Source of the DNA: Sandaracinaceae bacterium
GTDB lineage: Bacteria > Myxococcota_A > Polyangia > Polyangiales > Sandaracinaceae
DNA length: 64,000 nt
NCBI GenBank assembly: GCA_040218145.1
Contig: JAVJQK010000035.1
Location: 186,001-250,000, forward strand
Direction of reading: 5' to 3'
A model generated the notes under the pieces. The model did no database searches. It was given only the letters and a program-made list of their open reading frames with translations, and was not told the DNA's origin. Position numbers and translations under genes: made by a program. Numbering within the stretch: the stretch's first letter is position 1; every line of letters starts with the position of its first letter. Of this stretch, positions 1 through 64,000 are shown one piece after another.

Positions 1-174
1 CTGCTGCCCGTACCCAGGGTGGCTGCCCTGTTGTGGGGGCTGCTGCCCGTACCCGGGCTGGCTCCCTTGCGGCGGGGCGTACCCCTGCTGGGGGAACGGT
101 TGGCCGCAGTTGTAGCAGGCGCCGGCGTTGGCCGGGTTCTGCGTCTGGCAGCGAGGGCAAGGTTTGGCGTTCAC
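1..174 (-). CDS. Zinc-ribbon protein with P/Q/G/Y-rich repeats (partial)
   Basis: Reading leftwards from a GTG at 172-174, an open frame of 58 codons runs off the left edge of the window. Its first 25 residues hold two Cys pairs, CPRC and CYNC, spaced like a rubredoxin-type zinc ribbon. After them the chain becomes a repeat of Gly-Tyr-Gly-Gln-Gln and Pro-Pro-Gln units, typical of a flexible linker. The direct repeats visible in the DNA at 1-60 are simply this coding repeat. In Myxococcota such N-terminal ribbons often precede a membrane or FHA-like domain, but the rest of this protein is outside the window, so function is unknown. The start is a best guess because no strong ribosome binding site is visible. 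Confidence 0.6.
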   Translation of the reverse strand, partial: MNAKPCPRCQTQNPANAGACYNCGQPFPQQGYAPPQGSQPGYGQQPPQQGSHPGYGQQ

Positions 175-274
175 GGCAGCGGGAGAATACCGAAATGCAG
201 CGCCGCGAAGGAAGACGTTTGGAGCGTCACCATTCGGTCGCGCGTGCCCGCCGGGTCGTGTAGCCTTCGTCGCC

Positions 275-892
275 ATGGGTGACGACGGCGGCAAGGGCAA
301 GGACCGCGAGAAGCGGAACACCTTCCGCGGCTACGGGCCGCCCAAGCCGCAGCCGCCCGAGGAGCTCGAGCCGGAGCAGGCTCGGTTCGAAGAGGAGAAA
401 GGCGCGCCGGTGGTGTCGACCCCCAAGCCCGAGCGGCAGATCGGTCGGCGCGGCCAGCCGGCCGTGGACATCGATCTGATCCACGAGCGCCGCACCGCGC
501 CGCTGCCCGACCACGAGTGGACCTTCGTCGAGATCTGGACGCGCAACACGATCTACGCGCTCGACTCGCGCCTCGTCTGCATCGCGGTGGTCGACCAGGC
601 CACGCGGCGCACCCACTCCGATCACGCCCTGGTCGGCGCGCGCCTGGTGGGCGGACAGCGACGGGACGGCGAGGCGATGGAGCTGAGCCACCCCTTCCCG
701 CGCCCCGGCTCGGAGGCGGTCTTCGAGCAGAGCAAGGGCCGCCAGGTCCGCTTCAGCCAGACCTCCACCGTGACCCGCGTCGTGCTGCGGCTGCGCGTCT
801 TGACGGTCGCGAGCGACAACATCCTCCCGACGTGGGAGGAGATCACGGGCCGCCACGAGGTGGCGAAGCTCATCTCGCCGACCGACGACTGA
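275..892 (+). CDS. Hypothetical protein, 205 aa
   Basis: I do not recognise a family. The ATG at 275 was chosen over upstream in-frame starts because the preceding translation is low-complexity Arg/Pro sequence. The first 75 residues are charged and probably disordered (Lys/Asp/Glu/Pro-rich). From about residue 80 onwards the sequence is compact, with alternating hydrophobic residues suggesting a beta-rich fold, and ends near a Thr-Trp-Glu-Glu segment. There is no signal peptide or membrane segment, so it is probably cytoplasmic. The next gene starts 41 bases downstream on the same strand and the two may be co-transcribed. Confidence 0.7.
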   Translation: MGDDGGKGKDREKRNTFRGYGPPKPQPPEELEPEQARFEEEKGAPVVSTPKPERQIGRRGQPAVDIDLIHERRTAPLPDHEWTFVEIWTRNTIYALDSRLVCIAVVDQATRRTHSDHALVGARLVGGQRRDGEAMELSHPFPRPGSEAVFEQSKGRQVRFSQTSTVTRVVLRLRVLTVASDNILPTWEEITGRHEVAKLISPTDD

Positions 893-933
893 CACCCGTC
901 TGACATCACCGCCGGGCGCGGTAGGCTGCGCGC

Positions 934-1557
934 GTGCCGTGGCTGCTGATGACCGCGCTCGTCTGCGGGCTCCTCTACGCTCACCACCGCGAGCGCCGCG
1001 CGTGGGTGTGGGTGCTCAAGCCCGCGGCCGCCCTCACCTTCCTCGGCGCCGCGCTCTTCTGGGGCGCCCTCTCGAGCGACTACGGGCGGGTGATCTTCGC
1101 GGGGCTCGTGCTCGCGGCCGGCGGCGACGTCCTGCTCATCCCGCGCGAGCGGCGGCTCGTCTTCCTCGCCGGGATCTTCTCGTTCCTGCTCGGGCACGTC
1201 GGCTACGCCATCGCGTTCGGGGTGCGCGGCGTCGACGCGCTCTGGGCTGGCGCCGCCTTCGCGGGGCTCGCGCTCCCGGCCGCGGCCGCCCTGCACTGGC
1301 TCTGGCCTCACGTGTCCCCGAAGATGAAGGGCCCCGTGGTGCTCTACGTGCTCGTGATCACGGTGATGGTCGCGCTCGCCGTGGGGGCGGTGCGAGAGGC
1401 CTTCGACTGGCGCATCCTCGCGGGCGCCGTCGGCTTCTACCTCTCGGACCTCGCGGTGGCGCGCGACCGTTTCGTGAAGCGCGCGATGCTCAACCGACTC
1501 TGGGGCACGCCCCTCTACTTCTTCTCGCAGCTCCTCCTCGCATGGTCTGCGACATGA
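934..1557 (+). CDS. YhhN/TMEM86-family membrane protein (lysoplasmalogenase-like)
   Basis: The 207-residue product is almost wholly hydrophobic with about seven or eight predicted membrane helices, matching YhhN/TMEM86 in length and pattern. Family hallmarks visible are a Gly-Asp pair in helix 3 (AAGGDVLL), a Gly-His in the FLLGHVGYA helix, and a C-terminal SDL...RF/LNRLWGTPLYF segment. Animal TMEM86B hydrolyses the vinyl-ether bond of lysoplasmalogens, and myxobacteria are among the few aerobic bacteria that make plasmalogens, so the activity is plausible but not shown. The start is GTG at 934. It is followed 24 bases later by the HD-domain gene. Confidence 0.8.
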   Translation: MPWLLMTALVCGLLYAHHRERRAWVWVLKPAAALTFLGAALFWGALSSDYGRVIFAGLVLAAGGDVLLIPRERRLVFLAGIFSFLLGHVGYAIAFGVRGVDALWAGAAFAGLALPAAAALHWLWPHVSPKMKGPVVLYVLVITVMVALAVGAVREAFDWRILAGAVGFYLSDLAVARDRFVKRAMLNRLWGTPLYFFSQLLLAWSAT

Positions 1558-1578
1558 GGTCTGTGACATGAGGTCCGT
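1551..1578 (+). repeat. 14-bp tandem duplication before the HD gene
   Basis: Two copies of gacatgaggtcygt lie head to tail (1551-1564, 1565-1578), differing at one base. The first contains the stop codon of the YhhN gene, and each copy carries an ATG and a GAGGT ribosome-binding-like core. The second GAGGT sits 8 bases before the ATG at 1582. Confidence 0.7.
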
Positions 1579-1581
1579 CGC

Positions 1582-2274
1582 ATGACTGACGACGCCCGCG
1601 CTCGCGCCCTCGAGGCCATCGACCAGGACCCCGTGCTCCGCGCGCTGCTCGAGCGCGTGCGCCCACTGCTCGCGGACGACGACCCGGGGCACGACCTCGA
1701 GCACTGCCTGCGGGTGGCGGGCTGGACGCTCCGCTGCGGCGCCGACCCGCGGGAGGGCGTCGCCGCCGCGCTCCTGCACGACGTGGTCAACCTCCCGAAG
1801 AACGATCCGCGCCGCAAGGAGGCCTCCGCGCTCAGCGCGACCAAGGCCCGCGAGCTCCTCGGGGCCCTCGATCTCGCGGCCGACGCCATCGAGCGCATCG
1901 CCGACGCGGTGGAGGACCACTCCTACAGCCGCGGCGCGACCCCACGCAGCCCCCTCGGCGAGGCGCTCCAGGACGCCGACCGGCTCGAGGCGGTGGGCGC
2001 GCTCGGGCTCTTCCGCACCGTCTCGACCGGCACCCGCATGGGCGCGCGCTACTTCGACTCGAGCGATCCCTGGGCGACGCACAGGCCGTACGACGACTTG
2101 CGGTTCACGGTGGACCACTTCTTCACCAAGCTGCTGCGCTTGCCCGCCACCTTCCACACCGACGTCGGCCGCCGCGAGGCCGAGCGGCGCGTCGCCTTCA
2201 TGCGCGTCTTCCTGGAGCAGCTCGGCGCGGAGCTCGGCCGCCCCTCGCCCGACGGCGCGCCGTCCGAGACGTGA
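1582..2274 (+). CDS. HD-domain phosphohydrolase
   Basis: The 230-residue product carries the metal-binding pattern of the HD superfamily: an early His in GHDLEH (about residues 36-41), the HD pair in LLHDVVN (about 66-72), a further His in EDHSYSR and an Asp in LQDADRLE. It resembles YedJ-type HD proteins, which are usually metal-dependent phosphohydrolases of unclear substrate. The ATG at 1582 has a GAGGT motif 8 bases upstream, inside a short tandem duplication. It is cytoplasmic and has no added domain. The stop codon lies 3 bases from the convergent metallo-beta-lactamase gene, and a small hairpin spans both stop codons. Confidence 0.8.
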   Translation: MTDDARARALEAIDQDPVLRALLERVRPLLADDDPGHDLEHCLRVAGWTLRCGADPREGVAAALLHDVVNLPKNDPRRKEASALSATKARELLGALDLAADAIERIADAVEDHSYSRGATPRSPLGEALQDADRLEAVGALGLFRTVSTGTRMGARYFDSSDPWATHRPYDDLRFTVDHFFTKLLRLPATFHTDVGRREAERRVAFMRVFLEQLGAELGRPSPDGAPSET

Positions 2275-2277
2275 GCC

Positions 2278-3681
2278 TCACACGCGGATCGCGTCGCGGA
2301 AGGCGGGGATGCGCACGTCGGGGAAGCCGCGCTCCTCGAGCGCCTCTTTGAGCGCCTTCTGCGGCTCGGGGTCGCCGTGCACGAGCGCCACGCGGCGGAG
2401 CGGGCCCGCGTCGCGCACGGCCTCGGCGAAGGCCACCAGCCCGTCCCGGTCGGCGTGGGCAGAGAAGCCGTTGAGGACCTTCACATCGCACCGCCGCTCT
2501 CGCTCCACGCCGAAGATGCGCACCCGCATCCGGCCCTCGACGAGACGCCGCCCGAGCGTGTGCTGCGCCTGCCAGCCGACGATCATCACGGTGTTGTCGG
2601 GCGAGCCGATGCCCGCCTTGAGGTGGTGCAGGATCCGGCCGCTCTCGCACATGCCGCTCGCGCTGATCACCACACACGGATCGCTCGAGGACGTGATGCG
2701 CTTGGACTCCTCGACCGACTGCACGTACGTCAGCCCCTCGAACTCGAACGGCGACTCGGCGCCGGCCAGCTCACGCCGCGCCTCGGCGTCGTAGCAGTCG
2801 GGGTGCGCCTTGAAGATGTCGGTCACCTTCACGGTCAGCGGTGAGTCGACGTAGACCGGCACCTCCGGCATGCGCCCTTCCCGCTTCAGGCGCTTGAGCG
2901 CGTAGATCACCTCCTGCGCGCGCTCGAGGGCGAAGGACGGAATGATCACCTTGCCCCCGCGGTCGAGCGTCTTGTTCAGCGTCTCGGCCAGCTCGTCGTC
3001 CATGCGCTCGATCGGGTCGTGCAGCCGATTGCCGTAGGTGCTCTCCGTGATGAGGAAGCTCGCGCCGCTCGGCACCTCGGGGTCACGCAGGATGGGCATG
3101 TGCGAGCGCCCCAGGTCGCCGGTGAAGACCACCCGTCGCTGCTCGCCCACGTCGTCGACGTCGAGCGCCACCACTGCGCTCCCGAGCACGTGCCCCGCGT
3201 CGAAGAAGGTCAGCTCCACGCCGGGCGCGATCTCGGTGCGCTGGTGATACGGCACGCCGACCATCTGTCCGAGCGTGCCGACGACGTCGTCGAGGTCGTA
3301 CAGAGGCTCGATGGGATCGCTGTCGAGCTGCTGCCGCTCGATCTTGCGGTTCAGGTAGGCGGCGTCGTGCGCCTGGATCATCGCCGAGTCCTCGAGCATC
3401 GCGGCGCAGAGGTCCCGGGTGGCGGGCGTGCAGTAGATCCGCCCGCGGAACCCGCTCTTGCGCAGCATCGGGAGCAGCCCGCAGTGGTCGATGTGCGCGT
3501 GGCTCAGGACGCACACGTCGACCTCGCGGGCGCGGAACGGCAGGCGCTCGTTCTTCTCGCGCGACTCGCCGCGGCGCCCCTGGAAGAGCCCGCACTCGAG
3601 CAGCACGTTCGCCTTCGGCGTCTTCACGAGGTGCATCGACCCCGTGACCGTCTCCGCCGCGCCCAGGAAGTGAATCTCCAT
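2278..3681 (-). CDS. Metallo-beta-lactamase / beta-CASP family RNA-processing exonuclease
   Basis: The 467-residue protein opens with the MBL fold and shows the HxHxDH motif (SHAHIDHC, about residues 60-67), a GHVLGS segment supplying another metal ligand, the beta-CASP region (ISASGMCESGRILHHL) and a C-terminal GFSAHADRDGL motif. This arrangement matches the COG1236/YSH1-like beta-CASP group related to CPSF-73, proteins that act as RNA endo/exonucleases. Bacterial members are usually soluble RNases of unproven substrate. The ATG at 3681 is preceded in frame by a stop, so the start is firm. An unusually perfect Shine-Dalgarno sequence lies 28 bases upstream in front of a 3-codon ORF (see regulatory entry). 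Confidence 0.92.
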   Translation of the reverse strand: MEIHFLGAAETVTGSMHLVKTPKANVLLECGLFQGRRGESREKNERLPFRAREVDVCVLSHAHIDHCGLLPMLRKSGFRGRIYCTPATRDLCAAMLEDSAMIQAHDAAYLNRKIERQQLDSDPIEPLYDLDDVVGTLGQMVGVPYHQRTEIAPGVELTFFDAGHVLGSAVVALDVDDVGEQRRVVFTGDLGRSHMPILRDPEVPSGASFLITESTYGNRLHDPIERMDDELAETLNKTLDRGGKVIIPSFALERAQEVIYALKRLKREGRMPEVPVYVDSPLTVKVTDIFKAHPDCYDAEARRELAGAESPFEFEGLTYVQSVEESKRITSSSDPCVVISASGMCESGRILHHLKAGIGSPDNTVMIVGWQAQHTLGRRLVEGRMRVRIFGVERERRCDVKVLNGFSAHADRDGLVAFAEAVRDAGPLRRVALVHGDPEPQKALKEALEERGFPDVRIPAFRDAIRV

Positions 3682-3690
3682 GGCCCTCAG

Positions 3691-3719
3691 CTACGCCCCC
3701 ATTCGAGGAGATCACCTCC
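3691..3719 (-). promoter_or_regulatory. Possible leader: extended Shine-Dalgarno plus 3-codon ORF
   Basis: On the minus strand GGAGGTGATC (3719-3710) is complementary over 10 bases to the typical 3' end of 16S rRNA. Seven bases later comes ATG GGG GCG TAG (3702-3691), and nine bases after that stop is the ATG of the beta-CASP gene. The strong ribosome site is too far (28 bases) to serve the main ATG directly, so re-initiation or attenuation through the minimal ORF is possible. The match may also be chance. Confidence 0.3.
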
Positions 3720-3725
3720 GCGGTG

Positions 3726-5432
3726 TCAGGGGCAGCTGGGACAGAACTCCTCGATGTAGCCCGGAGTGCCGAAGGCCAGGCTCATGGCCCCCGTCAGCCC
3801 GGGCGCGGTGATGCTCGTGGTGCCGGTCAGCGTCTCATCGTAGGTGCCGTCCCGGTCCACATCGACCTCGAGCAGCACGGTCGTGCCCGTGACGCTCGCC
3901 CGGATGATCGGGTTCGTCCCGAGGGAGACCCCGGTGCCGGGGCCCGCCAGGTGCGTCAGTCCGGGGCGGTACTCGTAGATCCACATCGAGTTGAACGTGC
4001 CGGAGCTCGAGTTGTCCTGGATCAACGCGACCACGTAGCGGTCGGCCGCCGCCCAGCGGAGCACGATGCCGAGCGAGCGAAGCGAGGTCCCGCTCCCGTA
4101 GCTCGTGTCCATCGTCGCGCAGCCGTCCGCCTGCACGGTGCCGTCCATCGTGACGTGGTTCGCGTACGCCGGGCCGGACGCATTGCTGTAGAGGCGCTCG
4201 GTGTCGATGAGGAAGTCGCCGGTGCGCTCGGTCCATCCAGGCACGGTCGTGCCGTCCGGCGCCACGAACCCGTCGCAGGTCGAGGCGAGCGGCGTACAGG
4301 TCGCCGCGACGCACGCCTCGCGCGGCCCGCACGCGGCGCCACACGCGCCGCAGTGAGACGGGTCGTGGTCGACGTCGACACACTCGGCGCCGCACATCGT
4401 CGTGCCTCCCAGGCACGTCAGGCCGCACGTGCCCATCGAGCAGACCTCACCCGAAGCGCACGCCACCCCGCACCCGCCGCAGTTCGCAGCGTCGTTCGCC
4501 GTGTCCACGCAGCTCGACCCACAGAGCATCGAGCCTCCGGCGCAGCGCACTCCGCAGCTGCCCGACACGCACGACTCTCCGGCCGCGCACGTCACGCCGC
4601 ACCCGCCGCAGTTCGTGGCGTCGTTCACGGTGTCCACGCAGCTCGATCCGCAGAGCGTGGCGCCGCCCAGGCACGTCACCCCGCACGTCCCCATCGAGCA
4701 CACCTCGCCCGACGCGCACGCCGTCCCGCACCCGCCGCAGTTCGCCGGATCGTTCGCCGTGTCCACGCAGCTCGATCCGCAGAGCGTCGCGCCTCCCAGG
4801 CACGTCACCCCGCACATCCCGAGCGAGCACACCTCGCCCGACGCGCACGTCGTCCCGCAACCGCCGCAGTTCGCCGGGTCGTTCGCCGTGTCCACGCAGC
4901 TCGCGTCGCACAGCGTGGCGCCGCCGAGGCACGTCACTCCGCACGTGCCCATCGAGCAGACCTCGCCCGACGCGCACGCCACCCCGCACCCGCCGCAGTT
5001 CGCCGGGTCGTTCGCCGTGTCCACGCAGCTCGCGTCGCACAGCGTCGCGCCCCCGAGGCACGTCACCCCGCACGTGCCCATCGAGCAGACCTCGCCCGAC
5101 GCGCACGTCGTCCCACAGCCGCCGCAGTTCGCAGGGTCGTTCGCCGTGTCCACGCAGGCGCCCTCACAGTCCGTCGTGCCGGGCCCACAGCTGACCTCGC
5201 AGCTCCCCCCCGCGCACACCTCTCCGGCGCCGCAAGCCGTCGCGCAGCTCCCGCAGTTCGCCGGGTCACTCTGCAGGTCGACGCAGTCCGCGCCGCAGAC
5301 GGCTTCGGATGGCGCGCAGCCGGGGCCCCCATCGAGAACCCCCGCGTCGGCCTCGGGCGATTCGCCACCGCAACCTACGCAGAGGGCGCCGCCGAGGGCC
5401 AGAGATACGAGAGTTTTCCAGGGATAGCGCAT
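3726..5432 (-). CDS. Lipoprotein with eight Cys-rich repeats and a C-terminal beta domain
   Basis: The 568-residue product begins with a short signal sequence and a Cys at about residue 21 (LCVGC), consistent with a lipoprotein, followed by an acidic spacer. Residues 39-378 are eight tandem repeats of about 43 residues, each with eight or nine Cys and a core like DTANDPANCGGCG. Residues 379-568 form a Cys-poor region with a pattern like a LamG/concanavalin-type beta-sandwich (GWTERTGDFLID, LGIVLRWAAADRYV, VDVDRDGTYD). Such repeat proteins are common in myxobacteria and are sometimes mislabelled tryptophan synthase alpha chain. A surface-exposed, disulfide-rich role in adhesion or structure is likely but inferred. 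Confidence 0.85.
   Translation of the reverse strand: MRYPWKTLVSLALGGALCVGCGGESPEADAGVLDGGPGCAPSEAVCGADCVDLQSDPANCGSCATACGAGEVCAGGSCEVSCGPGTTDCEGACVDTANDPANCGGCGTTCASGEVCSMGTCGVTCLGGATLCDASCVDTANDPANCGGCGVACASGEVCSMGTCGVTCLGGATLCDASCVDTANDPANCGGCGTTCASGEVCSLGMCGVTCLGGATLCGSSCVDTANDPANCGGCGTACASGEVCSMGTCGVTCLGGATLCGSSCVDTVNDATNCGGCGVTCAAGESCVSGSCGVRCAGGSMLCGSSCVDTANDAANCGGCGVACASGEVCSMGTCGLTCLGGTTMCGAECVDVDHDPSHCGACGAACGPREACVAATCTPLASTCDGFVAPDGTTVPGWTERTGDFLIDTERLYSNASGPAYANHVTMDGTVQADGCATMDTSYGSGTSLRSLGIVLRWAAADRYVVALIQDNSSSGTFNSMWIYEYRPGLTHLAGPGTGVSLGTNPIIRASVTGTTVLLEVDVDRDGTYDETLTGTTSITAPGLTGAMSLAFGTPGYIEEFCPSCP
4299..5318 (-). repeat. Eight tandem 43-codon repeats inside the lipoprotein gene
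   Basis: Seven units of 129 bp and one shorter first unit (39 codons) follow one another without spacers. The central units are nearly identical at protein level (CGVTCLGGATLC...), and their DNA is also very similar, which suggests recent duplication or gene conversion. The outer units are more divergent. Confidence 0.9.
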
Positions 5433-5491
5433 CCAGCGTGACTATCAGCTGGGTGCTCGGTGCCGCAACGTCCACAGTCGAGGAGTCCCCG

Positions 5492-7081
5492 TCAGTCCAG
5501 ACCCACGCGCGCGGTGAACGGGCCCTGGAAGTGGCCGCCCACGTCGATCGCCGCGACGACCGACCTCCACGCGGTGAGCTCGGGGTACATCGAGGTGACG
5601 TCCGCGGGCGTCAATACATCGTTCTCGAGCCCCCAGTGGACCCGCGCCGAGGTGGCGTCGATGACCGCGCGCTCGTACTGCCCGAGGAGGGTCCAGCCGT
5701 CGGTGGTGCCGTTGAGCGTGTCGCACTCGATCATGCACGTCGGGCGACCGACCTGGGGTGAGAGGTAGGCCTCGGCGGGAGCGACGAAGCGGAGCGCGAT
5801 GGGCGCGGTCTGCCAGAGCCCCTTCTCGCGGCCCGCCGCCGCCTGCGCGAAGATCGTCTCCACCGCGGTGACGATCTCGTCCATCGGCAACGCCACCTCG
5901 AGACCGTACGCGCTCAGGTCGTTGGGCGCGCCGAGGTTCAGCACCTCGTAGCTGACGTCGACGTAGTCCGAGTCCTCGAGCGACTTCATCGCGTTCGTCG
6001 TGAGGGCCGGGATCAGGCACGAGAACAGGTTCAAGAAGTCCACGAGCACCGTCTCGATGCCGGGGATGGCCGAGAGGATCGCGGTCAGGTAGTTGCGGTG
6101 GCCCGTGCCGCCGCCGGGCGGCAGCTCGGTGATGTCCCGCGTCACGAGGATCGCGAAGTGGTCGCCGCCCGACTCGGGGTACGGGTTGAGGTCGATCTCC
6201 ACGTGGCGGTGCTGGGTGAGGAGCTTCGGGATGCCCTGCGCGTCGACGTCCTGGAGCTTCGCCTTCATCTCGCTCCAGGTGGTCGCGACCCGCGTCTCCA
6301 CGAGATCGTACGCCGGCATGACCTCGAGGTAGACGCTGTGCACCAGCCCCGCGCAGCCCATCGCGCAGGTGACGGTGCGGAACCAGGCGTCGTCCTGGTG
6401 CAGGGCCACCGTGGGGTGCGCGGCCGCGAACTTCGCCGGATCGGTGATGCCGTCCGCGGGCTCGACCCGGTGCACGGAGCCGTCGCCCGCCACGAGGTCC
6501 AGCGAGCGGACCATGCTGGGGAACGCGCCGAGCGTGACGCCGGAGCCGTGGGTGCTGGTGGACATCGCGCCCGCGAAGCTCTGCCCGTCGTCGCCGCCCA
6601 TGTTGATGAGCGCGAGCCCCGCGTCGGCGAGCGCCTGGTTGAGCGCCTCGATCGTGATGCCGCCCTCGAACCGGAAGAGGTCCGTCGGCGGGCTCTTCAG
6701 CACGGACGGCTCCAGGTCGAGCACCCGGTTCATGCCCGCCGTGGTGATCATGTGACCGGGCGCGAGCGTGATGTCGGAGAAGCTGTAGCCCGAGCCGACC
6801 GCGCGGACCTGCTCGCCGTCTGCGGCCTGGGTCACGGCGTCGACGAGATCCTGGAGCGAGGTGGCCGCGGTGAGCGACGACGGGCTCTCCGCCTGGTTGC
6901 CCGTGATGTTGCGCCACGTCGGTGGGATCACGATGTCGGGCGCGGCGGCCGCCCGCTCCCGCGCGACGTGCTCGCGCACCGCGCGCCCGAACCCCTCCGG
7001 GTCGTCCTCGAGCCACTGCATCGCGCGCCCCACCAGCGCGTCGGTCGCGTCACGCCGGAGCGCGTCCAAGAGTCCTTCCAT
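5492..7081 (-). CDS. VAO/PCMH-family FAD-dependent oxidase
   Basis: The 529-residue protein has an N-terminal FAD-binding PCMH-type domain: GSGYSFSD (about residues 96-103) for the pyrophosphate loop, then GGITIEALNQAL and STSTHGSG, a hallmark also seen in L-gulonolactone, aldonolactone and alditol oxidases. The C-terminal half corresponds to the substrate/cap region and ends in a Val-His-Trp-Gly segment resembling the family's C-terminal HWG/HWA motif. The likely reaction is flavin-dependent oxidation of a sugar, polyol or lactone, with substrate unknown. About 55 extra residues precede the FAD domain and contain no obvious signal. It lies 76 bases downstream of the epimerase start-side neighbour on the same strand, so the two may form an operon. 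Confidence 0.82.
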   Translation of the reverse strand: MEGLLDALRRDATDALVGRAMQWLEDDPEGFGRAVREHVARERAAAAPDIVIPPTWRNITGNQAESPSSLTAATSLQDLVDAVTQAADGEQVRAVGSGYSFSDITLAPGHMITTAGMNRVLDLEPSVLKSPPTDLFRFEGGITIEALNQALADAGLALINMGGDDGQSFAGAMSTSTHGSGVTLGAFPSMVRSLDLVAGDGSVHRVEPADGITDPAKFAAAHPTVALHQDDAWFRTVTCAMGCAGLVHSVYLEVMPAYDLVETRVATTWSEMKAKLQDVDAQGIPKLLTQHRHVEIDLNPYPESGGDHFAILVTRDITELPPGGGTGHRNYLTAILSAIPGIETVLVDFLNLFSCLIPALTTNAMKSLEDSDYVDVSYEVLNLGAPNDLSAYGLEVALPMDEIVTAVETIFAQAAAGREKGLWQTAPIALRFVAPAEAYLSPQVGRPTCMIECDTLNGTTDGWTLLGQYERAVIDATSARVHWGLENDVLTPADVTSMYPELTAWRSVVAAIDVGGHFQGPFTARVGLD

Positions 7082-7157
7082 CCCTCACCTCCCGCGGCGA
7101 GGATGCCGGATCGACGAGCGGGGTGAAAGCGATCAAAGGGTCCAGTCGGGCCCGAGA

Positions 7158-8120
7158 TCAGACGCTCGCGCGCAGGCCGTCGGCGAGGGCCACCGTGGGG
7201 CGCCAGTCGAGCTGCTCGCGCGCCCGCGCGTTGGAGTAGACCCCCGGGCGGAGCAGGTAGCGGAGCGCGTCCACGCGCGCGGGGGGCTCCCGGCCCAGCG
7301 CGTCCGCGGCCGCCTCGAGGGTCGCGAAGAGCGGGCGCAGCGCGGCGAGCGGCGCGGTGCGAGGGCGCGGCAGCCCGGCCGCCTCCGCGAGCGCGCCGAA
7401 GTACGCGGCGCACGTCGTCCGGACCCCGTCGCAGACGTTGATCGGCCCCCCGACCACGTCGCGCGCCACCGCGTCGAGGATGGCCCGCGCCAGGTCGTCC
7501 ACGTGCACGTGGTTGAGGACGCCGCGCCCCCCGTCGGGGAGGATCATCAGGCCCCGCCGCATCAAGCCGAGCGGCCGGTCGACCCAGGGCACGGAGCCTC
7601 TCCCGTACACGTCGCCGGGGCGGATGATCGTCACGCCCATCGCGCCGTGCGAGGCCATCGCGGCGCCCTCGCTCCGGAGCTTGGTCACGACGTAGGGGTT
7701 GGTCTCCCGGGTCGGGAAAGGGCCGTCCTCGGTCACCCCGTCGGGGAAGTCGAAGCCGTAGACCATCACGGACGAGAGGTGCACGAGGCGCTCGACGCCC
7801 GCAGCCTGCGCCGCCTCCGCGATCGCGCGCGTCCCGCCGACGTTCACCCGCTCGAAGAGCGCCATCGGGCCGGCCTCTTTGACCACGGCGGCGGTGTGCA
7901 CCACGACGTCCGCCCCCTGCGCCAGCCAGGCCGCCGCGGCCGGATCGGTCACGTCCCCGCCCCGCGCCTCCACGCCGTCCGCCTCCGCGCGCCGGAGGGC
8001 CGCTTCGTCGAGGTCGATCCCCTTGACCCGGGCCCCGCGTCGCCGCGCGAGAGCGCTGACCCGCCGGCCGATGAACCCTCCGGCGCCGCTGATCGCCACG
8101 ACCCGGTCCGCGATCTCCAC
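7158..8120 (-). CDS. NAD(P)-dependent epimerase/dehydratase (extended SDR)
   Basis: The 320-residue product begins with the Rossmann signature SGAGGFIGRR and has the catalytic YxxxK in NPYVVTK, preceded by a Ser in VHLSSVM. These features place it in the extended short-chain dehydrogenase group that acts on nucleotide sugars, steroids or similar substrates. The HVHVDDLARAI segment is also typical. The start is a GTG at 8120. The gene is divergent from the BtuF-like gene with a 94-base space between them. Substrate cannot be told from sequence. Confidence 0.87.
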   Translation of the reverse strand: MEIADRVVAISGAGGFIGRRVSALARRRGARVKGIDLDEAALRRAEADGVEARGGDVTDPAAAAWLAQGADVVVHTAAVVKEAGPMALFERVNVGGTRAIAEAAQAAGVERLVHLSSVMVYGFDFPDGVTEDGPFPTRETNPYVVTKLRSEGAAMASHGAMGVTIIRPGDVYGRGSVPWVDRPLGLMRRGLMILPDGGRGVLNHVHVDDLARAILDAVARDVVGGPINVCDGVRTTCAAYFGALAEAAGLPRPRTAPLAALRPLFATLEAAADALGREPPARVDALRYLLRPGVYSNARAREQLDWRPTVALADGLRASV

Positions 8121-8214
8121 CCACCGAGGCTAGCAGCCCTGCGTTGGCCCCGGCGGAGCGCGACGCGGTTCGTTCGAGCGCGCGGGGAGACGGCGCGAGG
8201 GGTATGTTGCCTCC

Positions 8215-9120
8215 GTGACCGCTCTCCGCATCGCCACCCTGGTGCCGTCCGCCACCGATCTCGTCGCGGCGCTCGGTCTCGCCGACGCCCTGGTCGGCGT
8301 CTCGCACGAGTGCGATCACCCGGCCGCGGAGGGGCTCCCGGTGCTCACCGCCAGCCACCTCGGCACGGCGCCGTCGCGCGATCCAGCCGAGATCGACCGC
8401 GCGGTCTCGGCCGCAGTGGCGGAGGGCACGCCGCTCTACGCGACGGACCTCGAGGCGCTGACCGCGCTGGCCCCCGACCTCGTGCTCGCGCAGGACGTGT
8501 GTGACGTGTGCGCGGTGAACGGGGCGTCGCTCCGGGGGCGGCTGCCGGACGGCGCGCACCTGCTGCGGCTGGGCGCCACCAGCCTGGCCGGGCTCGAGCG
8601 CGACCTCTCCGCCATCGGCCGGGCGACCGACCGCGCCGCGCACGCGGAGCGCGTGATCTCGGAGCTGCGCGAGGCGCTCGAGGGGGTGAAGGAGGCGGTG
8701 GCGAACGCCCCGCTGCGGCGCGTGCTGGGGCTCGAGTGGGGCGACCCGCCGTTCTCGGCCGGGCACTGGGTGCCCGAGCTGATCACCATCGCGGGTGGGC
8801 GCGACGTGCTCGCAGCCCCTGGAGGAGCATCTCGACGCGTGACCGGCGCGCTCCCGGAGGCCGAGCTGATGGTCTTCACGCCCTGCGGCTACACGACCGA
8901 TGAGGCGGCGGCCGAGCTCCGGCGCCTCCACGCGGAGGGCAAGCCGGTGGGGCGCGCGGCCGCGCGGCAGCCCTCGTGGGCGCTCGACGCGGTGCGGCTG
9001 CTGTCGCGGTTGACGCCGGCGTCGGCGACCGGGGCGGCGCGCGCGCTGGCCGGGGTCCTGCACCCCGAGCGGGTGGGGCCGCCCTCCCCCGCGGACGCGG
9101 TGCTGGTGGAGCTGGCGTGA
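8215..9120 (+). CDS. BtuF-like cobalamin/iron-siderophore-binding protein without signal peptide
   Basis: The 301-residue protein matches periplasmic-binding-protein-like BtuF/FecB domains: it starts RIATLVPSATDLVAALG, has SHECDHP, PDLVLAQDVC and a closing PELITIAGG segment. It lacks any signal peptide and carries the CDVCAVN motif seen in a cytosolic subgroup often annotated as cobalamin-binding protein. It is unlikely to be an ordinary transporter receptor, since no permease or ATPase is nearby. It overlaps the next gene by GTGA (9117-9120) and is translationally coupled to a [2Fe-2S] protein and an FAD oxidoreductase. The start is a GTG at 8215. Confidence 0.8.
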   Translation: MTALRIATLVPSATDLVAALGLADALVGVSHECDHPAAEGLPVLTASHLGTAPSRDPAEIDRAVSAAVAEGTPLYATDLEALTALAPDLVLAQDVCDVCAVNGASLRGRLPDGAHLLRLGATSLAGLERDLSAIGRATDRAAHAERVISELREALEGVKEAVANAPLRRVLGLEWGDPPFSAGHWVPELITIAGGRDVLAAPGGASRRVTGALPEAELMVFTPCGYTTDEAAAELRRLHAEGKPVGRAAARQPSWALDAVRLLSRLTPASATGAARALAGVLHPERVGPPSPADAVLVELA

Positions 9121-9485
9121 CCGGGCCCCTCTTCTTCGAGACGCGCGCGCACCTGATGGTCTGCACCGGGAAGCGCTGCCGGGAGCGCGGGAGCGCGGCC
9201 CTCTTCGAGCGGCTCTGGTCGGCGATGGAGCGCGAGGGGCTCGCGTACTACGCGCGCGGCGGCGCGGTCCGCCTGACCGAGTCGGGCTGCCTGGGCGCGT
9301 GCAGTCATGGCCCGAACGCGACCTGCTACTTCGCAGCCAGCGACTTCGCGGCGAGCGACGACGCGGGCCGCCCGAAGCTGGGTCAAGCCTGGTACGCGGG
9401 CATGGACGGGCCGCGCCTGCTCGAGCTCGCGCGCGCGCTGAACGAGGGCGCGGAGCTGCCCGCGCGAGGGCGCTACGACCGATGA
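9117..9485 (+). CDS. Thioredoxin-like [2Fe-2S] ferredoxin
   Basis: From the GTG at 9117 (overlapping the previous stop) the product has 122 residues. It has the Cys pattern of thioredoxin-fold [2Fe-2S] ferredoxins: CTGKRC near residue 17 and CLGAC about 40 residues later. This is the fold of Aquifex Fd4 and the NuoE C-terminal domain. The Tyr-Tyr-Ala-Arg and GQAWYAGM segments between and after the Cys also match (2Fe-2S) proteins in cobalamin-associated loci. It overlaps the following FAD gene by ATGA (9482-9485), so the three genes are one coupled unit. It likely serves as electron carrier for the neighbouring flavoenzyme. Confidence 0.82.
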   Translation: MTGPLFFETRAHLMVCTGKRCRERGSAALFERLWSAMEREGLAYYARGGAVRLTESGCLGACSHGPNATCYFAASDFAASDDAGRPKLGQAWYAGMDGPRLLELARALNEGAELPARGRYDR

Positions 9486-10612
9486 AGGTCGCGATCGTCG
9501 GCGGGGGCGTCTTCGGCGCGGCGGCCGCGCTCACGCTCCGCGAGCGCGGCGTCGAGGTCACCCTGCACGAGCCGGGGCCCATCCCGCATCCGCACGCGTC
9601 GTCGACGGATCTCAGCAAGGTGATCCGCGCGGACTACGGCGCCGACGTCTTCCACACCGCGCTCATGGAGCAGGCGTTGCCGCGCTGGCGGCGGTGGAAC
9701 GAGGCGCTGTTCGCGCGGCCGCTGTTTCACGAGACGGGCTTCGCGATCTTGCGGCGCGGGCCGCTCGAGGCGGGCACGTTCGAAGGAGACAGTCACGCCG
9801 TCCTGACCGCGCGCGGGCACGCGCTCGAGCGGCTCGACGCCGAGGCGGTCGCCCGCCGGCTGCCGCTCTGGGCCGGCGCCGGCTTCGAGGACGGCTACTT
9901 CAACCCCTCGGGCGGCTGGGCCGAGAGCGGCGCGGTGGTCGCGGCGCTGCTCGGAGCGGCCGAGGCGCGGGGGGCGCGGCTCTCGCTCGGACGCGCCGTC
10001 GACGACCTCGACGCGCTCGACGCCGATCGCGTGGTGGTGGCGGCCGGCGCGTGGACGCCGACGCTCGTGCCGGAGCTCGCCGGGCTTCTGCGGCCGGTCG
10101 CTCAGCCCGTGCTCGCGTTCGCGCCGCGCGATCCTTCGCCCTTCCGCGCGCCCGGGTTCGTCCCCTGGGCCGCCGACATCTCGCGGACCGGCTGGTACGG
10201 CTTTCCCGCGAACGCCGACGGCCTCGTGAAGGTGGCGCACCACGGCCGCGGCCTGCCGCGCGACCCCGGCGAGCGCGACGTGCCCGCGGACGTCGAGCCG
10301 CGCTTCCGCGCCTTCCTGCGCGCGTCGCTGCCCGCGCTCGCCGACGCCCCGCTCGCCGAGGCCCGCCTCTGCTTCTACTGCGACAGCGTGGACGGGGATC
10401 TCTGGATCACGCGGATCCCCGACCACCCGCGCGTCGTGGTCGCGAGCGGCGGGAGCGGGCACGGCTTCAAGCTCGCGCCGCTCCTCGGGGACTGGATCGC
10501 CGACGTCGCGCTCGGCGGCGAGGCGCCCGCCCGCTTCCGCTGGAGAGAGCCCGAGGCGCCGCGCTACGAGGACGCGCGCTTCGTGCCCCGCCGCGGTCGC
10601 CCGGACCGTTGA
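9482..10612 (+). CDS. FAD-dependent oxidoreductase, DAO/sarcosine-oxidase-like
   Basis: The 376-residue protein starts with an FAD-binding Rossmann motif (VAIVGGGVFGAAAA) and carries the DAO-family C-terminal signature GGSGHGFKLAP. The LCFYCDSVDGDLW segment aligns by eye with the Cys-x-Tyr region of monomeric sarcosine oxidase, where the Cys binds FAD covalently, so a covalent flavin is possible. The expected reaction is oxidation of an N-methyl amine or amino acid. It is coupled to the upstream [2Fe-2S] gene by a 4-base overlap, which is unusual for a family that normally passes electrons to oxygen. Confidence 0.85.
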   Translation: MKVAIVGGGVFGAAAALTLRERGVEVTLHEPGPIPHPHASSTDLSKVIRADYGADVFHTALMEQALPRWRRWNEALFARPLFHETGFAILRRGPLEAGTFEGDSHAVLTARGHALERLDAEAVARRLPLWAGAGFEDGYFNPSGGWAESGAVVAALLGAAEARGARLSLGRAVDDLDALDADRVVVAAGAWTPTLVPELAGLLRPVAQPVLAFAPRDPSPFRAPGFVPWAADISRTGWYGFPANADGLVKVAHHGRGLPRDPGERDVPADVEPRFRAFLRASLPALADAPLAEARLCFYCDSVDGDLWITRIPDHPRVVVASGGSGHGFKLAPLLGDWIADVALGGEAPARFRWREPEAPRYEDARFVPRRGRPDR

Positions 10613-10643
10613 CGCTGCGCAGCGGCCCGGCCAGGCTCGGCGC

Positions 10644-13010
10644 ATGAACGCTGGCGAGACCCTCGACCCGCAGGCGCTGCCCTCCGCGCAGCCGGAGCGT
10701 CGCGCGCTCGCCGAGCACGTGCACGGGCTGGCGCGCGACGCGTTCGCGCGCGGGGAGCTGCAGACCGCGACGCTCCACGCCTCGGACCTCCTGATGCTGT
10801 ACCCGAACGAGCGCAGCTACCTCGACAGCTTCGACGAGATCGTGACGTCGACCGACGACCCGCTCTCGACGCTGCCGGTCGCGTCGGGGGTCGTGCACGT
10901 GGCCACCGCGGCCGGGCGCGCGCGCGTGCTCATGATGCAGCGCCGGCTCCCGGAGGCGCTCGAGCTGCTGACGGCGGCGATCGCGGTGGCGCCGCAGGTG
11001 CCCTACTTCTACTGGGCGCAGCGCTGGCTGCAGCCGCACGTCGCGGCGGGTCTCCCCTGGGAGCTGCTCTTCCCCACGGTGGTGAAGACCGCGCTGAAGG
11101 TGGCGCTCGACACGCCCGCCCCGCCCGACGACGGGGACGCGCGCGTGATCGGGCTGCGCGCCGCGGCCGAGGTGTTCGCCTCCCTGCGGCAGGCCTTCCC
11201 CGCCGAGAGCGTCCTGTTCTTCGGCGAGTCCATGATCCGCCGCCGCCTGGGAGAGCCGGAGCGCACGATCCAGGTCGCCGAGGAGGGCGCGTCACGCTGG
11301 CCCGACGACTGGCGCCTCCGCTCCGCGCTCGCGAACGCGTACCGCGACGCCGGGCGCCCCGACGACGCCCTCGCCCAGGCGCGTCGGTCGCTGGAGATCG
11401 AGCCCAACGAGCTGTCGCCGCTCCACGACGCGGCCTGGGCGTTCGTCGACCAGGCCCGCAACGGCGACGCGGCGCAGCTCTTCGAGGAGCTGCTCCAGCG
11501 GCAGCCCGACTACCCCGGCGCGGTCCCGTGCCTGCACTACGCGCGCTGGAAGGCCCAGCGCGGCGACGGGGACCGCGACGCGCTCGTTCGCCTGCGGGAG
11601 CGGCGCTGGTGGGACGCCCAGATCCGCAGCTTCGCGGACGAGGTCGACCCGCCCATCCCGTACGTGAGCGTGCTGCCGGGGCCGGGCGACGCGACGCTCG
11701 CCGCGGCGCGCCACCTCGCGAGCGAGCTGGCCCACGTGGTGCGCTGCTGCGGGATCGGCGGGCACCTGTCGCTGGCGATGTCGTCGCGGCACCTCGACTC
11801 GCCGAGCGTGGGCGTCGCGTTCGACCTCGCGATGAGGGCGCTCGGCGCGAACGGCACGCTCGACTTCACGATCGAGGAGGTCCAGCAGCCCGATCCGCGC
11901 ATCGACAAGGCGCAGGCGAGCACGCCGGTGTGGCGCTACGAGGCCGAGCGGGCGGTGAAGATCCACCCCGATGGCGATCCGACGGCGCAGCAGGCCATCG
12001 CGTCGATCGCGCGCCAGCCCTTCTCGCGCGATGGCTGGGATGCGACCGCGCGCGCCGTCGCGCAGCAGCACCCCGACGCCTATCACCAGATCCTCTCGGT
12101 GCTGACGAACCCGCCGGTCCCGGGCCCCGAGGACGACTTCGACGCGTTTTCGTGGACGTGGCGCTGCCAGGTCGCGACCGCGGTCACGCTGTCCCACCTC
12201 GGCCCCTGGGAGACGGGCAGCGCGCGCGCGGCGCTCTACTCGATGGTCTACGGGCCGAGCGACTGGGTGACCGGCGCGGCGCTGGTGGCGTTCGGCTGGC
12301 GCGTGCACGAGCGCCCCGAGATCCGCGACGAGGTGGAGGGCATCTTCCGCTGGCTGCGGACCCAGATCCCCGAGCGCGGCTTCACGGCGTGGGAGATCGT
12401 GCTCGCGGAGGTCTGGCTCGGGCTGGGCGGCCACGACCCGCAGCAGCGCCGTGACCTCGAGGCGTGGATCGAGCGCTATCAGGACACGGTGCGGAGCAAG
12501 AACGTGGTGCGGCCTCCCGTGCGACGGTACGCGGGGCTGACCCTCGAGGAGTACGTCGAGCACCGCGAGGGCGGCGGCGCGCCGATCCCCGAGTGGCAGG
12601 AGGCGCTGAACGCGAGCCCGGAGCTGCACGACCGCTTCTCCCACCTCGAGCGCGGCCGGAGGCTCTCCGCGATGGGCGTGACCGACGAGGAGATGGGCGC
12701 CATGCAGCAGATCCTCGACGGCCAACAAGACATGCACCTGCGCATGGCCCAACAGCAGGCGGCGCAGCGGGCGCTGAGCGAGGCGGGCGACGCCGACCCG
12801 GACCCCGAGGTCTTCCCCGGCCAGCCGGTGGCGCGCCTGAGCGACTACGTGGCCATCCTCAAGGGCATGCAGCAGGGCGACATGCAGGGCGCGCTCGGTC
12901 GCTACGGCCTCGACATGATGAGCTACGGCACGGTGGCCCAGGCGTGGGGGGCGAAGATGTCGGCGGATCCGACGCTCACCGAGCGCTTCAACCGCATGAT
13001 GCAGGGCTGA
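10644..13010 (+). CDS. Large TPR-containing protein, 788 aa
   Basis: The N-terminal 310 residues contain several TPR-like helical pairs (for example GRPDDALAQARRSLEIEPNE and NGDAAQLFEELLQRQPDYP). The middle third is a less familiar region with His/Cys (VVRCCGIGGH) and a Trp-rich alpha-helical segment. The last 100 residues are Gln/Met-rich with a possible coiled coil (QQILDGQQDMHLRM). No signal peptide or membrane helix is seen, so it is likely a cytoplasmic scaffold. I do not recognise a named family for the C-terminal two thirds. The ATG at 10644 lies 31 bases after the FAD gene, so it may belong to that operon. Confidence 0.8.
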   Translation: MNAGETLDPQALPSAQPERRALAEHVHGLARDAFARGELQTATLHASDLLMLYPNERSYLDSFDEIVTSTDDPLSTLPVASGVVHVATAAGRARVLMMQRRLPEALELLTAAIAVAPQVPYFYWAQRWLQPHVAAGLPWELLFPTVVKTALKVALDTPAPPDDGDARVIGLRAAAEVFASLRQAFPAESVLFFGESMIRRRLGEPERTIQVAEEGASRWPDDWRLRSALANAYRDAGRPDDALAQARRSLEIEPNELSPLHDAAWAFVDQARNGDAAQLFEELLQRQPDYPGAVPCLHYARWKAQRGDGDRDALVRLRERRWWDAQIRSFADEVDPPIPYVSVLPGPGDATLAAARHLASELAHVVRCCGIGGHLSLAMSSRHLDSPSVGVAFDLAMRALGANGTLDFTIEEVQQPDPRIDKAQASTPVWRYEAERAVKIHPDGDPTAQQAIASIARQPFSRDGWDATARAVAQQHPDAYHQILSVLTNPPVPGPEDDFDAFSWTWRCQVATAVTLSHLGPWETGSARAALYSMVYGPSDWVTGAALVAFGWRVHERPEIRDEVEGIFRWLRTQIPERGFTAWEIVLAEVWLGLGGHDPQQRRDLEAWIERYQDTVRSKNVVRPPVRRYAGLTLEEYVEHREGGGAPIPEWQEALNASPELHDRFSHLERGRRLSAMGVTDEEMGAMQQILDGQQDMHLRMAQQQAAQRALSEAGDADPDPEVFPGQPVARLSDYVAILKGMQQGDMQGALGRYGLDMMSYGTVAQAWGAKMSADPTLTERFNRMMQG

Positions 13011-13017
13011 GCGCCCT
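13003..13017. terminator. Short hairpin between convergent genes
   Basis: AGGGC and GCCCT form a 5-bp stem around the loop TGAGC. The loop contains the stop codon of the TPR gene and the hairpin ends at the stop of the convergent PLP enzyme. There is no T-run and the stem is short. Confidence 0.3.
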
Positions 13018-14213
13018 CACCCGAGCGCCGCGTCGAGGTCCGCCCAGAGGTCCTCGACGTCCTCGATGCCGACGCTCAGGCGCATCAGACCGTCGGCGAT
13101 CCCCGCCTGCGCCCGCTGCGCATCCGTCCACGAGGCGTGCGTTGTGCTGGCCGCGTGCGTCATCAGGCTGCGCACGTCCCCCAGGCTGACGGCGCGGCTG
13201 ATCACCTGCACCGCGTCGTAGCAGCGCGCGCCGGCCTCGCGCCCGCCCGCGACCTCGAAGGCGAGCAGCGCGCCGAAGCCGTTCCGCATCTGCGCCTTCG
13301 CGACGGCGTGTCCCGGATGATCCGCCAGGCCCGGGTAGTGCACGCGCGCCACGCGGGCGTCTTCGCGAAGGCGCCGCGCCAGCTCGGCCGCGCTCTCGGA
13401 CGCCCGCTGCATGCGCACGCCCAGGGTCCGCGCGCCGCGCGAGAGCAGCATCGCGTTCATCGGCGAGAGCGCGCCGCCCGCCGTGCGCACCCCCTCCTCG
13501 CGCACCCGGAGGATGCGGGCCGCGTCGCCGACCACCGCGCCGCCGACCGCGTCGCCGTGGCCGCAGAGGCCCTTGGTGGCGGAGTGCACGACGAGGTGCG
13601 CGCCGCGGCCGAGCAAGCGCTGGTGATAGGGCGTGGCGAAGGTGGAGTCGACGATGACGGTGGCCCGGGGACAGCGGCGCGCGACCTCCGACACGTCGGT
13701 GATGGCCAGGGTCGGGTTGGCGGGGGTCTCGAGGTAGACCACGCGCGTGTCGGGGCGCAGCGCGGCCTCGATCTTCGCGGGGTCGGTGGCGTCGACGAAG
13801 GTGGTCTCGACCCCGAAGCGCGCGAGGGTGCCGCGGAGGAGCCGGCCGGTCTCCGCGTACAGGCTCTCGGCCGCGACGACGTGCTCCCCCGCGTTCAGGT
13901 TGGCGATGAGGGCGGCGTGCACCGCGGCCATGCCGCTCGCGAGCGCGACGCAGTCCTCGGCCTGCTCGAGCGCGGCGATCTTCAGCTCGAGCGCGCGCAC
14001 GGTGGGGTTGCGCCAGCGGGAGTAGATGTGGCCCGGGCGAGTGCCGTCGAACTGGCCGGCCGCGTCCGCGGCGTCCTCGAAGGCGTAGGCGCTCGAGAGC
14101 ACCACGGGCGGGTCGAGGGCCCCGGTGCTCGGGTCGGGCGCGTCGCCGGCGTGGACCGCGGCCGTGTCGAAGCGTGGCGTGTTCGAGCGTGCGCTCTCGG
14201 GGCGGTCGTCCAT
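13017..14213 (-). CDS. Cys/Met-metabolism PLP enzyme (cystathionine gamma-synthase/lyase family)
   Basis: The 398-residue protein has the full fold-type I pattern: ASGMAAVHA, an IVDSTFATP segment with the PLP-binding Asp, and the Schiff-base Lys214 in HSATKGLCGHGD. This places it in the Cys/Met family that includes cystathionine gamma-synthase, cystathionine gamma-lyase and O-acetylhomoserine sulfhydrylase. Sequence alone does not separate these activities here. It converges on the TPR gene with only 6 bases between, and is divergent from the kinase gene with a 69-base space. The ATG start at 14213 gives a normal family length. Confidence 0.88.
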   Translation of the reverse strand: MDDRPESARSNTPRFDTAAVHAGDAPDPSTGALDPPVVLSSAYAFEDAADAAGQFDGTRPGHIYSRWRNPTVRALELKIAALEQAEDCVALASGMAAVHAALIANLNAGEHVVAAESLYAETGRLLRGTLARFGVETTFVDATDPAKIEAALRPDTRVVYLETPANPTLAITDVSEVARRCPRATVIVDSTFATPYHQRLLGRGAHLVVHSATKGLCGHGDAVGGAVVGDAARILRVREEGVRTAGGALSPMNAMLLSRGARTLGVRMQRASESAAELARRLREDARVARVHYPGLADHPGHAVAKAQMRNGFGALLAFEVAGGREAGARCYDAVQVISRAVSLGDVRSLMTHAASTTHASWTDAQRAQAGIADGLMRLSVGIEDVEDLWADLDAALG

Positions 14214-14282
14214 CGCGCGCAGTCTAGTCTACTACTCGAAGCTGCGGCGCGCGCGACGGGTTGCGCTACCCTCGGCCCCCTG

Positions 14283-15779
14283 ATGAGCGCCACCGTCCGC
14301 TTCGGCCCCTACGAGCTGGCTCGCCGGCTCGGCTCGGGCGGCATGGCCGAGACGTTCCTGGCGGTGCGTCGCGGCCCGGCGGGGTTCGAGCAGCACGTGT
14401 GCGTCAAGCGCATCCTGCCCGCCTTCGAGGCCGACCCGCAGTTCGTCGAGCAGTTCATGGAGGAGGCGCGGCTCGCCGCGCAGCTCCGGCACGCCAACAT
14501 CACGCAGGTCGTCGACTTCGGCGCCGTCGAGGGCTCGCACTACCTCGCGCTCGAGCTCGTGGACGGCATGGATCTGCGCACGCTCCTGAAGCGGCAGCGG
14601 GACCGGGGCGAGCGGCTCGACGCCGCGCTGGTCGCGCACGTCGGCATCGAGCTGGCCAACGCGCTCGACTTCGCGCACACGCCCGGGCGCGGCCGGAGCG
14701 CGGTCGTGCACCGGGACATCTCCCCCTCGAACGTGCTCTGCAGCCGGGCGGGCGAGATCTACCTCACCGACTTCGGCATCGCGCGCGTGCTCGGCGCCAA
14801 GCGGCGCACCGAGTCGGGCGTGGTGCGCGGCAAGGTCCCGTACATGGCCGCCGAGTACGCGCGGCACGGCACGTTCGACGCCCGGAGCGACCTCTTCTCG
14901 GTCGGCGTCCTGCTCTACGAGTCGCTCACCGGACAGCGCCCCTACGAGGGGGTGACGGACCTCGACACGTTGCAGCGCATCCAGGCCGGGACCTTCCTGC
15001 CCGTCACCGCGCTCCGGCCCGACGCGCCGGAGAACCTCGCGGCCATCGTCGAGCACCTGCTGCACCCCGACCCCCACCAGCGCTTCCAGACCGCGGCCGC
15101 GCTGCTCGAGGCGCTCGCGTCCGTGTCGCCGCCGCCGACCGTGTCCCGGCACCTCGGTGAGGTGGTCCGGGGCTTGAGCGAGTCGCTCAGCCAGTCGCTC
15201 CAGCTCTCGCTGCCGAGCCGCACCGGCGCGATGCCGATCGAGCCCGCGCCCGCCTACCCGGAGGTCGCGCCGGCCGACGCCTTCGAGCGCACCCGCACGA
15301 GCAACCCCGCGTTCGCGCCGCCGTCGAGCAGCGACACGTCGCACCTGTGGAAGGCGACCGACCCGAGCCGGATCAGCCAGCCCAGCCCCGCGGTGGAGAG
15401 CTGGCAGACCACCGACCCGACGCAGATCAGCCAGCACGACCGACCGTCGCCGTACTTCCAGGCCGCCGCCGCGAGCCAGGGGCCCGCGTCGCCCTCCCCC
15501 GCCTACCCGGCCGCGAGTCAGAGGCCCGCGTCGCCCTCCCCCACCTCGAAGGCCCCGCTCGCGCAGACCCGGCTCATGCACGGATCGGCGCCGGGGAGCC
15601 TTCCCGAGATCTCGATCGCCCCGACGAGCGACCCCGCGATGCCCCCGCGCTCCGAGCCTCCGACGTCCCGCGGGCGCGGTCGCCTCGTGATCGTCCTGAT
15701 GTTCGGCGTGCTGGCGTTCCTCGTCGCGAGCGCGGCCGCCTACCTGCTCGTGCACCTATATCGGACGGGCGCGCTCTGA
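14283..15779 (+). CDS. Ser/Thr protein kinase with C-terminal membrane anchor
   Basis: From the ATG at 14283 the product has 498 residues. A Hanks-type kinase domain fills residues 8-285: Gly-rich loop GSGGMAET, catalytic Lys42, HRD at 143-145 (HRDISPSN), DFG at 163-165 and an activation segment ending MAAEY, where the usual APE is altered to AAE. Residues 300-460 are a Pro/Ser-rich linker containing two similar blocks with DPTQISQ and DPSRISQ. One membrane helix lies just before the C-terminus, leaving a tail of under 10 residues, so the kinase faces the cytoplasm as a tail-anchored protein. This layout is common in Myxococcota. No extracellular sensor domain is present. Confidence 0.92.
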   Translation: MSATVRFGPYELARRLGSGGMAETFLAVRRGPAGFEQHVCVKRILPAFEADPQFVEQFMEEARLAAQLRHANITQVVDFGAVEGSHYLALELVDGMDLRTLLKRQRDRGERLDAALVAHVGIELANALDFAHTPGRGRSAVVHRDISPSNVLCSRAGEIYLTDFGIARVLGAKRRTESGVVRGKVPYMAAEYARHGTFDARSDLFSVGVLLYESLTGQRPYEGVTDLDTLQRIQAGTFLPVTALRPDAPENLAAIVEHLLHPDPHQRFQTAAALLEALASVSPPPTVSRHLGEVVRGLSESLSQSLQLSLPSRTGAMPIEPAPAYPEVAPADAFERTRTSNPAFAPPSSSDTSHLWKATDPSRISQPSPAVESWQTTDPTQISQHDRPSPYFQAAAASQGPASPSPAYPAASQRPASPSPTSKAPLAQTRLMHGSAPGSLPEISIAPTSDPAMPPRSEPPTSRGRGRLVIVLMFGVLAFLVASAAAYLLVHLYRTGAL

Positions 15780-15810
15780 GTCCTCCGAAGAGCCGCTGCG
15801 CGAGGCGCCG

Positions 15811-16740
15811 TTGCCCGACACTCTCCTTCGACGCTGGATCTACGCCGCCAAGCCCGGGAGCTGGCCCAAGCTGCTCGTGCCGTTCGCCTTCGGTCAGGCG
15901 CTCGGGACGTGGAACGGGCTGAGCCTCGGCGCGCTGGCCGTCGGCGCCGCGTTCACCGTGCTCGACCTGCTCTTCATCGTCTTCCTCAACGACTGGGGCG
16001 ATCGCGAGGTCGACGCGATCAAGCGCCGCATGTTCCCCGGTGGCTGCAGCCCCAAGACGATCCCGGACGGCATCTTGCCCGCCTACCAGCTCCTCTTCGC
16101 CGGCCTCGGCGCGGGCGTGCTGGCGGCCCTCGTCGGCTTCGCGGGCGGCGCCTGGCTGGGGCGGGGATGGCTCGGGGTCGCTGCCTTGGGCTGCCTCGGC
16201 ATGTTCGCCGCCTATTCGCTCCCCCCGGTCCGCCTGAACTATCGCGGCGGCGGCGAGCTGCTCGAGATGCTCGGGGTCGGCGTCGCCCTCCCCTGCACGC
16301 ACGCCTATCTGCAAGGTGGCGACGCGACGCCGCCCGGGGCGAGCCTGATCTACGGATTCGCCCTGATGGGCCTGGCGAGCGCGATCGCGAGCGGGCTCTC
16401 CGACGAGCGCTCGGACCGGCGCGGGGGCAAGCGCACCTTCGTCACCGCGTGGGGCAACCTCGCGGGCCGTCGCGCCGTCGAGGCGCTCGCCTTCCTCGGC
16501 GCCTGCGCGTGGGCGCTCGCGGGGCTCTTCGACGACGCGATCCCGGCCTTCGTCGGGCTGCTGCCCGCGATGGTGGCGCTGGGCTACGTGGGCGCCATGC
16601 TCGCCCGGAGCGGCGCCGCCCGCACCGACGCGTTCGCGGCGCAGAAGCACTACAAGGCCGCGCTCCACCACGCCATCTGGCGCGGCGCGGCGGCCGCCTC
16701 CATGCTGCTCGTAGGGTGGAACCTTTGGCCGACGGCGTGA
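15811..16740 (+). CDS. UbiA-family prenyltransferase A
   Basis: The 309-residue membrane protein has the UbiA first Asp-rich motif NDWGDREVDAIKRR, the middle YSLPPVRLNYRGGGE segment and the second motif LSDERSDRRGGKRT, with about eight membrane helices. These features indicate Mg-dependent transfer of a polyprenyl or similar chain, typically to an aromatic ring, in the inner membrane. The start codon is a TTG at 15811, the only reasonable in-frame start near the first conserved residues. The stop overlaps the GTG of the next gene (GTGA, 16737-16740). It is not a close match by eye to UbiA of ubiquinone synthesis. Confidence 0.83.
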   Translation: MPDTLLRRWIYAAKPGSWPKLLVPFAFGQALGTWNGLSLGALAVGAAFTVLDLLFIVFLNDWGDREVDAIKRRMFPGGCSPKTIPDGILPAYQLLFAGLGAGVLAALVGFAGGAWLGRGWLGVAALGCLGMFAAYSLPPVRLNYRGGGELLEMLGVGVALPCTHAYLQGGDATPPGASLIYGFALMGLASAIASGLSDERSDRRGGKRTFVTAWGNLAGRRAVEALAFLGACAWALAGLFDDAIPAFVGLLPAMVALGYVGAMLARSGAARTDAFAAQKHYKAALHHAIWRGAAAASMLLVGWNLWPTA

Positions 16741-17456
16741 TCGAATCCCCCATCGAGCGGCTGGCGCGCGCCGACGCGCAGCTCGAGCGGGCGGGCGTGG
16801 AGCGTCACAGCCTCGACGCCGCGCGATCGGGCGCGACGAGCCTGCGCGCGCTCGGCGAGCGCCTCCTCCCCGACGCCGGCCACCTGGCGCCCGTGCTCGC
16901 GGACGGCATGGTCCGGGTGGCGCGCGCGGTGGCGCAGCACTTCCCGGACAACCTGTTCTGGGATCTGGACGCGGTCTTCGCAGACATCCTGCGCGAGGCG
17001 CGCGCCGCGACGGATCCCCGTGCTCACCTCGCCGCGTCGCTCGAGGAGATCGTGGCCCTGCACGCGCTCTTCGGACAGGAGACGGACATCCGCTTCCGCT
17101 ACGTGCACGACTTCGTCTACGGCTTCGACTGGGCGAAGTGGGTGCATCGTGATCCGGCGGCCCGCGCCGAGATCGGCCCGTTCGCGCTGGTCTTCCTCCG
17201 GTCGGTGCGCGCGCGCGGCCACGAGCTGCTCGCCCTGATCGCGCGGGACGACGCGAAGTACCCCCGGCTCCCCGACGCGCGCGCGCGCAACCCCTTCCCG
17301 TTCTCGCGCGAGCCCGAGGCCGAGGCAGCCCTCTACCGCGACCTCGCAGCGCGGAGCCTCATCCCCGTCCCCGCGTGGCAGCTCGCGCCCGAGCCCGAGT
17401 GGGACCGCCCCTTCGCCGTCGCCCGCGAAGAGCGCGCCCGCGCGCTGCGCCTGTAG
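16737..17456 (+). CDS. Hypothetical protein coupled to a UbiA prenyltransferase
   Basis: I do not recognise this 239-residue protein. Its GTG start overlaps the stop of the UbiA gene, so the two are translationally coupled and probably act together. It is mainly helical, soluble and rich in Arg/Ala. The best conserved-looking stretch is RFRYVHDFVYGFDWAKW around residues 118-134, with a His-Asp pair and aromatic residues that could form an active site or binding face. A second UbiA gene converges on it from the right with two bases between. A role as partner or tailoring enzyme of prenyl transfer is inference. Confidence 0.7.
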   Translation: MIESPIERLARADAQLERAGVERHSLDAARSGATSLRALGERLLPDAGHLAPVLADGMVRVARAVAQHFPDNLFWDLDAVFADILREARAATDPRAHLAASLEEIVALHALFGQETDIRFRYVHDFVYGFDWAKWVHRDPAARAEIGPFALVFLRSVRARGHELLALIARDDAKYPRLPDARARNPFPFSREPEAEAALYRDLAARSLIPVPAWQLAPEPEWDRPFAVAREERARALRL

Positions 17457-17458
17457 CT

Positions 17459-18355
17459 TCACCGCAGGAAGAGCGCGAGGGACCAGGAGACCTGGAAGAG
17501 GAAGATCGCGCCGAGGCCGAAGGTGACGAAGCGCAGGAGGTCCGCGCGGTGGGCCGCGTCGGCGCGCAGGAGCCAGCGCATGGCGAGGAGCGCGGCGAGC
17601 GCGGGCGGGAGCAGGACGCCGGCGAGCTGCTCGCGGCTCAACGGCGGGCCGACCTGGCTCACGAGCACCAGGCCGACGCCGAGGAGGACCAGGACGTCGC
17701 GCCGCGCGCGCGCTTCGCCGCGACGGACGGGCCAGGTGCGCTTGCCCGCCGCGCGGTCCGCCGCCACGTCCGGGAGCGCGGTCAGGATGTTCGAGACGTA
17801 GCCGAGCACCACGAGCGGCGCGAAGGCCTCCCACGGCGTCGCCTCGAGCGACCCCGCCAGCAAGTAGTAGCCGACGAGCGGCAGGACCATGCCGACACCC
17901 AGGCCCTGCAGGATCTCTCCGAAGCCGCGGTACGAGAGCTTCAGCGGCGGATAGCTGTAGGCCCAGAGCAGCGCGATCGCCGCCGCGGCCAGCGCCGGAA
18001 GCCAGGGGCGCGCGGCCCACAGCGCGACGACGCCGGACCCCACCAGCAGCAGCCCCGCGGCGCCGATGGCCGCGACCTTCAGCTGGCCGGGGCGGAGCCG
18101 CCCCTCGGGGATCACGCGCGAGCCGCCGCTGAACGGCGTGGGCGCGTCGTGCAGCGCGTCCGCGTCGCGGTCGGCGTGGTCGTTCGCGAAGACGATGTAG
18201 AGGTGGTCGAGGACGCCGAACGCGAACGCGAGCCCCGCCAGCCACGGATCGAACGCGACACCCGACGCCACGGCGAGCGCGATCCCGACCAGGATGGGTG
18301 GCGCGATGTTGGCGTGGGCGAAGGGTCGCGCCGCCTGAAGCCAGCCTCGAATCAC
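17459..18355 (-). CDS. UbiA-family prenyltransferase B (MenA-like)
   Basis: The 298-residue membrane protein shows NDHADRDADAL for the first Asp motif, SGGSRVIPEG after it, YSYPPLKLSYRGFGE in the middle loop and LPDVAADRAAGKRT for the second motif. The short N-terminus (WLQAARPFAHANIAPPILVG) resembles MenA, the 1,4-dihydroxy-2-naphthoate polyprenyltransferase of menaquinone synthesis. It has about eight membrane helices. It faces the other UbiA gene across one unknown gene. MenA function is plausible, but no other men gene is in the window. Confidence 0.83.
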   Translation of the reverse strand: MIRGWLQAARPFAHANIAPPILVGIALAVASGVAFDPWLAGLAFAFGVLDHLYIVFANDHADRDADALHDAPTPFSGGSRVIPEGRLRPGQLKVAAIGAAGLLLVGSGVVALWAARPWLPALAAAAIALLWAYSYPPLKLSYRGFGEILQGLGVGMVLPLVGYYLLAGSLEATPWEAFAPLVVLGYVSNILTALPDVAADRAAGKRTWPVRRGEARARRDVLVLLGVGLVLVSQVGPPLSREQLAGVLLPPALAALLAMRWLLRADAAHRADLLRFVTFGLGAIFLFQVSWSLALFLR

Positions 18356-18411
18356 CCCCTACCGTAGACGGCCCCGCGCGTGTCGCCAGCCGACGTGCTA
18401 ACGAAGCGCCC

Positions 18412-19338
18412 GTGACCGCCTTCGATCCGCTGGCCGAGGGGCGCCTGGCCCTCTTCACCGGCAAGGGCGGGGTCGGGAAGTCCACCGTGGTCGCGGCGCT
18501 CGCCATGGAGGCCGCGCGGCGCGGGCGGCGCCCGCTGGTCATCGAGCTGGGCCACCGCGCGTCCATGCAAGCCGTCTTCGGGGTGGAGAGCGTCGGGCAC
18601 GAGCCAGTCGACGTGGGCGGCGGCGTCTTCGCGAGCAACATCGAGCTGGACGAGGCGCTCCGCGACTACATCGCCGACCACGTCCCGGTCGCGGCGCTCG
18701 CGCGGCGGATCGCGCAGAGCCGCTCCCTCGCGCGCTTCTTCGAGGCGGCGCCCGCGGTGGGCGAGGTGCTGACGCTGCAGCGGCTCGAGCAGCTCCTCGC
18801 CGCGACCGCGCCGGACGGGCGCCCCCGCTGGGACCCCATCCTGGTGGACTTCGACGCGACCGGTCACGCGCTGATGTTCCTCGAGCTGCCCAAGGTCTTC
18901 GAGGGCCTCGTCCCGGACGGGCCCGTGCGGCGACTGCTGGACTCGTTCTCGGCCCTGCTCTCCGACGCCGACCAGACGCGGCTGCACCTGGTCACCCTGC
19001 CGGGGCGGCTCCCCGTGCAGGAGACGCTGGAGCTCCACGCGCGGCTCGAGGCGGAGCACGCGGTCCAGCTCGGCGGGCTGTTCGTCAACCGCGTCCCGGC
19101 GCGACCGTGGGAGGGCTCGCTCGCCACGCTCGACGATCTGGCCGCGCGGCTCGACGGGGAGCCCGCGCGTGACCTCGCCCTGCTCCGCCGCGCGATGGAG
19201 CGGCACGCGTGGGCGACGGAGGCCGTGCGCCGCCTCGACGCGCTGCCGCTCCCGCTCGTCCGGCTGCCGGAGCTCTCGACCCACATGGACCACCGCGCGC
19301 TCACCGCGCTCGGGCGCATCGCCGGAGGCGCCCAGTGA
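18412..19338 (+). CDS. ArsA/Get3-like ATPase 1
   Basis: The 308-residue product from the GTG at 18412 has the deviant Walker A of the ArsA/Get3/MinD class (TGKGGVGKST, about residues 17-26) and a DATGHAL switch II segment near residue 150. In this family ATP-driven dimers carry arsenite (ArsA) or membrane-protein tails (Get3/TRC40). No arsenite Cys triad and no ars genes are seen. Its stop overlaps the GTG start of a second ArsA-like gene, so they are made together and may form a heterodimer. An upstream start at 18298 is possible but adds only low-complexity sequence. Confidence 0.87.
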   Translation: MTAFDPLAEGRLALFTGKGGVGKSTVVAALAMEAARRGRRPLVIELGHRASMQAVFGVESVGHEPVDVGGGVFASNIELDEALRDYIADHVPVAALARRIAQSRSLARFFEAAPAVGEVLTLQRLEQLLAATAPDGRPRWDPILVDFDATGHALMFLELPKVFEGLVPDGPVRRLLDSFSALLSDADQTRLHLVTLPGRLPVQETLELHARLEAEHAVQLGGLFVNRVPARPWEGSLATLDDLAARLDGEPARDLALLRRAMERHAWATEAVRRLDALPLPLVRLPELSTHMDHRALTALGRIAGGAQ

Positions 19339-20444
19339 GCCTGGCCGAGCTGCTCGACGACCGCCGCCTGCTCGTCTGCGTGGGACCGGGCGGCGTCGGC
19401 AAGACGACCCTCGGCGCCGCCCTCGCCATCGCGGCCGCGCGGCGGGGCAAGCGCGTCGCCGTCATCACGATCGATCCGGCCCGGCGGCTCGCCGACGCGC
19501 TGGGGCTCGACGGGCTCGATGACGCCCTGCGCCCCGTGCACGGCGTGGGGCCCGGGCACCTGGACGCGGCGATGCTCGACACGAAGGCGAGCTACGACGC
19601 GCTCATCGCCCGTGTCGCCGCCGATCCCGAGGCGCGCGCGCGCATCCTCGACAACCGCGTCTACCAGTCCTTCTCGCGCACCCTCGCCCGCAGCCACGCG
19701 TACGTCGCCATGGAGCGGCTGCACGACGTGCTCGGCGCCGGCTACGACCTGGTCGTGCTCGACACGCCGCCCACGCGCAGCGCGCTCGACATCCTCGACG
19801 CGCCCGCGCGCCTCGTCCGCTTCCTGGACGAGCGTGTCCTCGGGGCCTTCCTGGGACAGCGCGGCGGGGGCGGCGCCGCGGCGTGGCTGAAGTCGAAGGG
19901 CGCGGAGGTGGCGCTCCGGCTCTTCGGCGCGCTCGTGGGCGACGCGCTCATGCAGGAGCTCGCCGGCTTCTTCGAGGTCTTCTTCCATCTCCGCGCCGGC
20001 TTCGCGGAGCGGGCGGACGCGGTGCAAGCAGCGCTGCGGGCTGACGGAACGAGCTTCGTGCTCGTCAGCGCCCCGCGGGCCACCCACCTCGCGGACGCGG
20101 CCTACCTCCGCGACGGCCTGCTCGAGCGCGGCGCCCCCATCGAGGCGGTCCTCTTCAACCGCGCGTTCCACGCCGACGAGACGGGCCAGCCGGTCACCGC
20201 GCCTCGGACGCCCTACGTCGTCCAGGAGGTCGTGCAGGACGCCGACGGGGCGAGCGCGCTGCGCGCCGCCCAGGCCCTCCGCGGGCAGCTCGCGCTCGAG
20301 AACCAGGCCCTCGACCGCGCGATGCGCGCGCTCCTCGCCGGCGTGCCCCGCGCCCACGTCCGCCTGCGCTTCCCGCGCATGGACGAGGAGCCCGCGACGG
20401 TGGAGGCCCTCGAGGCGCTGCTCTGCTCCGCGGCCCCGCTCTGA
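19335..20444 (+). CDS. ArsA/Get3-like ATPase 2
   Basis: This 369-residue partner has the P-loop VGPGGVGKTT (about residues 14-23), the DPARRL segment after the second strand and LDTPPTRSALD as switch II. Beyond residue 165 it carries a hydrophobic helical region (FLDERVLGAFLGQ, VGDALMQELAGFFEVF) comparable in position to the Get3 client-binding domain. It overlaps ATPase 1 by GTGA. Pairs of divergent ArsA homologues are known in several bacterial phyla, but their clients are mostly unknown. Here several tail-anchored proteins are encoded nearby, which makes a targeting role worth testing. Confidence 0.87.
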   Translation: MSLAELLDDRRLLVCVGPGGVGKTTLGAALAIAAARRGKRVAVITIDPARRLADALGLDGLDDALRPVHGVGPGHLDAAMLDTKASYDALIARVAADPEARARILDNRVYQSFSRTLARSHAYVAMERLHDVLGAGYDLVVLDTPPTRSALDILDAPARLVRFLDERVLGAFLGQRGGGGAAAWLKSKGAEVALRLFGALVGDALMQELAGFFEVFFHLRAGFAERADAVQAALRADGTSFVLVSAPRATHLADAAYLRDGLLERGAPIEAVLFNRAFHADETGQPVTAPRTPYVVQEVVQDADGASALRAAQALRGQLALENQALDRAMRALLAGVPRAHVRLRFPRMDEEPATVEALEALLCSAAPL

Positions 20445-20461
20445 CAGAGGGCGCGAGCGCG

Positions 20462-20475
20462 GACCGTTCACGGTC
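20462..20475. terminator. Short hairpin between ArsA-like and glycerate kinase genes
   Basis: GACCGT and ACGGTC are perfectly inverted around TC, between convergent genes and touching the glycerate kinase stop codon. There is no T-run. Confidence 0.35.
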
Positions 20476-21709
20476 AGACGCGGATCAGCAGGTCCGCCAC
20501 GTTGGTCCCCGTCGGCCCGGTTTGGAGCGCCGCGGACGCGGCCTCGAGGAGCGGCGACGCGTCGTGCCTCTCGAGCGCGCTCACGAGATCCCGACCGGCC
20601 AGCGCACGCGCCGCCGCCGCGTCGGCGAGCCCGCCCGCGTTCTGGCTCGCGCCGTCCACCCCGTCGGTGGCGAGCGCGAGCAGCACCCCGTCGTCGAGCC
20701 CGGCCGCGATGGCGGCGAGCGCCAGCTCCTGGTTCCGCCCACCCCGGCCGATCGGGCCGTCGCCGAGCGTCACGGTGGTCTCCCCGCCCCAGACCCACGC
20801 CGACGTGGGCTCGCGGGCGAGGCGCACGCCGAGCGCCCGCGCCTCGCCGTCGAAGCGCCCCGGTCGATCGGTCAGGGACAGGCCCCGCGCCTCCGCCGCG
20901 GCGCGGACCGCGGCGCGCGCCGTCTCGGAGTCGGCCGCGACTTCGGACTCGATCGTGGTCCCGATGGTGAACAGCGCGAGCGGCTCCGTCGGAGGCAGCG
21001 CGAGCGACAGTCCGTGGCGCGCCAAGATCTCGGCCGCGTCCTCGTCGTCCCCGCGCGAGGGCAGCGTGGGCCCGCTCGCGACCACGTCGAGCGGCGCGCC
21101 CGGCACGTCCGAGAGGATCACGTTCACGACCCGCGCGGGCGCGATCGCCGCCGCGAGCCGGCCGCCCTTCACGGCCGAGAGCGCCCGCCGCACCGTGTTC
21201 AAGGCGCCGATGTCCGCGCCGCCCGCCAGGAGCGCGCGCGTGATCCGCTGCACCGTCTCGAGCGCGATCGAGTCCCGTGGGCGCTCGAGCATCGACGAGC
21301 CGCCCCCCGAGATCAGGCAGAGCGCGACGTCGCCCGGCCCGAGGCTCCGGGCCAGCGCGAGCACGCGATCGCCGGTCTCGATCGCGTCGGGGGCGGGCGT
21401 CGGGTGCCCGCCCACCCGGACCTCGAGCGGCGGCAGCGCGGCCGGCCCGGGCGCCACCACGATACCGCCCCGCGGCGCGCACGCGGCCAGCGCGGCCCGC
21501 GCCATGCCGACGGAGGCCTTGCCGAACGCGAAGACCGTGGCCCCCGAGAGCGGCACCCCTCGCGCCTCCAGCCGCGCGAGGGCGGCGCGCGTCGCCCGCT
21601 CCGGCTCGACGGCGGCCAGCGCGGCCTCGGCCAGCTCCACCGCCAGCGCGCGCCGCGCCCGCTCTGCGTCGGTCAGCCCCGGCGCCTGCAGGATGGACCG
21701 ATCGATCAC
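20474..21709 (-). CDS. Glycerate 2-kinase family protein (DUF4147/MOFRL)
   Basis: From a GTG at 21709 the product has 411 residues, the normal length of GckA-type glycerate kinases. Visible features are a GKASVGMA segment near the N-terminus, LISGGGSS for nucleotide binding, ALNTVRRALSAVKGGRLA, and the C-terminal MOFRL domain with WGGETTV, GRGGRNQELAL and LATDGVDGAS. These enzymes phosphorylate glycerate to 2-phosphoglycerate in serine or sugar-acid breakdown. A longer frame extends upstream but loses family similarity. It is convergent with ATPase 2 and divergent from the PEGA gene. Confidence 0.9.
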   Translation of the reverse strand: MIDRSILQAPGLTDAERARRALAVELAEAALAAVEPERATRAALARLEARGVPLSGATVFAFGKASVGMARAALAACAPRGGIVVAPGPAALPPLEVRVGGHPTPAPDAIETGDRVLALARSLGPGDVALCLISGGGSSMLERPRDSIALETVQRITRALLAGGADIGALNTVRRALSAVKGGRLAAAIAPARVVNVILSDVPGAPLDVVASGPTLPSRGDDEDAAEILARHGLSLALPPTEPLALFTIGTTIESEVAADSETARAAVRAAAEARGLSLTDRPGRFDGEARALGVRLAREPTSAWVWGGETTVTLGDGPIGRGGRNQELALAAIAAGLDDGVLLALATDGVDGASQNAGGLADAAAARALAGRDLVSALERHDASPLLEAASAALQTGPTGTNVADLLIRV

Positions 21710-21787
21710 CGCGCGAGCATAGAGCACCGCGAAACCGCGGAGCACGCATGACGTGCTCGGGCCTGGTGCCGGCGGAGCGCGCTTGCC

Positions 21788-22753
21788 ATGCTCCGCGCCA
21801 TGCGCCTCCTGACCTTGATCGGGGTCTTCGTCATCGCCAGCGCGGCCGCCCCCGCGGCGGCGCAGAGCGCGCTGGTGATCGTTCCCGACGCGCGGGTGGA
21901 AGCGGTGACGCTGGAGCGCGCGCGCGCGGCCGGCATCGAGGTCCTCGCGGAGCGCGGGATCCGGCTCGTGCCCACGCCGGACGGAGAGCCGTGCGAAGAG
22001 GCCGACTGCGCCGCCGCGCTGGCCGGCTCGGCGGGGGCCGACTTCGCCGCGCTCCTCCGGGTCGAGCCCACCGAGGAGGGCCGCCAGGTGCGCGCGGTGG
22101 TGATCGGCGCCGGCGGTGGCTCGGTCGAAGAGACGGCGGCGGTGGAAGACGGCGCCGTCCGCAGCGCCGCCCGGGTCGCGCTCGAGGCGGCGCTGGACCG
22201 CCGCGGGGGCGACGGCCGCGGGTTCCTCCTCGTCACGAGCGCGCCGCCCGGCGCCCGCGTGGAGATCGACGGCCGCGACGCCGGCTTCGCGCCGCTCCGA
22301 CGCATGGTGGGGGCCGGCGCCCACCGCGTGCGCATCACCGCCGAGGGTGGCGAGCCGTCCGAGCACGAGGTCGAGGTCACCGCGGGCGAGGAGATCTCGG
22401 TCACCGCGGACGCGGCGTCGGAGATCGACGCGCCGCCGCCCGATCCCGCGGGCCCGACGCGGACGGAGCCGAGCCTCTGGAACTGGCTCATCGGCGGCGC
22501 GCTCGCGCTCGGCGGCATCATCACCCTCCTGTCGCCGCTCCAGACGATCAGCCAGCAGGGTCAGTGCGTCGACGAGATCGAGGACGTCGGGTGCGTCGAG
22601 CGCGTCCAGTTCGGCGCGCAGAGCGGGGTCCTCATGGGCATCGGCGTCAGCGCGATCATCGCCGCCATCGTGGTCGACGCGGTCGCCCCGCTCCGGGTGG
22701 AGGTCACCGCCGGGCCCGACGCCGCGGGCGTGCGGGTGGAGGGCCGGTTCTGA
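21788..22753 (+). CDS. PEGA-domain exported membrane protein, copy 1
   Basis: The 321-residue protein has a cleavable-looking signal peptide ending around AAPAAAQS, an N-terminal alpha/beta domain, and a PEGA domain at about residues 148-205 (VTSAPPGARVEIDGRDAG). Two C-terminal membrane helices bracket a short loop with two Cys (GQCVDEIEDVGC). It is a paralogue of the gene at 25606: both end with an N-W-L-[IV]-G-G helix, a SPL-x-T turn and FGA-x-SGVL. The next gene, a small lipoprotein, starts within its stop codon, and the other copy is likewise followed by a lipoprotein. A cell-envelope role is inferred. Confidence 0.83.
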   Translation: MLRAMRLLTLIGVFVIASAAAPAAAQSALVIVPDARVEAVTLERARAAGIEVLAERGIRLVPTPDGEPCEEADCAAALAGSAGADFAALLRVEPTEEGRQVRAVVIGAGGGSVEETAAVEDGAVRSAARVALEAALDRRGGDGRGFLLVTSAPPGARVEIDGRDAGFAPLRRMVGAGAHRVRITAEGGEPSEHEVEVTAGEEISVTADAASEIDAPPPDPAGPTRTEPSLWNWLIGGALALGGIITLLSPLQTISQQGQCVDEIEDVGCVERVQFGAQSGVLMGIGVSAIIAAIVVDAVAPLRVEVTAGPDAAGVRVEGRF

Positions 22754-22929
22754 TGCGTACGCTGTGGATCCTCGTCGGTGTGCTCGCCCTCGCGGGCTGC
22801 TCCGAGACGGTGCGCTGCCCGGACGGTCAGATCTTCGACGAAGACGGCGCCTGCGTGGACATCCCCGACGGCGGGACGCGCTCCGACGCCTCCTCGTCGG
22901 ACGCGGGCTCGGCTGGCGACGGCGGCTGA
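22753..22929 (+). CDS. Small lipoprotein, 58 aa
   Basis: The ATG at 22753 shares a base with the previous stop. The peptide has a signal sequence with lipobox LAGC (Cys17), a short Cys-containing region (RCPDGQIFDEDGACVD) and an Asp/Ser/Gly tail. It resembles the N-terminus of the larger lipoprotein at 26648 (TCAAGEI...DGVCVPD), which occupies the same place behind the paralogous PEGA gene. That parallel is the main reason to accept such a short gene. Its last 103 bases overlap, on the opposite strand, the 3' end of the membrane protein gene at 22827-23783. Confidence 0.6.
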   Translation: MRTLWILVGVLALAGCSETVRCPDGQIFDEDGACVDIPDGGTRSDASSSDAGSAGDGG

Positions 22930-23783
22930 TCCTCGCGGCGGGCGATCGCGGCCCGCGCCGCGGCGCGCTCGGCCTCCGAGAGCGCGAACGGCCAGAAGTC
23001 CGACGCGAGCACCGTCACGCGGTCGGAGCGAGGGCTCGGGCGCAGGGCCAGCACCGCTCGCCCCCCGTCCACGAGGAGCGGTCCGCCGCGCGCGATCGGG
23101 AACCGCGCCGTCCGCACCGGCCCGTCGGGCGGGCGCGCGCTCTCTCGGTACGCGGCGGGGCCGTCGTCGAGCACGGGCGGCGCGCGGTAGCGCACGTCGA
23201 CGTAGGCCGGCTCGCCGTGCACCTGCTGTGTCTGGAGCCCGATCACGGGGAGCGAGACCTCCTCGCCGCGGCGGGCCGCCGCGCGCGCGGTCCGCGCGTG
23301 ACGCAAGGTGTTGTGCGCGGCGAAGAGCGCCGCCCCGCCGAGCGAGAGGAACACCGCAGCGAAGAACCCGATCCAGGCCCAGCGCCAGGGGGCCGCGCGC
23401 ATCGACCAGCTGAGCGCCACCCGACCGTCCTCGTCCTCGCGCAGGCTGAGCGCGTCCTCGCCGATCGCGTCGGCGAAGAGGGTGTAGTAGTCGTCCCGAA
23501 CCGAGCGCTGGGTGCCGTCGGCGGAGACGTACCCGGCCGAGATCCGCACGTGTCGCGCGAGGCCCTGGATCACCCGGACCTCCGGGTGCGCGTACGTGAC
23601 CGCGACGCGCTCGCCACGGTCCCACGCCCGCTGGTCCCGCCACAGCTCGAGGCCCGCGCGCCCTTGCCAGAGCAGGGCCACCGCGATGACCGCCACCGCG
23701 GGGGCGAGCGCGCCGAGCGCCCGCAGCCTCGCCTGGCGCAGGAAGCCGGGATCGAGCGCGAGGGGTCGGGGCGGCAGGATCAT
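22827..23783 (-). CDS. Hypothetical two-helix membrane protein, 318 aa
   Basis: The protein has two clear membrane helices, at about residues 24-40 and 132-155, separated by an extracytoplasmic beta-rich domain with an RSVRDDYYTLF segment. A soluble C-terminal domain follows, and the last 45 residues are disordered. The organisation resembles DUF3592-type membrane proteins, though I am not certain. The C-terminal tail is encoded antisense to the small lipoprotein gene, so either its end is shorter than predicted or the overlap is genuine. It is divergent from the Pro-rich gene at 23871. Confidence 0.7.
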   Translation of the reverse strand: MILPPRPLALDPGFLRQARLRALGALAPAVAVIAVALLWQGRAGLELWRDQRAWDRGERVAVTYAHPEVRVIQGLARHVRISAGYVSADGTQRSVRDDYYTLFADAIGEDALSLREDEDGRVALSWSMRAAPWRWAWIGFFAAVFLSLGGAALFAAHNTLRHARTARAAARRGEEVSLPVIGLQTQQVHGEPAYVDVRYRAPPVLDDGPAAYRESARPPDGPVRTARFPIARGGPLLVDGGRAVLALRPSPRSDRVTVLASDFWPFALSEAERAAARAAIARREDQPPSPAEPASDEEASERVPPSGMSTQAPSSSKI

Positions 23784-23870
23784 CGGCGACTCGGGCTACG
23801 GGTGGGCGAACCGGTTCTTCCCTTGCGGGCGGTGAGCCGGGTCTTCTACGGTTCGGGGCGGGAGCGAAAC

Positions 23871-24773
23871 GTGAGCGACCCGAGCAAGCCCGACGGTCCC
23901 TCTGGTTGGGGGGACGGACCACCCCCCCAGGGAGATTCCCCCGGAGGCGACGACTTCGCGGCCACCGCGCTCGGGCGGCCCACGTTCGACTTCGAGATCG
24001 CGGGTGAAGGCGCGCCCGCACCCGCGCCGGCCCCTGGCCCGCCCGCCGCGCAGGAGGCCCCACCTTGGGCCGCCGCCGCGCCCGCGGGTCCGCCCGCCGT
24101 CAACGCTCCCCCGCCCGCCGACGCGCCTCCCTGGGCTTCCGGCCCCAACCCGGCGCCCGCCGCCGGTCCGCCGCCCGCCGTCGGTCCGCCGCCTGCCGGC
24201 CCGCCGCCCGCCCAGGCGCCGCCGTGGGCGGGCGCCCCCGCCGGTCCGCCGAGCGCCTTCGGGGGCGCTCCGCCGCCCGCGAGCGCCGCGGGGAGCGCGC
24301 CGATGCCTGCGCCCGCGCCACCGGCGGTCGGAGCGCCTCCGGCGGCCAGCCCCGCGCCCTACACCCCGCCTCCCGCGGGAGACGCCCCGCCCTGGGCCAG
24401 CGGGGGCGGCGGCGGAATGCAAGCGACCGACCCCAACCGGCCCGCGCTCGGCGGGAGCGGCGGCACCGACTTCGCCTCGACCGCGCTCGACCGGCCGGCG
24501 TTCGACTTCGACGCCAAGGCGCCCCCCACCGATCAGGGAGGCTGGGGCGGCGCGCCTCCCGCCGCTGGCGCCGCGCCGTCCGCGGTCGGGGGCCCTCCGC
24601 CCGCTGCGCGCCCCGCCAAGCCGGTCCCGCCCTCGGACACCGGCCTCAAGATCGCGCTCGTCGCCGTCGTGGGGCTCATCGTGCTCCTCTGCGCCGCGCT
24701 CGCGATCGGCGTGGTGATGTCGCTCGGTGACGACACGACCGACGACGAGACCGAGCAGGTCGACGAGGACTGA
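23871..24773 (+). CDS. Pro/Ala-rich tail-anchored protein
   Basis: The GTG at 23871 has a GGGAG six bases upstream and gives 300 residues. An upstream in-frame GTG at 23832 lacks such a site. The chain is low-complexity Pro/Ala/Gly, with PPWA repeated about six times, and contains two copies of a motif of the form DFA[AS]TAL[GD]RP[TA]FDF, near residues 24 and 203. A single membrane helix (about residues 266-287) is followed by an acidic tail of 17 residues, so it is probably tail-anchored with the disordered part in the cytoplasm. The two motifs look like short linear binding sites. Function is unknown. Confidence 0.75.
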   Translation: MSDPSKPDGPSGWGDGPPPQGDSPGGDDFAATALGRPTFDFEIAGEGAPAPAPAPGPPAAQEAPPWAAAAPAGPPAVNAPPPADAPPWASGPNPAPAAGPPPAVGPPPAGPPPAQAPPWAGAPAGPPSAFGGAPPPASAAGSAPMPAPAPPAVGAPPAASPAPYTPPPAGDAPPWASGGGGGMQATDPNRPALGGSGGTDFASTALDRPAFDFDAKAPPTDQGGWGGAPPAAGAAPSAVGGPPPAARPAKPVPPSDTGLKIALVAVVGLIVLLCAALAIGVVMSLGDDTTDDETEQVDED

Positions 24774-24774
24774 G

Positions 24775-24803
24775 ACCTTCGTCGCGTCGTGGACGCGAGG
24801 TCA
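24775..24803. terminator. Bidirectional terminator-like hairpin
   Basis: CGCGTC (24784-24789) pairs with GACGCG (24793-24798) around GTG, and the stem can be extended by GACCT with AGGTC across a small bulge. It sits between the convergent stops of the Pro-rich gene and the outer-membrane-like gene. No T-run follows. Confidence 0.5.
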
Positions 24804-25475
24804 GACGCCGTGGGCGTCGTCCGAGAGGAGATCGATCCGGCCGCCGATCCGCAGGCCGACGTCCAGCACGAGGTCACGCGCGACCGCGGTGTCGAGGCCG
24901 AAGTGCTGCCGCACCCCGATCCCGCCGCCCACGATGAAGTTGCCGAGGTGCCACGCGAGATCGAGCGCGAAGCGCCAGCCCAGCGCGCCGTGGTCGAGCT
25001 GCGCCGCGGCCGCCCGACGCGCCTCGGCGTCCGGGCCGTTCGGGCGCCCGCCGACCCCCTCCCCCGCGTCCGCGTAGAGACCGCTCAGCCCCAGCACTCC
25101 GCTGAGATGCACGCGCGTGTCGCCGCCGCTCATGCAGGGGAACCGCACGCGGCCCGCGAGCCCCGCGTCGAGCATCGTCGAACGGAAGGCGTACCCGTCC
25201 GCCAGCCCGAGGGCCGGGCCCGCGTGGTGGGCCCCCGAGAGCGCGACCCCCAGCTGGAAATAGCGGTTGCCACCGGCGTAGAGGCGCGCGTCGGCCCCGA
25301 GCAGGAGCCCGGTCTGGTTCTCGTAGCCGTAGCCGGGCACGAGCTCGGGGGCGGCGGTCGAGCGATCGGCGACGCCGATCGGGATCGACAGCTCCAGCTC
25401 GAGGCGGTCGTCCGCGAGGGCGGGGCTCGCGAGCAGGCTGGCGGCGAGCGCGGCGGTGATGGTGAGTGTCTTCAT
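24801..25475 (-). CDS. Outer-membrane beta-barrel-like protein, 224 aa
   Basis: The product has a textbook signal peptide (MKTLTITAALAASLLASPALA) and a mature chain of alternating polar and hydrophobic strands such as LELELSIPIGV, GLLLGADARLYA and LAGRVRFP, ending in long amphipathic strands. That pattern suggests a small outer-membrane beta-barrel, though it lacks a terminal Phe. A ribosome site GGAGG lies 10 bases before the ATG at 25475. It is divergent from the second PEGA gene; the 130-base space between contains a 16-bp perfect palindrome. No close family is recognised. Confidence 0.72.
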   Translation of the reverse strand: MKTLTITAALAASLLASPALADDRLELELSIPIGVADRSTAAPELVPGYGYENQTGLLLGADARLYAGGNRYFQLGVALSGAHHAGPALGLADGYAFRSTMLDAGLAGRVRFPCMSGGDTRVHLSGVLGLSGLYADAGEGVGGRPNGPDAEARRAAAAQLDHGALGWRFALDLAWHLGNFIVGGGIGVRQHFGLDTAVARDLVLDVGLRIGGRIDLLSDDAHGV

Positions 25476-25557
25476 GTTCTCGGGTCCTCCGGGGCTCGAA
25501 CGTGTGGGAGCGCCGCGCGTGGATCGAATTACAAAGCCTCACATCCGCAACCTTCAC

Positions 25558-25573
25558 CCCGCGGCGCCGCGGG
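25558..25573. promoter_or_regulatory. 16-bp perfect palindrome in a divergent intergenic space
   Basis: CCCGCGGCGCCGCGGG is its own reverse complement and sits between the divergent outer-membrane-like and PEGA genes, 33 bases before the PEGA ATG. It could be an operator or an RNA hairpin. GC-rich DNA raises the chance of such palindromes. Confidence 0.35.
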
Positions 25574-25605
25574 TGTTACAAGTCGCGTGCCTCTCGGGAG
25601 ACACG

Positions 25606-26607
25606 ATGACGGCGAAGGTATCGACCTCGATCGCAGCCACCCTCTTGGCCCTCGCCGCGACGCACGCCAGCGTCGCCTCCGCGCAGCGATGCGCCCTGCT
25701 TCCGCCGGGGGAGCCGCCCGAAGGCGGGCCCGCGCCGGAGGCGATGCAGTCGGCCGCGGTGACGAGCGTGGTCGCCGGGCTCGAGGCGGAGGGCGTCAGC
25801 GTGCTCCCGGCCGACGAGACCGCCGCCCAGCTCGAGGGTCAGCCCCTCGCCGCCTGCAACGCGCTGGACTGCGGGGGCCAGGTGGTCGGCACGCTCGGCG
25901 TCGACTTCGCGGTGCTGGTGACCGTCTGGGCGCCGCGGGGGACGCCGACGAGCGTCGTCGTGACGCTCATCGGCGCGGACGACGCGACCGCCGGCGACGC
26001 GCCGGTGGTGGCGGGAGACCTGGCGGGCGCGGCCCGCGAGGCGCTCCAGGCGGCGTGGCAGCGCTGGCGTTCGGCGCGCATGGGCCGCCTCGAGGTCCGC
26101 AGCGAGCCATCGGGCGCGGCCGTCTCGGTGGACGCGCGCCCCGTGGGTGAGACGCCGCTCTCGCACGAGACCCCGGCGGGCCAGCACGTGGTCCGCCTGG
26201 AGCTCGAGGGGCACGCCCCGGAGGAGCGAACCCTCGAGGTGGTGACGGGCCAGGTCCACGAGGTCGACGTCACGCTGGCCCCGGCCGAGGTGTCGACCCC
26301 GGCCGGAGGCACGTACACCGAGCCTCATTGGGCCAACTGGCTCGTCGGTGGCGGGCTGATCGCGGGCGGGATCGTGGCGTTGATCTCGCCCCTCCACACC
26401 GCCGCGCGCGAGGGGGAGTGCACGGAGTCGCCTCGCCCGGGCTTCTGCCGCACGGAGATCCGATTCGGCGCCGCGAGCGGCGTGCTCACCGGGGTGGGCG
26501 TGGCGGCCCTCATCGGCGGCGTCGTCTTCTTCATCGCGCAGCCCATCCAGATGACGACGGTCGTCACGCCCGATTCGGCGGAGCTGCGCGTTCGCGGTAC
26601 ATTCTGA
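25606..26607 (+). CDS. PEGA-domain exported membrane protein, copy 2
   Basis: From the ATG at 25606 (GGGAG eight bases upstream) the protein has 333 residues. It has a signal peptide ending near SVASAQR, an alpha/beta domain with the Cys pair CNALDC, a PEGA domain (VRSEPSGAAVSVDARPVGETPL) near residues 163-225 and two C-terminal helices around a Cys-containing loop (GECTESPRPGFC). It is clearly paralogous to the gene at 21788: the same order, the N-W-L-V-G-G helix start and the FGAASGVL helix. It is followed by a Cys-rich lipoprotein gene 40 bases downstream. It probably acts in the periplasm or envelope. Confidence 0.84.
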   Translation: MTAKVSTSIAATLLALAATHASVASAQRCALLPPGEPPEGGPAPEAMQSAAVTSVVAGLEAEGVSVLPADETAAQLEGQPLAACNALDCGGQVVGTLGVDFAVLVTVWAPRGTPTSVVVTLIGADDATAGDAPVVAGDLAGAAREALQAAWQRWRSARMGRLEVRSEPSGAAVSVDARPVGETPLSHETPAGQHVVRLELEGHAPEERTLEVVTGQVHEVDVTLAPAEVSTPAGGTYTEPHWANWLVGGGLIAGGIVALISPLHTAAREGECTESPRPGFCRTEIRFGAASGVLTGVGVAALIGGVVFFIAQPIQMTTVVTPDSAELRVRGTF

Positions 26608-26647
26608 GCGCACTGCCTTTGGGCATCTTCGCTTCCGGGAGAGAACC

Positions 26648-27559
26648 ATGCGTCACGCTCACTTCGCTTGCCTCGCCTTGCTGCTCGTCGCGGGCTGCGC
26701 AGAGGAATCCGCGACCTGCGCCGCCGGCGAGATCCGCAGCCCCGACGGAGTCTGCGTCCCCGACACCGATCTCGACGCCGCCACGCTGGACGCGGGCGAA
26801 GACGCGGGCGCAGACGCGGGCGACGCCGACACCGATCCCTGCGAGGGCCGCTGCCTCGCCGACGAGCTCTGCGACTCCGACGGGCGCTGCGTGGACTGCC
26901 TCGCGGACGCCGACTGCGACGCGCCGACCAACCCCGTGTGCAACGACGTCGGCGAGTGCGTCGCCGGCTGCACCAGCAACGCGACGTGCGCGCGCTTCGA
27001 GGCGACCCCCGCCTGCGACGAAGGCGGCGGGACGTGCGTGGAGTGTGACGCCGACGACGCGAGCCAGTGCGGCGCGAGCGAGAGCTGCGACCTCATCGAC
27101 TTCACGTGCGTCCCGCAGGAGACCCGCCGCACCTGCGAGACCTGCACCAACGACGACCAGTGCCCCGGCGGCCACCTCTGCGTGACCATGACCTACGAGG
27201 GCTTGCCTCGCGGGGTCGGCGGCTACTGCCTGCAGACCACCGCCGACGCCGGCGTCTGCCCCCGCCCGTTCCAGAACGAGCGGGACGCGAGCAGCCTCAA
27301 CGACCCGACCACCCGCGTCGAGGTGTGCAGCATCTTCGAGGACCTGCAGACCTGTGAGGCGGTGCGGGCCCTGATCGACGACCGACTCTGCACGGGCGAC
27401 GGCGCCTGCCAGAACTCCATGGGCGCGTTCGTCCCGGTCGAGGGAGCGCTCTGCCGCAACCTGGGCGGGGAGATGCGCTGCACCGGCGCCGTGAGCTGCG
27501 AGCCGGTGGACGGGACGAGCGCCTCGGAGTGCATCTCGGGCTACTGCGACACGCCCTGA
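26648..27559 (+). CDS. Cys-rich lipoprotein, 303 aa
   Basis: The signal peptide ends with lipobox LVAGC (Cys17). An acidic Asp/Ala spacer follows, then about 130 residues with many Cys in DADC/CNDVGEC-type units like those of myxobacterial surface lipoproteins. The last 130 residues have fewer Cys and look like a folded domain. An unusually strong ribosome site is GGAGA before the ATG. The N-terminus resembles the 58-residue lipoprotein at 22753, which lies in the same position in the paralogous module. It is likely anchored in the outer membrane and disulfide-rich. Confidence 0.82.
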   Translation: MRHAHFACLALLLVAGCAEESATCAAGEIRSPDGVCVPDTDLDAATLDAGEDAGADAGDADTDPCEGRCLADELCDSDGRCVDCLADADCDAPTNPVCNDVGECVAGCTSNATCARFEATPACDEGGGTCVECDADDASQCGASESCDLIDFTCVPQETRRTCETCTNDDQCPGGHLCVTMTYEGLPRGVGGYCLQTTADAGVCPRPFQNERDASSLNDPTTRVEVCSIFEDLQTCEAVRALIDDRLCTGDGACQNSMGAFVPVEGALCRNLGGEMRCTGAVSCEPVDGTSASECISGYCDTP

Positions 27560-27565
27560 CGGGCG
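27552..27565. terminator. Small hairpin after the Cys-rich lipoprotein gene
   Basis: CGCCC pairs with GGGCG around TGAC, which includes the lipoprotein stop codon. The convergent gene ends 4 bases further on. Confidence 0.35.
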
Positions 27566-27568
27566 GCG

Positions 27569-28177
27569 CTACATCTGGGTGAGGATGCCCCACGCCACCG
27601 CGCCGAGGACGCCGACGATGAGGAGCGCCAGGACCGCGATGCCGATGGTGAGATAGAGGTCGGAGCGGTCCTTCTTCTTCGTCCGCTTCAGCGCGGGGAG
27701 CGCGACCTCGGTCGGGGCCTGCGCGGTCTTCCGCCGGATCTTCGCCGCGTCCATCTTCTCCCGGATGCGGGCGAGGTCCTCCTCGCGGAGCGCGTCCAAC
27801 TCGAGGCTCGGCGACACCTGGATCTTCGGCTCGTTCGGATCGACGACCGGGACGGGGCGCGGCGTCGGGGTCAGCGGCTCCATGCCGCTCGGGGTCCCGT
27901 CGGGGTCGGTGGGGACGTCCCAGCTGCCGCTCGTGGGAGGCCCGGCGGGCTCGGCGCGGGTCGGTCCGTCCCACGTGTCCGGCCCGGCAGCTTCGGGCGC
28001 CGCGGCGGCGCCCATGCCCGGGACCGTGCTGCCCGGGACCGTGCTGCCCGAGGCGCCCCGCGAGGCGGCGTGGAACGGAGAGACCCGCTCCTCAATCGTC
28101 TTGAGCGGATCACCCCACGACCCATCGAGGGCCGGCATGTCCTGCATCGTCGCGTCGTCGCGGGAGTCGTCGCTCAT
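27569..28177 (-). CDS. Tail-anchored hypothetical protein, 202 aa
   Basis: The start at 28177 (MSDDSRDD) was chosen over an in-frame ATG twelve codons upstream because the added residues are a basic low-complexity stretch. Residues 1-120 are Pro/Gly/Asp-rich and probably disordered. Residues 125-165 form a charged helix (LELDALREEDLARIREKMDAAK without the break reads as amphipathic), then a basic KRTKKKDRSD precedes a membrane helix. Only about six residues follow the helix, so it is a tail-anchored protein with a cytoplasmic domain. It is divergent from the radical SAM gene. Function is unknown. Confidence 0.72.
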   Translation of the reverse strand: MSDDSRDDATMQDMPALDGSWGDPLKTIEERVSPFHAASRGASGSTVPGSTVPGMGAAAAPEAAGPDTWDGPTRAEPAGPPTSGSWDVPTDPDGTPSGMEPLTPTPRPVPVVDPNEPKIQVSPSLELDALREEDLARIREKMDAAKIRRKTAQAPTEVALPALKRTKKKDRSDLYLTIGIAVLALLIVGVLGAVAWGILTQM

Positions 28178-28266
28178 GCTCGGTCGTGGCAGCCTACCAC
28201 GCGGCGCTTGCACGCGACCCGCCCCGAGGTGACCATGAGGGGCCCCCCGAACGCAGTCAGGAAACC

Positions 28267-29445
28267 ATGGCCGAACGCGTCCACCTGCCCATCTCGGGCC
28301 AGCCCAAATCGGGCCAGCCCAGCCCCGGCCAGCCCGCCGAGGAGGGTCGGACCACCGACGACCTGGGCGTTCGCACCGACGTGCGCAACGAGCAGTCGGA
28401 GCACGAGGGCCCGGTCCTCGGGATCGCCGACCCCTGGCGAGACCGAAAGCCCGAGCCCGATCGCGCGGTCAGCTGCATCATGGCCGACAGCCTCTACGTG
28501 AAGGCCAACGGCGAGATGCCCTGCTGGTGTGACTCGGGCGAGCAGCTGATCCTCGAGACGCTGACGGTCGAGAAGCTCATGGACCCGAGCTTCGACGCCT
28601 TCAACCACCCGAAGATCCAGGTGATCCGCGACGCCTTCCACCGCGAGGACCGCTACCCGTTCCCGAGCACCTGTCGCCGCTGCGCGATGGTCTACCCCGA
28701 CGCGGAGCGGGATCGGAGCCTCTACCGGGACGGGATCGACACCCTGCACGTCGAGTCGAGCTGGCTGTGCAACCTCGACTGCCCCCTGTGCATCCCGAAG
28801 AAGGAGCGGAAGTCCCTCAAGGACCCGCCCTTCCACGTCGAGCCCTCGCTCTGGGTGGCGCTGGTCCACAACCTGAAGCTCCACGGCGTCAAGCGGGTTC
28901 GCATGCTCCATTTCGAGGGCCGCGGCGACCCGCTGATGCACCCGCACCTCGGGCACCTCTGCAAGGTGTTCCACATGAGCTATCCGGACGCGATCATCCA
29001 GGCGACGACGAACGGCAACTTCCCCTTCAAGGACGACCTCTTCGAGGGGGGGCTGACGCACCTGCGCATCAGCGCCGACGGCGCGCGCGAGGAGAGCTAC
29101 CAGACCTATCGACGGGGCGGGAAGTTCGCCAAGGTCCACAAGTTCATGGCCGACGCGGCCGAGTGCCGGACCCGCCTCGGGCTCCAGGATCGGGTCCACA
29201 TCGAGTGGAAGTACATCCTCTTCGAGTGGAACGACACCGACGAGGAGATGCTCGAGGCCTACCAGATCGCGAACGACATCGGCATCGAGCTGTCGTTCTG
29301 CCTCACGCCCTGGGAGGGGAAGTCGCTGCGCTTCGACAACGACAACCTCTCCGAGAAGCTCGCCGAGATCATGCCCAGCGCACAGAACCGCCCGACGCGG
29401 CACATCGAGCTGGGCCTCGACCATCAGAACGACGCCGCGCAGTGA
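28267..29445 (+). CDS. Radical SAM protein with N-terminal SPASM-like region
   Basis: The ATG at 28267 gives 392 residues. The radical SAM cluster motif is CNLDCPLC (CX3CX2C) at about residues 173-180, followed by a TIM-barrel-like region with HFEGRGDPLMHP, TTNGN and RISADGA segments. Ahead of the barrel, residues 70-140 hold Cys-rich stretches (SCIMADSLYVKANGEMPCWC and STCRRCAM) that look like the SPASM auxiliary-cluster domain normally found after the barrel. It is the first gene of the glycan locus. SPASM proteins modify peptides, enzymes or sugars; the substrate here is unknown. Confidence 0.88.
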   Translation: MAERVHLPISGQPKSGQPSPGQPAEEGRTTDDLGVRTDVRNEQSEHEGPVLGIADPWRDRKPEPDRAVSCIMADSLYVKANGEMPCWCDSGEQLILETLTVEKLMDPSFDAFNHPKIQVIRDAFHREDRYPFPSTCRRCAMVYPDAERDRSLYRDGIDTLHVESSWLCNLDCPLCIPKKERKSLKDPPFHVEPSLWVALVHNLKLHGVKRVRMLHFEGRGDPLMHPHLGHLCKVFHMSYPDAIIQATTNGNFPFKDDLFEGGLTHLRISADGAREESYQTYRRGGKFAKVHKFMADAAECRTRLGLQDRVHIEWKYILFEWNDTDEEMLEAYQIANDIGIELSFCLTPWEGKSLRFDNDNLSEKLAEIMPSAQNRPTRHIELGLDHQNDAAQ

Positions 29446-29462
29446 ATCTGGAGGCGCTCGAC

Positions 29463-29546
29463 ATGCAAGGGGGGAAGTGCAGCCGCGGAGCCGACCGCCG
29501 CGACCTGCGGCCCGGTGGTGGGCAGCGGGGACGCCGACCGCAGTGA
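29463..29546 (+). CDS. Possible 27-residue basic peptide ORF
   Basis: GGAGG (29450-29454) lies 8 bases before the ATG at 29463, and the TGA at 29544 overlaps a GTG (29543) that begins the glycosyltransferase frame, the same GTGA coupling used by many real genes here. The peptide has one Cys, seven Arg, one Lys and a run of Gly. It sits directly behind a radical SAM gene, so it might be a modified peptide or a leader that couples translation. Against it: about a quarter of codons end in A or T, more than in the neighbours, and it could be chance. Confidence 0.35.
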   Translation: MQGGKCSRGADRRDLRPGGGQRGRRPQ

Positions 29547-30616
29547 CCCAGGAGCAACGAAGAGTGAGCCGCCCCCCTCGCGCCAGCGTCATCGTCGTCG
29601 AATGGCGCACCGCCGACTATCTCCCGCGTTGCCTCGAGGCGCTCGAGGCGTCCGAGCTCCCGCGCGACGCCTTCGAGATCATCGTGGTCGACAACGACTC
29701 GCCGACGCCCATCGACCACCTCCACGAGGCCTATCCGTCGGTCCACTTCATCTCCTCGCGCCGGAACCTCGGCTTCGCGGGCGGCTGCCAGCTGGGCGCC
29801 AGCCGGGCCCGCGGCGAGGTGCTCCTCATGGTCAACCCCGACTGCGTCGTCGCCCCCGACTGGCTCGGGCAGATGCTCGCCGTCTTCGACGCGGAGCCGA
29901 GAGCCGGCGTCGTGGGGTGCAAGCTGGTCCACCCGGGCACCCGCGTGCTGCAACACGCGGGGGGGCAGCTCTTCGCCAACGGCCGCAGCGAGCACCTCGG
30001 ACGCGACGAGGCGGACCACGGACAGTACGACGAGCCGCGCGAGGTGGACTACGTCTGCGGCGCGGCCCTCGGCGCGCGCAGGAGCACCGTGGACGAGGTC
30101 GGCTTCCTCTCGGGCGCCTATTTCCCCGCCTACTACGAGGAGACCGAGCTCTGCGTGCGGGTCCGGCGCGCCGGCTGGAAGGTGCTCTACACCCCGCACG
30201 CGCGGGCCGAGCATCACGAGTCGGTCGCCTCCGGGGGAGCGCTCAGCGAGGTCTACCTCCGGCGCTACCACCACGGCCGCATGCGCTTCGTCTATCGCAA
30301 CACCGCCCCGCTGCGCATGTTGACCGACTTCCTCCCGGCCGAGATGGCCTGGCTGTCCCACATGGATAGCAAGGAGCGCTGGATCTGCGCGAAGGCGTAC
30401 GGGCGCGCGCTCGTGGACGCGTGGCGCGAGGACCGAGGCACGCCGGCCCCTGGCGACGTCTCCGCCGAGCGTCCACCGCTGCCGGCGCCCGCCCCGACGG
30501 GCACGCCGCGGGAGCTCACCGTGAGGGGAGCCCAGCGCCCGCCCTCTTCCAGGCCGCCCTCCTCCCGGCCGCCGGCGCCCGGACCGCGCGCGCTCCTCGT
30601 GGGCTCGGAGGGCTGA
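29543..30616 (+). CDS. GT2-family glycosyltransferase (rhamnosyltransferase-like)
   Basis: The product has 357 residues from the GTG at 29543; a second GTG at 29564 is an equally possible start, with a GGAG ten bases ahead. The GT2 fold is clear: SVIVVEWRTADYLPRCLEAL, VVDNDSPT for the first Asp, RNLGFAGGC, NPDCVV for the metal-binding motif, and VCGAALGARR with YFPAYYEETELC later. It resembles WbbL-type rhamnosyltransferases that add sugars to O-antigen or cell-wall glycans. The C-terminal 60 residues are Pro/Arg-rich and disordered. Its stop overlaps the next start (TGATG). Confidence 0.87.
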   Translation: MTQEQRRVSRPPRASVIVVEWRTADYLPRCLEALEASELPRDAFEIIVVDNDSPTPIDHLHEAYPSVHFISSRRNLGFAGGCQLGASRARGEVLLMVNPDCVVAPDWLGQMLAVFDAEPRAGVVGCKLVHPGTRVLQHAGGQLFANGRSEHLGRDEADHGQYDEPREVDYVCGAALGARRSTVDEVGFLSGAYFPAYYEETELCVRVRRAGWKVLYTPHARAEHHESVASGGALSEVYLRRYHHGRMRFVYRNTAPLRMLTDFLPAEMAWLSHMDSKERWICAKAYGRALVDAWREDRGTPAPGDVSAERPPLPAPAPTGTPRELTVRGAQRPPSSRPPSSRPPAPGPRALLVGSEG

Positions 30617-33516
30617 TGTCACGCGTCGTCGTCTTCGGGCTCGGGCCCATGCGCTGGGAGCAGAGCACGCGCCTCTTCGCGCTCCCGCTCCGGACGTGGC
30701 ACTTCGCGGCCACGCTGGCGCGAGATCGGCACGAAGTGTTGCTGTTCTCCATGCGCACGGCCGCGTTCGAGGGCTGGCCCCCGGAGAAGGTCACCAAGGT
30801 CGAGCGGGACGGCGTCACCATCTACTCGCTGAGCGAGCACCTCCTGCACGAGCGGCCGGACTGGGTGCAGGCGCGCATCGCGGAGTTCGGACCGGACTGC
30901 ATCGTCGGCGTGAACAAGGACCCGGCCGCGGTGGCGGTGAACTTCGCGGGCGAGCTCCCCTTCTGGGCCGACATCAACGGCGACCCGATGGCGGAGGCGC
31001 AGGCCAAGGCGGAGGCCGTCGGCACCGACATCTGGACGGGCGAGTTCCACCGGCGCTTCACCACCGCCTTGATGCGCGGCGACGTCTTCTCGACCTGCTC
31101 GACGCCCCAGCGGCACGCGCTGATCGGGCAGCTCTCGATGACCGGCCGGCTCACCGGGCCGAACGCGGGCTACGAGATGGTCCACGCGGTCCCCAACTCG
31201 ATCGACGACGAGGAGCTCCGGCTGCTGTCGACCCTGGATCGCCCCCCGCGCCGCCCCTCGGACCCGTTCGTCCTGCTGTGGAGCGGCGGGTACAACACCT
31301 GGTGCGATCCCGACCTCCTCTACGAGGCGGTGGACCGCGCGATGACAGAGGCGCCGCAGCTGCGCTTCGTCTCCACGGGCGGCGCGATCGGCGGGCACTA
31401 CACCGAAGGCTACGACCGGTTCCGGGAGCGCGTGGCGCGGAGCGGCCACAAGGAGCGCTACCACTTCGCGGGCTGGGTCCAGACGGCGGAGCTGCCCGCC
31501 TACTACGGCGACGCGCACGCGGCGGTGTTGACCGACCGCTTCGGCTACGAGGGTCTGCTCGGCGCGCGCACCCGCATGCTCGACTGGCTCGCGGCGGGGC
31601 TGCCCATCGTCACCACCCGCCTCAGCGAGATCAGCGTCGATCTCGAGAGCGTGGGCGCCGCGCTCTGCTCGGAGTGCGAGAACATCGACGCGATGACCCA
31701 GAACATCCTGCGCCTCGTCCGGCAGCCCGCGCTGGCCGTCGAGATGGGCGCACGCGGCCGCAGGCACGCGAGCGAGCGGCTGCGGGCGGCGCGTCAGCTG
31801 GACGCCCTGCGGGAGTGGGCGGCGGCGCCTCGGCGCGCGCCGGACGGCGAGCGTCGCGTGGAGATGCCGCGTCACGACGACGCGTCGAACGAGGTCAAGT
31901 CGCTCGCCCGCATGCTCGCGGCGCGCACCAAGGAGGTGGGCGTCCGGGGGAGCCTCGGCGACGTCGGTCGCTTCGCCGCGCGGCGCGCGAAGCACCGCGT
32001 GCAGCGAGTCCTCGACAAGGCGGGCCTGCCCGGCGGCGTCGAGGTCATCGAGCTGACCACGCCGCAGGCGGCGCCCGCGGAGGCCCCCCGGCTCGGCGCG
32101 CTGCAGTGGCGCGAGCGCCTCTCCCGCCTCGACGACGTGCCCGCGGTGGCGGTCGTGTTGCTCGTGGACGCGCACGACAACCCCGACGTGCTGGACTGGA
32201 CCGTGGAGCAGGTCGCGCGCCAGTACTACGACGCGTGGGACCTGGTGATCGGCGTGCAGTCGAGCACCCCGGCGCTGCACGCGCGCCTCGACGCCATCCA
32301 GGCGCGCCTCGCAGACCGCGCGCCGATGGAGGTGGTGGACTGCGCGACGAACAACCCGTTCGAGCACCACGCGGTCAACCGCGCCGACTTCGTCGCGCTG
32401 CTGGGCGTGGGCGATCTGCTCCGCCCGGACGCGCTGGCGGAGATGGTCACGCACGCGCGCGATCGCGGGGCGGACGTCGTGTACGCCGACGAGCAGGACG
32501 TCGACGAGACGAACGCGCCGCGGCCGGTGGACCGCAAGCCCGACTGGTCCCCCGAGCTGCTGCTCTCTCGCCCGTTCCTCGGCGGCTGCGCCATCTTTCG
32601 GCGCGCCGGCGTCGACATCGCGCACGAGCGCGCGCGCGCCTGGCCCGCGGCGCCGCTCTCCTATCACCTCGCGCTCTCGGCGACGGAGGGGGCGACGACC
32701 AGCCACCTCGACCGCGTCCTCTGCCAGCGATATCGGCCGCTCAGGGGAGGCTCCGCCGGCCGCATCGAGGCGGAGCGGCGCGTGGGTGAGCTCTGCGCGC
32801 TCGCGCTGAACGACGCGATCTGGCGCCGCCGCCTGGACGCCACGGTGGAGCCGGGTCGAACGGCGGGGACCTTCCGGGTCCGACACCGGCTGCCGCCGGC
32901 CACCGACGTGACGCTCGTGATCCCCGCGGTGGGCCCGGCCGAGCGGCTCGCGCGGTGCTTGCGCGCGATCGAGGCCCGCACCGAGCACGACGCGGTGGAG
33001 CTCGTCGTGGCCGTCGACCCGGACGCGCCGCCCCTGCCGCGCGGCGACTGGCTCGTGGCGCGCTTGCCGCGTCGCATCTCGATCGGCGCGCAGATCGACG
33101 CGGTGCTGCGAGAGCGCAAGTCGACCTTCGTGGCGTGGGTGCTCCCGGAGGCCGAGGTCGTGCGCGCGGGGTGGCTGGACGAGCTGGTCCGCCAGGCCGG
33201 CCGAGACGGAGCGGGCGCCGCCGCGCCCAAGCTGCTCGAGCCGTCCGGGCGCCTCGCCTGGCCGCGGCGGACCGCGCGCGAGCACGTGCACGAGGTGTCC
33301 CAGCTCCCCTTCCAGTGCGCCCTCATGTCGCGGGAGCGCTACCTGGAGGCGGGCGGTCTCGGGGCCGGGGTCGACCTCAAGGCCGCGGTCGACGCCCTCG
33401 CCGACCGACTCGACGAGGCCGGCTACACGCTGCTCTACACGCCCTACGCCAGCCTGTACCTCCACCCGGACCCGCAGGTCACCCCGGCGCGGGAGTCGAG
33501 GCAACGGAGCGCGTGA
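30616..33516 (+). CDS. Multi-domain glycosyltransferase (GT4 + GT2 + GT2-like)
   Basis: This 966-residue protein has three parts. Residues 1-410 look like a GT4/GT-B enzyme: an N-terminal Rossmann-like half, then LLWSGGYNTWCDP, YHFAGWV and a GLLGARTRMLDWLAAGLPIVTT donor-site segment when read in pieces. After a charged linker, residues 495-750 resemble the GT2 domain of O-antigen enzymes (VYADEQDVDE, KPDWSPELLLS, GGCAIFRRAG). Residues 755-950 are a second GT2-like domain (DVTLVIPAVGPAERL) in which the usual DxD is not obvious. It probably adds two or three sugars in turn at the inner membrane. It overlaps both neighbours by TGATG. Confidence 0.82.
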   Translation: MSRVVVFGLGPMRWEQSTRLFALPLRTWHFAATLARDRHEVLLFSMRTAAFEGWPPEKVTKVERDGVTIYSLSEHLLHERPDWVQARIAEFGPDCIVGVNKDPAAVAVNFAGELPFWADINGDPMAEAQAKAEAVGTDIWTGEFHRRFTTALMRGDVFSTCSTPQRHALIGQLSMTGRLTGPNAGYEMVHAVPNSIDDEELRLLSTLDRPPRRPSDPFVLLWSGGYNTWCDPDLLYEAVDRAMTEAPQLRFVSTGGAIGGHYTEGYDRFRERVARSGHKERYHFAGWVQTAELPAYYGDAHAAVLTDRFGYEGLLGARTRMLDWLAAGLPIVTTRLSEISVDLESVGAALCSECENIDAMTQNILRLVRQPALAVEMGARGRRHASERLRAARQLDALREWAAAPRRAPDGERRVEMPRHDDASNEVKSLARMLAARTKEVGVRGSLGDVGRFAARRAKHRVQRVLDKAGLPGGVEVIELTTPQAAPAEAPRLGALQWRERLSRLDDVPAVAVVLLVDAHDNPDVLDWTVEQVARQYYDAWDLVIGVQSSTPALHARLDAIQARLADRAPMEVVDCATNNPFEHHAVNRADFVALLGVGDLLRPDALAEMVTHARDRGADVVYADEQDVDETNAPRPVDRKPDWSPELLLSRPFLGGCAIFRRAGVDIAHERARAWPAAPLSYHLALSATEGATTSHLDRVLCQRYRPLRGGSAGRIEAERRVGELCALALNDAIWRRRLDATVEPGRTAGTFRVRHRLPPATDVTLVIPAVGPAERLARCLRAIEARTEHDAVELVVAVDPDAPPLPRGDWLVARLPRRISIGAQIDAVLRERKSTFVAWVLPEAEVVRAGWLDELVRQAGRDGAGAAAPKLLEPSGRLAWPRRTAREHVHEVSQLPFQCALMSRERYLEAGGLGAGVDLKAAVDALADRLDEAGYTLLYTPYASLYLHPDPQVTPARESRQRSA

Positions 33517-34625
33517 TGCAGGCCCACGGACTGCGCGACGCGTCGGTCCTGGCGCGCATCCCCCTCTACAACGCCTTCCGGGAGCTGGGCTGGCCGCGCA
33601 TCCGCCCGCTGACGATGAGCTTCGTCGTCACCGACAAGTGCAACTCTCGCTGCGAGACCTGTCAGATCGGCGCCCGCTACCTCGACGACCCGAGCGTCGC
33701 CGAGGGCGAGCTGACGCTCGACGAGTACCGGCGCCTCTTCGCGAGCATCGGCCGGCTCGAGTGGGTCACGCTCAGCGGCGGCGAGCCCTTCATGCGCAAG
33801 GACTTCCCGGAGCTCGCGCGCTCCCTGGTGGCTGCCACCCGCCCGCGCGTGGTGAACGTGCCGACGAACGGGACCTTCGTGCACGCCGTCCGCGTCGGCG
33901 TCGCGCGCATGCTCGAGGGCTTCGGCGACACGCGGCTGGTGATCAACGTCAGCCTCGACGGCGTCGGCGCGCGCCACGACCTGGTCCGCGGATTCTCGGG
34001 CAACTTCGAGCGCGTGCTCCAGCTGGCCGAGGCCCTGCGGGAGATCGACGACCCGCGCCTGACCTTCGGCTGCAACACGGTGGTCTCCGCCTTCAACGCC
34101 GAGCACGTCCCGGAGACGATCGACTTCGTGCTCGACGAGCTCCGTCCCGACTCCTACGTGCTCGAGACCGCCCAGGTGCGCCCCGAGTACTACAACGACG
34201 ACGTGGCGCTCGACGCGGGCGCGCGGGCGGTCCGACGCGCGCTCGACCACGCGACCCGCCGCCTCGAGGCGGAGCCGCGCCGCGGCGTGCCCGCCCTGGT
34301 CAAGGCGTTTCGCCGTCACTACTACGCCCAGACGCGCAGGCGCCTCGACGGCCCGGTCTCCCACCGCTGCTTCAGCGGCTTCGCGACCTGCGCCGTCATG
34401 CCCAAGGGAGACGTCTGGTCCAGCACACAGCGCGGCGACGCGATGGGCAACGTGCGCGACTTCGAGCTGGACTTCGGCGCCCTCTGGGCGAGCCCCCAGG
34501 CCGAGCGCGCCCGCGCGCGCGTCCGCGCGAAGCGCTGCACCTGCGAGACCTCGAACGTCAGCTACCCGAACGCTCTCCTCGACCCGCCGCAGCTCGCGGC
34601 CGTCGCGTGGCACGCCCTCTGGTGA
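33516..34625 (+). CDS. Radical SAM protein with C-terminal SPASM/twitch-like region
   Basis: The ATG at 33516 overlaps the previous stop and gives 369 residues. The cluster motif is CNSRCETC at about residues 45-52, followed by LSGGEPFMRKDF (the GGEP motif for SAM binding), VPTNGTF and NVSLDGVG. Near the C-terminus CFSGFATC and CTC pairs with MGNVRDFELDFGALW match the auxiliary-cluster region of SPASM/twitch proteins. The fold is typical of peptide- or sugar-modifying radical SAM enzymes. It is translationally coupled to the upstream glycosyltransferase and the downstream epimerase, so a carbohydrate-linked role is likely. Confidence 0.88.
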   Translation: MQAHGLRDASVLARIPLYNAFRELGWPRIRPLTMSFVVTDKCNSRCETCQIGARYLDDPSVAEGELTLDEYRRLFASIGRLEWVTLSGGEPFMRKDFPELARSLVAATRPRVVNVPTNGTFVHAVRVGVARMLEGFGDTRLVINVSLDGVGARHDLVRGFSGNFERVLQLAEALREIDDPRLTFGCNTVVSAFNAEHVPETIDFVLDELRPDSYVLETAQVRPEYYNDDVALDAGARAVRRALDHATRRLEAEPRRGVPALVKAFRRHYYAQTRRRLDGPVSHRCFSGFATCAVMPKGDVWSSTQRGDAMGNVRDFELDFGALWASPQAERARARVRAKRCTCETSNVSYPNALLDPPQLAAVAWHALW

Positions 34626-35572
34626 GCGACGAGGTCCTGGTCACCGGCGGCGCGGGATGGATCGGCGGCCGCCTCGTCCGCGCGCTCGTCGACGCCGGGT
34701 TCCGCGTGCGCGCGCTGACGCACCGCTCGGCCGTCCCCGCGTGCGCGTCGCCCGTGCGCGGAGACCTGCGCGACGCCGGGAGCCTCCAGGGCGCGGTCCG
34801 CGGGGTGACGGCGGTCGTGCACTGCGCCGCGCGGCTCGACCCGGTCGACTCGGAGGAGGAGGCGGACGCGGTCAACCACCTCGGCACGGCCCACCTCGCG
34901 GAGGCCGCGCGCGCGGCCGGCTGCGCCTCCTTCGTCTTCCTGAGCAGCCAGGCGGCGCTCGGCTGGTCCGCCGACGCCGGGCTCGTGCGCGAGGACGCCC
35001 TCTGCGCGCCGAGCACGGCCTATGGGCGCTCGAAGCGGGATGCCGAGCGCGCGCTCCTCGACGCCGCGGGTCCGATGCGCGTGGTGATCCTGCGCCCGCC
35101 GACCGTGTACGGTCCGGGGGAGCGCCGGAACTTCCTCGCGCTCGCCCGCCCGGCCGCGACCGGGCTCTTCCCCGTCCCGGGCCGGGGAGACAATCGCATG
35201 AGCTTCTGTCACCTCGACAACCTCGTCGACGCCGCGGTGTTCGCGCTCCGAGCGCCGGGCGCGCGCGGCGTCTTGCACGTCGCGGACGCGCACCCGGTCA
35301 CGCTCCGCGAGGCGGTCGACACCATCGCGCATGCGGCGGGCCGGCGGCCCATCCCGGTGCCCTTCCCGTTGCCCGTGGCGCGGCTCGCCGCGCGCGCCTG
35401 CGAGCGCCTGCTCCGATCGCCGCCCCTGTCCCGGGCCCGCCTGCACACGCTGACCAGCGACTGCGCGCTGGACGTCGGCGCCCTCGCCAGGCTGGGCTTC
35501 CGGTGGCCGGTCCGGTTCGAAGAGGGGGTGGGCGAGACGATCGACGAGTATCGCGCGGCTGGCGTGCTGTGA
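34622..35572 (+). CDS. NAD-dependent epimerase/dehydratase of the glycan locus
   Basis: From the GTG at 34622 (GTGA overlap) the product has 316 residues. It shows VTGGAGWIGGRL for NAD binding, VHCAARLDPVD, VFLSSQAALG and YGRSKRDAE (the YxxxK catalytic pair), then LRPPTVYGPGE. This is the extended SDR fold used for nucleotide-sugar epimerases and for 3-beta-hydroxysteroid-dehydrogenase-like enzymes. Within this locus it may make or interconvert the sugar donor. It is coupled by GTGA to the following membrane protein. Confidence 0.87.
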   Translation: MSDEVLVTGGAGWIGGRLVRALVDAGFRVRALTHRSAVPACASPVRGDLRDAGSLQGAVRGVTAVVHCAARLDPVDSEEEADAVNHLGTAHLAEAARAAGCASFVFLSSQAALGWSADAGLVREDALCAPSTAYGRSKRDAERALLDAAGPMRVVILRPPTVYGPGERRNFLALARPAATGLFPVPGRGDNRMSFCHLDNLVDAAVFALRAPGARGVLHVADAHPVTLREAVDTIAHAAGRRPIPVPFPLPVARLAARACERLLRSPPLSRARLHTLTSDCALDVGALARLGFRWPVRFEEGVGETIDEYRAAGVL

Positions 35573-37173
35573 GCGCGCGACTCGCCTCGGCCGCCGCCGT
35601 CGCGGCGCTCGCGCTCGTCCCCTACCTCCAGACGCTCGAGTTCGGCCCGACCTACGACGATCACCACCACGTCGTCGACAACGCGTTCCTCCAGGACGCC
35701 TCCAACGTCGCCCTCCTCTTCTCGGCCGAGTATCTCTCCCTCGAGATCCCCGACCAGGGCCGCCCCGTGCTCCTCGCGAGCCTCCTGGCCGACCGCGCCC
35801 TCTTCGGCGACTCGTTCGCGGGGGCTCACGCGCAGAGCGCGCTCTGGCACGTCCTCGTGAGCCTGATGGTGCTCTGGCTCGCCTGGCGACTCGGCGCCCC
35901 GCCCGCCGTGGCCGCCGGAGGCGCGGCGCTCTTCGCCCTCCACCCCGCGTGCGTCGAGGCGGTGGCCGGCGTGAGCAACCGCGAGGATCCGCTCGCCGCG
36001 TTCTTCGTGCTCGTCGCGCTCTGGGCGGCCTCACGGCTGGCCCGCGGGAGCTGGACCTGGCTCGCGCTCGTGTTCGTCGCGTTCGCGCTGGCGCTCGGCG
36101 CGAAGGAGGTCGCGGTCGTCGCGCCCGCGCTGTTCGTCCTGCTCGCGGCCGCCGTCCCCGCCGTTCGCCCCTCCCGCGCTCGCGCGGCGGCGCTCGCCGG
36201 GGTGGGCGCCGCGGCCATGACCACGTGGGCGGCGTTTCAGGTCGCGCTCGGCGTCCCTTCGCTCTCCATCGGCGCCGGCGCCGGGCCGCTGACGCCGCTC
36301 TCGATCGGGCTCGGGTGGAGCCCCCTCGCGAGCGCGACGCGCCTCCACGACCTGGGCTGGCAACACGCCGCACCCGTGCTGGCCCATCGGGTCGGCCGGC
36401 TCGCCATCGGCTGGCCGCTCTCCGCCGAGCACGACCTCGACTTCGTGCTCAGCCCGGGCGGGCTGGTGATCGGAGGCGCCGTCCTGCTCGCGCTGGTGGC
36501 GGCCGGGCTGCTCCTCTGGCGAGAGCACCGCGGGCTCGCCGTCGCGGCGTGGTGGCTCCTCGTGGCCAGCCTCCCCACGCTCGCCTCGCCCTGGCTCCTC
36601 AACCCCGTCGCCGACCGCTACCTCTACCTGCCCGCGGTGGGCGTGTGCGCGGGGCTGGGCATCGCGCTGGCCGCGCCCCGGGATCCGCGCTGGCCGCGCC
36701 TGCTCCTGCTCGGTCTGCTCGCGTTCTTCGGGGCGCGGGCGATCGAGCGCGCCAGCGTCTGGCGAGACGACGTCACGCTCTTCGACGACGCCGCGCGCAA
36801 CGCCCCGCGGTCCGCGCGCGCCTGGCAGAACCTCGGCGCCGCGCACCTCTCCGCCGGCGACACCGAGCGCGCGATCCTGGCCCTCGAACGGGCTCTCGAG
36901 CTGGATCCGGCGCGCAAGTCCACGCACCTGAACCTCGGCATCGCGCACCTGCGTCGTGGGGATCGGGGCGCGGGGCTGCGCGCGCTCGAGTCGGCGATCG
37001 AGGCTCCCACGCTCGCCGGGGAGCGGCCGCTGCACGACCGGGCGTTCGACGTCTACGCGCGGCAACTCGAGCGGCTCGGGCGTCGCGACACCCTTCGCGC
37101 CGCGGTCGCGCGCGAGCTGGCGCGGAGCCCGGACTCTCTCCCCGCGCGGGCCTGGCAGCTGCGCCTGGAGTGA
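35569..37173 (+). CDS. TMTC/PMT-like polytopic protein with C-terminal TPRs
   Basis: The 534-residue product begins with TYDDHHHVVDN after the first helix, a motif like that of the GT-C enzymes and TMTC O-mannosyltransferases, where an acidic residue in the first loop is catalytic. About ten membrane helices follow, with ALHPACVEAVAGVSNREDPLA after the third, another TMTC-like signature. Residues 410-500 form two or three TPRs (ARAWQNLGAAHLSAGD, LELDPARKSTHLNLGIAHLRRG). The protein would transfer a lipid-linked sugar on the periplasmic side. GTGA overlap joins it to the epimerase gene. Confidence 0.83.
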   Translation: MSARLASAAAVAALALVPYLQTLEFGPTYDDHHHVVDNAFLQDASNVALLFSAEYLSLEIPDQGRPVLLASLLADRALFGDSFAGAHAQSALWHVLVSLMVLWLAWRLGAPPAVAAGGAALFALHPACVEAVAGVSNREDPLAAFFVLVALWAASRLARGSWTWLALVFVAFALALGAKEVAVVAPALFVLLAAAVPAVRPSRARAAALAGVGAAAMTTWAAFQVALGVPSLSIGAGAGPLTPLSIGLGWSPLASATRLHDLGWQHAAPVLAHRVGRLAIGWPLSAEHDLDFVLSPGGLVIGGAVLLALVAAGLLLWREHRGLAVAAWWLLVASLPTLASPWLLNPVADRYLYLPAVGVCAGLGIALAAPRDPRWPRLLLLGLLAFFGARAIERASVWRDDVTLFDDAARNAPRSARAWQNLGAAHLSAGDTERAILALERALELDPARKSTHLNLGIAHLRRGDRGAGLRALESAIEAPTLAGERPLHDRAFDVYARQLERLGRRDTLRAAVARELARSPDSLPARAWQLRLE

Positions 37174-37248
37174 CGCATCTCGCCGAGCGATCTGCTATAG
37201 CCGTGCGTCGCGTCCGTCGCCCGGCATCGCGGCAGTCGTACTCATCGG

Positions 37249-38718
37249 ATGGTCTTCCTTCTCGCCCTCTTCGAGATCGCCCGCGTCCTCCTGCGGGCGC
37301 TGCTCGTGGTGCTCAGCTACCACTTCCTGAGGGCAGCGTGGACCGGACTGCGCGAAGAGGACCCGAAGCTGCCCGAGGCGCCCGACCCGTGGCCGAGCGT
37401 CTGCGTCCAGCTGCCTCTCAAGAACGAGTACTACGTCGCCGAGCGGGTGATCCGCCACGCCGCGCAGCTCCGCTACCCCGGGGGGCGCCTCTCGATCCAG
37501 GTCCTCGACGACAGCGACGACCGAACGACGGCGCGCGTCGCGCGGGTGGTGGAGGAGCTGCGCGCGCAGGGCGTCGAGATCACCCACCTCCACCGCGAGC
37601 GCCCCACGGGCTACAAGGCGGGCGCGCTGCAGGCGGGGCTCGGCGAGACCGACGCCGACATCATCGCGATCTTCGACGCCGACTGCATGCCGGCCGAAGA
37701 TTTCCTGCTTCGCACCGTCCCGTTCTTCCGCGACGCGCGCGTCGGCTGCGTCCAGGTCCGGTGGAGCTTCCTCAACCGCCAGCGCTCTCTCCTGACGCGC
37801 GTCCAGGCGATGGTCCTCGACGGCCTGTTCGCGATCGATCAGTTCGCCCGCGCGGCCAGCCGGCTGCCCATGCAGTTCAACGGCACGAACGGGCTCTGGC
37901 GCACCGAGACCATCCGGGCCTCCGGGGGCTGGCGAGGCGAGATCCTGGCCGAGGACGCCGACCTCTCCTTCCGCGCCCACCTCTCCGGCTGGCGGCTCGT
38001 CCATCTCCGCCAGTACGCGGTGCCGACGGAGCTCCCCGAGGACATGGCGTCCTTCCGCACGCAGCAGCACCGCTGGTCGCTCGGCAGCGCGCAGCTCCTG
38101 CGCTCGCTCGGGTGGCGGATCCTCCGGAGCGACCTGCCGGCGCGCTCGAAGCTGATGATGTTCATGCACATGGGCCGGCACGCCATCGATCCGCTCATCC
38201 TCATGGCGTCCCTGACCTCTCCGTTCACGACCCTCTACGGGCTGCCGTTCCTGGTCGACTACACGGTGCCGGTGAACACGGCGCTGTTCGGCCTGGTGGG
38301 CGTGGGCTGCTTCTTCTTCTACGGCGCGGCGCTTCGCTACGTCGGCGCCCCCCTCTCGAACGTGCTCCTCATCCCGCTCATCATCCCGCTCGCCATCGGC
38401 CTCTCGCTCGCCTACACGCTCGCGTGGTTCGAGGGGCTCGTGCGGCTGGGCGGCCCCTTCATCCGGACGCCCAAGGCGGGCTCGCGGGCGGAGTCGGACG
38501 GCCCTCGTTATCGGAGCCGCAAGCCGCTGCTCGCGCTGGCCGAGGTGGTGCTCGGGAGCGGGCACCTCTACTTCACCGCGGAGGCGCTGCTCGAGGGCCT
38601 GTACACGGAGGCCGCCTTCTTCGCGATGCTCGGCGGCAGCTTCCTCTGGGTGGGGCTCGGGACGCTCTCGAGCCGGGGCGTGGGCCGCGGGGGGCCGACC
38701 GCGGAGGAAGCGGGTTGA
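37249..38718 (+). CDS. Cellulose-synthase-like GT2 (glucomannan synthase-like)
   Basis: The 489-residue membrane enzyme has an N-terminal helix, a cytosolic GT2 domain and three or four C-terminal helices. The processive GT2 motifs are all present: VLDDSDD, FDADCMP (DxD), ILAEDADLSFR (ED) and QQHRWSLG (QxxRW). This pattern, with QLPLKNE early on, is close to CslA-type glucomannan/mannan synthases and to bacterial relatives. It would polymerise a beta-linked chain from a nucleotide sugar and move it across the inner membrane. It follows the TPR-containing enzyme by 75 bases and probably ends the same locus. Confidence 0.87.
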   Translation: MVFLLALFEIARVLLRALLVVLSYHFLRAAWTGLREEDPKLPEAPDPWPSVCVQLPLKNEYYVAERVIRHAAQLRYPGGRLSIQVLDDSDDRTTARVARVVEELRAQGVEITHLHRERPTGYKAGALQAGLGETDADIIAIFDADCMPAEDFLLRTVPFFRDARVGCVQVRWSFLNRQRSLLTRVQAMVLDGLFAIDQFARAASRLPMQFNGTNGLWRTETIRASGGWRGEILAEDADLSFRAHLSGWRLVHLRQYAVPTELPEDMASFRTQQHRWSLGSAQLLRSLGWRILRSDLPARSKLMMFMHMGRHAIDPLILMASLTSPFTTLYGLPFLVDYTVPVNTALFGLVGVGCFFFYGAALRYVGAPLSNVLLIPLIIPLAIGLSLAYTLAWFEGLVRLGGPFIRTPKAGSRAESDGPRYRSRKPLLALAEVVLGSGHLYFTAEALLEGLYTEAAFFAMLGGSFLWVGLGTLSSRGVGRGGPTAEEAG

Positions 38719-38719
38719 C

Positions 38720-39562
38720 GTGAGCCCCGGCTTTGGGCACCAAGGGAGCGTGCGCATCACCTCCCTCGTCGTCCTCGCCCTGGCGCTGGCCGCGCTCGCT
38801 CCCCTGACCGCGGCGGCCCAGTGCGAACCCGAGCCCGAGCCCCCGGACCACCTGCGCGCGGTCGCGCGTCAGAGCTACACGGAGGGCGTCGAGGCGGCGG
38901 CGCAGGAGCGATGGATGGAGGCCCGCGAGGCCTTCCAGCGCGCGTTCGACGTCGCCCCGTTCGCGCAGATCGTCTACAACCTCGCCACCGCGCAGGCCCA
39001 GACGGACCGGCTGGTGCAGGCCGCGGAGAACTACCGCCGCTTCCTCCGGCGATGCCAGAGCGAGCAGATGCCCGAGCTCCGCGCGGACGCGCAGCAGCTC
39101 CTGACGACCGTCGCGCCACGCATCGGGCGGCTCACGCTCCGGGTCAACAATTTCGAGAGCGCCTTCGACCGGCTGACGCTCGACGGTGAGGCGATGCAGG
39201 GCGCGATCCTCGGCACCGAGATCCCCATCAACCCGGGCCAGCACGAGGTGCGGGTGGTGCGACGCGGCGAGGAGCTCGAGTCGCGGAGCTTCACGGTCGG
39301 CGAAGGCGAGAGCGCCCAGGTCGAGCTGTCGGTGGAGGAGTACGTCGGGCCGTCGCCCGAGGAGCTGGCCGAGGGCGGTGGCGGCGGCACGACGCAGCCC
39401 AGCGGCCCCGACGTCGGGCTCATCGTCGGCATCAGCATCGGCGTCGCGCTCGCGCTCGGCGCCGCCGCGACGGTGCTCGCCATCGTGCTCACGCAGGACT
39501 CCGGGGAGCAGCTCCCCGAGGGGACCTGGGCCCCCGCGCAGGTCCCGCTCGTCTCCTGGTGA
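38720..39562 (+). CDS. Exported TPR protein with C-terminal membrane helix
   Basis: The GTG at 38720 lies two bases after the previous stop; a second in-frame GTG at 38750 would give a more standard signal peptide. The chain has a signal sequence (SLVVLALALAALAPLTAAAQ), a TPR-like region at about residues 45-105, a beta-rich PEGA-like domain near 115-205 (INPGQHEVRVVRRGEE), a Gly-rich linker and one membrane helix (VGLIVGISIGVALALGAA). This composition matches a frequent envelope-protein type in Myxococcota. Role unknown. Confidence 0.78.
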   Translation: MSPGFGHQGSVRITSLVVLALALAALAPLTAAAQCEPEPEPPDHLRAVARQSYTEGVEAAAQERWMEAREAFQRAFDVAPFAQIVYNLATAQAQTDRLVQAAENYRRFLRRCQSEQMPELRADAQQLLTTVAPRIGRLTLRVNNFESAFDRLTLDGEAMQGAILGTEIPINPGQHEVRVVRRGEELESRSFTVGEGESAQVELSVEEYVGPSPEELAEGGGGGTTQPSGPDVGLIVGISIGVALALGAAATVLAIVLTQDSGEQLPEGTWAPAQVPLVSW

Positions 39563-39591
39563 TCGGTGATCGACGATAGCGGGATGCGGCC

Positions 39592-40605
39592 GTGGTGATC
39601 GGGCTCGTCGACGACGCGCGCTTCGACGCGCACACCGCGCGCGGCGTCCACCCCGAGCGCCCCGAGCGCCTCGCCGCCGCCCGGTCCGGGCTCCGCGGCG
39701 CGGTCGACGCGTCTCTGCTGAAGCCCATCGCGACCCGCCCGGTCAGCGCGGAGGAGCTCGCGTCCGTGCACCAGTCCGCGTACCTCGACACCCTCCACGC
39801 CGCGCTCGCGAGGGGCTGGGGGAGCCTCGACGCCGACACGTTCCACTCTCCGGGCAGCGAGGAGGCGGCCTGGCACGCGGCGGGCGGCGCGGCCGAGCTG
39901 GCGCGCCGCACCATGGAGGGAGAGCTGACACGCGGCGTGGCGCTGCTGCGCCCGCCCGGCCATCACGCGGAGGCCGACCGGGCGATGGGCTTCTGCATGC
40001 TCAACAACGTCGCGCTCGCCGCACGCGCCGCGCAGGCCGCGGGCGCTCGGCGCGTCGCCATCGTCGACTGGGACGTGCACCACGGCAACGGCACCCAGCA
40101 CATCTTCGAGTCGGACCCCGACGTCCTGTTCGTCTCTCTTCACCAGTGGCCGCTCTATCCGGGCACCGGCGCGGCGAACGAGATCGGCGTGGGCGCCGGC
40201 GAAGGCGCGACCGCGAACCTCGCCCTCCCCGCCGGCAGCGGCGACGAGGTCTACGGAGAGGCGTTTCGCGAGGTCGTGTTGCCGCTCCTGCGCCGGCACG
40301 CGCCGGACCTCATCCTGGTCTCCGCCGGCTACGACGCGCACCAGCGCGACCCGCTCGCCTCCATGGAGCTGTCGAGCGACGCCTACGGCGCGATGGCGTC
40401 CGCCCTCGTCGAGACCGCCGAGGCTCTCGGACACGGCCGCGTCCTCTGTCTGCTCGAGGGCGGCTACGACCTCGTCGGCCTCGAGAGCAGCGTCGCCGCG
40501 ACCGCCAGGGCGCTCCTCGGAACGCACACCGCGTTGCCCGAAGGACGCGTCCCGGCCGCCGCGCGCGAGGCGATCGCCGCGGCCAAGCGCGCGACGTCGC
40601 GCTGA
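39592..40605 (+). CDS. Histone deacetylase-family (AcuC/HDAC-like) deacetylase
   Basis: The 337-residue protein carries the zinc-dependent deacetylase signatures: RPPGHHAEADRAMGFC with the paired catalytic His, DWDVHHGNGTQ with metal ligands Asp and His, and SAGYDAHQRDP with the third ligand. The closing LEGGYDL supplies the Gly-Gly-Tyr loop. Bacterial class II members remove acyl groups from acetylated lysines, polyamines or acetoin-related substrates. It begins with GTG at 39592 and stands apart from obvious partners. All catalytic residues look intact. Confidence 0.92.
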   Translation: MVIGLVDDARFDAHTARGVHPERPERLAAARSGLRGAVDASLLKPIATRPVSAEELASVHQSAYLDTLHAALARGWGSLDADTFHSPGSEEAAWHAAGGAAELARRTMEGELTRGVALLRPPGHHAEADRAMGFCMLNNVALAARAAQAAGARRVAIVDWDVHHGNGTQHIFESDPDVLFVSLHQWPLYPGTGAANEIGVGAGEGATANLALPAGSGDEVYGEAFREVVLPLLRRHAPDLILVSAGYDAHQRDPLASMELSSDAYGAMASALVETAEALGHGRVLCLLEGGYDLVGLESSVAATARALLGTHTALPEGRVPAAAREAIAAAKRATSR

Positions 40606-40692
40606 GGCGGTGGGCGGGCTCGACCGGACGCCGACGTCGCGGCCGTCTGGGTTCAGAATGTCCAACTTCCGGCCGTTCGCGTGGGTCGACCC

Positions 40693-41724
40693 ATGCGCAA
40701 CACCGAAGCAACGAGCCGCGCGCCGAACGGCGCAGCCCTCCCCGCGCCGCGCGCGACGGTCAGGCCGAGCGGAGACGACGGGCTCGACGCGGGTGCGTCC
40801 GAGGCGCCCGCCATCCTCATTGTCGACGACGACCCGTGGGCGATCCGGATCCTCCAGCTCGCCCTCGACGCGTACCGGGACGTTCGCTTCGCCACGAGCG
40901 CCGCCGAGGCCTCTCGACTGCTCGCCGAGCGATCTGCGGATCTCATCTTCCTCGACGCGGAGATGCCGGGGGAGAGCGGGTTCGAGTTCTGCGCGCGCCT
41001 CCAGCGCGACCCAGTGTTGCGAGCCATTCCGGTGATCTTCGTCACCGCGCACGACGACATGGCGTTCGAGCAGCGAGCGCTCGAGAGCGGCGCCTCGGAC
41101 TTCATCGTCAAGCCGGTCAACGCGCCGCGCGTACAGCTCAGGGCGCGCCTCCACCTGAAGCTGAAGCAGCAGATGGACAAGCTGCAGGAGATGGCGGCGA
41201 CCGACTGCCTCACCGGCCTGATGAGCCGGCGGAGCTTCGACGAGACGCTCGAGCGCGAGCTGGCGAGCGCTCGTCGCGGGGGCCGGCCCCTGTCGCTGCT
41301 CTGGCTCGACGTGGACTTCCTCGAGCACTTCAACGACTCCTACGGTCACCCCGCGGGCGACGACTGCCTGCGACGGATCGCGGAGGCCCTTCGCGCGGCG
41401 TGTCGGCGGCAGACCGACATGGTGGCGCGTGTCGGTGGGGACGAGTTCGCCGTGCTGCTGCCCGACACTCCGAACGACGGCGCGCGGATCGTCGCGGAGT
41501 CGGTGCGCGCGGCCGTCGCTGCGATGCGGCTCCCGCACCGCCACTCGACGGTAGCGCCTCACGTGACGGTCAGCGTGGGGGTCGCGAGCGTGGGCGACGC
41601 CGAGGCTCGCGCGCCCGAGGACGCTCAGGCGCTGCTCCAGGTGGCCGATGGGGCGCTGTACCTCGCGAAGCAGCGCGGACGGGACCGCGTGGCGGTGGCC
41701 CCCGACGAGGGAATTCCGTCGTGA
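40693..41724 (+). CDS. Response regulator diguanylate cyclase (REC-GGDEF)
   Basis: The 343-residue product from the ATG at 40693 has a receiver domain at residues 38-150 with the acid pair VDDD, phosphoacceptor Asp88 (IFLDAEMPG) and Lys in VKPVN. A GGDEF domain follows at residues 170-335 with VGGDEF at 247-252. An RQTD just upstream fits the inhibitory I-site position (RxxD five residues before GGDEF). It should make c-di-GMP when phosphorylated. Its stop overlaps the GTG of the hybrid kinase gene, its likely partner. A GTG at 40681 is an alternative start. Confidence 0.92.
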   Translation: MRNTEATSRAPNGAALPAPRATVRPSGDDGLDAGASEAPAILIVDDDPWAIRILQLALDAYRDVRFATSAAEASRLLAERSADLIFLDAEMPGESGFEFCARLQRDPVLRAIPVIFVTAHDDMAFEQRALESGASDFIVKPVNAPRVQLRARLHLKLKQQMDKLQEMAATDCLTGLMSRRSFDETLERELASARRGGRPLSLLWLDVDFLEHFNDSYGHPAGDDCLRRIAEALRAACRRQTDMVARVGGDEFAVLLPDTPNDGARIVAESVRAAVAAMRLPHRHSTVAPHVTVSVGVASVGDAEARAPEDAQALLQVADGALYLAKQRGRDRVAVAPDEGIPS

Positions 41725-44700
41725 GCCCGGACACCTACCGGGAGCTCGTCGAGTCCATGCCGCACCTGGTGTGGACCTGTGACCACGAGGGGCGCTGCGA
41801 CTACCTCAGCCCACAGTGGGTCGCCTACACGGGCGTGCCGGCGCTCGAGCAGCTGGGCTTCGGCTGGCTCGAGCAGCTTCACCCCGACGACGTGGAGTTG
41901 ACCCAGGAGCGCTGGACGGCCGCCGCGACGGCCGGGCGGCCTTTCGACACCGAGTTTCGCATCCGACGCCATGACGGCGCGCACCGCTGGTTCAAGACCC
42001 GGGCCGTCCCGGAGCTCGACGACGCGGGCACGATCGTCCGGTGGTTCGGCACCAACACGGACATCCAGGAGCTGAGGGACGCCCAGCATGCCGAGTCCGC
42101 GCTCGCGAGCGAGCTCGAGCGGCGCGTGGCGGAACAGACGCGGGAGCTGCGCGCGGCCAACGATCGGCTCGGCACCCTGGCCATCCAGCTCGAGACCGCG
42201 CAGCGGATCACGCGGGTCGGGAGCTGGGAGATGGACGTCGCGTCCGGAAGGGTGGACTGGTCGGACGAGCTGTATCGCGTGTTCGGGCTTTCCCCGCAGG
42301 AAGGCGCGCCGCCCTACGAACAACAGACGAGGCTCTTCGCGCCGGAGTCCTGGGACCGCTTGACGGCGTCGGTCCAGCGGAGCGTGGAGACGGGAGAGGG
42401 CTACGAGCTGTTCTTGACGGCCATCGACGTCGAGGGGCACCGCCGCGCCACCGTCGCGCGCGCCGAGACCCTGCGCGACGCCGAGGGTCGAGTCGCGAAG
42501 CTCGTCGGCACCTTCCAGGACATCAGCGACCGGGAGCGCGCCGCGACGGAGCTGCGGAGGCTCAACGAGCGGTTCCAGCTCGCCGCCGGCGCCGCCCACA
42601 TCGGCGTGTGGGAGTGGGACCTGGTCGACGACTCCCTCGTGTGGGACGACACGATGCACCGGATCTACGACACGGACCCGGAGACCTTCGGCGGCGCGTA
42701 CGATGCCTGGCGGTCGGCCCTTCATCCGGAGGACCTGGCGGCGGCCGAGCAGCTCTTGCAGGACTCCGTGGCCGGCACGGCGGAGTTCCGGACGATCTTC
42801 CGGATCGTCCGCCGTGATGGGGAGGTCCGCTACATCCGCGCCGAGTCCGACATCGCGCGCGGGGCCGACGGCCGCGCGCTGCGCGTGACCGGGGTCAACT
42901 GGGACATCACGGACCAGCGCGTCGCGGAGATCACCCTTCGGCGCGCCGAGGCGGTGCAGCGCGGCATCCTGGAGGGGGCCGGGCTGTCGATCATCGCGAC
43001 CGACCCGGAGGGCCGCATCAGCCTCTTCAACCCGGCCGCGGAGCTGCTGCTCGGATACCGCGCGCAAGAGCTGGTCGGCGTGGCCACCCCCGGCGAGTTC
43101 CACGAGGACGAGGAGGTCGAGGCGCGTCGCCGTGAGCTGGAGGAGGAGCGGGGCGTCGCCGTCTCTCCGTTCGAGGCGTTGGTGAGTGGGTCAGAGTGCG
43201 GCGCCCCGGTCGCACGAGAGTGGACCTACGTGCGCAAGGACGGCAGCCGGGTTCCGGTGTGGCTGGTCGTCAGCACCCTTCGCGACGGAGGGGAAGTGGT
43301 CGGCTACCTCGGCGTGGCCGCGGACCTGACGGATCGCAAGCGGAGTGAAGCCGAGCTCGTCTCGCTCAACCGGCTCCTCGCCCAGCGCTCCAACGACGCG
43401 GAGGCAGCCAGCCACGCCAAGAGCATGTTCCTGGCGAACATGAGCCACGAGATCCGCACCCCGATCGGCGCGATCACGGGCGTGACGTACCTGCTCGGCC
43501 GCACCGCGCTCACCGAGGAGCAGACCCAGCACGTCGCCACCATCGAGCGGTCCACGCGCTCGCTCCTGGGCCTGGTCAACGACGTCCTCGACCTCTCGAA
43601 GATCGAGGCCGGGCAGCTCAGCCTCGAGGTGGAGTCGTTCCCCCTCCCGGAGGTGCTCGACGACCTCGCGCGGCTCATGGCGGCGTACTCGGCGGACAAG
43701 GGCCTCGAGCTGATCATCGAGTGCGACCCCGACCTGCCCGAGCAGCTGCTCGCCGACCGCGTCCGGCTGATGCAGATCCTGGTCAACCTCGCCGGGAACG
43801 CGATCAAGTTCACCGACCGTGGCTCGGTCCGGGTCTCCGCTGCGCGGGTCGGCGAGCAGCTCCGCTTCGAGGTCCAGGACACCGGCGTCGGCATGGACGC
43901 GGCGCTCTCCGCCCGCATCTTCGAGCCCTTCACGCAGTCCCGGGGCGCCGCCTCTCGGCCCGGCGGCACCGGCCTCGGCCTCGCCATCGTGCACGAGCTC
44001 GTGACCCTCATGGAGGGCGAGATCGGGATCTCCAGCACGCCCGGTCGAGGGACACGCATCTGGGTGGACGTCCCCCTGCGCGAGGCGCCGGGGGACAGCA
44101 GACGGTCGAACGTCGCGGCACGACGCCTGCTCCTGGCCGTCGCCCACGACGCGCAGCGGAGCGTGCTCGCCGATCACGCGACGGCGCTCGGGCTGGAGGT
44201 CACCGTCGCGCGCTCGGGCGGGGCCGCGCTGGCGGCGCTCGCCCAGGCCGACCGCGCCTTCGACCTGGTGGTGCTCGACTTCGAGCTCGAGGATCACGAC
44301 GGCCTCGAGACGCTCGAGCGGCTCCTGCAGCTCCCCGTGACGCGTCCCGCGAGTGTGATCGTCGCGGGCGGCGAGGTGATGCCCGGTCTCCGAGAGGATC
44401 CGCGCGCCACGCTCGCGGACGTCTTGCTGGCGAAGCCGATCACGCCTTCGCTGCTGCACGACGCGCTCGTCCGGGCGTCCGTGGTCCGCAGCGGCTCGGC
44501 CCACGTCGCCCCGCTGGAGCCCATCAGCGCCGCGGTGCAGAGGCTGCCCGGCGTCAGCGTGCTCGTGGCCGACGACAGCGACGTCAACCGAACCATCGCG
44601 CGCCGAATCCTGGAGCTCGAGGGCGCGACGGTGACCGAGGCGGCCGACGGCTGGGAGGCCGTCGAGCAGGTCACCCGGGGCGCCACCCCGATCGAGGCGG

Positions 44701-45566
44701 TGCTGATGGACGTGCAGATGCCCATCGTCGACGGCGTGGAGGCGGCCCGCCTGGTCCGACAGGACCGCCGCTTCGCGGAGCTGCCGATCATCGCGCTGAC
44801 GGCGGGCGCCTTCCGCTCCGAGCGCGAGCGCGCGCTCGACGCGGGCATGACGGACTTCATCACGAAGCCCTACGACCCCGAGACGCTCATCGCGAGCGTG
44901 CGCGCCCATGTCAGTCGCGCGCGCGGCGCGCAGGTGGGCGTCGCGACCCGCGTCGGGGGCGTGGAGCGGCGAGACGGCTGGCCGACGATCGACGGCATCG
45001 ACGCGCGCGAAGCGGAGACGCGGCTGGGCGGGGACACGGAGCTGTTCCGTCTTCTGCTCGGGCGGCTTCGGGAGGACATCGGCGCCGCCCGCGGATCCCG
45101 ACTGCTGTCGGGCGATCGGCGCGTCAGCAAGGCGTGGCTCCACAAGCTCCGAGGCACGGCGGGCAACCTCGGCGCGCGTCAGCTCCGACTCCGGGCCGGC
45201 GAGGCCGAGCGCGCCATGGCCACCGAGGACGACGCGCTGCTGAGCCCGGCGATGGAGGCGCTGAACGCGGAGATGCAGCGCGTCGTGGACGGCATCGACC
45301 GCGCGGATCTGTGGGAGCATCGTCGCCCCCCGGCGGCGACGAGCGAGAGCCCGCCCCTCGATCCGACGACCGTCGAGCGCGCGATGCGCCTGCTGGAGGA
45401 GCAGAGCTTCGGCGCGGTCGATGTCATCAAGGAGGCCGCGCCTGCTCTCGCCGCGCGTCTCGGGGCGAGCGCGTTCGCCGACCTCCAGACCGCCGTCGCG
45501 GGGCTCGACTTCGCGACCGCGCGCGCGCTCCTCGCCACGCTGGGCCCGTCGGCCGCCGCCGGCTGA
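41721..45566 (+). CDS. Hybrid sensor histidine kinase (4 PAS, HisKA, HATPase, 2 REC, HPt)
   Basis: From the GTG at 41721 the product has 1281 residues and no membrane segment. Four PAS domains occupy about residues 5-115, 163-275, 285-400 and 412-540, each closed by a PAC-like segment. HisKA follows with phospho-acceptor His576 in NMSHEIRTP, then an HATPase domain with NLAGNAIKF, DTGVGMD and GGTGLGLAI. Receiver 1 (about 800-915) keeps Asp853 and Lys but has a weak N-terminal acid pair (AVAHDA). Receiver 2 (about 945-1065) is complete, with Asp997. An HPt domain has His1141 (WLHKLRGTAGNLG). It probably senses a cytoplasmic cue and passes phosphate to the coupled REC-GGDEF protein. Confidence 0.93.
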   Translation: MSPDTYRELVESMPHLVWTCDHEGRCDYLSPQWVAYTGVPALEQLGFGWLEQLHPDDVELTQERWTAAATAGRPFDTEFRIRRHDGAHRWFKTRAVPELDDAGTIVRWFGTNTDIQELRDAQHAESALASELERRVAEQTRELRAANDRLGTLAIQLETAQRITRVGSWEMDVASGRVDWSDELYRVFGLSPQEGAPPYEQQTRLFAPESWDRLTASVQRSVETGEGYELFLTAIDVEGHRRATVARAETLRDAEGRVAKLVGTFQDISDRERAATELRRLNERFQLAAGAAHIGVWEWDLVDDSLVWDDTMHRIYDTDPETFGGAYDAWRSALHPEDLAAAEQLLQDSVAGTAEFRTIFRIVRRDGEVRYIRAESDIARGADGRALRVTGVNWDITDQRVAEITLRRAEAVQRGILEGAGLSIIATDPEGRISLFNPAAELLLGYRAQELVGVATPGEFHEDEEVEARRRELEEERGVAVSPFEALVSGSECGAPVAREWTYVRKDGSRVPVWLVVSTLRDGGEVVGYLGVAADLTDRKRSEAELVSLNRLLAQRSNDAEAASHAKSMFLANMSHEIRTPIGAITGVTYLLGRTALTEEQTQHVATIERSTRSLLGLVNDVLDLSKIEAGQLSLEVESFPLPEVLDDLARLMAAYSADKGLELIIECDPDLPEQLLADRVRLMQILVNLAGNAIKFTDRGSVRVSAARVGEQLRFEVQDTGVGMDAALSARIFEPFTQSRGAASRPGGTGLGLAIVHELVTLMEGEIGISSTPGRGTRIWVDVPLREAPGDSRRSNVAARRLLLAVAHDAQRSVLADHATALGLEVTVARSGGAALAALAQADRAFDLVVLDFELEDHDGLETLERLLQLPVTRPASVIVAGGEVMPGLREDPRATLADVLLAKPITPSLLHDALVRASVVRSGSAHVAPLEPISAAVQRLPGVSVLVADDSDVNRTIARRILELEGATVTEAADGWEAVEQVTRGATPIEAVLMDVQMPIVDGVEAARLVRQDRRFAELPIIALTAGAFRSERERALDAGMTDFITKPYDPETLIASVRAHVSRARGAQVGVATRVGGVERRDGWPTIDGIDAREAETRLGGDTELFRLLLGRLREDIGAARGSRLLSGDRRVSKAWLHKLRGTAGNLGARQLRLRAGEAERAMATEDDALLSPAMEALNAEMQRVVDGIDRADLWEHRRPPAATSESPPLDPTTVERAMRLLEEQSFGAVDVIKEAAPALAARLGASAFADLQTAVAGLDFATARALLATLGPSAAAG

Positions 45567-45619
45567 GCCCGACGCGCTCCCCCACTCCCAGCGACGGGCG
45601 TGGCCTGGCGGGAACGGGA

Positions 45620-45642
45620 GGAGGGGCGCGCTCAGCCCCTCC
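45620..45642. terminator. Strong bidirectional terminator candidate
   Basis: GGAGGGGC (45620-45627) pairs perfectly with GCCCCTCC (45635-45642) around a 7-base loop. It lies between the convergent ends of the hybrid kinase and the TPR/PEGA gene. No T-run follows. Confidence 0.6.
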
Positions 45643-45657
45643 AGCGAGCCAGTCTCG

Positions 45658-46617
45658 CTAGGGCCCGCGGACGCCCGTCGCGTCTTCGTCGGAGACCGTG
45701 ATGCGCTCGGTGCCGACGGTGCGGCCCTCGACGAACCAGAGGATCAGGCCGACGACGCCGAGGCCGATGGCGCTGCCGAGGAACACGTCCGAGAAGGCCG
45801 CGACGGTGCGGGCCTCGGCGAGATCGGTCTGCTGGCGGGAGGCGGCGTCGACGCCGAGGCCGATGCTCACGCCCAGCGACGCGACCGCGAGGCCCCAGGT
45901 GATCCAGGTGAAGATCCGGTCGGCGCGGATGGCGCGGTAGCGGGTCTCGGGGACGAGGTCGGCGTAGGCGGCGGTGGTCACGCCCGCCTCCACGCTGACC
46001 TCGGAGCGGAACGGCACGTAGCCCTCGCGCAAGACCGCGAGGCGGTGGCGCCCCGGCGTGACGTCGCGCGGCTGGTCCCAGGGCGTCTGGCCCGCGGACG
46101 CGCCGTCGAGCTGCACTTCGGATCCGTCGCGGTTGGCGCTGAGCCGGAGGGTGCCCTCGGTGGGGGCCGACTGGGCCGCCGCGCGCGCCGCCTCCGCGCG
46201 CTCGCGGAGCGACTCGATGTGGGCCTCGACCTGCTCGCGGTCTGGGGGGTCGACGCGGTCTCGCAGGTACCGCTGGTAGTGCTCGATGGCCAGCTCGTAC
46301 TCGGACAGCTCCTCGTGGGAGCGAGCGATGTTGAACCAGAGGTCGGCGCTCGGCACGAGCTGCGCGGCCACCTGGAAGCTCTGGATCGCGTCGCGATAGC
46401 GGTGCGCGCGGAAGTGCTCGATGCCGGCGAGGAAGTTCTGGCGCGCCCGCTGGGTCGCCTGGAGATCTTCCGGCTGCGTGTCGTCGGCCTGCCCCTCCCC
46501 GGGCTCGGCCGGAGGCAGGTCGTCCTGCGCCTGGGCGAGCCCCGCAGAGGCGCCGAACGCGAGGAGAGTCGCGGCGATCGCGACGCATCGAGCAAGCCGG
46601 GACGAGCGAGTCTTCAC
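45658..46617 (-). CDS. Exported TPR/PEGA membrane protein
   Basis: From the GTG at 46617 the product has 319 residues: a signal peptide (LLAFGASAGLAQAQ), an acidic spacer, two TPR-like units (YRDAIQSFQVAAQLVPSAD, YELAIEHYQRYLRD), a PEGA-like domain near residues 155-225 (SANRDGSEVQLDGASAGQTP) and two or three C-terminal helices. The layout parallels the proteins at 38720 and 21788. No ribosome site is obvious before the GTG, so the start is uncertain by a few codons. It is likely a periplasmic-facing envelope protein. Role unknown. Confidence 0.8.
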   Translation of the reverse strand: MKTRSSRLARCVAIAATLLAFGASAGLAQAQDDLPPAEPGEGQADDTQPEDLQATQRARQNFLAGIEHFRAHRYRDAIQSFQVAAQLVPSADLWFNIARSHEELSEYELAIEHYQRYLRDRVDPPDREQVEAHIESLRERAEAARAAAQSAPTEGTLRLSANRDGSEVQLDGASAGQTPWDQPRDVTPGRHRLAVLREGYVPFRSEVSVEAGVTTAAYADLVPETRYRAIRADRIFTWITWGLAVASLGVSIGLGVDAASRQQTDLAEARTVAAFSDVFLGSAIGLGVVGLILWFVEGRTVGTERITVSDEDATGVRGP

Positions 46618-46792
46618 GTGATGAGAGGAGAATACCGGAGGCCGTGGCCGGAGGTCCACCGAAAGGCTGGTCGCAAATCCGGCGCGCGGGCTCGTGGCTG
46701 CTATGATCGCGGGCCGTGTCGCTCTGGCTTCCACCTCTGCGCGCTCCGCTTCGAGCTCGAGCGTGTCCCGGTCGCGAGCGGAGCGCCCCGCG

Positions 46793-48151
46793 GTGAGCGC
46801 GCGCTGGCGTGTCTGGTGCGATGAGGCCGAGCTCGCGGTCGAGTGCGCCCGCGCCGCCGAGGCGATCGGGCTCGACCTCGAGCCGTCCATCGATCCCGGC
46901 GCGGCGGAGCGATGCCGGGCCGCGACCGCGGACGGGGAGCGAGTGGCCCTGGCGCTCGCCCGACCGCCCCAGGCGGGCGCGCTGGTCGAGCTGGCCACGG
47001 CGGCCCGGCTCGCCGAGCGGGCCGTACCGGTCGCGCTGGTCACGGGCGATCCCGAGAGCGACCGCCTGCGCTGGCTGGCGGGCGACCTCGGCCTCGTCGC
47101 GGTCGGCGAGATCGAGCCCCTGCTCGCCGCGCTCGCGCTGCTCGACACGCGCTCCGCGCATCCCTGGACCGCGTCCACGCGTCGCCTGACGCCGCTGGAC
47201 CGCAAGCGGCTGGGGGACGACGCCATCACCACCGGCCGCGGCGGGGGCCGCCTGCTCCGCGCCGACGAGGGACGCCTGGGCTGGGCGTCGAAGGGGACGG
47301 ATCCGAGCGCGGTCCTGGGCTCGCCGCGCGCGGTGGGCGAGGCCCTCCGGGCGTGCCGCCTTCGCACGCTGGCGATGCCGCCCGCGCGGGCGGTCATGGA
47401 GGGGGTCGATCGGGCCGCGGTGCAGGAGGTGATCTTCGGACCCCCGCGCGCGCTGTCGGACCCCGCCAGCAAGGCCGCGCTCGATCCGTACGGGCTCCCG
47501 ATGCCAATCGAGGAGTTGTGCACGAGCCCGTCGCGCGCCGCGAGCGAGGCGGCGCGGCTCGGCTTCCCGGTCCGGATCTCGCTCGCCAGCCCGGATCTGC
47601 GCTTGTGGGACCACCCGGATCTCGCCGTGGACGGCGTCGACAACGCGGCCCGCGTCCGCGACGTCTATCGACAGATCATGGCGATGGCGAGCGAGCGTCA
47701 GCCCGACGCGCGGCTCCTGGGCGTCCACGTGACGGCGACCACGACATCGCAAGCGATGCTGCGGGTCGTCGCGGAGCCGCTGCCCGACGGCCTGGTGCTC
47801 GCGGAGATCGGGTTCGCCGATCCCCACGGCCGCGCGTCGGACGACCGCACCGTGACGGTGCTGCCCGCGAGCGTCGACGCGATCGAGCGCGTGCTGGGAC
47901 GGCTGGCGGGCGCGCCGCTGGTGCTGGGTGGAGGGGCCGCCGCCCGTCGCGCCGCGGTGCACGCGATCTGCGACACCCTGCTCCGGCTCGCCGCCTTCGT
48001 GGACGAGCATCGCGCCGAGGTGGAGCGGGTGGAGCTGAACCCGATGGCGCTCCTCCTGGACGGCGCGACCGAGGTCCGCGAGGCCTGCGTCACCGTCGGT
48101 GACGCGTTCCTACGAACGCTCGAATCGCCCCGCCCGCTCGGCGAGATGTGA
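46793..48151 (+). CDS. Divergent NDP-forming acyl-CoA-synthetase-like protein
   Basis: The 452-residue product has an N-terminal half with a CoA-ligase-like alpha/beta pattern (VPVALVTGDPESDRLRWLAG) and a C-terminal half resembling the ATP-grasp subdomain of ADP-forming acetate-CoA ligases: AARLGFPVRISLASPDL, the middle VDGVDNAARV, and VERVELNPMALL near the end. The segment where active enzymes have a conserved His-Lys-x-Asp before GGV is replaced by LWDHPDLAVDGV, so the ATP-binding Lys is missing. It may be an inactive or regulatory relative. An upstream ATG at 46694 adds only Ser/Arg-rich sequence; GTG at 46793 is preferred. Confidence 0.65.
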   Translation: MSARWRVWCDEAELAVECARAAEAIGLDLEPSIDPGAAERCRAATADGERVALALARPPQAGALVELATAARLAERAVPVALVTGDPESDRLRWLAGDLGLVAVGEIEPLLAALALLDTRSAHPWTASTRRLTPLDRKRLGDDAITTGRGGGRLLRADEGRLGWASKGTDPSAVLGSPRAVGEALRACRLRTLAMPPARAVMEGVDRAAVQEVIFGPPRALSDPASKAALDPYGLPMPIEELCTSPSRAASEAARLGFPVRISLASPDLRLWDHPDLAVDGVDNAARVRDVYRQIMAMASERQPDARLLGVHVTATTTSQAMLRVVAEPLPDGLVLAEIGFADPHGRASDDRTVTVLPASVDAIERVLGRLAGAPLVLGGGAAARRAAVHAICDTLLRLAAFVDEHRAEVERVELNPMALLLDGATEVREACVTVGDAFLRTLESPRPLGEM

Positions 48152-48155
48152 CGGC

Positions 48156-48177
48156 GACGAACGGCACGCCGTTCGTC
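48156..48177. terminator. Bidirectional terminator candidate, 10-bp stem
   Basis: GACGAACGGC and GCCGTTCGTC are perfectly inverted around AC. The hairpin begins five bases after one stop codon and is convergent with the small membrane-protein gene. No T-run follows. Confidence 0.6.
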
Positions 48178-48212
48178 CTCCCCGTACTCACCTTCGAAGA
48201 GCGCTCACGCCG

Positions 48213-48428
48213 TCACTCGGCGGTCTCGGCTCCTACCGCGTTGTCGGTGGAGAAGCCGCGCTGGCCCTCTTCCACGACACACTCACCGCAGAGGATTCCC
48301 TCGCAATGAGCGCCGTCTTGACACGAGAACGGGATGATCTGCGCAAAGCGCGCAATGATCAGGTACACGACGAGCAGTCCGCCCACGACCACCACGCCTT
48401 TGATGGCGGGGCTCATATCTTCCCACAT
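48213..48428 (-). CDS. Small single-helix membrane protein with Cys-rich tail, 71 aa
   Basis: An ideal AGGAGG (48442-48437) sits 8 bases before the ATG at 48428, so this start is preferred over the longer frame that begins further upstream. Residues 8-32 form one membrane helix (GVVVVGGLLVVYLIIA). After it comes a Cys-rich segment with four Cys spaced C-x5-C-x4-C-x2-C, then an acidic tail. The Cys could bind metal or form disulfides, depending on topology. A sigma70-like promoter is visible upstream. Function is unknown. Confidence 0.75.
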   Translation of the reverse strand: MWEDMSPAIKGVVVVGGLLVVYLIIARFAQIIPFSCQDGAHCEGILCGECVVEEGQRGFSTDNAVGAETAE

Positions 48429-48460
48429 TGCAGTCGCCTCCTTGATGCGAGCCGGTGGCG

Positions 48461-48490
48461 AGAGTACGGAAGCACTTCGCGCCGGGTCAA
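48461..48490 (-). promoter_or_regulatory. Sigma70-like promoter for the small membrane protein
   Basis: On the minus strand TTGACC (48490-48485) and TACTCT (48466-48461) are separated by 18 bases. The implied start of transcription, near 48454, lies just upstream of the AGGAGG site. The -10 matches the consensus at three of six positions. Confidence 0.4.
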
Positions 48491-48564
48491 CTACTACGGC
48501 ACCTTTTGCGGATTGTTGAACTCGGAGCGCACCGCGACGCCGCGAGGTCACGGAGGAGCGACGG

Positions 48565-50202
48565 ATGAGCGGAGCGGGGGACGGCTGGATCGACAGGGCG
48601 CGGGCGGCCGCGCGCGTGGCGTTCCGCAGCGGTCTCGCGTTCGACGCGCGCCCGAGCGCGCTGGTGGAGCTGGCCCGCGTCCGGCTCGCCGGCCCCCTCG
48701 GCCTCCCCGCGCTGTTCCGCGTCCACGCCGCCTCGCGCGGGGACGAGACGGCGATCGTCTACGAGGGACGCGCCCTCTCCTGGCGCGCGCTCGACGAGCG
48801 CGTGGATCGACTGGCCGCGGGTCTGGCCGCGCGCTGCGGCGTGGGCCCGGGCGACGCGGGCCTGCTCGTGCTCCACAACCGCCCCGAGGTCCTCGAGGCG
48901 CAGGGCGCGCTGGCGCGGCTCGGCGGCGCGGCGGTGAGCGTGAGCTGGCGCTCCACGGAAGAGGAGCTGAAGTACCTGGCCTCGCACTCGGGCGCGAAGG
49001 TCGTGTTCGTCGAGCCGGAGCTCGCCGATCGCGTCCGGGATCTAGGCATCGCGCAGGAGTGCGTCATCACCGTCGGGCCCGCCGAGGACGCCCCCGACGG
49101 CGTCACCGCCTACGAGCGGCTCGTGCGAGACGCGCACCCCACCCGACGCGACGGCGAGGAGGGCTCGGTCGTCATCTACACCAGCGGGACGACGGGCAAG
49201 CCGAAGGGCGCCGTGCGCACGTTCCCCAAGGAGATGATCTGGGCGATGCTGCACGTCTTCGACGAGCTGCCCGTCCGGGTCGACGATCGCCACCTCGCGG
49301 TCTGCCCGATGTACCACTCGACCGCGTTCGGCTTCATCGGCTTCACCCTGACGCTCGGCGGCGCCGTCGTCATCGAGCGCGGCTTCGACCCGGAGCGCTT
49401 CCTGGCGCTGGTCGAGCGCGAGCGCATCACCACGACCGCGCTCGTCCCGACCATGCTGCACCGGCTCCTCGAGCTGCCCGCGTCGGTCCGCCGGCGCTAC
49501 GACACGCGCAGCCTGCGGGCGGTCTTCTCCGGCGGCGCGCCGCTGTCGGGGGCGCTCGCGGAGCGCGCGATCGCCGAGCTGGGCCACGTGCTCTACAACT
49601 TCTACGGCTCGACGGAGACGGGGCTCAACACGCTCGCGACGCCGGAGGAGCTGCTGCGCTCTCCCGGCACCATCGGCCACCTCATCGCAGGCAACGAGGC
49701 GCGCTTGCTCGACGACGCGGGGCGAGAGGTCGCGCCCGGGGAGACGGGCGAGCTCTACGTGAAGAACACGATGCTCGTCTCGGGCTACCACCGGGACGAC
49801 GAGGCCACGCGCGCGTCGATGCGGGACGGCTTCTTCTCGGTCGGCGACCTCGCCCACGTCGACCGGCACGGCCTGTTCCACATCGACGGCCGCAAGCGCG
49901 ACATGATCATCAGCGGGGGCGTCAACGTGTATCCGGCCGAGGTCGAGGAGGTGCTGCACCGGCACCCCGAGGTGGCCGAGGTCGCGGTGGTCGGCGTGCC
50001 CGACGACGAGTGGGGCGAGCGCGTGCGCGCGTGCGTCGTGCCGCGCGCCCTCCCCTTCGACGAGGCCGACTTCATCGCGTGGAGCCGCCGCCAGCTCGCC
50101 GGCCCGAAGGTCCCGCGCGAGGTGATCGTCCTGGACGAGCTGCCGAAGAACCCCACCGGCAAGGTGCTCAAGCGCGATCTGCGCGCCGCGGCCCGGGACT
50201 GA
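48565..50202 (+). CDS. AMP-forming acyl-CoA synthetase / fatty acid-CoA ligase
   Basis: The 545-residue protein begins at an ATG with GGAGG 7 bases upstream. It has the adenylate-forming signatures: VIYTSGTTGKPKGA (about residues 205-218, the phosphate loop), FYGSTETG (A5), SVGDLAHVDRHG (A7/A8) and a C-terminal PKNPTGKVLKRDL whose Lys completes catalysis. It activates a carboxylic acid to acyl-AMP and then acyl-CoA. The first 50 residues form an added helical segment seen in long-chain acyl-CoA synthetases of actinobacteria and deltaproteobacteria. Chain-length preference cannot be read from sequence. Confidence 0.92.
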   Translation: MSGAGDGWIDRARAAARVAFRSGLAFDARPSALVELARVRLAGPLGLPALFRVHAASRGDETAIVYEGRALSWRALDERVDRLAAGLAARCGVGPGDAGLLVLHNRPEVLEAQGALARLGGAAVSVSWRSTEEELKYLASHSGAKVVFVEPELADRVRDLGIAQECVITVGPAEDAPDGVTAYERLVRDAHPTRRDGEEGSVVIYTSGTTGKPKGAVRTFPKEMIWAMLHVFDELPVRVDDRHLAVCPMYHSTAFGFIGFTLTLGGAVVIERGFDPERFLALVERERITTTALVPTMLHRLLELPASVRRRYDTRSLRAVFSGGAPLSGALAERAIAELGHVLYNFYGSTETGLNTLATPEELLRSPGTIGHLIAGNEARLLDDAGREVAPGETGELYVKNTMLVSGYHRDDEATRASMRDGFFSVGDLAHVDRHGLFHIDGRKRDMIISGGVNVYPAEVEEVLHRHPEVAEVAVVGVPDDEWGERVRACVVPRALPFDEADFIAWSRRQLAGPKVPREVIVLDELPKNPTGKVLKRDLRAAARD

Positions 50203-50213
50203 GCGCGGCTCAG
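50199..50213. terminator. Hairpin embedding both stop codons
   Basis: CTGAGC and GCTCAG are inverted around GCG. The left arm contains the ligase stop TGA and the right arm contains the stop of the convergent pirin-like gene. No T-run follows. Confidence 0.4.
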
Positions 50214-51370
50214 GTGGGGGTCTCGACCCGGCCGCCGGGGCGCATCGCGAAGCGCTCGTGGGTGCGCGGGTGCACGGGCTCGGGGCTCGGCCAGGGCCAG
50301 CCCCCGAACTGGGTGCGCTGGTAGTCCGCGTAGGCCTGGCGGATCTCGAGCTCCGTGTTCATCACGAACGGGCCGTGGCGCGCGACGGGCTCGCCGATGG
50401 GGCGCCCCTGGAGCACGACCAGCTCGGCCGGCGTGTCGCCCGCCTCCAGCGCGAGATCGGACGCGCCGCGCACCGCCACGTGGTGCCGCGCCGGCACGTC
50501 TCGTCCCCCCACCCGCAGGCCGTCGCCGACGAAGAAGTAGAGCGCGCGTCGTACGCCGTCGGGCGCGGCGGGGAGCACGGTCCGGGCGCCCGGCTCCATG
50601 GCGATCGTGAAGATGCCGACGTGGTTCTCGGCCGCCGACGCCCACGAGTGAGGCGGCGGCGCGGGCGCGGCCAGACCCTCCATGCGGCCCGCGACCAGCG
50701 TCACGCGCGTCTCGCGACCGGCGCCGTCACGGGTCACGCGCGCGGGGATGGTGGGCTGCCAGAGCATCGAGAAGTGCGGCTCGACCATCTTGTTCACGGC
50801 CGGCAGGTTGAGCCAGATCTGGAACAGCTCGAGGGGGTTGTCGCGGTCGGCGCGCAGCAGCGGGAACATCTCCGCGTGCTGGATGCCGCCGCCCGCCGTC
50901 AGCCACTGCACGTCCCCGCGGCCGTAGCGCGCGGTGGCGCCCATCGAGTCGGAGTGATCGAGCAGCCCGCGGCGCACGACGGTGACCGTCTCGAAGCCGC
51001 GGTGCGGGTGGCGCGGGAAGCCCGGCACGACCTCACCGTGGTACATGCGCCAGTCGAGCCGCTCGTCGAAGTCCCGGCCCATGCGGTGCCCCGCGAGCGA
51101 CTCCGCCGGCCCCATGCGCGCGTCACCCCGCGGGTAGTCGTCGTCGTGATGCATGCAGAACAGGAAAGGGTCCTGCGTCTGCCAGGGCGTCGTGAGCGGC
51201 TCGACGCGGAGCACGGCGTCGCCTCCCGTCGGATCGGCGGGCGGCCGCTCTCGGTTGGAGGGACGCGCCAGCCGGCCGCGCGGAGACTCCCCGTCGCAGC
51301 CGAGGGCCAGGCCCGCTCCGCCCGCCGCCAACAAGCCGATCGCGCGCCGCCGTGAGAGCTCCGAAGTCAT
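50210..51370 (-). CDS. Exported pirin-like protein (Tat/lipoprotein signal)
   Basis: The 386-residue product starts with a twin-Arg motif (SRRRAIGLLAAGGAGLALGC) ending in a Cys at about residue 25, consistent with a Tat-exported lipoprotein. The rest is a bicupin pirin domain: the metal-binding HPHRGFETVT, a His in MYHGEV, GGGIQHAEMF and ELFQIWLNLP, all conserved pirin features. The C-terminal domain (LYFFVGDGLRVGG, GPFVMNTELEI) is also typical. Pirins are usually cytoplasmic quercetinase-like or regulatory proteins, so periplasmic or surface export is unusual. Confidence 0.88.
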   Translation of the reverse strand: MTSELSRRRAIGLLAAGGAGLALGCDGESPRGRLARPSNRERPPADPTGGDAVLRVEPLTTPWQTQDPFLFCMHHDDDYPRGDARMGPAESLAGHRMGRDFDERLDWRMYHGEVVPGFPRHPHRGFETVTVVRRGLLDHSDSMGATARYGRGDVQWLTAGGGIQHAEMFPLLRADRDNPLELFQIWLNLPAVNKMVEPHFSMLWQPTIPARVTRDGAGRETRVTLVAGRMEGLAAPAPPPHSWASAAENHVGIFTIAMEPGARTVLPAAPDGVRRALYFFVGDGLRVGGRDVPARHHVAVRGASDLALEAGDTPAELVVLQGRPIGEPVARHGPFVMNTELEIRQAYADYQRTQFGGWPWPSPEPVHPRTHERFAMRPGGRVETPT

Positions 51371-51418
51371 GACGGTGGTATCGGACCGCCTCGGCCCCCC
51401 GTCAATCCAGCCGACAGC

Positions 51419-54201
<2,783 letters not shown>

Positions 54202-54205
<4 letters not shown>

Positions 54206-55122
54206 CGCTCGCCCTCCGTCAGCGCCAGCGCCATCCGCAGCGCCGCCTCCATGCCCGCCGGGTCCGCGCGGCCGACGGCGTCGTAGGCCACCCCGTGATC
54301 GACGCTCGTGCGCACGAACGGGAGGCCCCAGGTCACGTTCACCGCCTCGCCCCAGTCGAGCAGCTTGGACGCGATCGTCGCCTGGTCGTGGAACATCGCC
54401 ACCACGCCGTCGACCTCCCCCGCGCTCGCGCGCCGGAAGGCGGTCTCGGCGCCGGTCGGGCCCGACACCCGCGCGTCGGTCTCGCTCCGCGCCGCCTCGA
54501 CCGCGGCCGCGATGACGTCGCGGTCCTCGGTGCCGAAGAGCCCGTCCTCGCCCGCGTGCGGGTTCAGCGCGCCGACCACGATGGACGGCCGCGCGTACCC
54601 GAGGCGCGTCAGCGCGTCCGCGAGGTGCAGGATGGCGCGCTTCACGCGCGGCACGGTGATCGCGTCCGGGACGGCGCGCAGGGACAGGTGCGTCGTGGCG
54701 AGCGCGACCCGAAGGCGCGGGCCGAGGAACATCATCGTCACGTCGTCGTCGGCGAGGCCGGCGCGGCGCGCGAGGTGCTCGGTCTGTCCCGTGAAGGCGA
54801 CGCCGCTCCGCTCGATGGCGGCCTTGCTCGTGGGCGCGGTCACGATGGCGCGCCCCTCCCCCGCCAGGGCGCGGTCGATCGCCGCGTCGAGCGCCGCCAG
54901 CTGGGCGCGGCCCCCGGCGTCGGTGGGGCCCGCCGCGCTCACCACCGCCTCCGGCAGGGCGCCGGTGTCGACGATCTCGAGCCCGCTCCCCGCGAGCCGC
55001 GCGGCGTCACCGAACAGCACGCAGGGCCAGCCGCAGCCGCCGGCCGCCTTCAGGCTGATCTCGGGGCCGACGCCGGCGGGGTCGCCCGTCGGGACGAGGA
55101 GCGGCTTCTTCGCGAGGCTCAC
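54202..55122 (-). CDS. pdxA: 4-Hydroxythreonine-4-phosphate dehydrogenase (PdxA)
   Basis: The 306-residue protein has the PdxA signatures: TGDPAGVGPEISLKA, a TEH segment, NPHAGEDGLFGTED and MFHDQ, which supply the metal-binding His residues, and NVTWGLPFVRTSVDHG near the end. It oxidises 4-phosphohydroxy-L-threonine in the deoxyxylulose-5-phosphate-dependent route to pyridoxal phosphate. The GTG start at 55122 overlaps the stop of the upstream response regulator (GTGA), and its own stop overlaps uvrA. At 306 residues it is slightly shorter than the usual 330, mostly near the N-terminus. Confidence 0.94.
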
Positions 55123-55796
55123 GGAGCCTTCATCTTGTAGCCGACGCCGCGCACGGTCTCGATGGGCAGCGCGTCCTTCCCGAGCTTCATGCGCAGGCGC
55201 CGGACGTGGATGTCGACGGTGCGGCTGCCGCCGTAGTAGCTGACGCCCCAGACCCGCTCGAGCAGCTGCTGGCGCGAGAAGACGCGGCCGCGGTTGCTGG
55301 CGAGGAAGCGCAGGAGCGCGAACTCCTGCTGGGTGAGCTGCACGGGGCGGCCGTCGACCTCCACCTCGTGCGCCGCGACGTCGAGGAGCACCCGCCCGAC
55401 CTTGATGCGCTCCTGGCTCTCGAACTCGCTGCGCCCCCACTCGGCGCGACGGATGCGCACGTACAGCTCGACCGGCACGTAGGGGACGAGCACGACGTCG
55501 TCGAAGGCGTCCGAGGGCTTGATGCTCTGGATGGCGTTGACGGTCACCGCGAGCAGCACCGGGACGTCGACCAGCGCGCTGATCCCGCGCAGGCGCATGA
55601 GCGCGGCGCGGCCCGCGTCGACCTCGTCGATCGCCTCCACGAGCACCGCGGTGGGCGGATCTTCGACGATCTCCGGCGCGTCGAGGCGGTCCCACAGATC
55701 CGCCTTGCGAACCCGACATCCCAGCTCGCCGAGGACCTGGGCGCCGCCCTGTTCGCGTTCGACGACGTGGGGCGAGCCGACGACGAGGATCCACAT
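55119..55796 (-). CDS. Atypical OmpR/PhoB-type response regulator without phospho-acceptor Asp
   Basis: The 225-residue protein has an intact C-terminal winged-helix domain (LTQQEFALLRFLASNRGRVF, VWGVSYYGGSRTVDIHVRRL in pieces, GVGYKM). The N-terminal receiver-like domain is degenerate: the acid pair is replaced by GS near residues 7-8, the phospho-acceptor position has Glu54 (VLVEAID) and the conserved Lys is Val104. It should still fold and dimerise, and Glu may mimic a phosphorylated Asp or make it constitutive. It is the first gene of a coupled unit with pdxA and uvrA and could regulate them or other targets. No cognate kinase lies beside it. Confidence 0.87.
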   Translation of the reverse strand: MWILVVGSPHVVEREQGGAQVLGELGCRVRKADLWDRLDAPEIVEDPPTAVLVEAIDEVDAGRAALMRLRGISALVDVPVLLAVTVNAIQSIKPSDAFDDVVLVPYVPVELYVRIRRAEWGRSEFESQERIKVGRVLLDVAAHEVEVDGRPVQLTQQEFALLRFLASNRGRVFSRQQLLERVWGVSYYGGSRTVDIHVRRLRMKLGKDALPIETVRGVGYKMKAP

Positions 55797-55961
55797 GACG
55801 CGCCGCGACGTTAGTCGTGGGATCGCTCACGCGCAAACCCACTCGATGCCAGCGGGGTGTAAGGGGACCGGGCGCGCCGCGTGCTTGACCCGCCATGGCG
55901 AAAGTGGCTTCATCCACGGGCCGCGCGGCCCCGTCTTGGCTGCAGGGCAAAGAGATAGACG

Positions 55962-58043
55962 TTGGCTTCCAAGACCTGGAGACTCGTGGTCACCAAGATC
56001 GGCGATTCGACGCCGCTCTCGGAGGCGCGCGTCGACGCGAGCAACTGGATGACCGCGCTCACCCTCGCCCGAAACGAGATCGGCGAGAAAGGTGGCGTTC
56101 CTCCGGGGGCGAGCTGTTCCGTCGCGCCCGACGGCAAGGTGACCATCCAGGACGCGGTGGCGCGCAAGACGTACGTGCTCGCGCCCTGGGTCGAGGAGTC
56201 GCTCGCGCCGGCCTCCACGCCGCGAGGTCCGCGCGTCCCGTCGGAGCCGGTGCCGCGCCCCGGCTCCGTTCCGCCGCCGAACGCGGAGGGTCGCGTGAGC
56301 GTCCCGAAGCCGAGCGATCCGCCGCCCGCGGCCAAGGTCTCTCCCAAGCGGACCATGGCCTACGACGCCCGGGAGCTCGGCCTGGCGGCGCCCGCCAAGC
56401 CCGCCGCGTCGCCGTCCAAGAAGACCATCGCCTACGACGCCAAGCAGCTCGGCCTCTCGGCGCCCGCCGAGCCCACGTCCAGCGGCGGGTCAGCCTCCAC
56501 CAACGCGGCCCCCGCGAGCGCGGCTTCGACGAGCGCGGCGCCGGAGAAGGCCCGCCCGAAGCCGGTCGCCAAGAAGACCATCGCGTACGACGCCAAGGAG
56601 CTCGGGCTCACGCCTCCCTCCGCCGCGCCCACCGAGTCGGCTCCCTCCGAATCAGCGCCCTCCCAGTCAGTGCCGTCCCAGTCAGTGCCCTCCGAGCCGC
56701 CTGCGAAGAAGGCGGCGTCGCCCGACGAGAAGAAGTCGAAGCCGGTCGCCAAGAAGACGATCGCGTACGACGCGAAGGAGCTCGGACTCGCGGCGGCCAG
56801 CCCGGCCGCCGAGGCTGCCCCTGCCCCGGAGCCGGCCCAGGCGAAGCCCGCCAAGGCGCCGGTCTCCAAGCGGACGATCGCGTACGACGCCAAGGAGCTG
56901 GGCCTGGGAGGGGATCGCTCCACCGTGCCCGACGCGGCCCCGCCCGAGCAGGACGCGCCCGAGCAGGACGCGCCCGAGGGCTGGGGGCTCCTCCACGCGC
57001 GGGACGAAGAGCCCACCAAGGAGACGCCGCTCTGCTACCGAGAGCGCACCTTCGTGGTGCCACCCGGAACCACGCCGCCCGTGGCCGAGGCGATCCTGAT
57101 GGCGCGCTTCGACGAGCTGCAGCACGACCTCGCGGAGCGGCCCAAGGGCAAGCTCGTCAACATGGCGGTGTTCGATCATCGCTGGGAGGAGCGGCCCGAG
57201 CGGCCTCCCCTCGTCACGCTTCAGTGGAAAGACTGGCGCGGCGCCCCGGTGATCCGCCAGCAAGGCGCGCCGGCGGCCTCACCGTCCCAGCCCGCGCCCT
57301 CGCAGCCGCCCACCGCGCAGCCCGCGCCCTCGCAGCCCCCCGCCGCGCAGCCCGCGCCTTCGCAGCCCCCCGCCGCGCAGCCCGCGCCCTCGCAGCCGCC
57401 GGTGGCGCAGCCCGCGCCCTCGCAGCCCCCCGCCGCGCAGCCCGCGCCGTCGCAGCCGCCCGCCGCGCAGCCCGCGTCCTCGCAGCCGCCCGCCGCGCGG
57501 CGATCGGAGCCGGCGCCGCGTGGGGTCGACGATCGGCTCGCCAACGCGTTCGAGGCGCTCCAGGACCTCTTCTTCCTGACGACGCCGGTCGAGGGCCTCG
57601 ACTTCGTGCTCGAGCTGCTCGCGGACCTCGTTCCGTCCGAGGCCAGCAGCGCGTGTCTCTACGACATCAACAGCGACGAGCTGCGCTTCGTCGCCCTGCG
57701 CGGGCCCGGGGCGCCGGAGCGACAGGGCGAAGGCGTGCCCCGGCTCTCGGGGTTGATGGGCGCGGCCGCGACGAGCAGCGAGGGTGTGCTCCTCAGCGAG
57801 AACGTGCCGCACGACGTGCGCTTCGACCCGGGCGTCGACGGGCGCATCGGGCTCGAGCCCGTGACGATGGCGCTCATGTCGGTGACGCACCAGGGTCGCC
57901 TGCTGGGCATGATCCAGCTGATCAATCGCCAGCAGCAGGCCCAGTTCAGTCGCGCGGACGCGAACCTCATCGCCTATGTGAGCGAGAAGCTCGGCGAGTT
58001 CCTCTACAGCGCCCGCATGCGCTCCGACCAGCGCCGCGCCTGA
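55962..58043 (+). CDS. GAF-domain protein with five TIAYDAKELGL motifs
   Basis: The TTG at 55962 gives 693 residues. Residues 1-75 form a small basic-aromatic N-terminal domain (NWMTALTLARNEIGE). Residues 125-320 are Pro/Ala/Ser-rich and carry five copies of a [KR][KR]T[IM]AYDA[KR][EQ]LGL motif, at about 129-141, 153-165, 204-216, 264-276 and 303-315. A folded region of about 95 residues follows, then seven 10-residue Pro-rich repeats, and a GAF domain at about 520-685 (LFFLTTPVEGLDFVLELL, GMIQLINR). The Thr motifs look like phosphorylation or docking sites, perhaps for Ser/Thr kinases. The whole protein is probably a cytoplasmic signalling scaffold. Confidence 0.82.
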   Translation: MASKTWRLVVTKIGDSTPLSEARVDASNWMTALTLARNEIGEKGGVPPGASCSVAPDGKVTIQDAVARKTYVLAPWVEESLAPASTPRGPRVPSEPVPRPGSVPPPNAEGRVSVPKPSDPPPAAKVSPKRTMAYDARELGLAAPAKPAASPSKKTIAYDAKQLGLSAPAEPTSSGGSASTNAAPASAASTSAAPEKARPKPVAKKTIAYDAKELGLTPPSAAPTESAPSESAPSQSVPSQSVPSEPPAKKAASPDEKKSKPVAKKTIAYDAKELGLAAASPAAEAAPAPEPAQAKPAKAPVSKRTIAYDAKELGLGGDRSTVPDAAPPEQDAPEQDAPEGWGLLHARDEEPTKETPLCYRERTFVVPPGTTPPVAEAILMARFDELQHDLAERPKGKLVNMAVFDHRWEERPERPPLVTLQWKDWRGAPVIRQQGAPAASPSQPAPSQPPTAQPAPSQPPAAQPAPSQPPAAQPAPSQPPVAQPAPSQPPAAQPAPSQPPAAQPASSQPPAARRSEPAPRGVDDRLANAFEALQDLFFLTTPVEGLDFVLELLADLVPSEASSACLYDINSDELRFVALRGPGAPERQGEGVPRLSGLMGAAATSSEGVLLSENVPHDVRFDPGVDGRIGLEPVTMALMSVTHQGRLLGMIQLINRQQQAQFSRADANLIAYVSEKLGEFLYSARMRSDQRRA
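57291..57500 (+). repeat. Seven 30-bp tandem repeats encoding PAPSQPPAAQ
   Basis: Seven in-frame copies of a 30-base unit run without spacers inside the GAF-protein gene. They differ at few positions and encode the linker just before the GAF domain. Copy number may vary between strains. Confidence 0.9.
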
Positions 58044-58079
58044 GCGCGCCGCGGGCCGGACCACCCGTCGCGCCGCGGC

Positions 58080-58598
58080 TCAGCGCTGCGCGAGGAGCGC
58101 GCGGATCTCCTGCTCCATCTGGCGGGCGTCGCCGGAGCGGTAGCCCTCGTGCACGTGTCGAACGACGCCGCTGCGGTCGATGATGAAGCTCGACGGCATG
58201 CGCGGCGGGCGGTAGCGGCCCGCGACGGCGTGCGCCCCGTCGTGCACGATCGGGAAGCTCACCCGGTGCTCGCGGAGGAAGCCGCGGACGTTGCCTTCGG
58301 TGCGATCCTGGGAGACCCCGACGATCTCGAAGCCCTGGCTGCGGTACTGGGTGTACAGGCGCTCGAGGACGGGCATCTCCTCGGCGCACGGCTCACACCA
58401 CGAAGCCCAGAAGTCCACGAGCACGACCTTGCCGCGCAGGCTGGCCAGGGTGATCCGGTTCCCGTTCAGATCGTTGAGACCGATCTCGGGCGCTCGCTCG
58501 CCGGCCCGCAGCGCGAAGGCGCTGGCCGCGACGAGGAGCACCGCCACGAGGGCGGCCACGGAGGGAAGGTGATTCAGCAGACGTGAAAGTCGACGCAT
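58080..58598 (-). CDS. TlpA/ResA-like thiol:disulfide oxidoreductase
   Basis: The ATG at 58598 has GAGAGG upstream and gives 172 residues. One N-terminal signal/anchor helix is followed by an AhpC/TSA-type thioredoxin fold: GERAPEIGLNDLNG, VVLVDFWASWCEPC (the CxxC pair), GVSQDRTEG and a cis-Pro near PSSFIID. Such proteins reduce disulfides in the periplasm, often for cytochrome c maturation. It lies beside a DsbA-like lipoprotein and a cytochrome-like lipoprotein and a multiheme cytochrome is 4 kb away, so a link to heme-protein assembly is reasonable. Confidence 0.88.
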   Translation of the reverse strand: MRRLSRLLNHLPSVAALVAVLLVAASAFALRAGERAPEIGLNDLNGNRITLASLRGKVVLVDFWASWCEPCAEEMPVLERLYTQYRSQGFEIVGVSQDRTEGNVRGFLREHRVSFPIVHDGAHAVAGRYRPPRMPSSFIIDRSGVVRHVHEGYRSGDARQMEQEIRALLAQR

Positions 58599-58657
58599 GA
58601 CCTCTCTCGGACGACGGGCGCGAGCGGACATTCACCCGCGCGGTCCGAGAGTCTACA

Positions 58658-59560
58658 TCACTCGTCGAGCGCTTCACGAAGGTAGTCTGGCAGCGCCGTC
58701 GGCGGCTCCCGGAAGCGTCGTCCGTTGACGAAGAAGCTCGGCGTCCCGTCGACGCCCAGACGCTGGCCCTCTTCCTTGTCCGCGTCGATCTGCTGCTGCG
58801 TGGCCGCCGCCTGCATGTCGGCGACGAAGCGCTCCACGTCCAGCTCGAGCTGCTCCGCGTAGCGCTCGAGATCCTCTTCCTCCAGCTGCCGCTGGTGCTC
58901 GAAGAGGAGGTCGTGCATCTCCCAGAACTTGCCCTGGTTGCCGGCCGCCACCGCCGCGCGCGCGGCCGGCATCGCGTGGGGATGGCTCGAGAGGGGGAAG
59001 TGCTTGAAGATCAGCCGGACGCGACCTTCGAAGTCGCGCAGCACCTGCTGGAGCACCGGGTGCGCGCGGCCGCAGTAGGGGCACTCGAAGTCGCTGAACT
59101 CGACGATGGTGATCTCGGCCATGGGAGAGCCGCGGCTGGGCTCGTCCTCGACGTCGATCTCGACCGCGCCGTCGCGACCGTAGCGGAGGTCGTAGAGCTC
59201 CTCGATCTCCTGCCGCTCGTAACCCTCTCGGATGAGGCGGGAGAGGTAGCGCGAGGCGGGCACGCAGGTCCGGCAGCTGCGGCCCTCGGAGACGCAGCGG
59301 CCCACGCTGACCGGCTCGCCGCAGGGCGAGAGCTGGTCGTTGATGAGCTCGACCCACACGCGCTGCTCGGCGCGGCTGAGGGCGGAGGTGTCGACCTGCT
59401 CCAGGCTCTCGACGCGCGGGCCCTCCGGCGGGCGCTCCTGGCCCTCGCTGCCCGAGCCGCCTCCCGTGTCGGTGGCGCTCCCGCCGCTGCAGCTGGCGCC
59501 GAGCGACATGAAGCCCAGAAGCGAGAGGGAGAGCAACCGGAGGCGGGGCGAGACGGTCAT
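58658..59560 (-). CDS. DsbA/thioredoxin-4-like lipoprotein
   Basis: The start at 59560 gives 300 residues with lipobox LGASC (Cys about 22). After a Gly/Ser/acidic linker comes a small Cys-rich helical region (CGEPVSVGRC, CRTC), then a DsbA-like fold with VEFSDFECPYCGRAHP, HFPLSSHPHA and GVDGTPSFFVNGR (the cis-Pro loop). It is therefore a membrane-anchored thiol oxidoreductase or disulfide isomerase facing the periplasm. An in-frame start 29 codons upstream adds no recognisable signal. It is probably co-transcribed with the TlpA-like gene 59 bases downstream. Confidence 0.88.
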   Translation of the reverse strand: MTVSPRLRLLSLSLLGFMSLGASCSGGSATDTGGGSGSEGQERPPEGPRVESLEQVDTSALSRAEQRVWVELINDQLSPCGEPVSVGRCVSEGRSCRTCVPASRYLSRLIREGYERQEIEELYDLRYGRDGAVEIDVEDEPSRGSPMAEITIVEFSDFECPYCGRAHPVLQQVLRDFEGRVRLIFKHFPLSSHPHAMPAARAAVAAGNQGKFWEMHDLLFEHQRQLEEEDLERYAEQLELDVERFVADMQAAATQQQIDADKEEGQRLGVDGTPSFFVNGRRFREPPTALPDYLREALDE

Positions 59561-59630
59561 GGGCTCGCGCACTCTAGGAGCCGACACCGTCGCCGTCAAG
59601 CCGTCGGCGCGCCCGAATTCCTGGGTCATA

Positions 59631-60428
59631 TCAACCGGTTGGCGCACCCGCGAGAATCCAGTCGGCGAGCCGTCGGAGCGATCGTGCGTCGAGCGCCGGG
59701 TCCGGCGACGGAGGCATGCGCTCCCCGGCCGCGTGGGGGTCTCCGAGCGCCTTGTAGAGGAGATAGCTGCGCGCGGGCTGTCCCTGCCCCGCGACGACGT
59801 CGATGCGCGCGAGGCCGTCGAGCGAGCTCGCCCCGTACCAGACCCGATCGCGGGCCCCCACGCGCGTCTGCACGGCCGGCACGCCGATCGCCGTGCGCGC
59901 GACCGCCTCTCCGCTCGAGAGATCGAGCCCCAGCGCAGGCGCGGGGCCGACGTGACAGCCTTCGGAGGCGCAGCCCGCGAAGAGCGGGGCGACGTCCGCC
60001 CACGTGGGCGCCTCCGGCGGAGGCTCCCACACCGCGTCCTCTCCCGTCTCGAACGTGATCACGGTCCGGGACGCCATGGCGCGCCCCTCGAGATCACGCA
60101 GGCCCTCGAGCGTGAGTCGGTAGCGGGTGGCGGGGTCGAGCTGCGCCTGCGGCGACACGAGCAAGACGCGATCGACCGGATCGAAACGGAGCGCGAGGAA
60201 GGACCCGCGCGTCCCGCTCTCGAGCGAGACGCGGCCACGGTTCACGTCGCGCGGGAACAGACGGCGATCGAAGAAGACGCGAAACGGCCCCGCTCGGTCG
60301 GCGTCGCCCTCGCCATCGGCAGGGGCGGCGCCGAGCACGACGGGGCCGTCCTCGGGGATGAGGTCCGGTGGGACGTCGCAGGCGACGAGCGAGGTGATGA
60401 TCCCGAACGCCGCGGCGACGACTCGCAC
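59631..60428 (-). CDS. Lipoprotein with Ig-like domain and cytochrome-like CX4CH motif
   Basis: The GTG at 60428 has GAGGAAA just upstream and gives 265 residues with lipobox LVAC. Residues 30-130 resemble a bacterial Ig-like (Big_5-type) domain (FRVFFDRRLFPRDVN, RYRLTLEGLRD, VITFETG). The C-terminal region has ADVAPLFAGCASEGCH, a CX4CH variant, then a closing MPPSPDPALDARSL and LADWILAGAPTG, which are usual in the cytochrome-c-like domains of planctomycete and myxobacterial lipoproteins. Heme attachment through CX4CH instead of CXXCH would be unusual and is uncertain. It lies 12 bases behind the small gene at 60440. Confidence 0.8.
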   Translation of the reverse strand: MRVVAAAFGIITSLVACDVPPDLIPEDGPVVLGAAPADGEGDADRAGPFRVFFDRRLFPRDVNRGRVSLESGTRGSFLALRFDPVDRVLLVSPQAQLDPATRYRLTLEGLRDLEGRAMASRTVITFETGEDAVWEPPPEAPTWADVAPLFAGCASEGCHVGPAPALGLDLSSGEAVARTAIGVPAVQTRVGARDRVWYGASSLDGLARIDVVAGQGQPARSYLLYKALGDPHAAGERMPPSPDPALDARSLRRLADWILAGAPTG

Positions 60429-60439
60429 CGGTTTCCTCG

Positions 60440-60694
60440 TCAGCTCTCCGTGTAGAGGCCGAGCTGATGGCGGATGGTGTCCTCGGTGATCCCCACCGGG
60501 ATGTGCTCTTTCAGACAATCCGCGACGGTGATGAGCAGGTCGTCGATGCCCTTGTCTTCGATCAGCCGGGCGAGGAGCGCGCGCGCCTCACGGCTGTCGT
60601 CGTCGCGGAGGAATTGCCGCACCTGCTCGATGGTCACCTCGCCCGCGAAATCGATCTGAGCGTTCTGAAGAAGAAAACGAGCGAGCTCTTTCAC
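60440..60694 (-). CDS. Small conserved-looking protein, 84 aa
   Basis: A GGAGG lies six bases before the GTG at 60694, so the short start is well supported against a long Ala/Arg-rich upstream extension. The product is a compact, charged helical protein (VKELARFLLQNAQIDFAGEV..., then ARALLARLIEDKGIDDLL) with one Cys and no signal peptide. I do not recognise the family. It is the first gene of a minus-strand unit that continues with the cytochrome-like lipoprotein. Confidence 0.8.
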   Translation of the reverse strand: MKELARFLLQNAQIDFAGEVTIEQVRQFLRDDDSREARALLARLIEDKGIDDLLITVADCLKEHIPVGITEDTIRHQLGLYTES

Positions 60695-60726
60695 GCAGAT
60701 CCTCCGTTTCCGGTTGACGGTGAGAG

Positions 60727-60756
60727 GTTGTAGACCCCCGGCCGCTCCATACGCAA
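60727..60756 (-). promoter_or_regulatory. Weak sigma70-like promoter before the 84-residue gene
   Basis: On the minus strand TTGCGT (60756-60751) and TACAAC (60732-60727) are spaced by 18 bases. The predicted start is about 25 bases before the GTG at 60694. The -35 matches the consensus at only three positions. Confidence 0.33.
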
Positions 60757-60835
60757 GGGGGAACCGCGCAACGAGGGACAGGGGCGAACGCAGGCGCCGC
60801 TGCCTCCCGAGCGCTTTGGATGGTAGCTTCGGGGC

Positions 60836-62200
60836 ATGAGCAGTCGCCGGATCCGGGTGCTCGCGACCGCCTTCGCCGCCGTCCCCGGCTCGAGCCCCCA
60901 GGGCGCGTCCATGATGTCGATGGTCGACGGGCTGCGCGCGGACCTCGATCTCGTGACCGTGAAGACGGAGGATCTCGCCCACACCAAGCGCATGGGCGAC
61001 GCGCGCATGTTCCGGGTCCCCGTCGGGAGCGCGCCGCTGCCGGAGCAACGCGAGGCCTACGGACGCGCCGTGCGGCGCCAGCTCGAGGCGGAGCCCTATC
61101 GCGTCGTGCACGCGTTCGATCCGTGGGCCGGGGCGATCGCGGCCGAGCATCCGGCCCCGGGTCGGCTGCTCGTCTACGAGGTCTCGTCCTTCCCCGAGCA
61201 CGCGGACGCGGAGGGCTGGATCGAGGCGCATCGCGCGACCCTCGCCGCGGCCGACCGGGTCTGGGTGCCCACCCTCGCGATGGCCGCGGCCCTCTCCGAG
61301 CGAGGCCTCGAGAGCCGCGTCGACGTGGTCCGGCCCGGCGTCGACGTCAGCCGGTTCGACTGGATGGAGCCCACGCCGCCCAGCACGCCGAGGCTCCTCT
61401 ATCTCGGCGGCTTCGGGCCCTCGCGCGATCTCGAGACGCTCTTGCTCGCGCTCGAGAAGGTCACCGCGCTCCGCCCCGTGCGCCTGATGATCGCGGGAGA
61501 CCGCGCGCGCGAGCGGCGCGACGCGCTGCGGGAGCGGGTGACCGAGCTCGGCCTCGAGGCGATCGTGACCGTGCGCGGAGAGCCTCACGCCCGCCGCCTG
61601 CCCGAGCTCATCGCCGCCGCGGACGTCTGCGTGGTGCCGTCCCTGGGCGCGGCCATCGAAGGCCTCGTCGAGCTGCCGCAGCCCCTCCTGGAGCCTCTCT
61701 CCTGCGCGCGCCCGGTGGTCGCGGCCGACGTGCCCGGGGTCTCGGAGCTGGTGCGCGACGAGGTCGAGGGCCTGCTGCACCCGGCCGGCAACGCCACCGC
61801 GCTCGCCGACGCCCTGCTCGAGGTCATGCGTGACTCCGTGTTGCGGGAGCGGTTGATCCGCGGCGGCTACCGTCGCGTCCGTGACGAGCTGACCGCCGGC
61901 GCGCGGCGACGACGCGTGCGCGCCCTCTACGAGGTGCTGGTGCCCGGCTCGCAGCGCGCGGACCCGTGGGAGGAGAGCTTCGACGAGATCACCGGGTTGT
62001 TCGAGCTGAACACCGGCGCGCTGGAGCTGCTGCGCGAGGGCGCGGACACCCTGGCGCCGCCGGACATCGACACGGACGAGACGCGCGCGCCGAGAGCCCG
62101 CGACGAGGAGACCAAGCCTCGCGCGGAGCGCCCACGCCGGACCGACACCGACACCCACCCCGGGCTGGTCGTGCCGGACACCGACCCGGGCCGGCGCTGA
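60836..62200 (+). CDS. GT4-family glycosyltransferase with disordered tail
   Basis: The 454-residue product has a GT-B fold: an N-terminal half with FAAVPGSSPQGASMMSMVDGL (donor/acceptor loop), then VVRPGVDVSRF, LLYLGGFGPSRDL and LMIAGDRA, and in the C-terminal half VCVVPSLGAAIEGLVELPQPLLE with ARPVVAADVPGVSELV, the nucleotide-sugar-binding EX7E-type region. The last 90 residues are acidic and Asp/Arg/Thr-rich and probably disordered. It is a cytoplasmic retaining transferase, likely for a surface polysaccharide. It stands apart from the 28-39 kb locus and is not obviously linked to neighbours. Confidence 0.87.
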   Translation: MSSRRIRVLATAFAAVPGSSPQGASMMSMVDGLRADLDLVTVKTEDLAHTKRMGDARMFRVPVGSAPLPEQREAYGRAVRRQLEAEPYRVVHAFDPWAGAIAAEHPAPGRLLVYEVSSFPEHADAEGWIEAHRATLAAADRVWVPTLAMAAALSERGLESRVDVVRPGVDVSRFDWMEPTPPSTPRLLYLGGFGPSRDLETLLLALEKVTALRPVRLMIAGDRARERRDALRERVTELGLEAIVTVRGEPHARRLPELIAAADVCVVPSLGAAIEGLVELPQPLLEPLSCARPVVAADVPGVSELVRDEVEGLLHPAGNATALADALLEVMRDSVLRERLIRGGYRRVRDELTAGARRRRVRALYEVLVPGSQRADPWEESFDEITGLFELNTGALELLREGADTLAPPDIDTDETRAPRARDEETKPRAERPRRTDTDTHPGLVVPDTDPGRR

Positions 62201-62219
62201 TTCACTCTCTCAGCCGCCG
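62192..62219. terminator. Bidirectional terminator embedding both stop codons
   Basis: CGGCGCTGA (62192-62200) pairs with TCAGCCGCCG (62210-62219) with one bulged base and a 9-base loop. The arms contain the stop of the GT4 gene and the stop of the convergent cytochrome gene. Confidence 0.5.
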
Positions 62220-63448
62220 CAGCGCATGCGCAGCGCCTCGAGGTCGCCGTGGCAGGTGCGGCACGCGCGCGCGTTGCCCGAGAGCGCGCCGAGACAGGAG
62301 GCGGCGAAGCCCGGGGGGTGTGGGCTGACGCCGGCGCCGATGCCGAGCGCCCCGTGGCACTGCACGCAGTCGCGCTCGGCGTGGCAGCTGGCGCAGGCGT
62401 TCATCGCGCGGCGCGCCTCGAGGCCGTGCAGCACGGGCCCACGCACCCAGACCGCGTTCGGGGGGTGGTAGCGCGAGGTGGCGCGCACCGCGGGCGCCGC
62501 CATGGTCGAGAGGCCGAGGCGGGAGTGGCACTCGGTGCAGAACCGCGAGGTCTCGTGACAGCTGGTGCATCGCGGCTGATCCCGGCGGGCCTGGGCGACG
62601 TGCGTGGTGAGGTAGTCGCCCGGATGCACGCGCCGCGGGCGGACCCGCCCGTCGTGGCAGTCGACGCAGTCGGACTCCTGGTGGCACTCCGCGCACAGGC
62701 TGCCCTGATCGGCGCCGACCCAGCGATGCCGCACGAGCCACTCGTGATCGTGCCGGGCGCTGAAGAGCCAGTCGGGCGGGTTCAGCTCGCCCTCGGGGAA
62801 GCGCGTCCGGAGCATCCCGTCCGGGCGCGTGAGGTGACAGGTCTCGCACTGCGCGGGTGCGCTCGCCTCCGCGGCGAAGCCGGGCGGCCCGTGGCACTCG
62901 AAGCACTGCCGCATCGTGGGGAGGTTCGCGCGGGTCGCGACGCCCACCTGCCCGACGCCCTCGTGGCAGGTCAGGCATCGCATCCCGTTCTCCACGTGCG
63001 TGCGGTGCGAGAAGCGCAGCCGCGCGGTCGGGAACTCGGACGCCGGCACGAGCTGCTCGTCCCGCTCCCCGAAGCCGACGTGACAGGTCGCGCAGCGGGT
63101 CGCGCGGTCGGGCGCCTCGCGGTCCAGGTCCTCGGCGTGGCAGGGCTGGCAGCTGTCTTCCCGCGGGATGAGGTGATCCTCGACCCGCTCGGACAGCCCC
63201 GCCCCGCGGTGACACCGGACGCAGCGCAGCTCCGCGTGGGCCGGCAGCGCGTGGTCCATGCGAAGCGCGATGCGCTCGGGCGGATAGATGACCGGCGAGG
63301 GGAGCCGCGGCACATCGGTCGCGGCGGCCGGCGGGCGGCTCTGCCCGCGCGCGCCGCGCTGCACCCCGAGCGTCGCGGCCGCCGTCAGAGACAGCGCCAG
63401 CGCGGCCCACGCGAGTCGTTCGCCCAGGCGCCCTCGGATCACCGCCAT
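62210..63448 (-). CDS. Multiheme cytochrome c, 13 CXXCH motifs
   Basis: From the ATG at 63448 the product has 412 residues. An N-terminal hydrophobic segment (LAWAALALSLTAAATLG) acts as signal or anchor. Thirteen CXXCH heme-binding motifs follow (CVRCH, CQPCH, CATCH and so on to CRTCH), spaced 10-60 residues apart, with many extra His that could serve as distal ligands. No enzyme active-site motif such as a Lys-ligated heme is apparent, so it is probably an electron-transfer protein. Its start overlaps the upstream beta-barrel gene by 10 bases, and together they may form an outer-membrane electron conduit. Confidence 0.92.
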   Translation of the reverse strand: MAVIRGRLGERLAWAALALSLTAAATLGVQRGARGQSRPPAAATDVPRLPSPVIYPPERIALRMDHALPAHAELRCVRCHRGAGLSERVEDHLIPREDSCQPCHAEDLDREAPDRATRCATCHVGFGERDEQLVPASEFPTARLRFSHRTHVENGMRCLTCHEGVGQVGVATRANLPTMRQCFECHGPPGFAAEASAPAQCETCHLTRPDGMLRTRFPEGELNPPDWLFSARHDHEWLVRHRWVGADQGSLCAECHQESDCVDCHDGRVRPRRVHPGDYLTTHVAQARRDQPRCTSCHETSRFCTECHSRLGLSTMAAPAVRATSRYHPPNAVWVRGPVLHGLEARRAMNACASCHAERDCVQCHGALGIGAGVSPHPPGFAASCLGALSGNARACRTCHGDLEALRMRCGG

Positions 63449-64000
63449 GTGTCCACCCTCAGCGCGATGACCCCGCGGAAGCGGTGGCCCACCACCCGGC
63501 TCGTCGCGTGCTGGAGCTCCGCCAGCACCAGCGTCTCGGGGCTCAGCCGGAAGCGCCCGCTGAGCACCTCGGAGACCACGGTCCCGTAGAGCTGCTCCCG
63601 GTTCGGGTCGTCGAAGTGCCAGACCGAGACGTCGAGCCCGAGCTCGAGCCACCCGAAGAGCGGCCGGCGCACGTCGAACGACACGCCCGCGAGCGGGCCG
63701 AGCGCGCCGCTCCAGGCGAAGCCGCTCGCGCCGAAGCGGAAGCCCTCCCAGCGCGCCCGGAAGTAGCCGTCGACGCCCGCGTCCAGGTCCTCCCCGTAGG
63801 GCTCGCCCAGCTCGGCGCGCCGCCCGCGGAGCGCGCCGCCGATCGTCAAATCGTCGGTCACCTTCCAGCGCGCGCCGAGATCCGCTTGATCGATCGGCGC
63901 GACCACGAACCAGGCCCAGATGCTTCCCGGGTCGAAGCGGGGGACGTGCCGGCTCACCCCCGCGCTCACGAGGAGCACCTCGTCGCCCACCGCCGCGCGC
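63439..64000 (-). CDS. Outer-membrane beta-barrel protein (partial)
   Basis: The visible 183 residues or more contain repeated amphipathic strands (FRARWEGFRFGASGFAW, GWLELGLDVSVWHF, HRFRGVIALRVDTW) with turn-forming Gly and Asp/Asn, and the C-terminus ends Asp-Thr-Trp-Arg. This pattern is characteristic of an outer-membrane barrel. The frame remains open to the right edge, so the N-terminus lies outside the window. Its stop overlaps the start of the multiheme cytochrome gene, an arrangement seen in porin-cytochrome complexes. Identity with MtrB-type barrels cannot be judged from this part. Confidence 0.75.
   Translation of the reverse strand, partial: RAAVGDEVLLVSAGVSRHVPRFDPGSIWAWFVVAPIDQADLGARWKVTDDLTIGGALRGRRAELGEPYGEDLDAGVDGYFRARWEGFRFGASGFAWSGALGPLAGVSFDVRRPLFGWLELGLDVSVWHFDDPNREQLYGTVVSEVLSGRFRLSPETLVLAELQHATSRVVGHRFRGVIALRVDTWR

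Follow-up and report, generated by a model that had tools for sequence, protein, structure and literature searches.

Seven genes on one strand carry two radical SAM proteins

Two genes for radical SAM proteins stand among glycosyltransferase genes in the genome studied here (11.06 Mb), and this raises the question whether they belong to one dedicated pathway or became neighbours by chance, and, in the former case, what such a pathway makes. The window, that is the whole stretch of 64,000 nucleotides that was analysed, corresponds to C35:186001-250000. Within it, seven genes are found on the + strand between positions 28267 and 38718, both in the list of open reading frames and by a codon-model gene call. 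A first-pass annotation had counted eight, though it named seven itself. The first gene encodes a radical SAM protein of 392 aa (rSAM1; 28267..29445; Pfam Radical_SAM, E 9e-8) and is followed by genes for an inverting glycosyltransferase of 350 aa (GT2; 29564..30616; Glycos_transf_2, E 9e-23), a 966-aa GT4-GT2 protein (30616..33516; Glyco_trans_1_4, E 3e-11), a second radical SAM protein of 369 aa (rSAM2; 33516..34625; Radical_SAM, E 4e-14) and an extended, NAD-dependent epimerase-reductase of 316 aa (SDR; 34622..35572; Epimerase, E 2e-38). The last two encode a 534-aa TMTC-like membrane glycosyltransferase of the GT-C type (35569..37173; weak PMT_2/PMT and TPR matches) and a CslA/cellulose-synthase-like processive GT2 of 489 aa (37249..38718; Glyco_tranf_2_3, E 1e-21). 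Stop/start overlaps occur at 30614-30618, 33514-33518, 34622-34625 and 35569-35572, exactly where they had been placed before, and every gene class that had been named is backed by Pfam.

As 68 radical SAM matches are found by Pfam in 11.06 Mb, about 0.06 radical SAM genes would be expected in 10.4 kb, and two are observed. Radical SAM genes are also clustered at other places in the same genome, and it is the gene order kept in other genera, rather than radical SAM density, which is the stronger argument that the locus is not a product of chance.

Gene order is conserved in five species of two families

We searched 183 Polyangiales genomes for orthologues, with identity cut-offs of >=45% for GT4-GT2, >=54% for rSAM2, >=58% for CslA and >=65% for rSAM1. 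Orthologues of GT4-GT2, rSAM2 and CslA were found in an identical set of six genomes, representing five species from two families; those carriers that are identified by name are metagenome-assembled genomes. The metagenome-assembled genome MED-G138 (Sandaracinaceae bacterium) is of the same species as the genome of the window, its proteins being 98-100% identical, and the host is accordingly placed in Myxococcota, Polyangiales, Sandaracinaceae. A pattern scan with GT4-GT2 in about 85,000 species genomes returned three loci, all among those already found, and the system is a rare one of marine myxobacteria.

The order GT2, GT4-GT2, rSAM2, SDR, TMTC is unchanged in all five species, despite unrelated insertions. 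In G297, from another genus of Sandaracinaceae, rSAM1, GT2 and GT4-GT2 lie at the end of one contig, and rSAM2, SDR, TMTC and CslA run from the end of another, ordered as in the window. In G115, which belongs to another family, the five genes from GT2 to TMTC are found in order within 12 kb and CslA is unlinked. G124 and G205 have the core and CslA in order as well, spread over about 23-29 kb with unrelated genes between them. Synteny across genera, which had been proposed as the test of a dedicated pathway, is thus observed in five species and two families. It had also been argued that the idea would fail if the radical SAM genes were scattered in related genomes or if the two halves of the locus never co-occurred; close rSAM2 orthologues are never found apart from the core, and the halves are together in all five species.

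The two radical SAM genes do not share the same fate. rSAM2 is present in all five core species, as the claim of two radical SAM proteins would have it, and the part of that claim concerning rSAM1 could not be generalised, since this gene is present in four of the six core genomes (three of the five species) and missing from G115 and G205. rSAM1 is therefore an optional accessory to the locus. One may ask whether the whole assembly is a loose island of glycan genes, in which the radical SAM proteins have unrelated roles and their adjacency is incidental. The loss of rSAM1 in two species, its position on the opposite strand in G124 and the many unrelated insertions in G124 and G205 would fit such an explanation. 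However, rSAM2 accompanies the core in six of six genomes, its gene overlaps those of the SDR and of a glycosyltransferase, and distant rSAM2 homologues are again paired with SDR and glycosyltransferase genes, so that we regard incidental adjacency as improbable.

A second island encodes an ABC exporter

The locus is not the whole unit, but probably the main half of a larger system. A second island, C35:157969-164056, lies upstream on this contig, at 50 kb from the locus and 28 to 22 kb ahead of the first base of the window. It encodes an A6-family protein, a MopE-motif protein, an RCC1-repeat protein, a Wzt-like ATPase, a Wzm-like permease and a GT2. Pfam assigns the two exporter subunits to ABC_tran (ATPase) and ABC2_membrane (permease). 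The best models are TagH and Wzt/RfbE for the former, and Wzm/RfbD and KpsM for the latter. This makes it an ABC-2 exporter of the polysaccharide type linked to glycosyltransferases, although neither exporter gene, nor any gene of the locus, reaches an equivalog cut-off of the NCBIfam models.

A6 is an uncharacterised family of 280-306 aa, methyltransferase-like, with the motif 'GLGTAYER...EGPxDG' and no Pfam match. A profile search found it in all six core genomes. The copy in the genome of the window (C35:157969-158823) lies 28 kb before the window start. In G124 and G205, the genes for the exporter, a further GT2 and A6 are in or beside the main cluster, where orthologues of the island flank CslA and A6 stands directly upstream of the GT2 that precedes GT4-GT2. 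In G115, an island unites the unlinked CslA gene, which A6 adjoins, with the ABC-2 exporter and a GT2. The distance of 50 kb in the genome of the window is a point against a single pathway. Nevertheless, since two species have the parts together and the others separate them in two different ways, we consider the evidence for one functional system to be strong.

The system shares an ABC-2 permease, a short ATPase and several GT2/GT4 enzymes with the Wzm/Wzt-dependent pathways that export O-antigen, galactan and teichoic acid. It differs from them in adding one or two radical SAM proteins, the A6-family protein and the TMTC-like GT-C, in being split into islands, and in an ATPase of 250 aa which consists of ABC_tran only and has no C-terminal carbohydrate-binding domain. 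Such a domain is found on Wzt in some systems only and does not define all of them. As a whole, the system would work like an ABC-dependent glycan pathway, set apart by its radical SAM and A6 genes and by its division into islands.

Glycosyltransferases and the SDR retain conserved motifs

The NPD and EETELC motifs of GT2 are kept in five orthologues, and the former is a motif which we take to be typical of rhamnosyltransferase-type GT2 enzymes. The description of the next protein as a GT4/GT2 fusion holds for its GT4 domain (about residues 1-410 of 966), which is highly conserved across genera in an alignment of four orthologues, and does not hold for a catalytic GT2 half. The tail consists of two GT2-like halves with weak Pfam matches (E 2e-6 and 6e-4) and without DxD, and it is degenerate and probably inactive. 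In G205 it is encoded as an ORF of its own, apart from GT4, and matches of the whole protein in a plasmid search were confined to this tail. The SDR keeps GxxGxxG and YxxxK in its orthologues. In the TMTC-like protein a YDDH loop motif is present, YDD and NPVADRYLYLP are conserved, and TPRs are located at the C-terminus. DxD (D-A/S-D) and QxxRW (QQxRW) occur in four orthologues of the CslA-like GT2, which scores 106 bits with the CelA model, below its cut-off of 699.

The two radical SAM proteins differ in their accessory cysteines

Both proteins have a CX3CX2C motif and exceed the 29.5-bit cut-off of PF04055, with 32.9 bits for rSAM1 and 53.4 bits for rSAM2. In rSAM1, C70, C86 and C136xxC139 precede the core C168xxxC172xxC175, and all are invariant in six homologues. 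This architecture, CX15C and CX2C before CX3CX2C, is the pattern of an N-terminal twitch followed by a radical SAM domain, and the N-terminal domain is twitch/SPASM-like and a putative cluster-binding one. The N_Twi_rSAM model NF033640, likewise annotated as twitch plus radical SAM, matches all six rSAM1 homologues weakly (16.4 bits for rSAM1, with a cut-off of 170), and the match stops short of the N-terminal cysteine domain. Nor is rSAM1 a member of the BlsE family (19.5 bits, cut-off 400). In rSAM2, by alignment, the core C42xxxC46xxC49 is followed by the C-terminal twitch-like cysteines C285, C341 and C343. The cysteine of the 'WxCC' stretch of distant homologues is replaced in the core clade, which has 'WSS/WSN' there and in which a new cysteine appears at 'FATC'; this loss and gain may possibly represent a swap of an auxiliary-cluster ligand.

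Structures predicted from three sequences each (pLDDT 59 and 52) show a generic radical SAM fold, and because of this low confidence we read their fold matches, among which are the structures of AprD4, BlsE and DesII, as 'radical SAM fold' only. The RiPP maturase SkfB is among the best PDB matches of rSAM2, both in sequence and in fold. Together with the SPASM/twitch-like cysteines of both proteins and a weak resemblance of GT2 to MftF, this could suggest that a ribosomal peptide is the substrate of the radical SAM proteins and is afterwards decorated by the glycosyltransferases. We find this most unlikely. A search in and near the locus revealed no conserved short ORF, low-complexity noise aside, and according to Pfam none of the proteins of the locus has a PqqD/RRE or peptidase domain. 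The mycofactocin models score below their cut-offs (MftF on GT2, 90.6 of 280 bits; MftC on rSAM2, 39.4 of 265 bits). In the gap between rSAM1 and GT2 there is an ORF of 27 aa (29463-29546 of the window) with a good Shine-Dalgarno-like stretch; in G297 this gap is 17 nt and leaves no room for it. The first-pass annotation had suggested an unusual glycan or glycopeptide. Since no precursor peptide was found, the glycopeptide is not supported, and an unusual glycan is the best fit, strengthened by the linked Wzm/Wzt-like exporter.

Among viral contigs there were no relatives of rSAM1, and rSAM2 gave just weak, generic radical SAM matches. On plasmids, a relative of rSAM1 (27%) was found in Rhodobacteraceae, without glycan genes as neighbours.

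rSAM2 and an SDR recur in a second operon type

Homologues of rSAM2 at 33-37% identity, in other Polyangiales, are part of a second conserved operon with, in turn, genes for an SDR, a TIGR00374 flippase-like protein, a GT2, the rSAM2 homologue and A6, the latter being 39% identical to the G124 copy. This operon (L125:3546-8467, L072:7592-12551, L161, L162, L163, L164 and L165) is complete in six genomes, its order being partly changed in G233, and a part of it was seen in G204. With 60 Epimerase-family matches in 11 Mb, the expected fraction of 12-kb stretches with an SDR is about 0.065 in the genome of the window, and one is observed near most of these homologues. Below about 33% identity there is no consistent SDR neighbour, and we thus claim the pairing for the closer clades only. 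Its recurrence in two operon types supports a sequential action of rSAM2 and the SDR.

The same operon, with its flippase-like protein and HpnA-like SDR, raises the idea that the radical SAM proteins and SDR modify a membrane lipid (a polyprenyl, hopanoid or glycerolipid) which is then glycosylated, in the manner of HpnH/HpnA/HpnI. The SDR of the locus matches the HpnA and OleD models, and rSAM2 and CslA weakly match HpnH and HpnI, respectively. However, the scores are far from the hopanoid cut-offs (HpnH 37.8 of 225 bits, HpnA 91.6 of 368, HpnI 47 of 310), and a Wzm/Wzt-type exporter and a processive GT2 fit a glycan better. A lipid substrate thus seems rather unlikely to us. A more tentative thought, which we would not press, is that rSAM2, the SDR and A6 form a recurrent and hitherto undescribed sugar-tailoring module serving both the ABC-exported pathway and the flippase-like five-gene operon, and carrying out a radical sugar modification that is not known from polysaccharides.

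A proposed surface-glycan pathway and its precedents

We consider it probable that some Polyangiales have a dedicated pathway for a surface glycan or glycolipid, of which the locus forms the main half, the product being tailored by rSAM2 and the SDR and exported by the ABC transporter. From the gene content, order, motifs and co-occurrence, and from the exporter family by sequence, we infer the reaction types, the order and sidedness of the steps and the product as follows. GT2, GT4 and the processive CslA-like GT2 would assemble the glycan in the cytoplasm. rSAM2 might abstract a hydrogen from a sugar of the donor or of the growing glycan, and the SDR might complete the reaction by NAD(P)H redox chemistry, with net epimerisation, deoxygenation or oxidation as a result. 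In some species rSAM1 could introduce a further radical modification. The Wzm/Wzt-like ABC-2 exporter would then carry the product across the membrane, and the TMTC-like GT-C may add sugars on the outer face from a polyprenyl-phosphate donor.

AprD4/AprD3, a radical SAM diol dehydratase and an NAD(P)H reductase acting on a sugar, may serve by analogy as a mechanistic model for rSAM2 and the SDR. These enzymes, as well as BlsE and DesII, perform radical SAM chemistry on sugars in antibiotic pathways and not in polymer assembly. A literature search for radical SAM proteins and polysaccharides revealed no matching pathway. The nearest report concerns a 36-kb plasmid of Brachyspira hyodysenteriae, in which radical SAM genes lie beside glycosyltransferase and NAD-dependent epimerase genes, with no mechanism given (PMC4267127). 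Its gene content resembles that of the locus in this combination, and differs in rfbABCD and several further radical SAM genes, TMTC- and CslA-like genes not being listed. Given this precedent, a radical SAM gene in a glycan locus is not new in general.

If the pathway is as proposed, radical chemistry would tailor a structural, exported bacterial glycan instead of an antibiotic or cofactor, and the locus would point to a testable sugar substrate for two radical SAM proteins, an SDR and a family newly recognised as their partner. It would also be a case of a glycan pathway genetically kept together though its genes are split into distant islands.

Additional genes accompany the locus

Just after the locus, at 38750-40605 of the window, there are genes for a TPR-containing protein and a histone-deacetylase-family protein. 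The pair is also kept in G297 (52% and 68%) but did not turn up next to the locus in the other family. The G124 cluster also holds RmlD-like, methyltransferase and further GT2 genes. In G205 a sugar-nucleotidyltransferase-type gene stands between rSAM2 and SDR, and a radical SAM protein with a B12-binding domain is encoded directly upstream of rSAM2 (L112:11686-13671, - strand). The genus of G124 and G205 (L110, L111, L069) has a common wider set of methyltransferases, a YdjC-like deacetylase and a YfhO-like membrane protein, part of which is also present in the G115 island.
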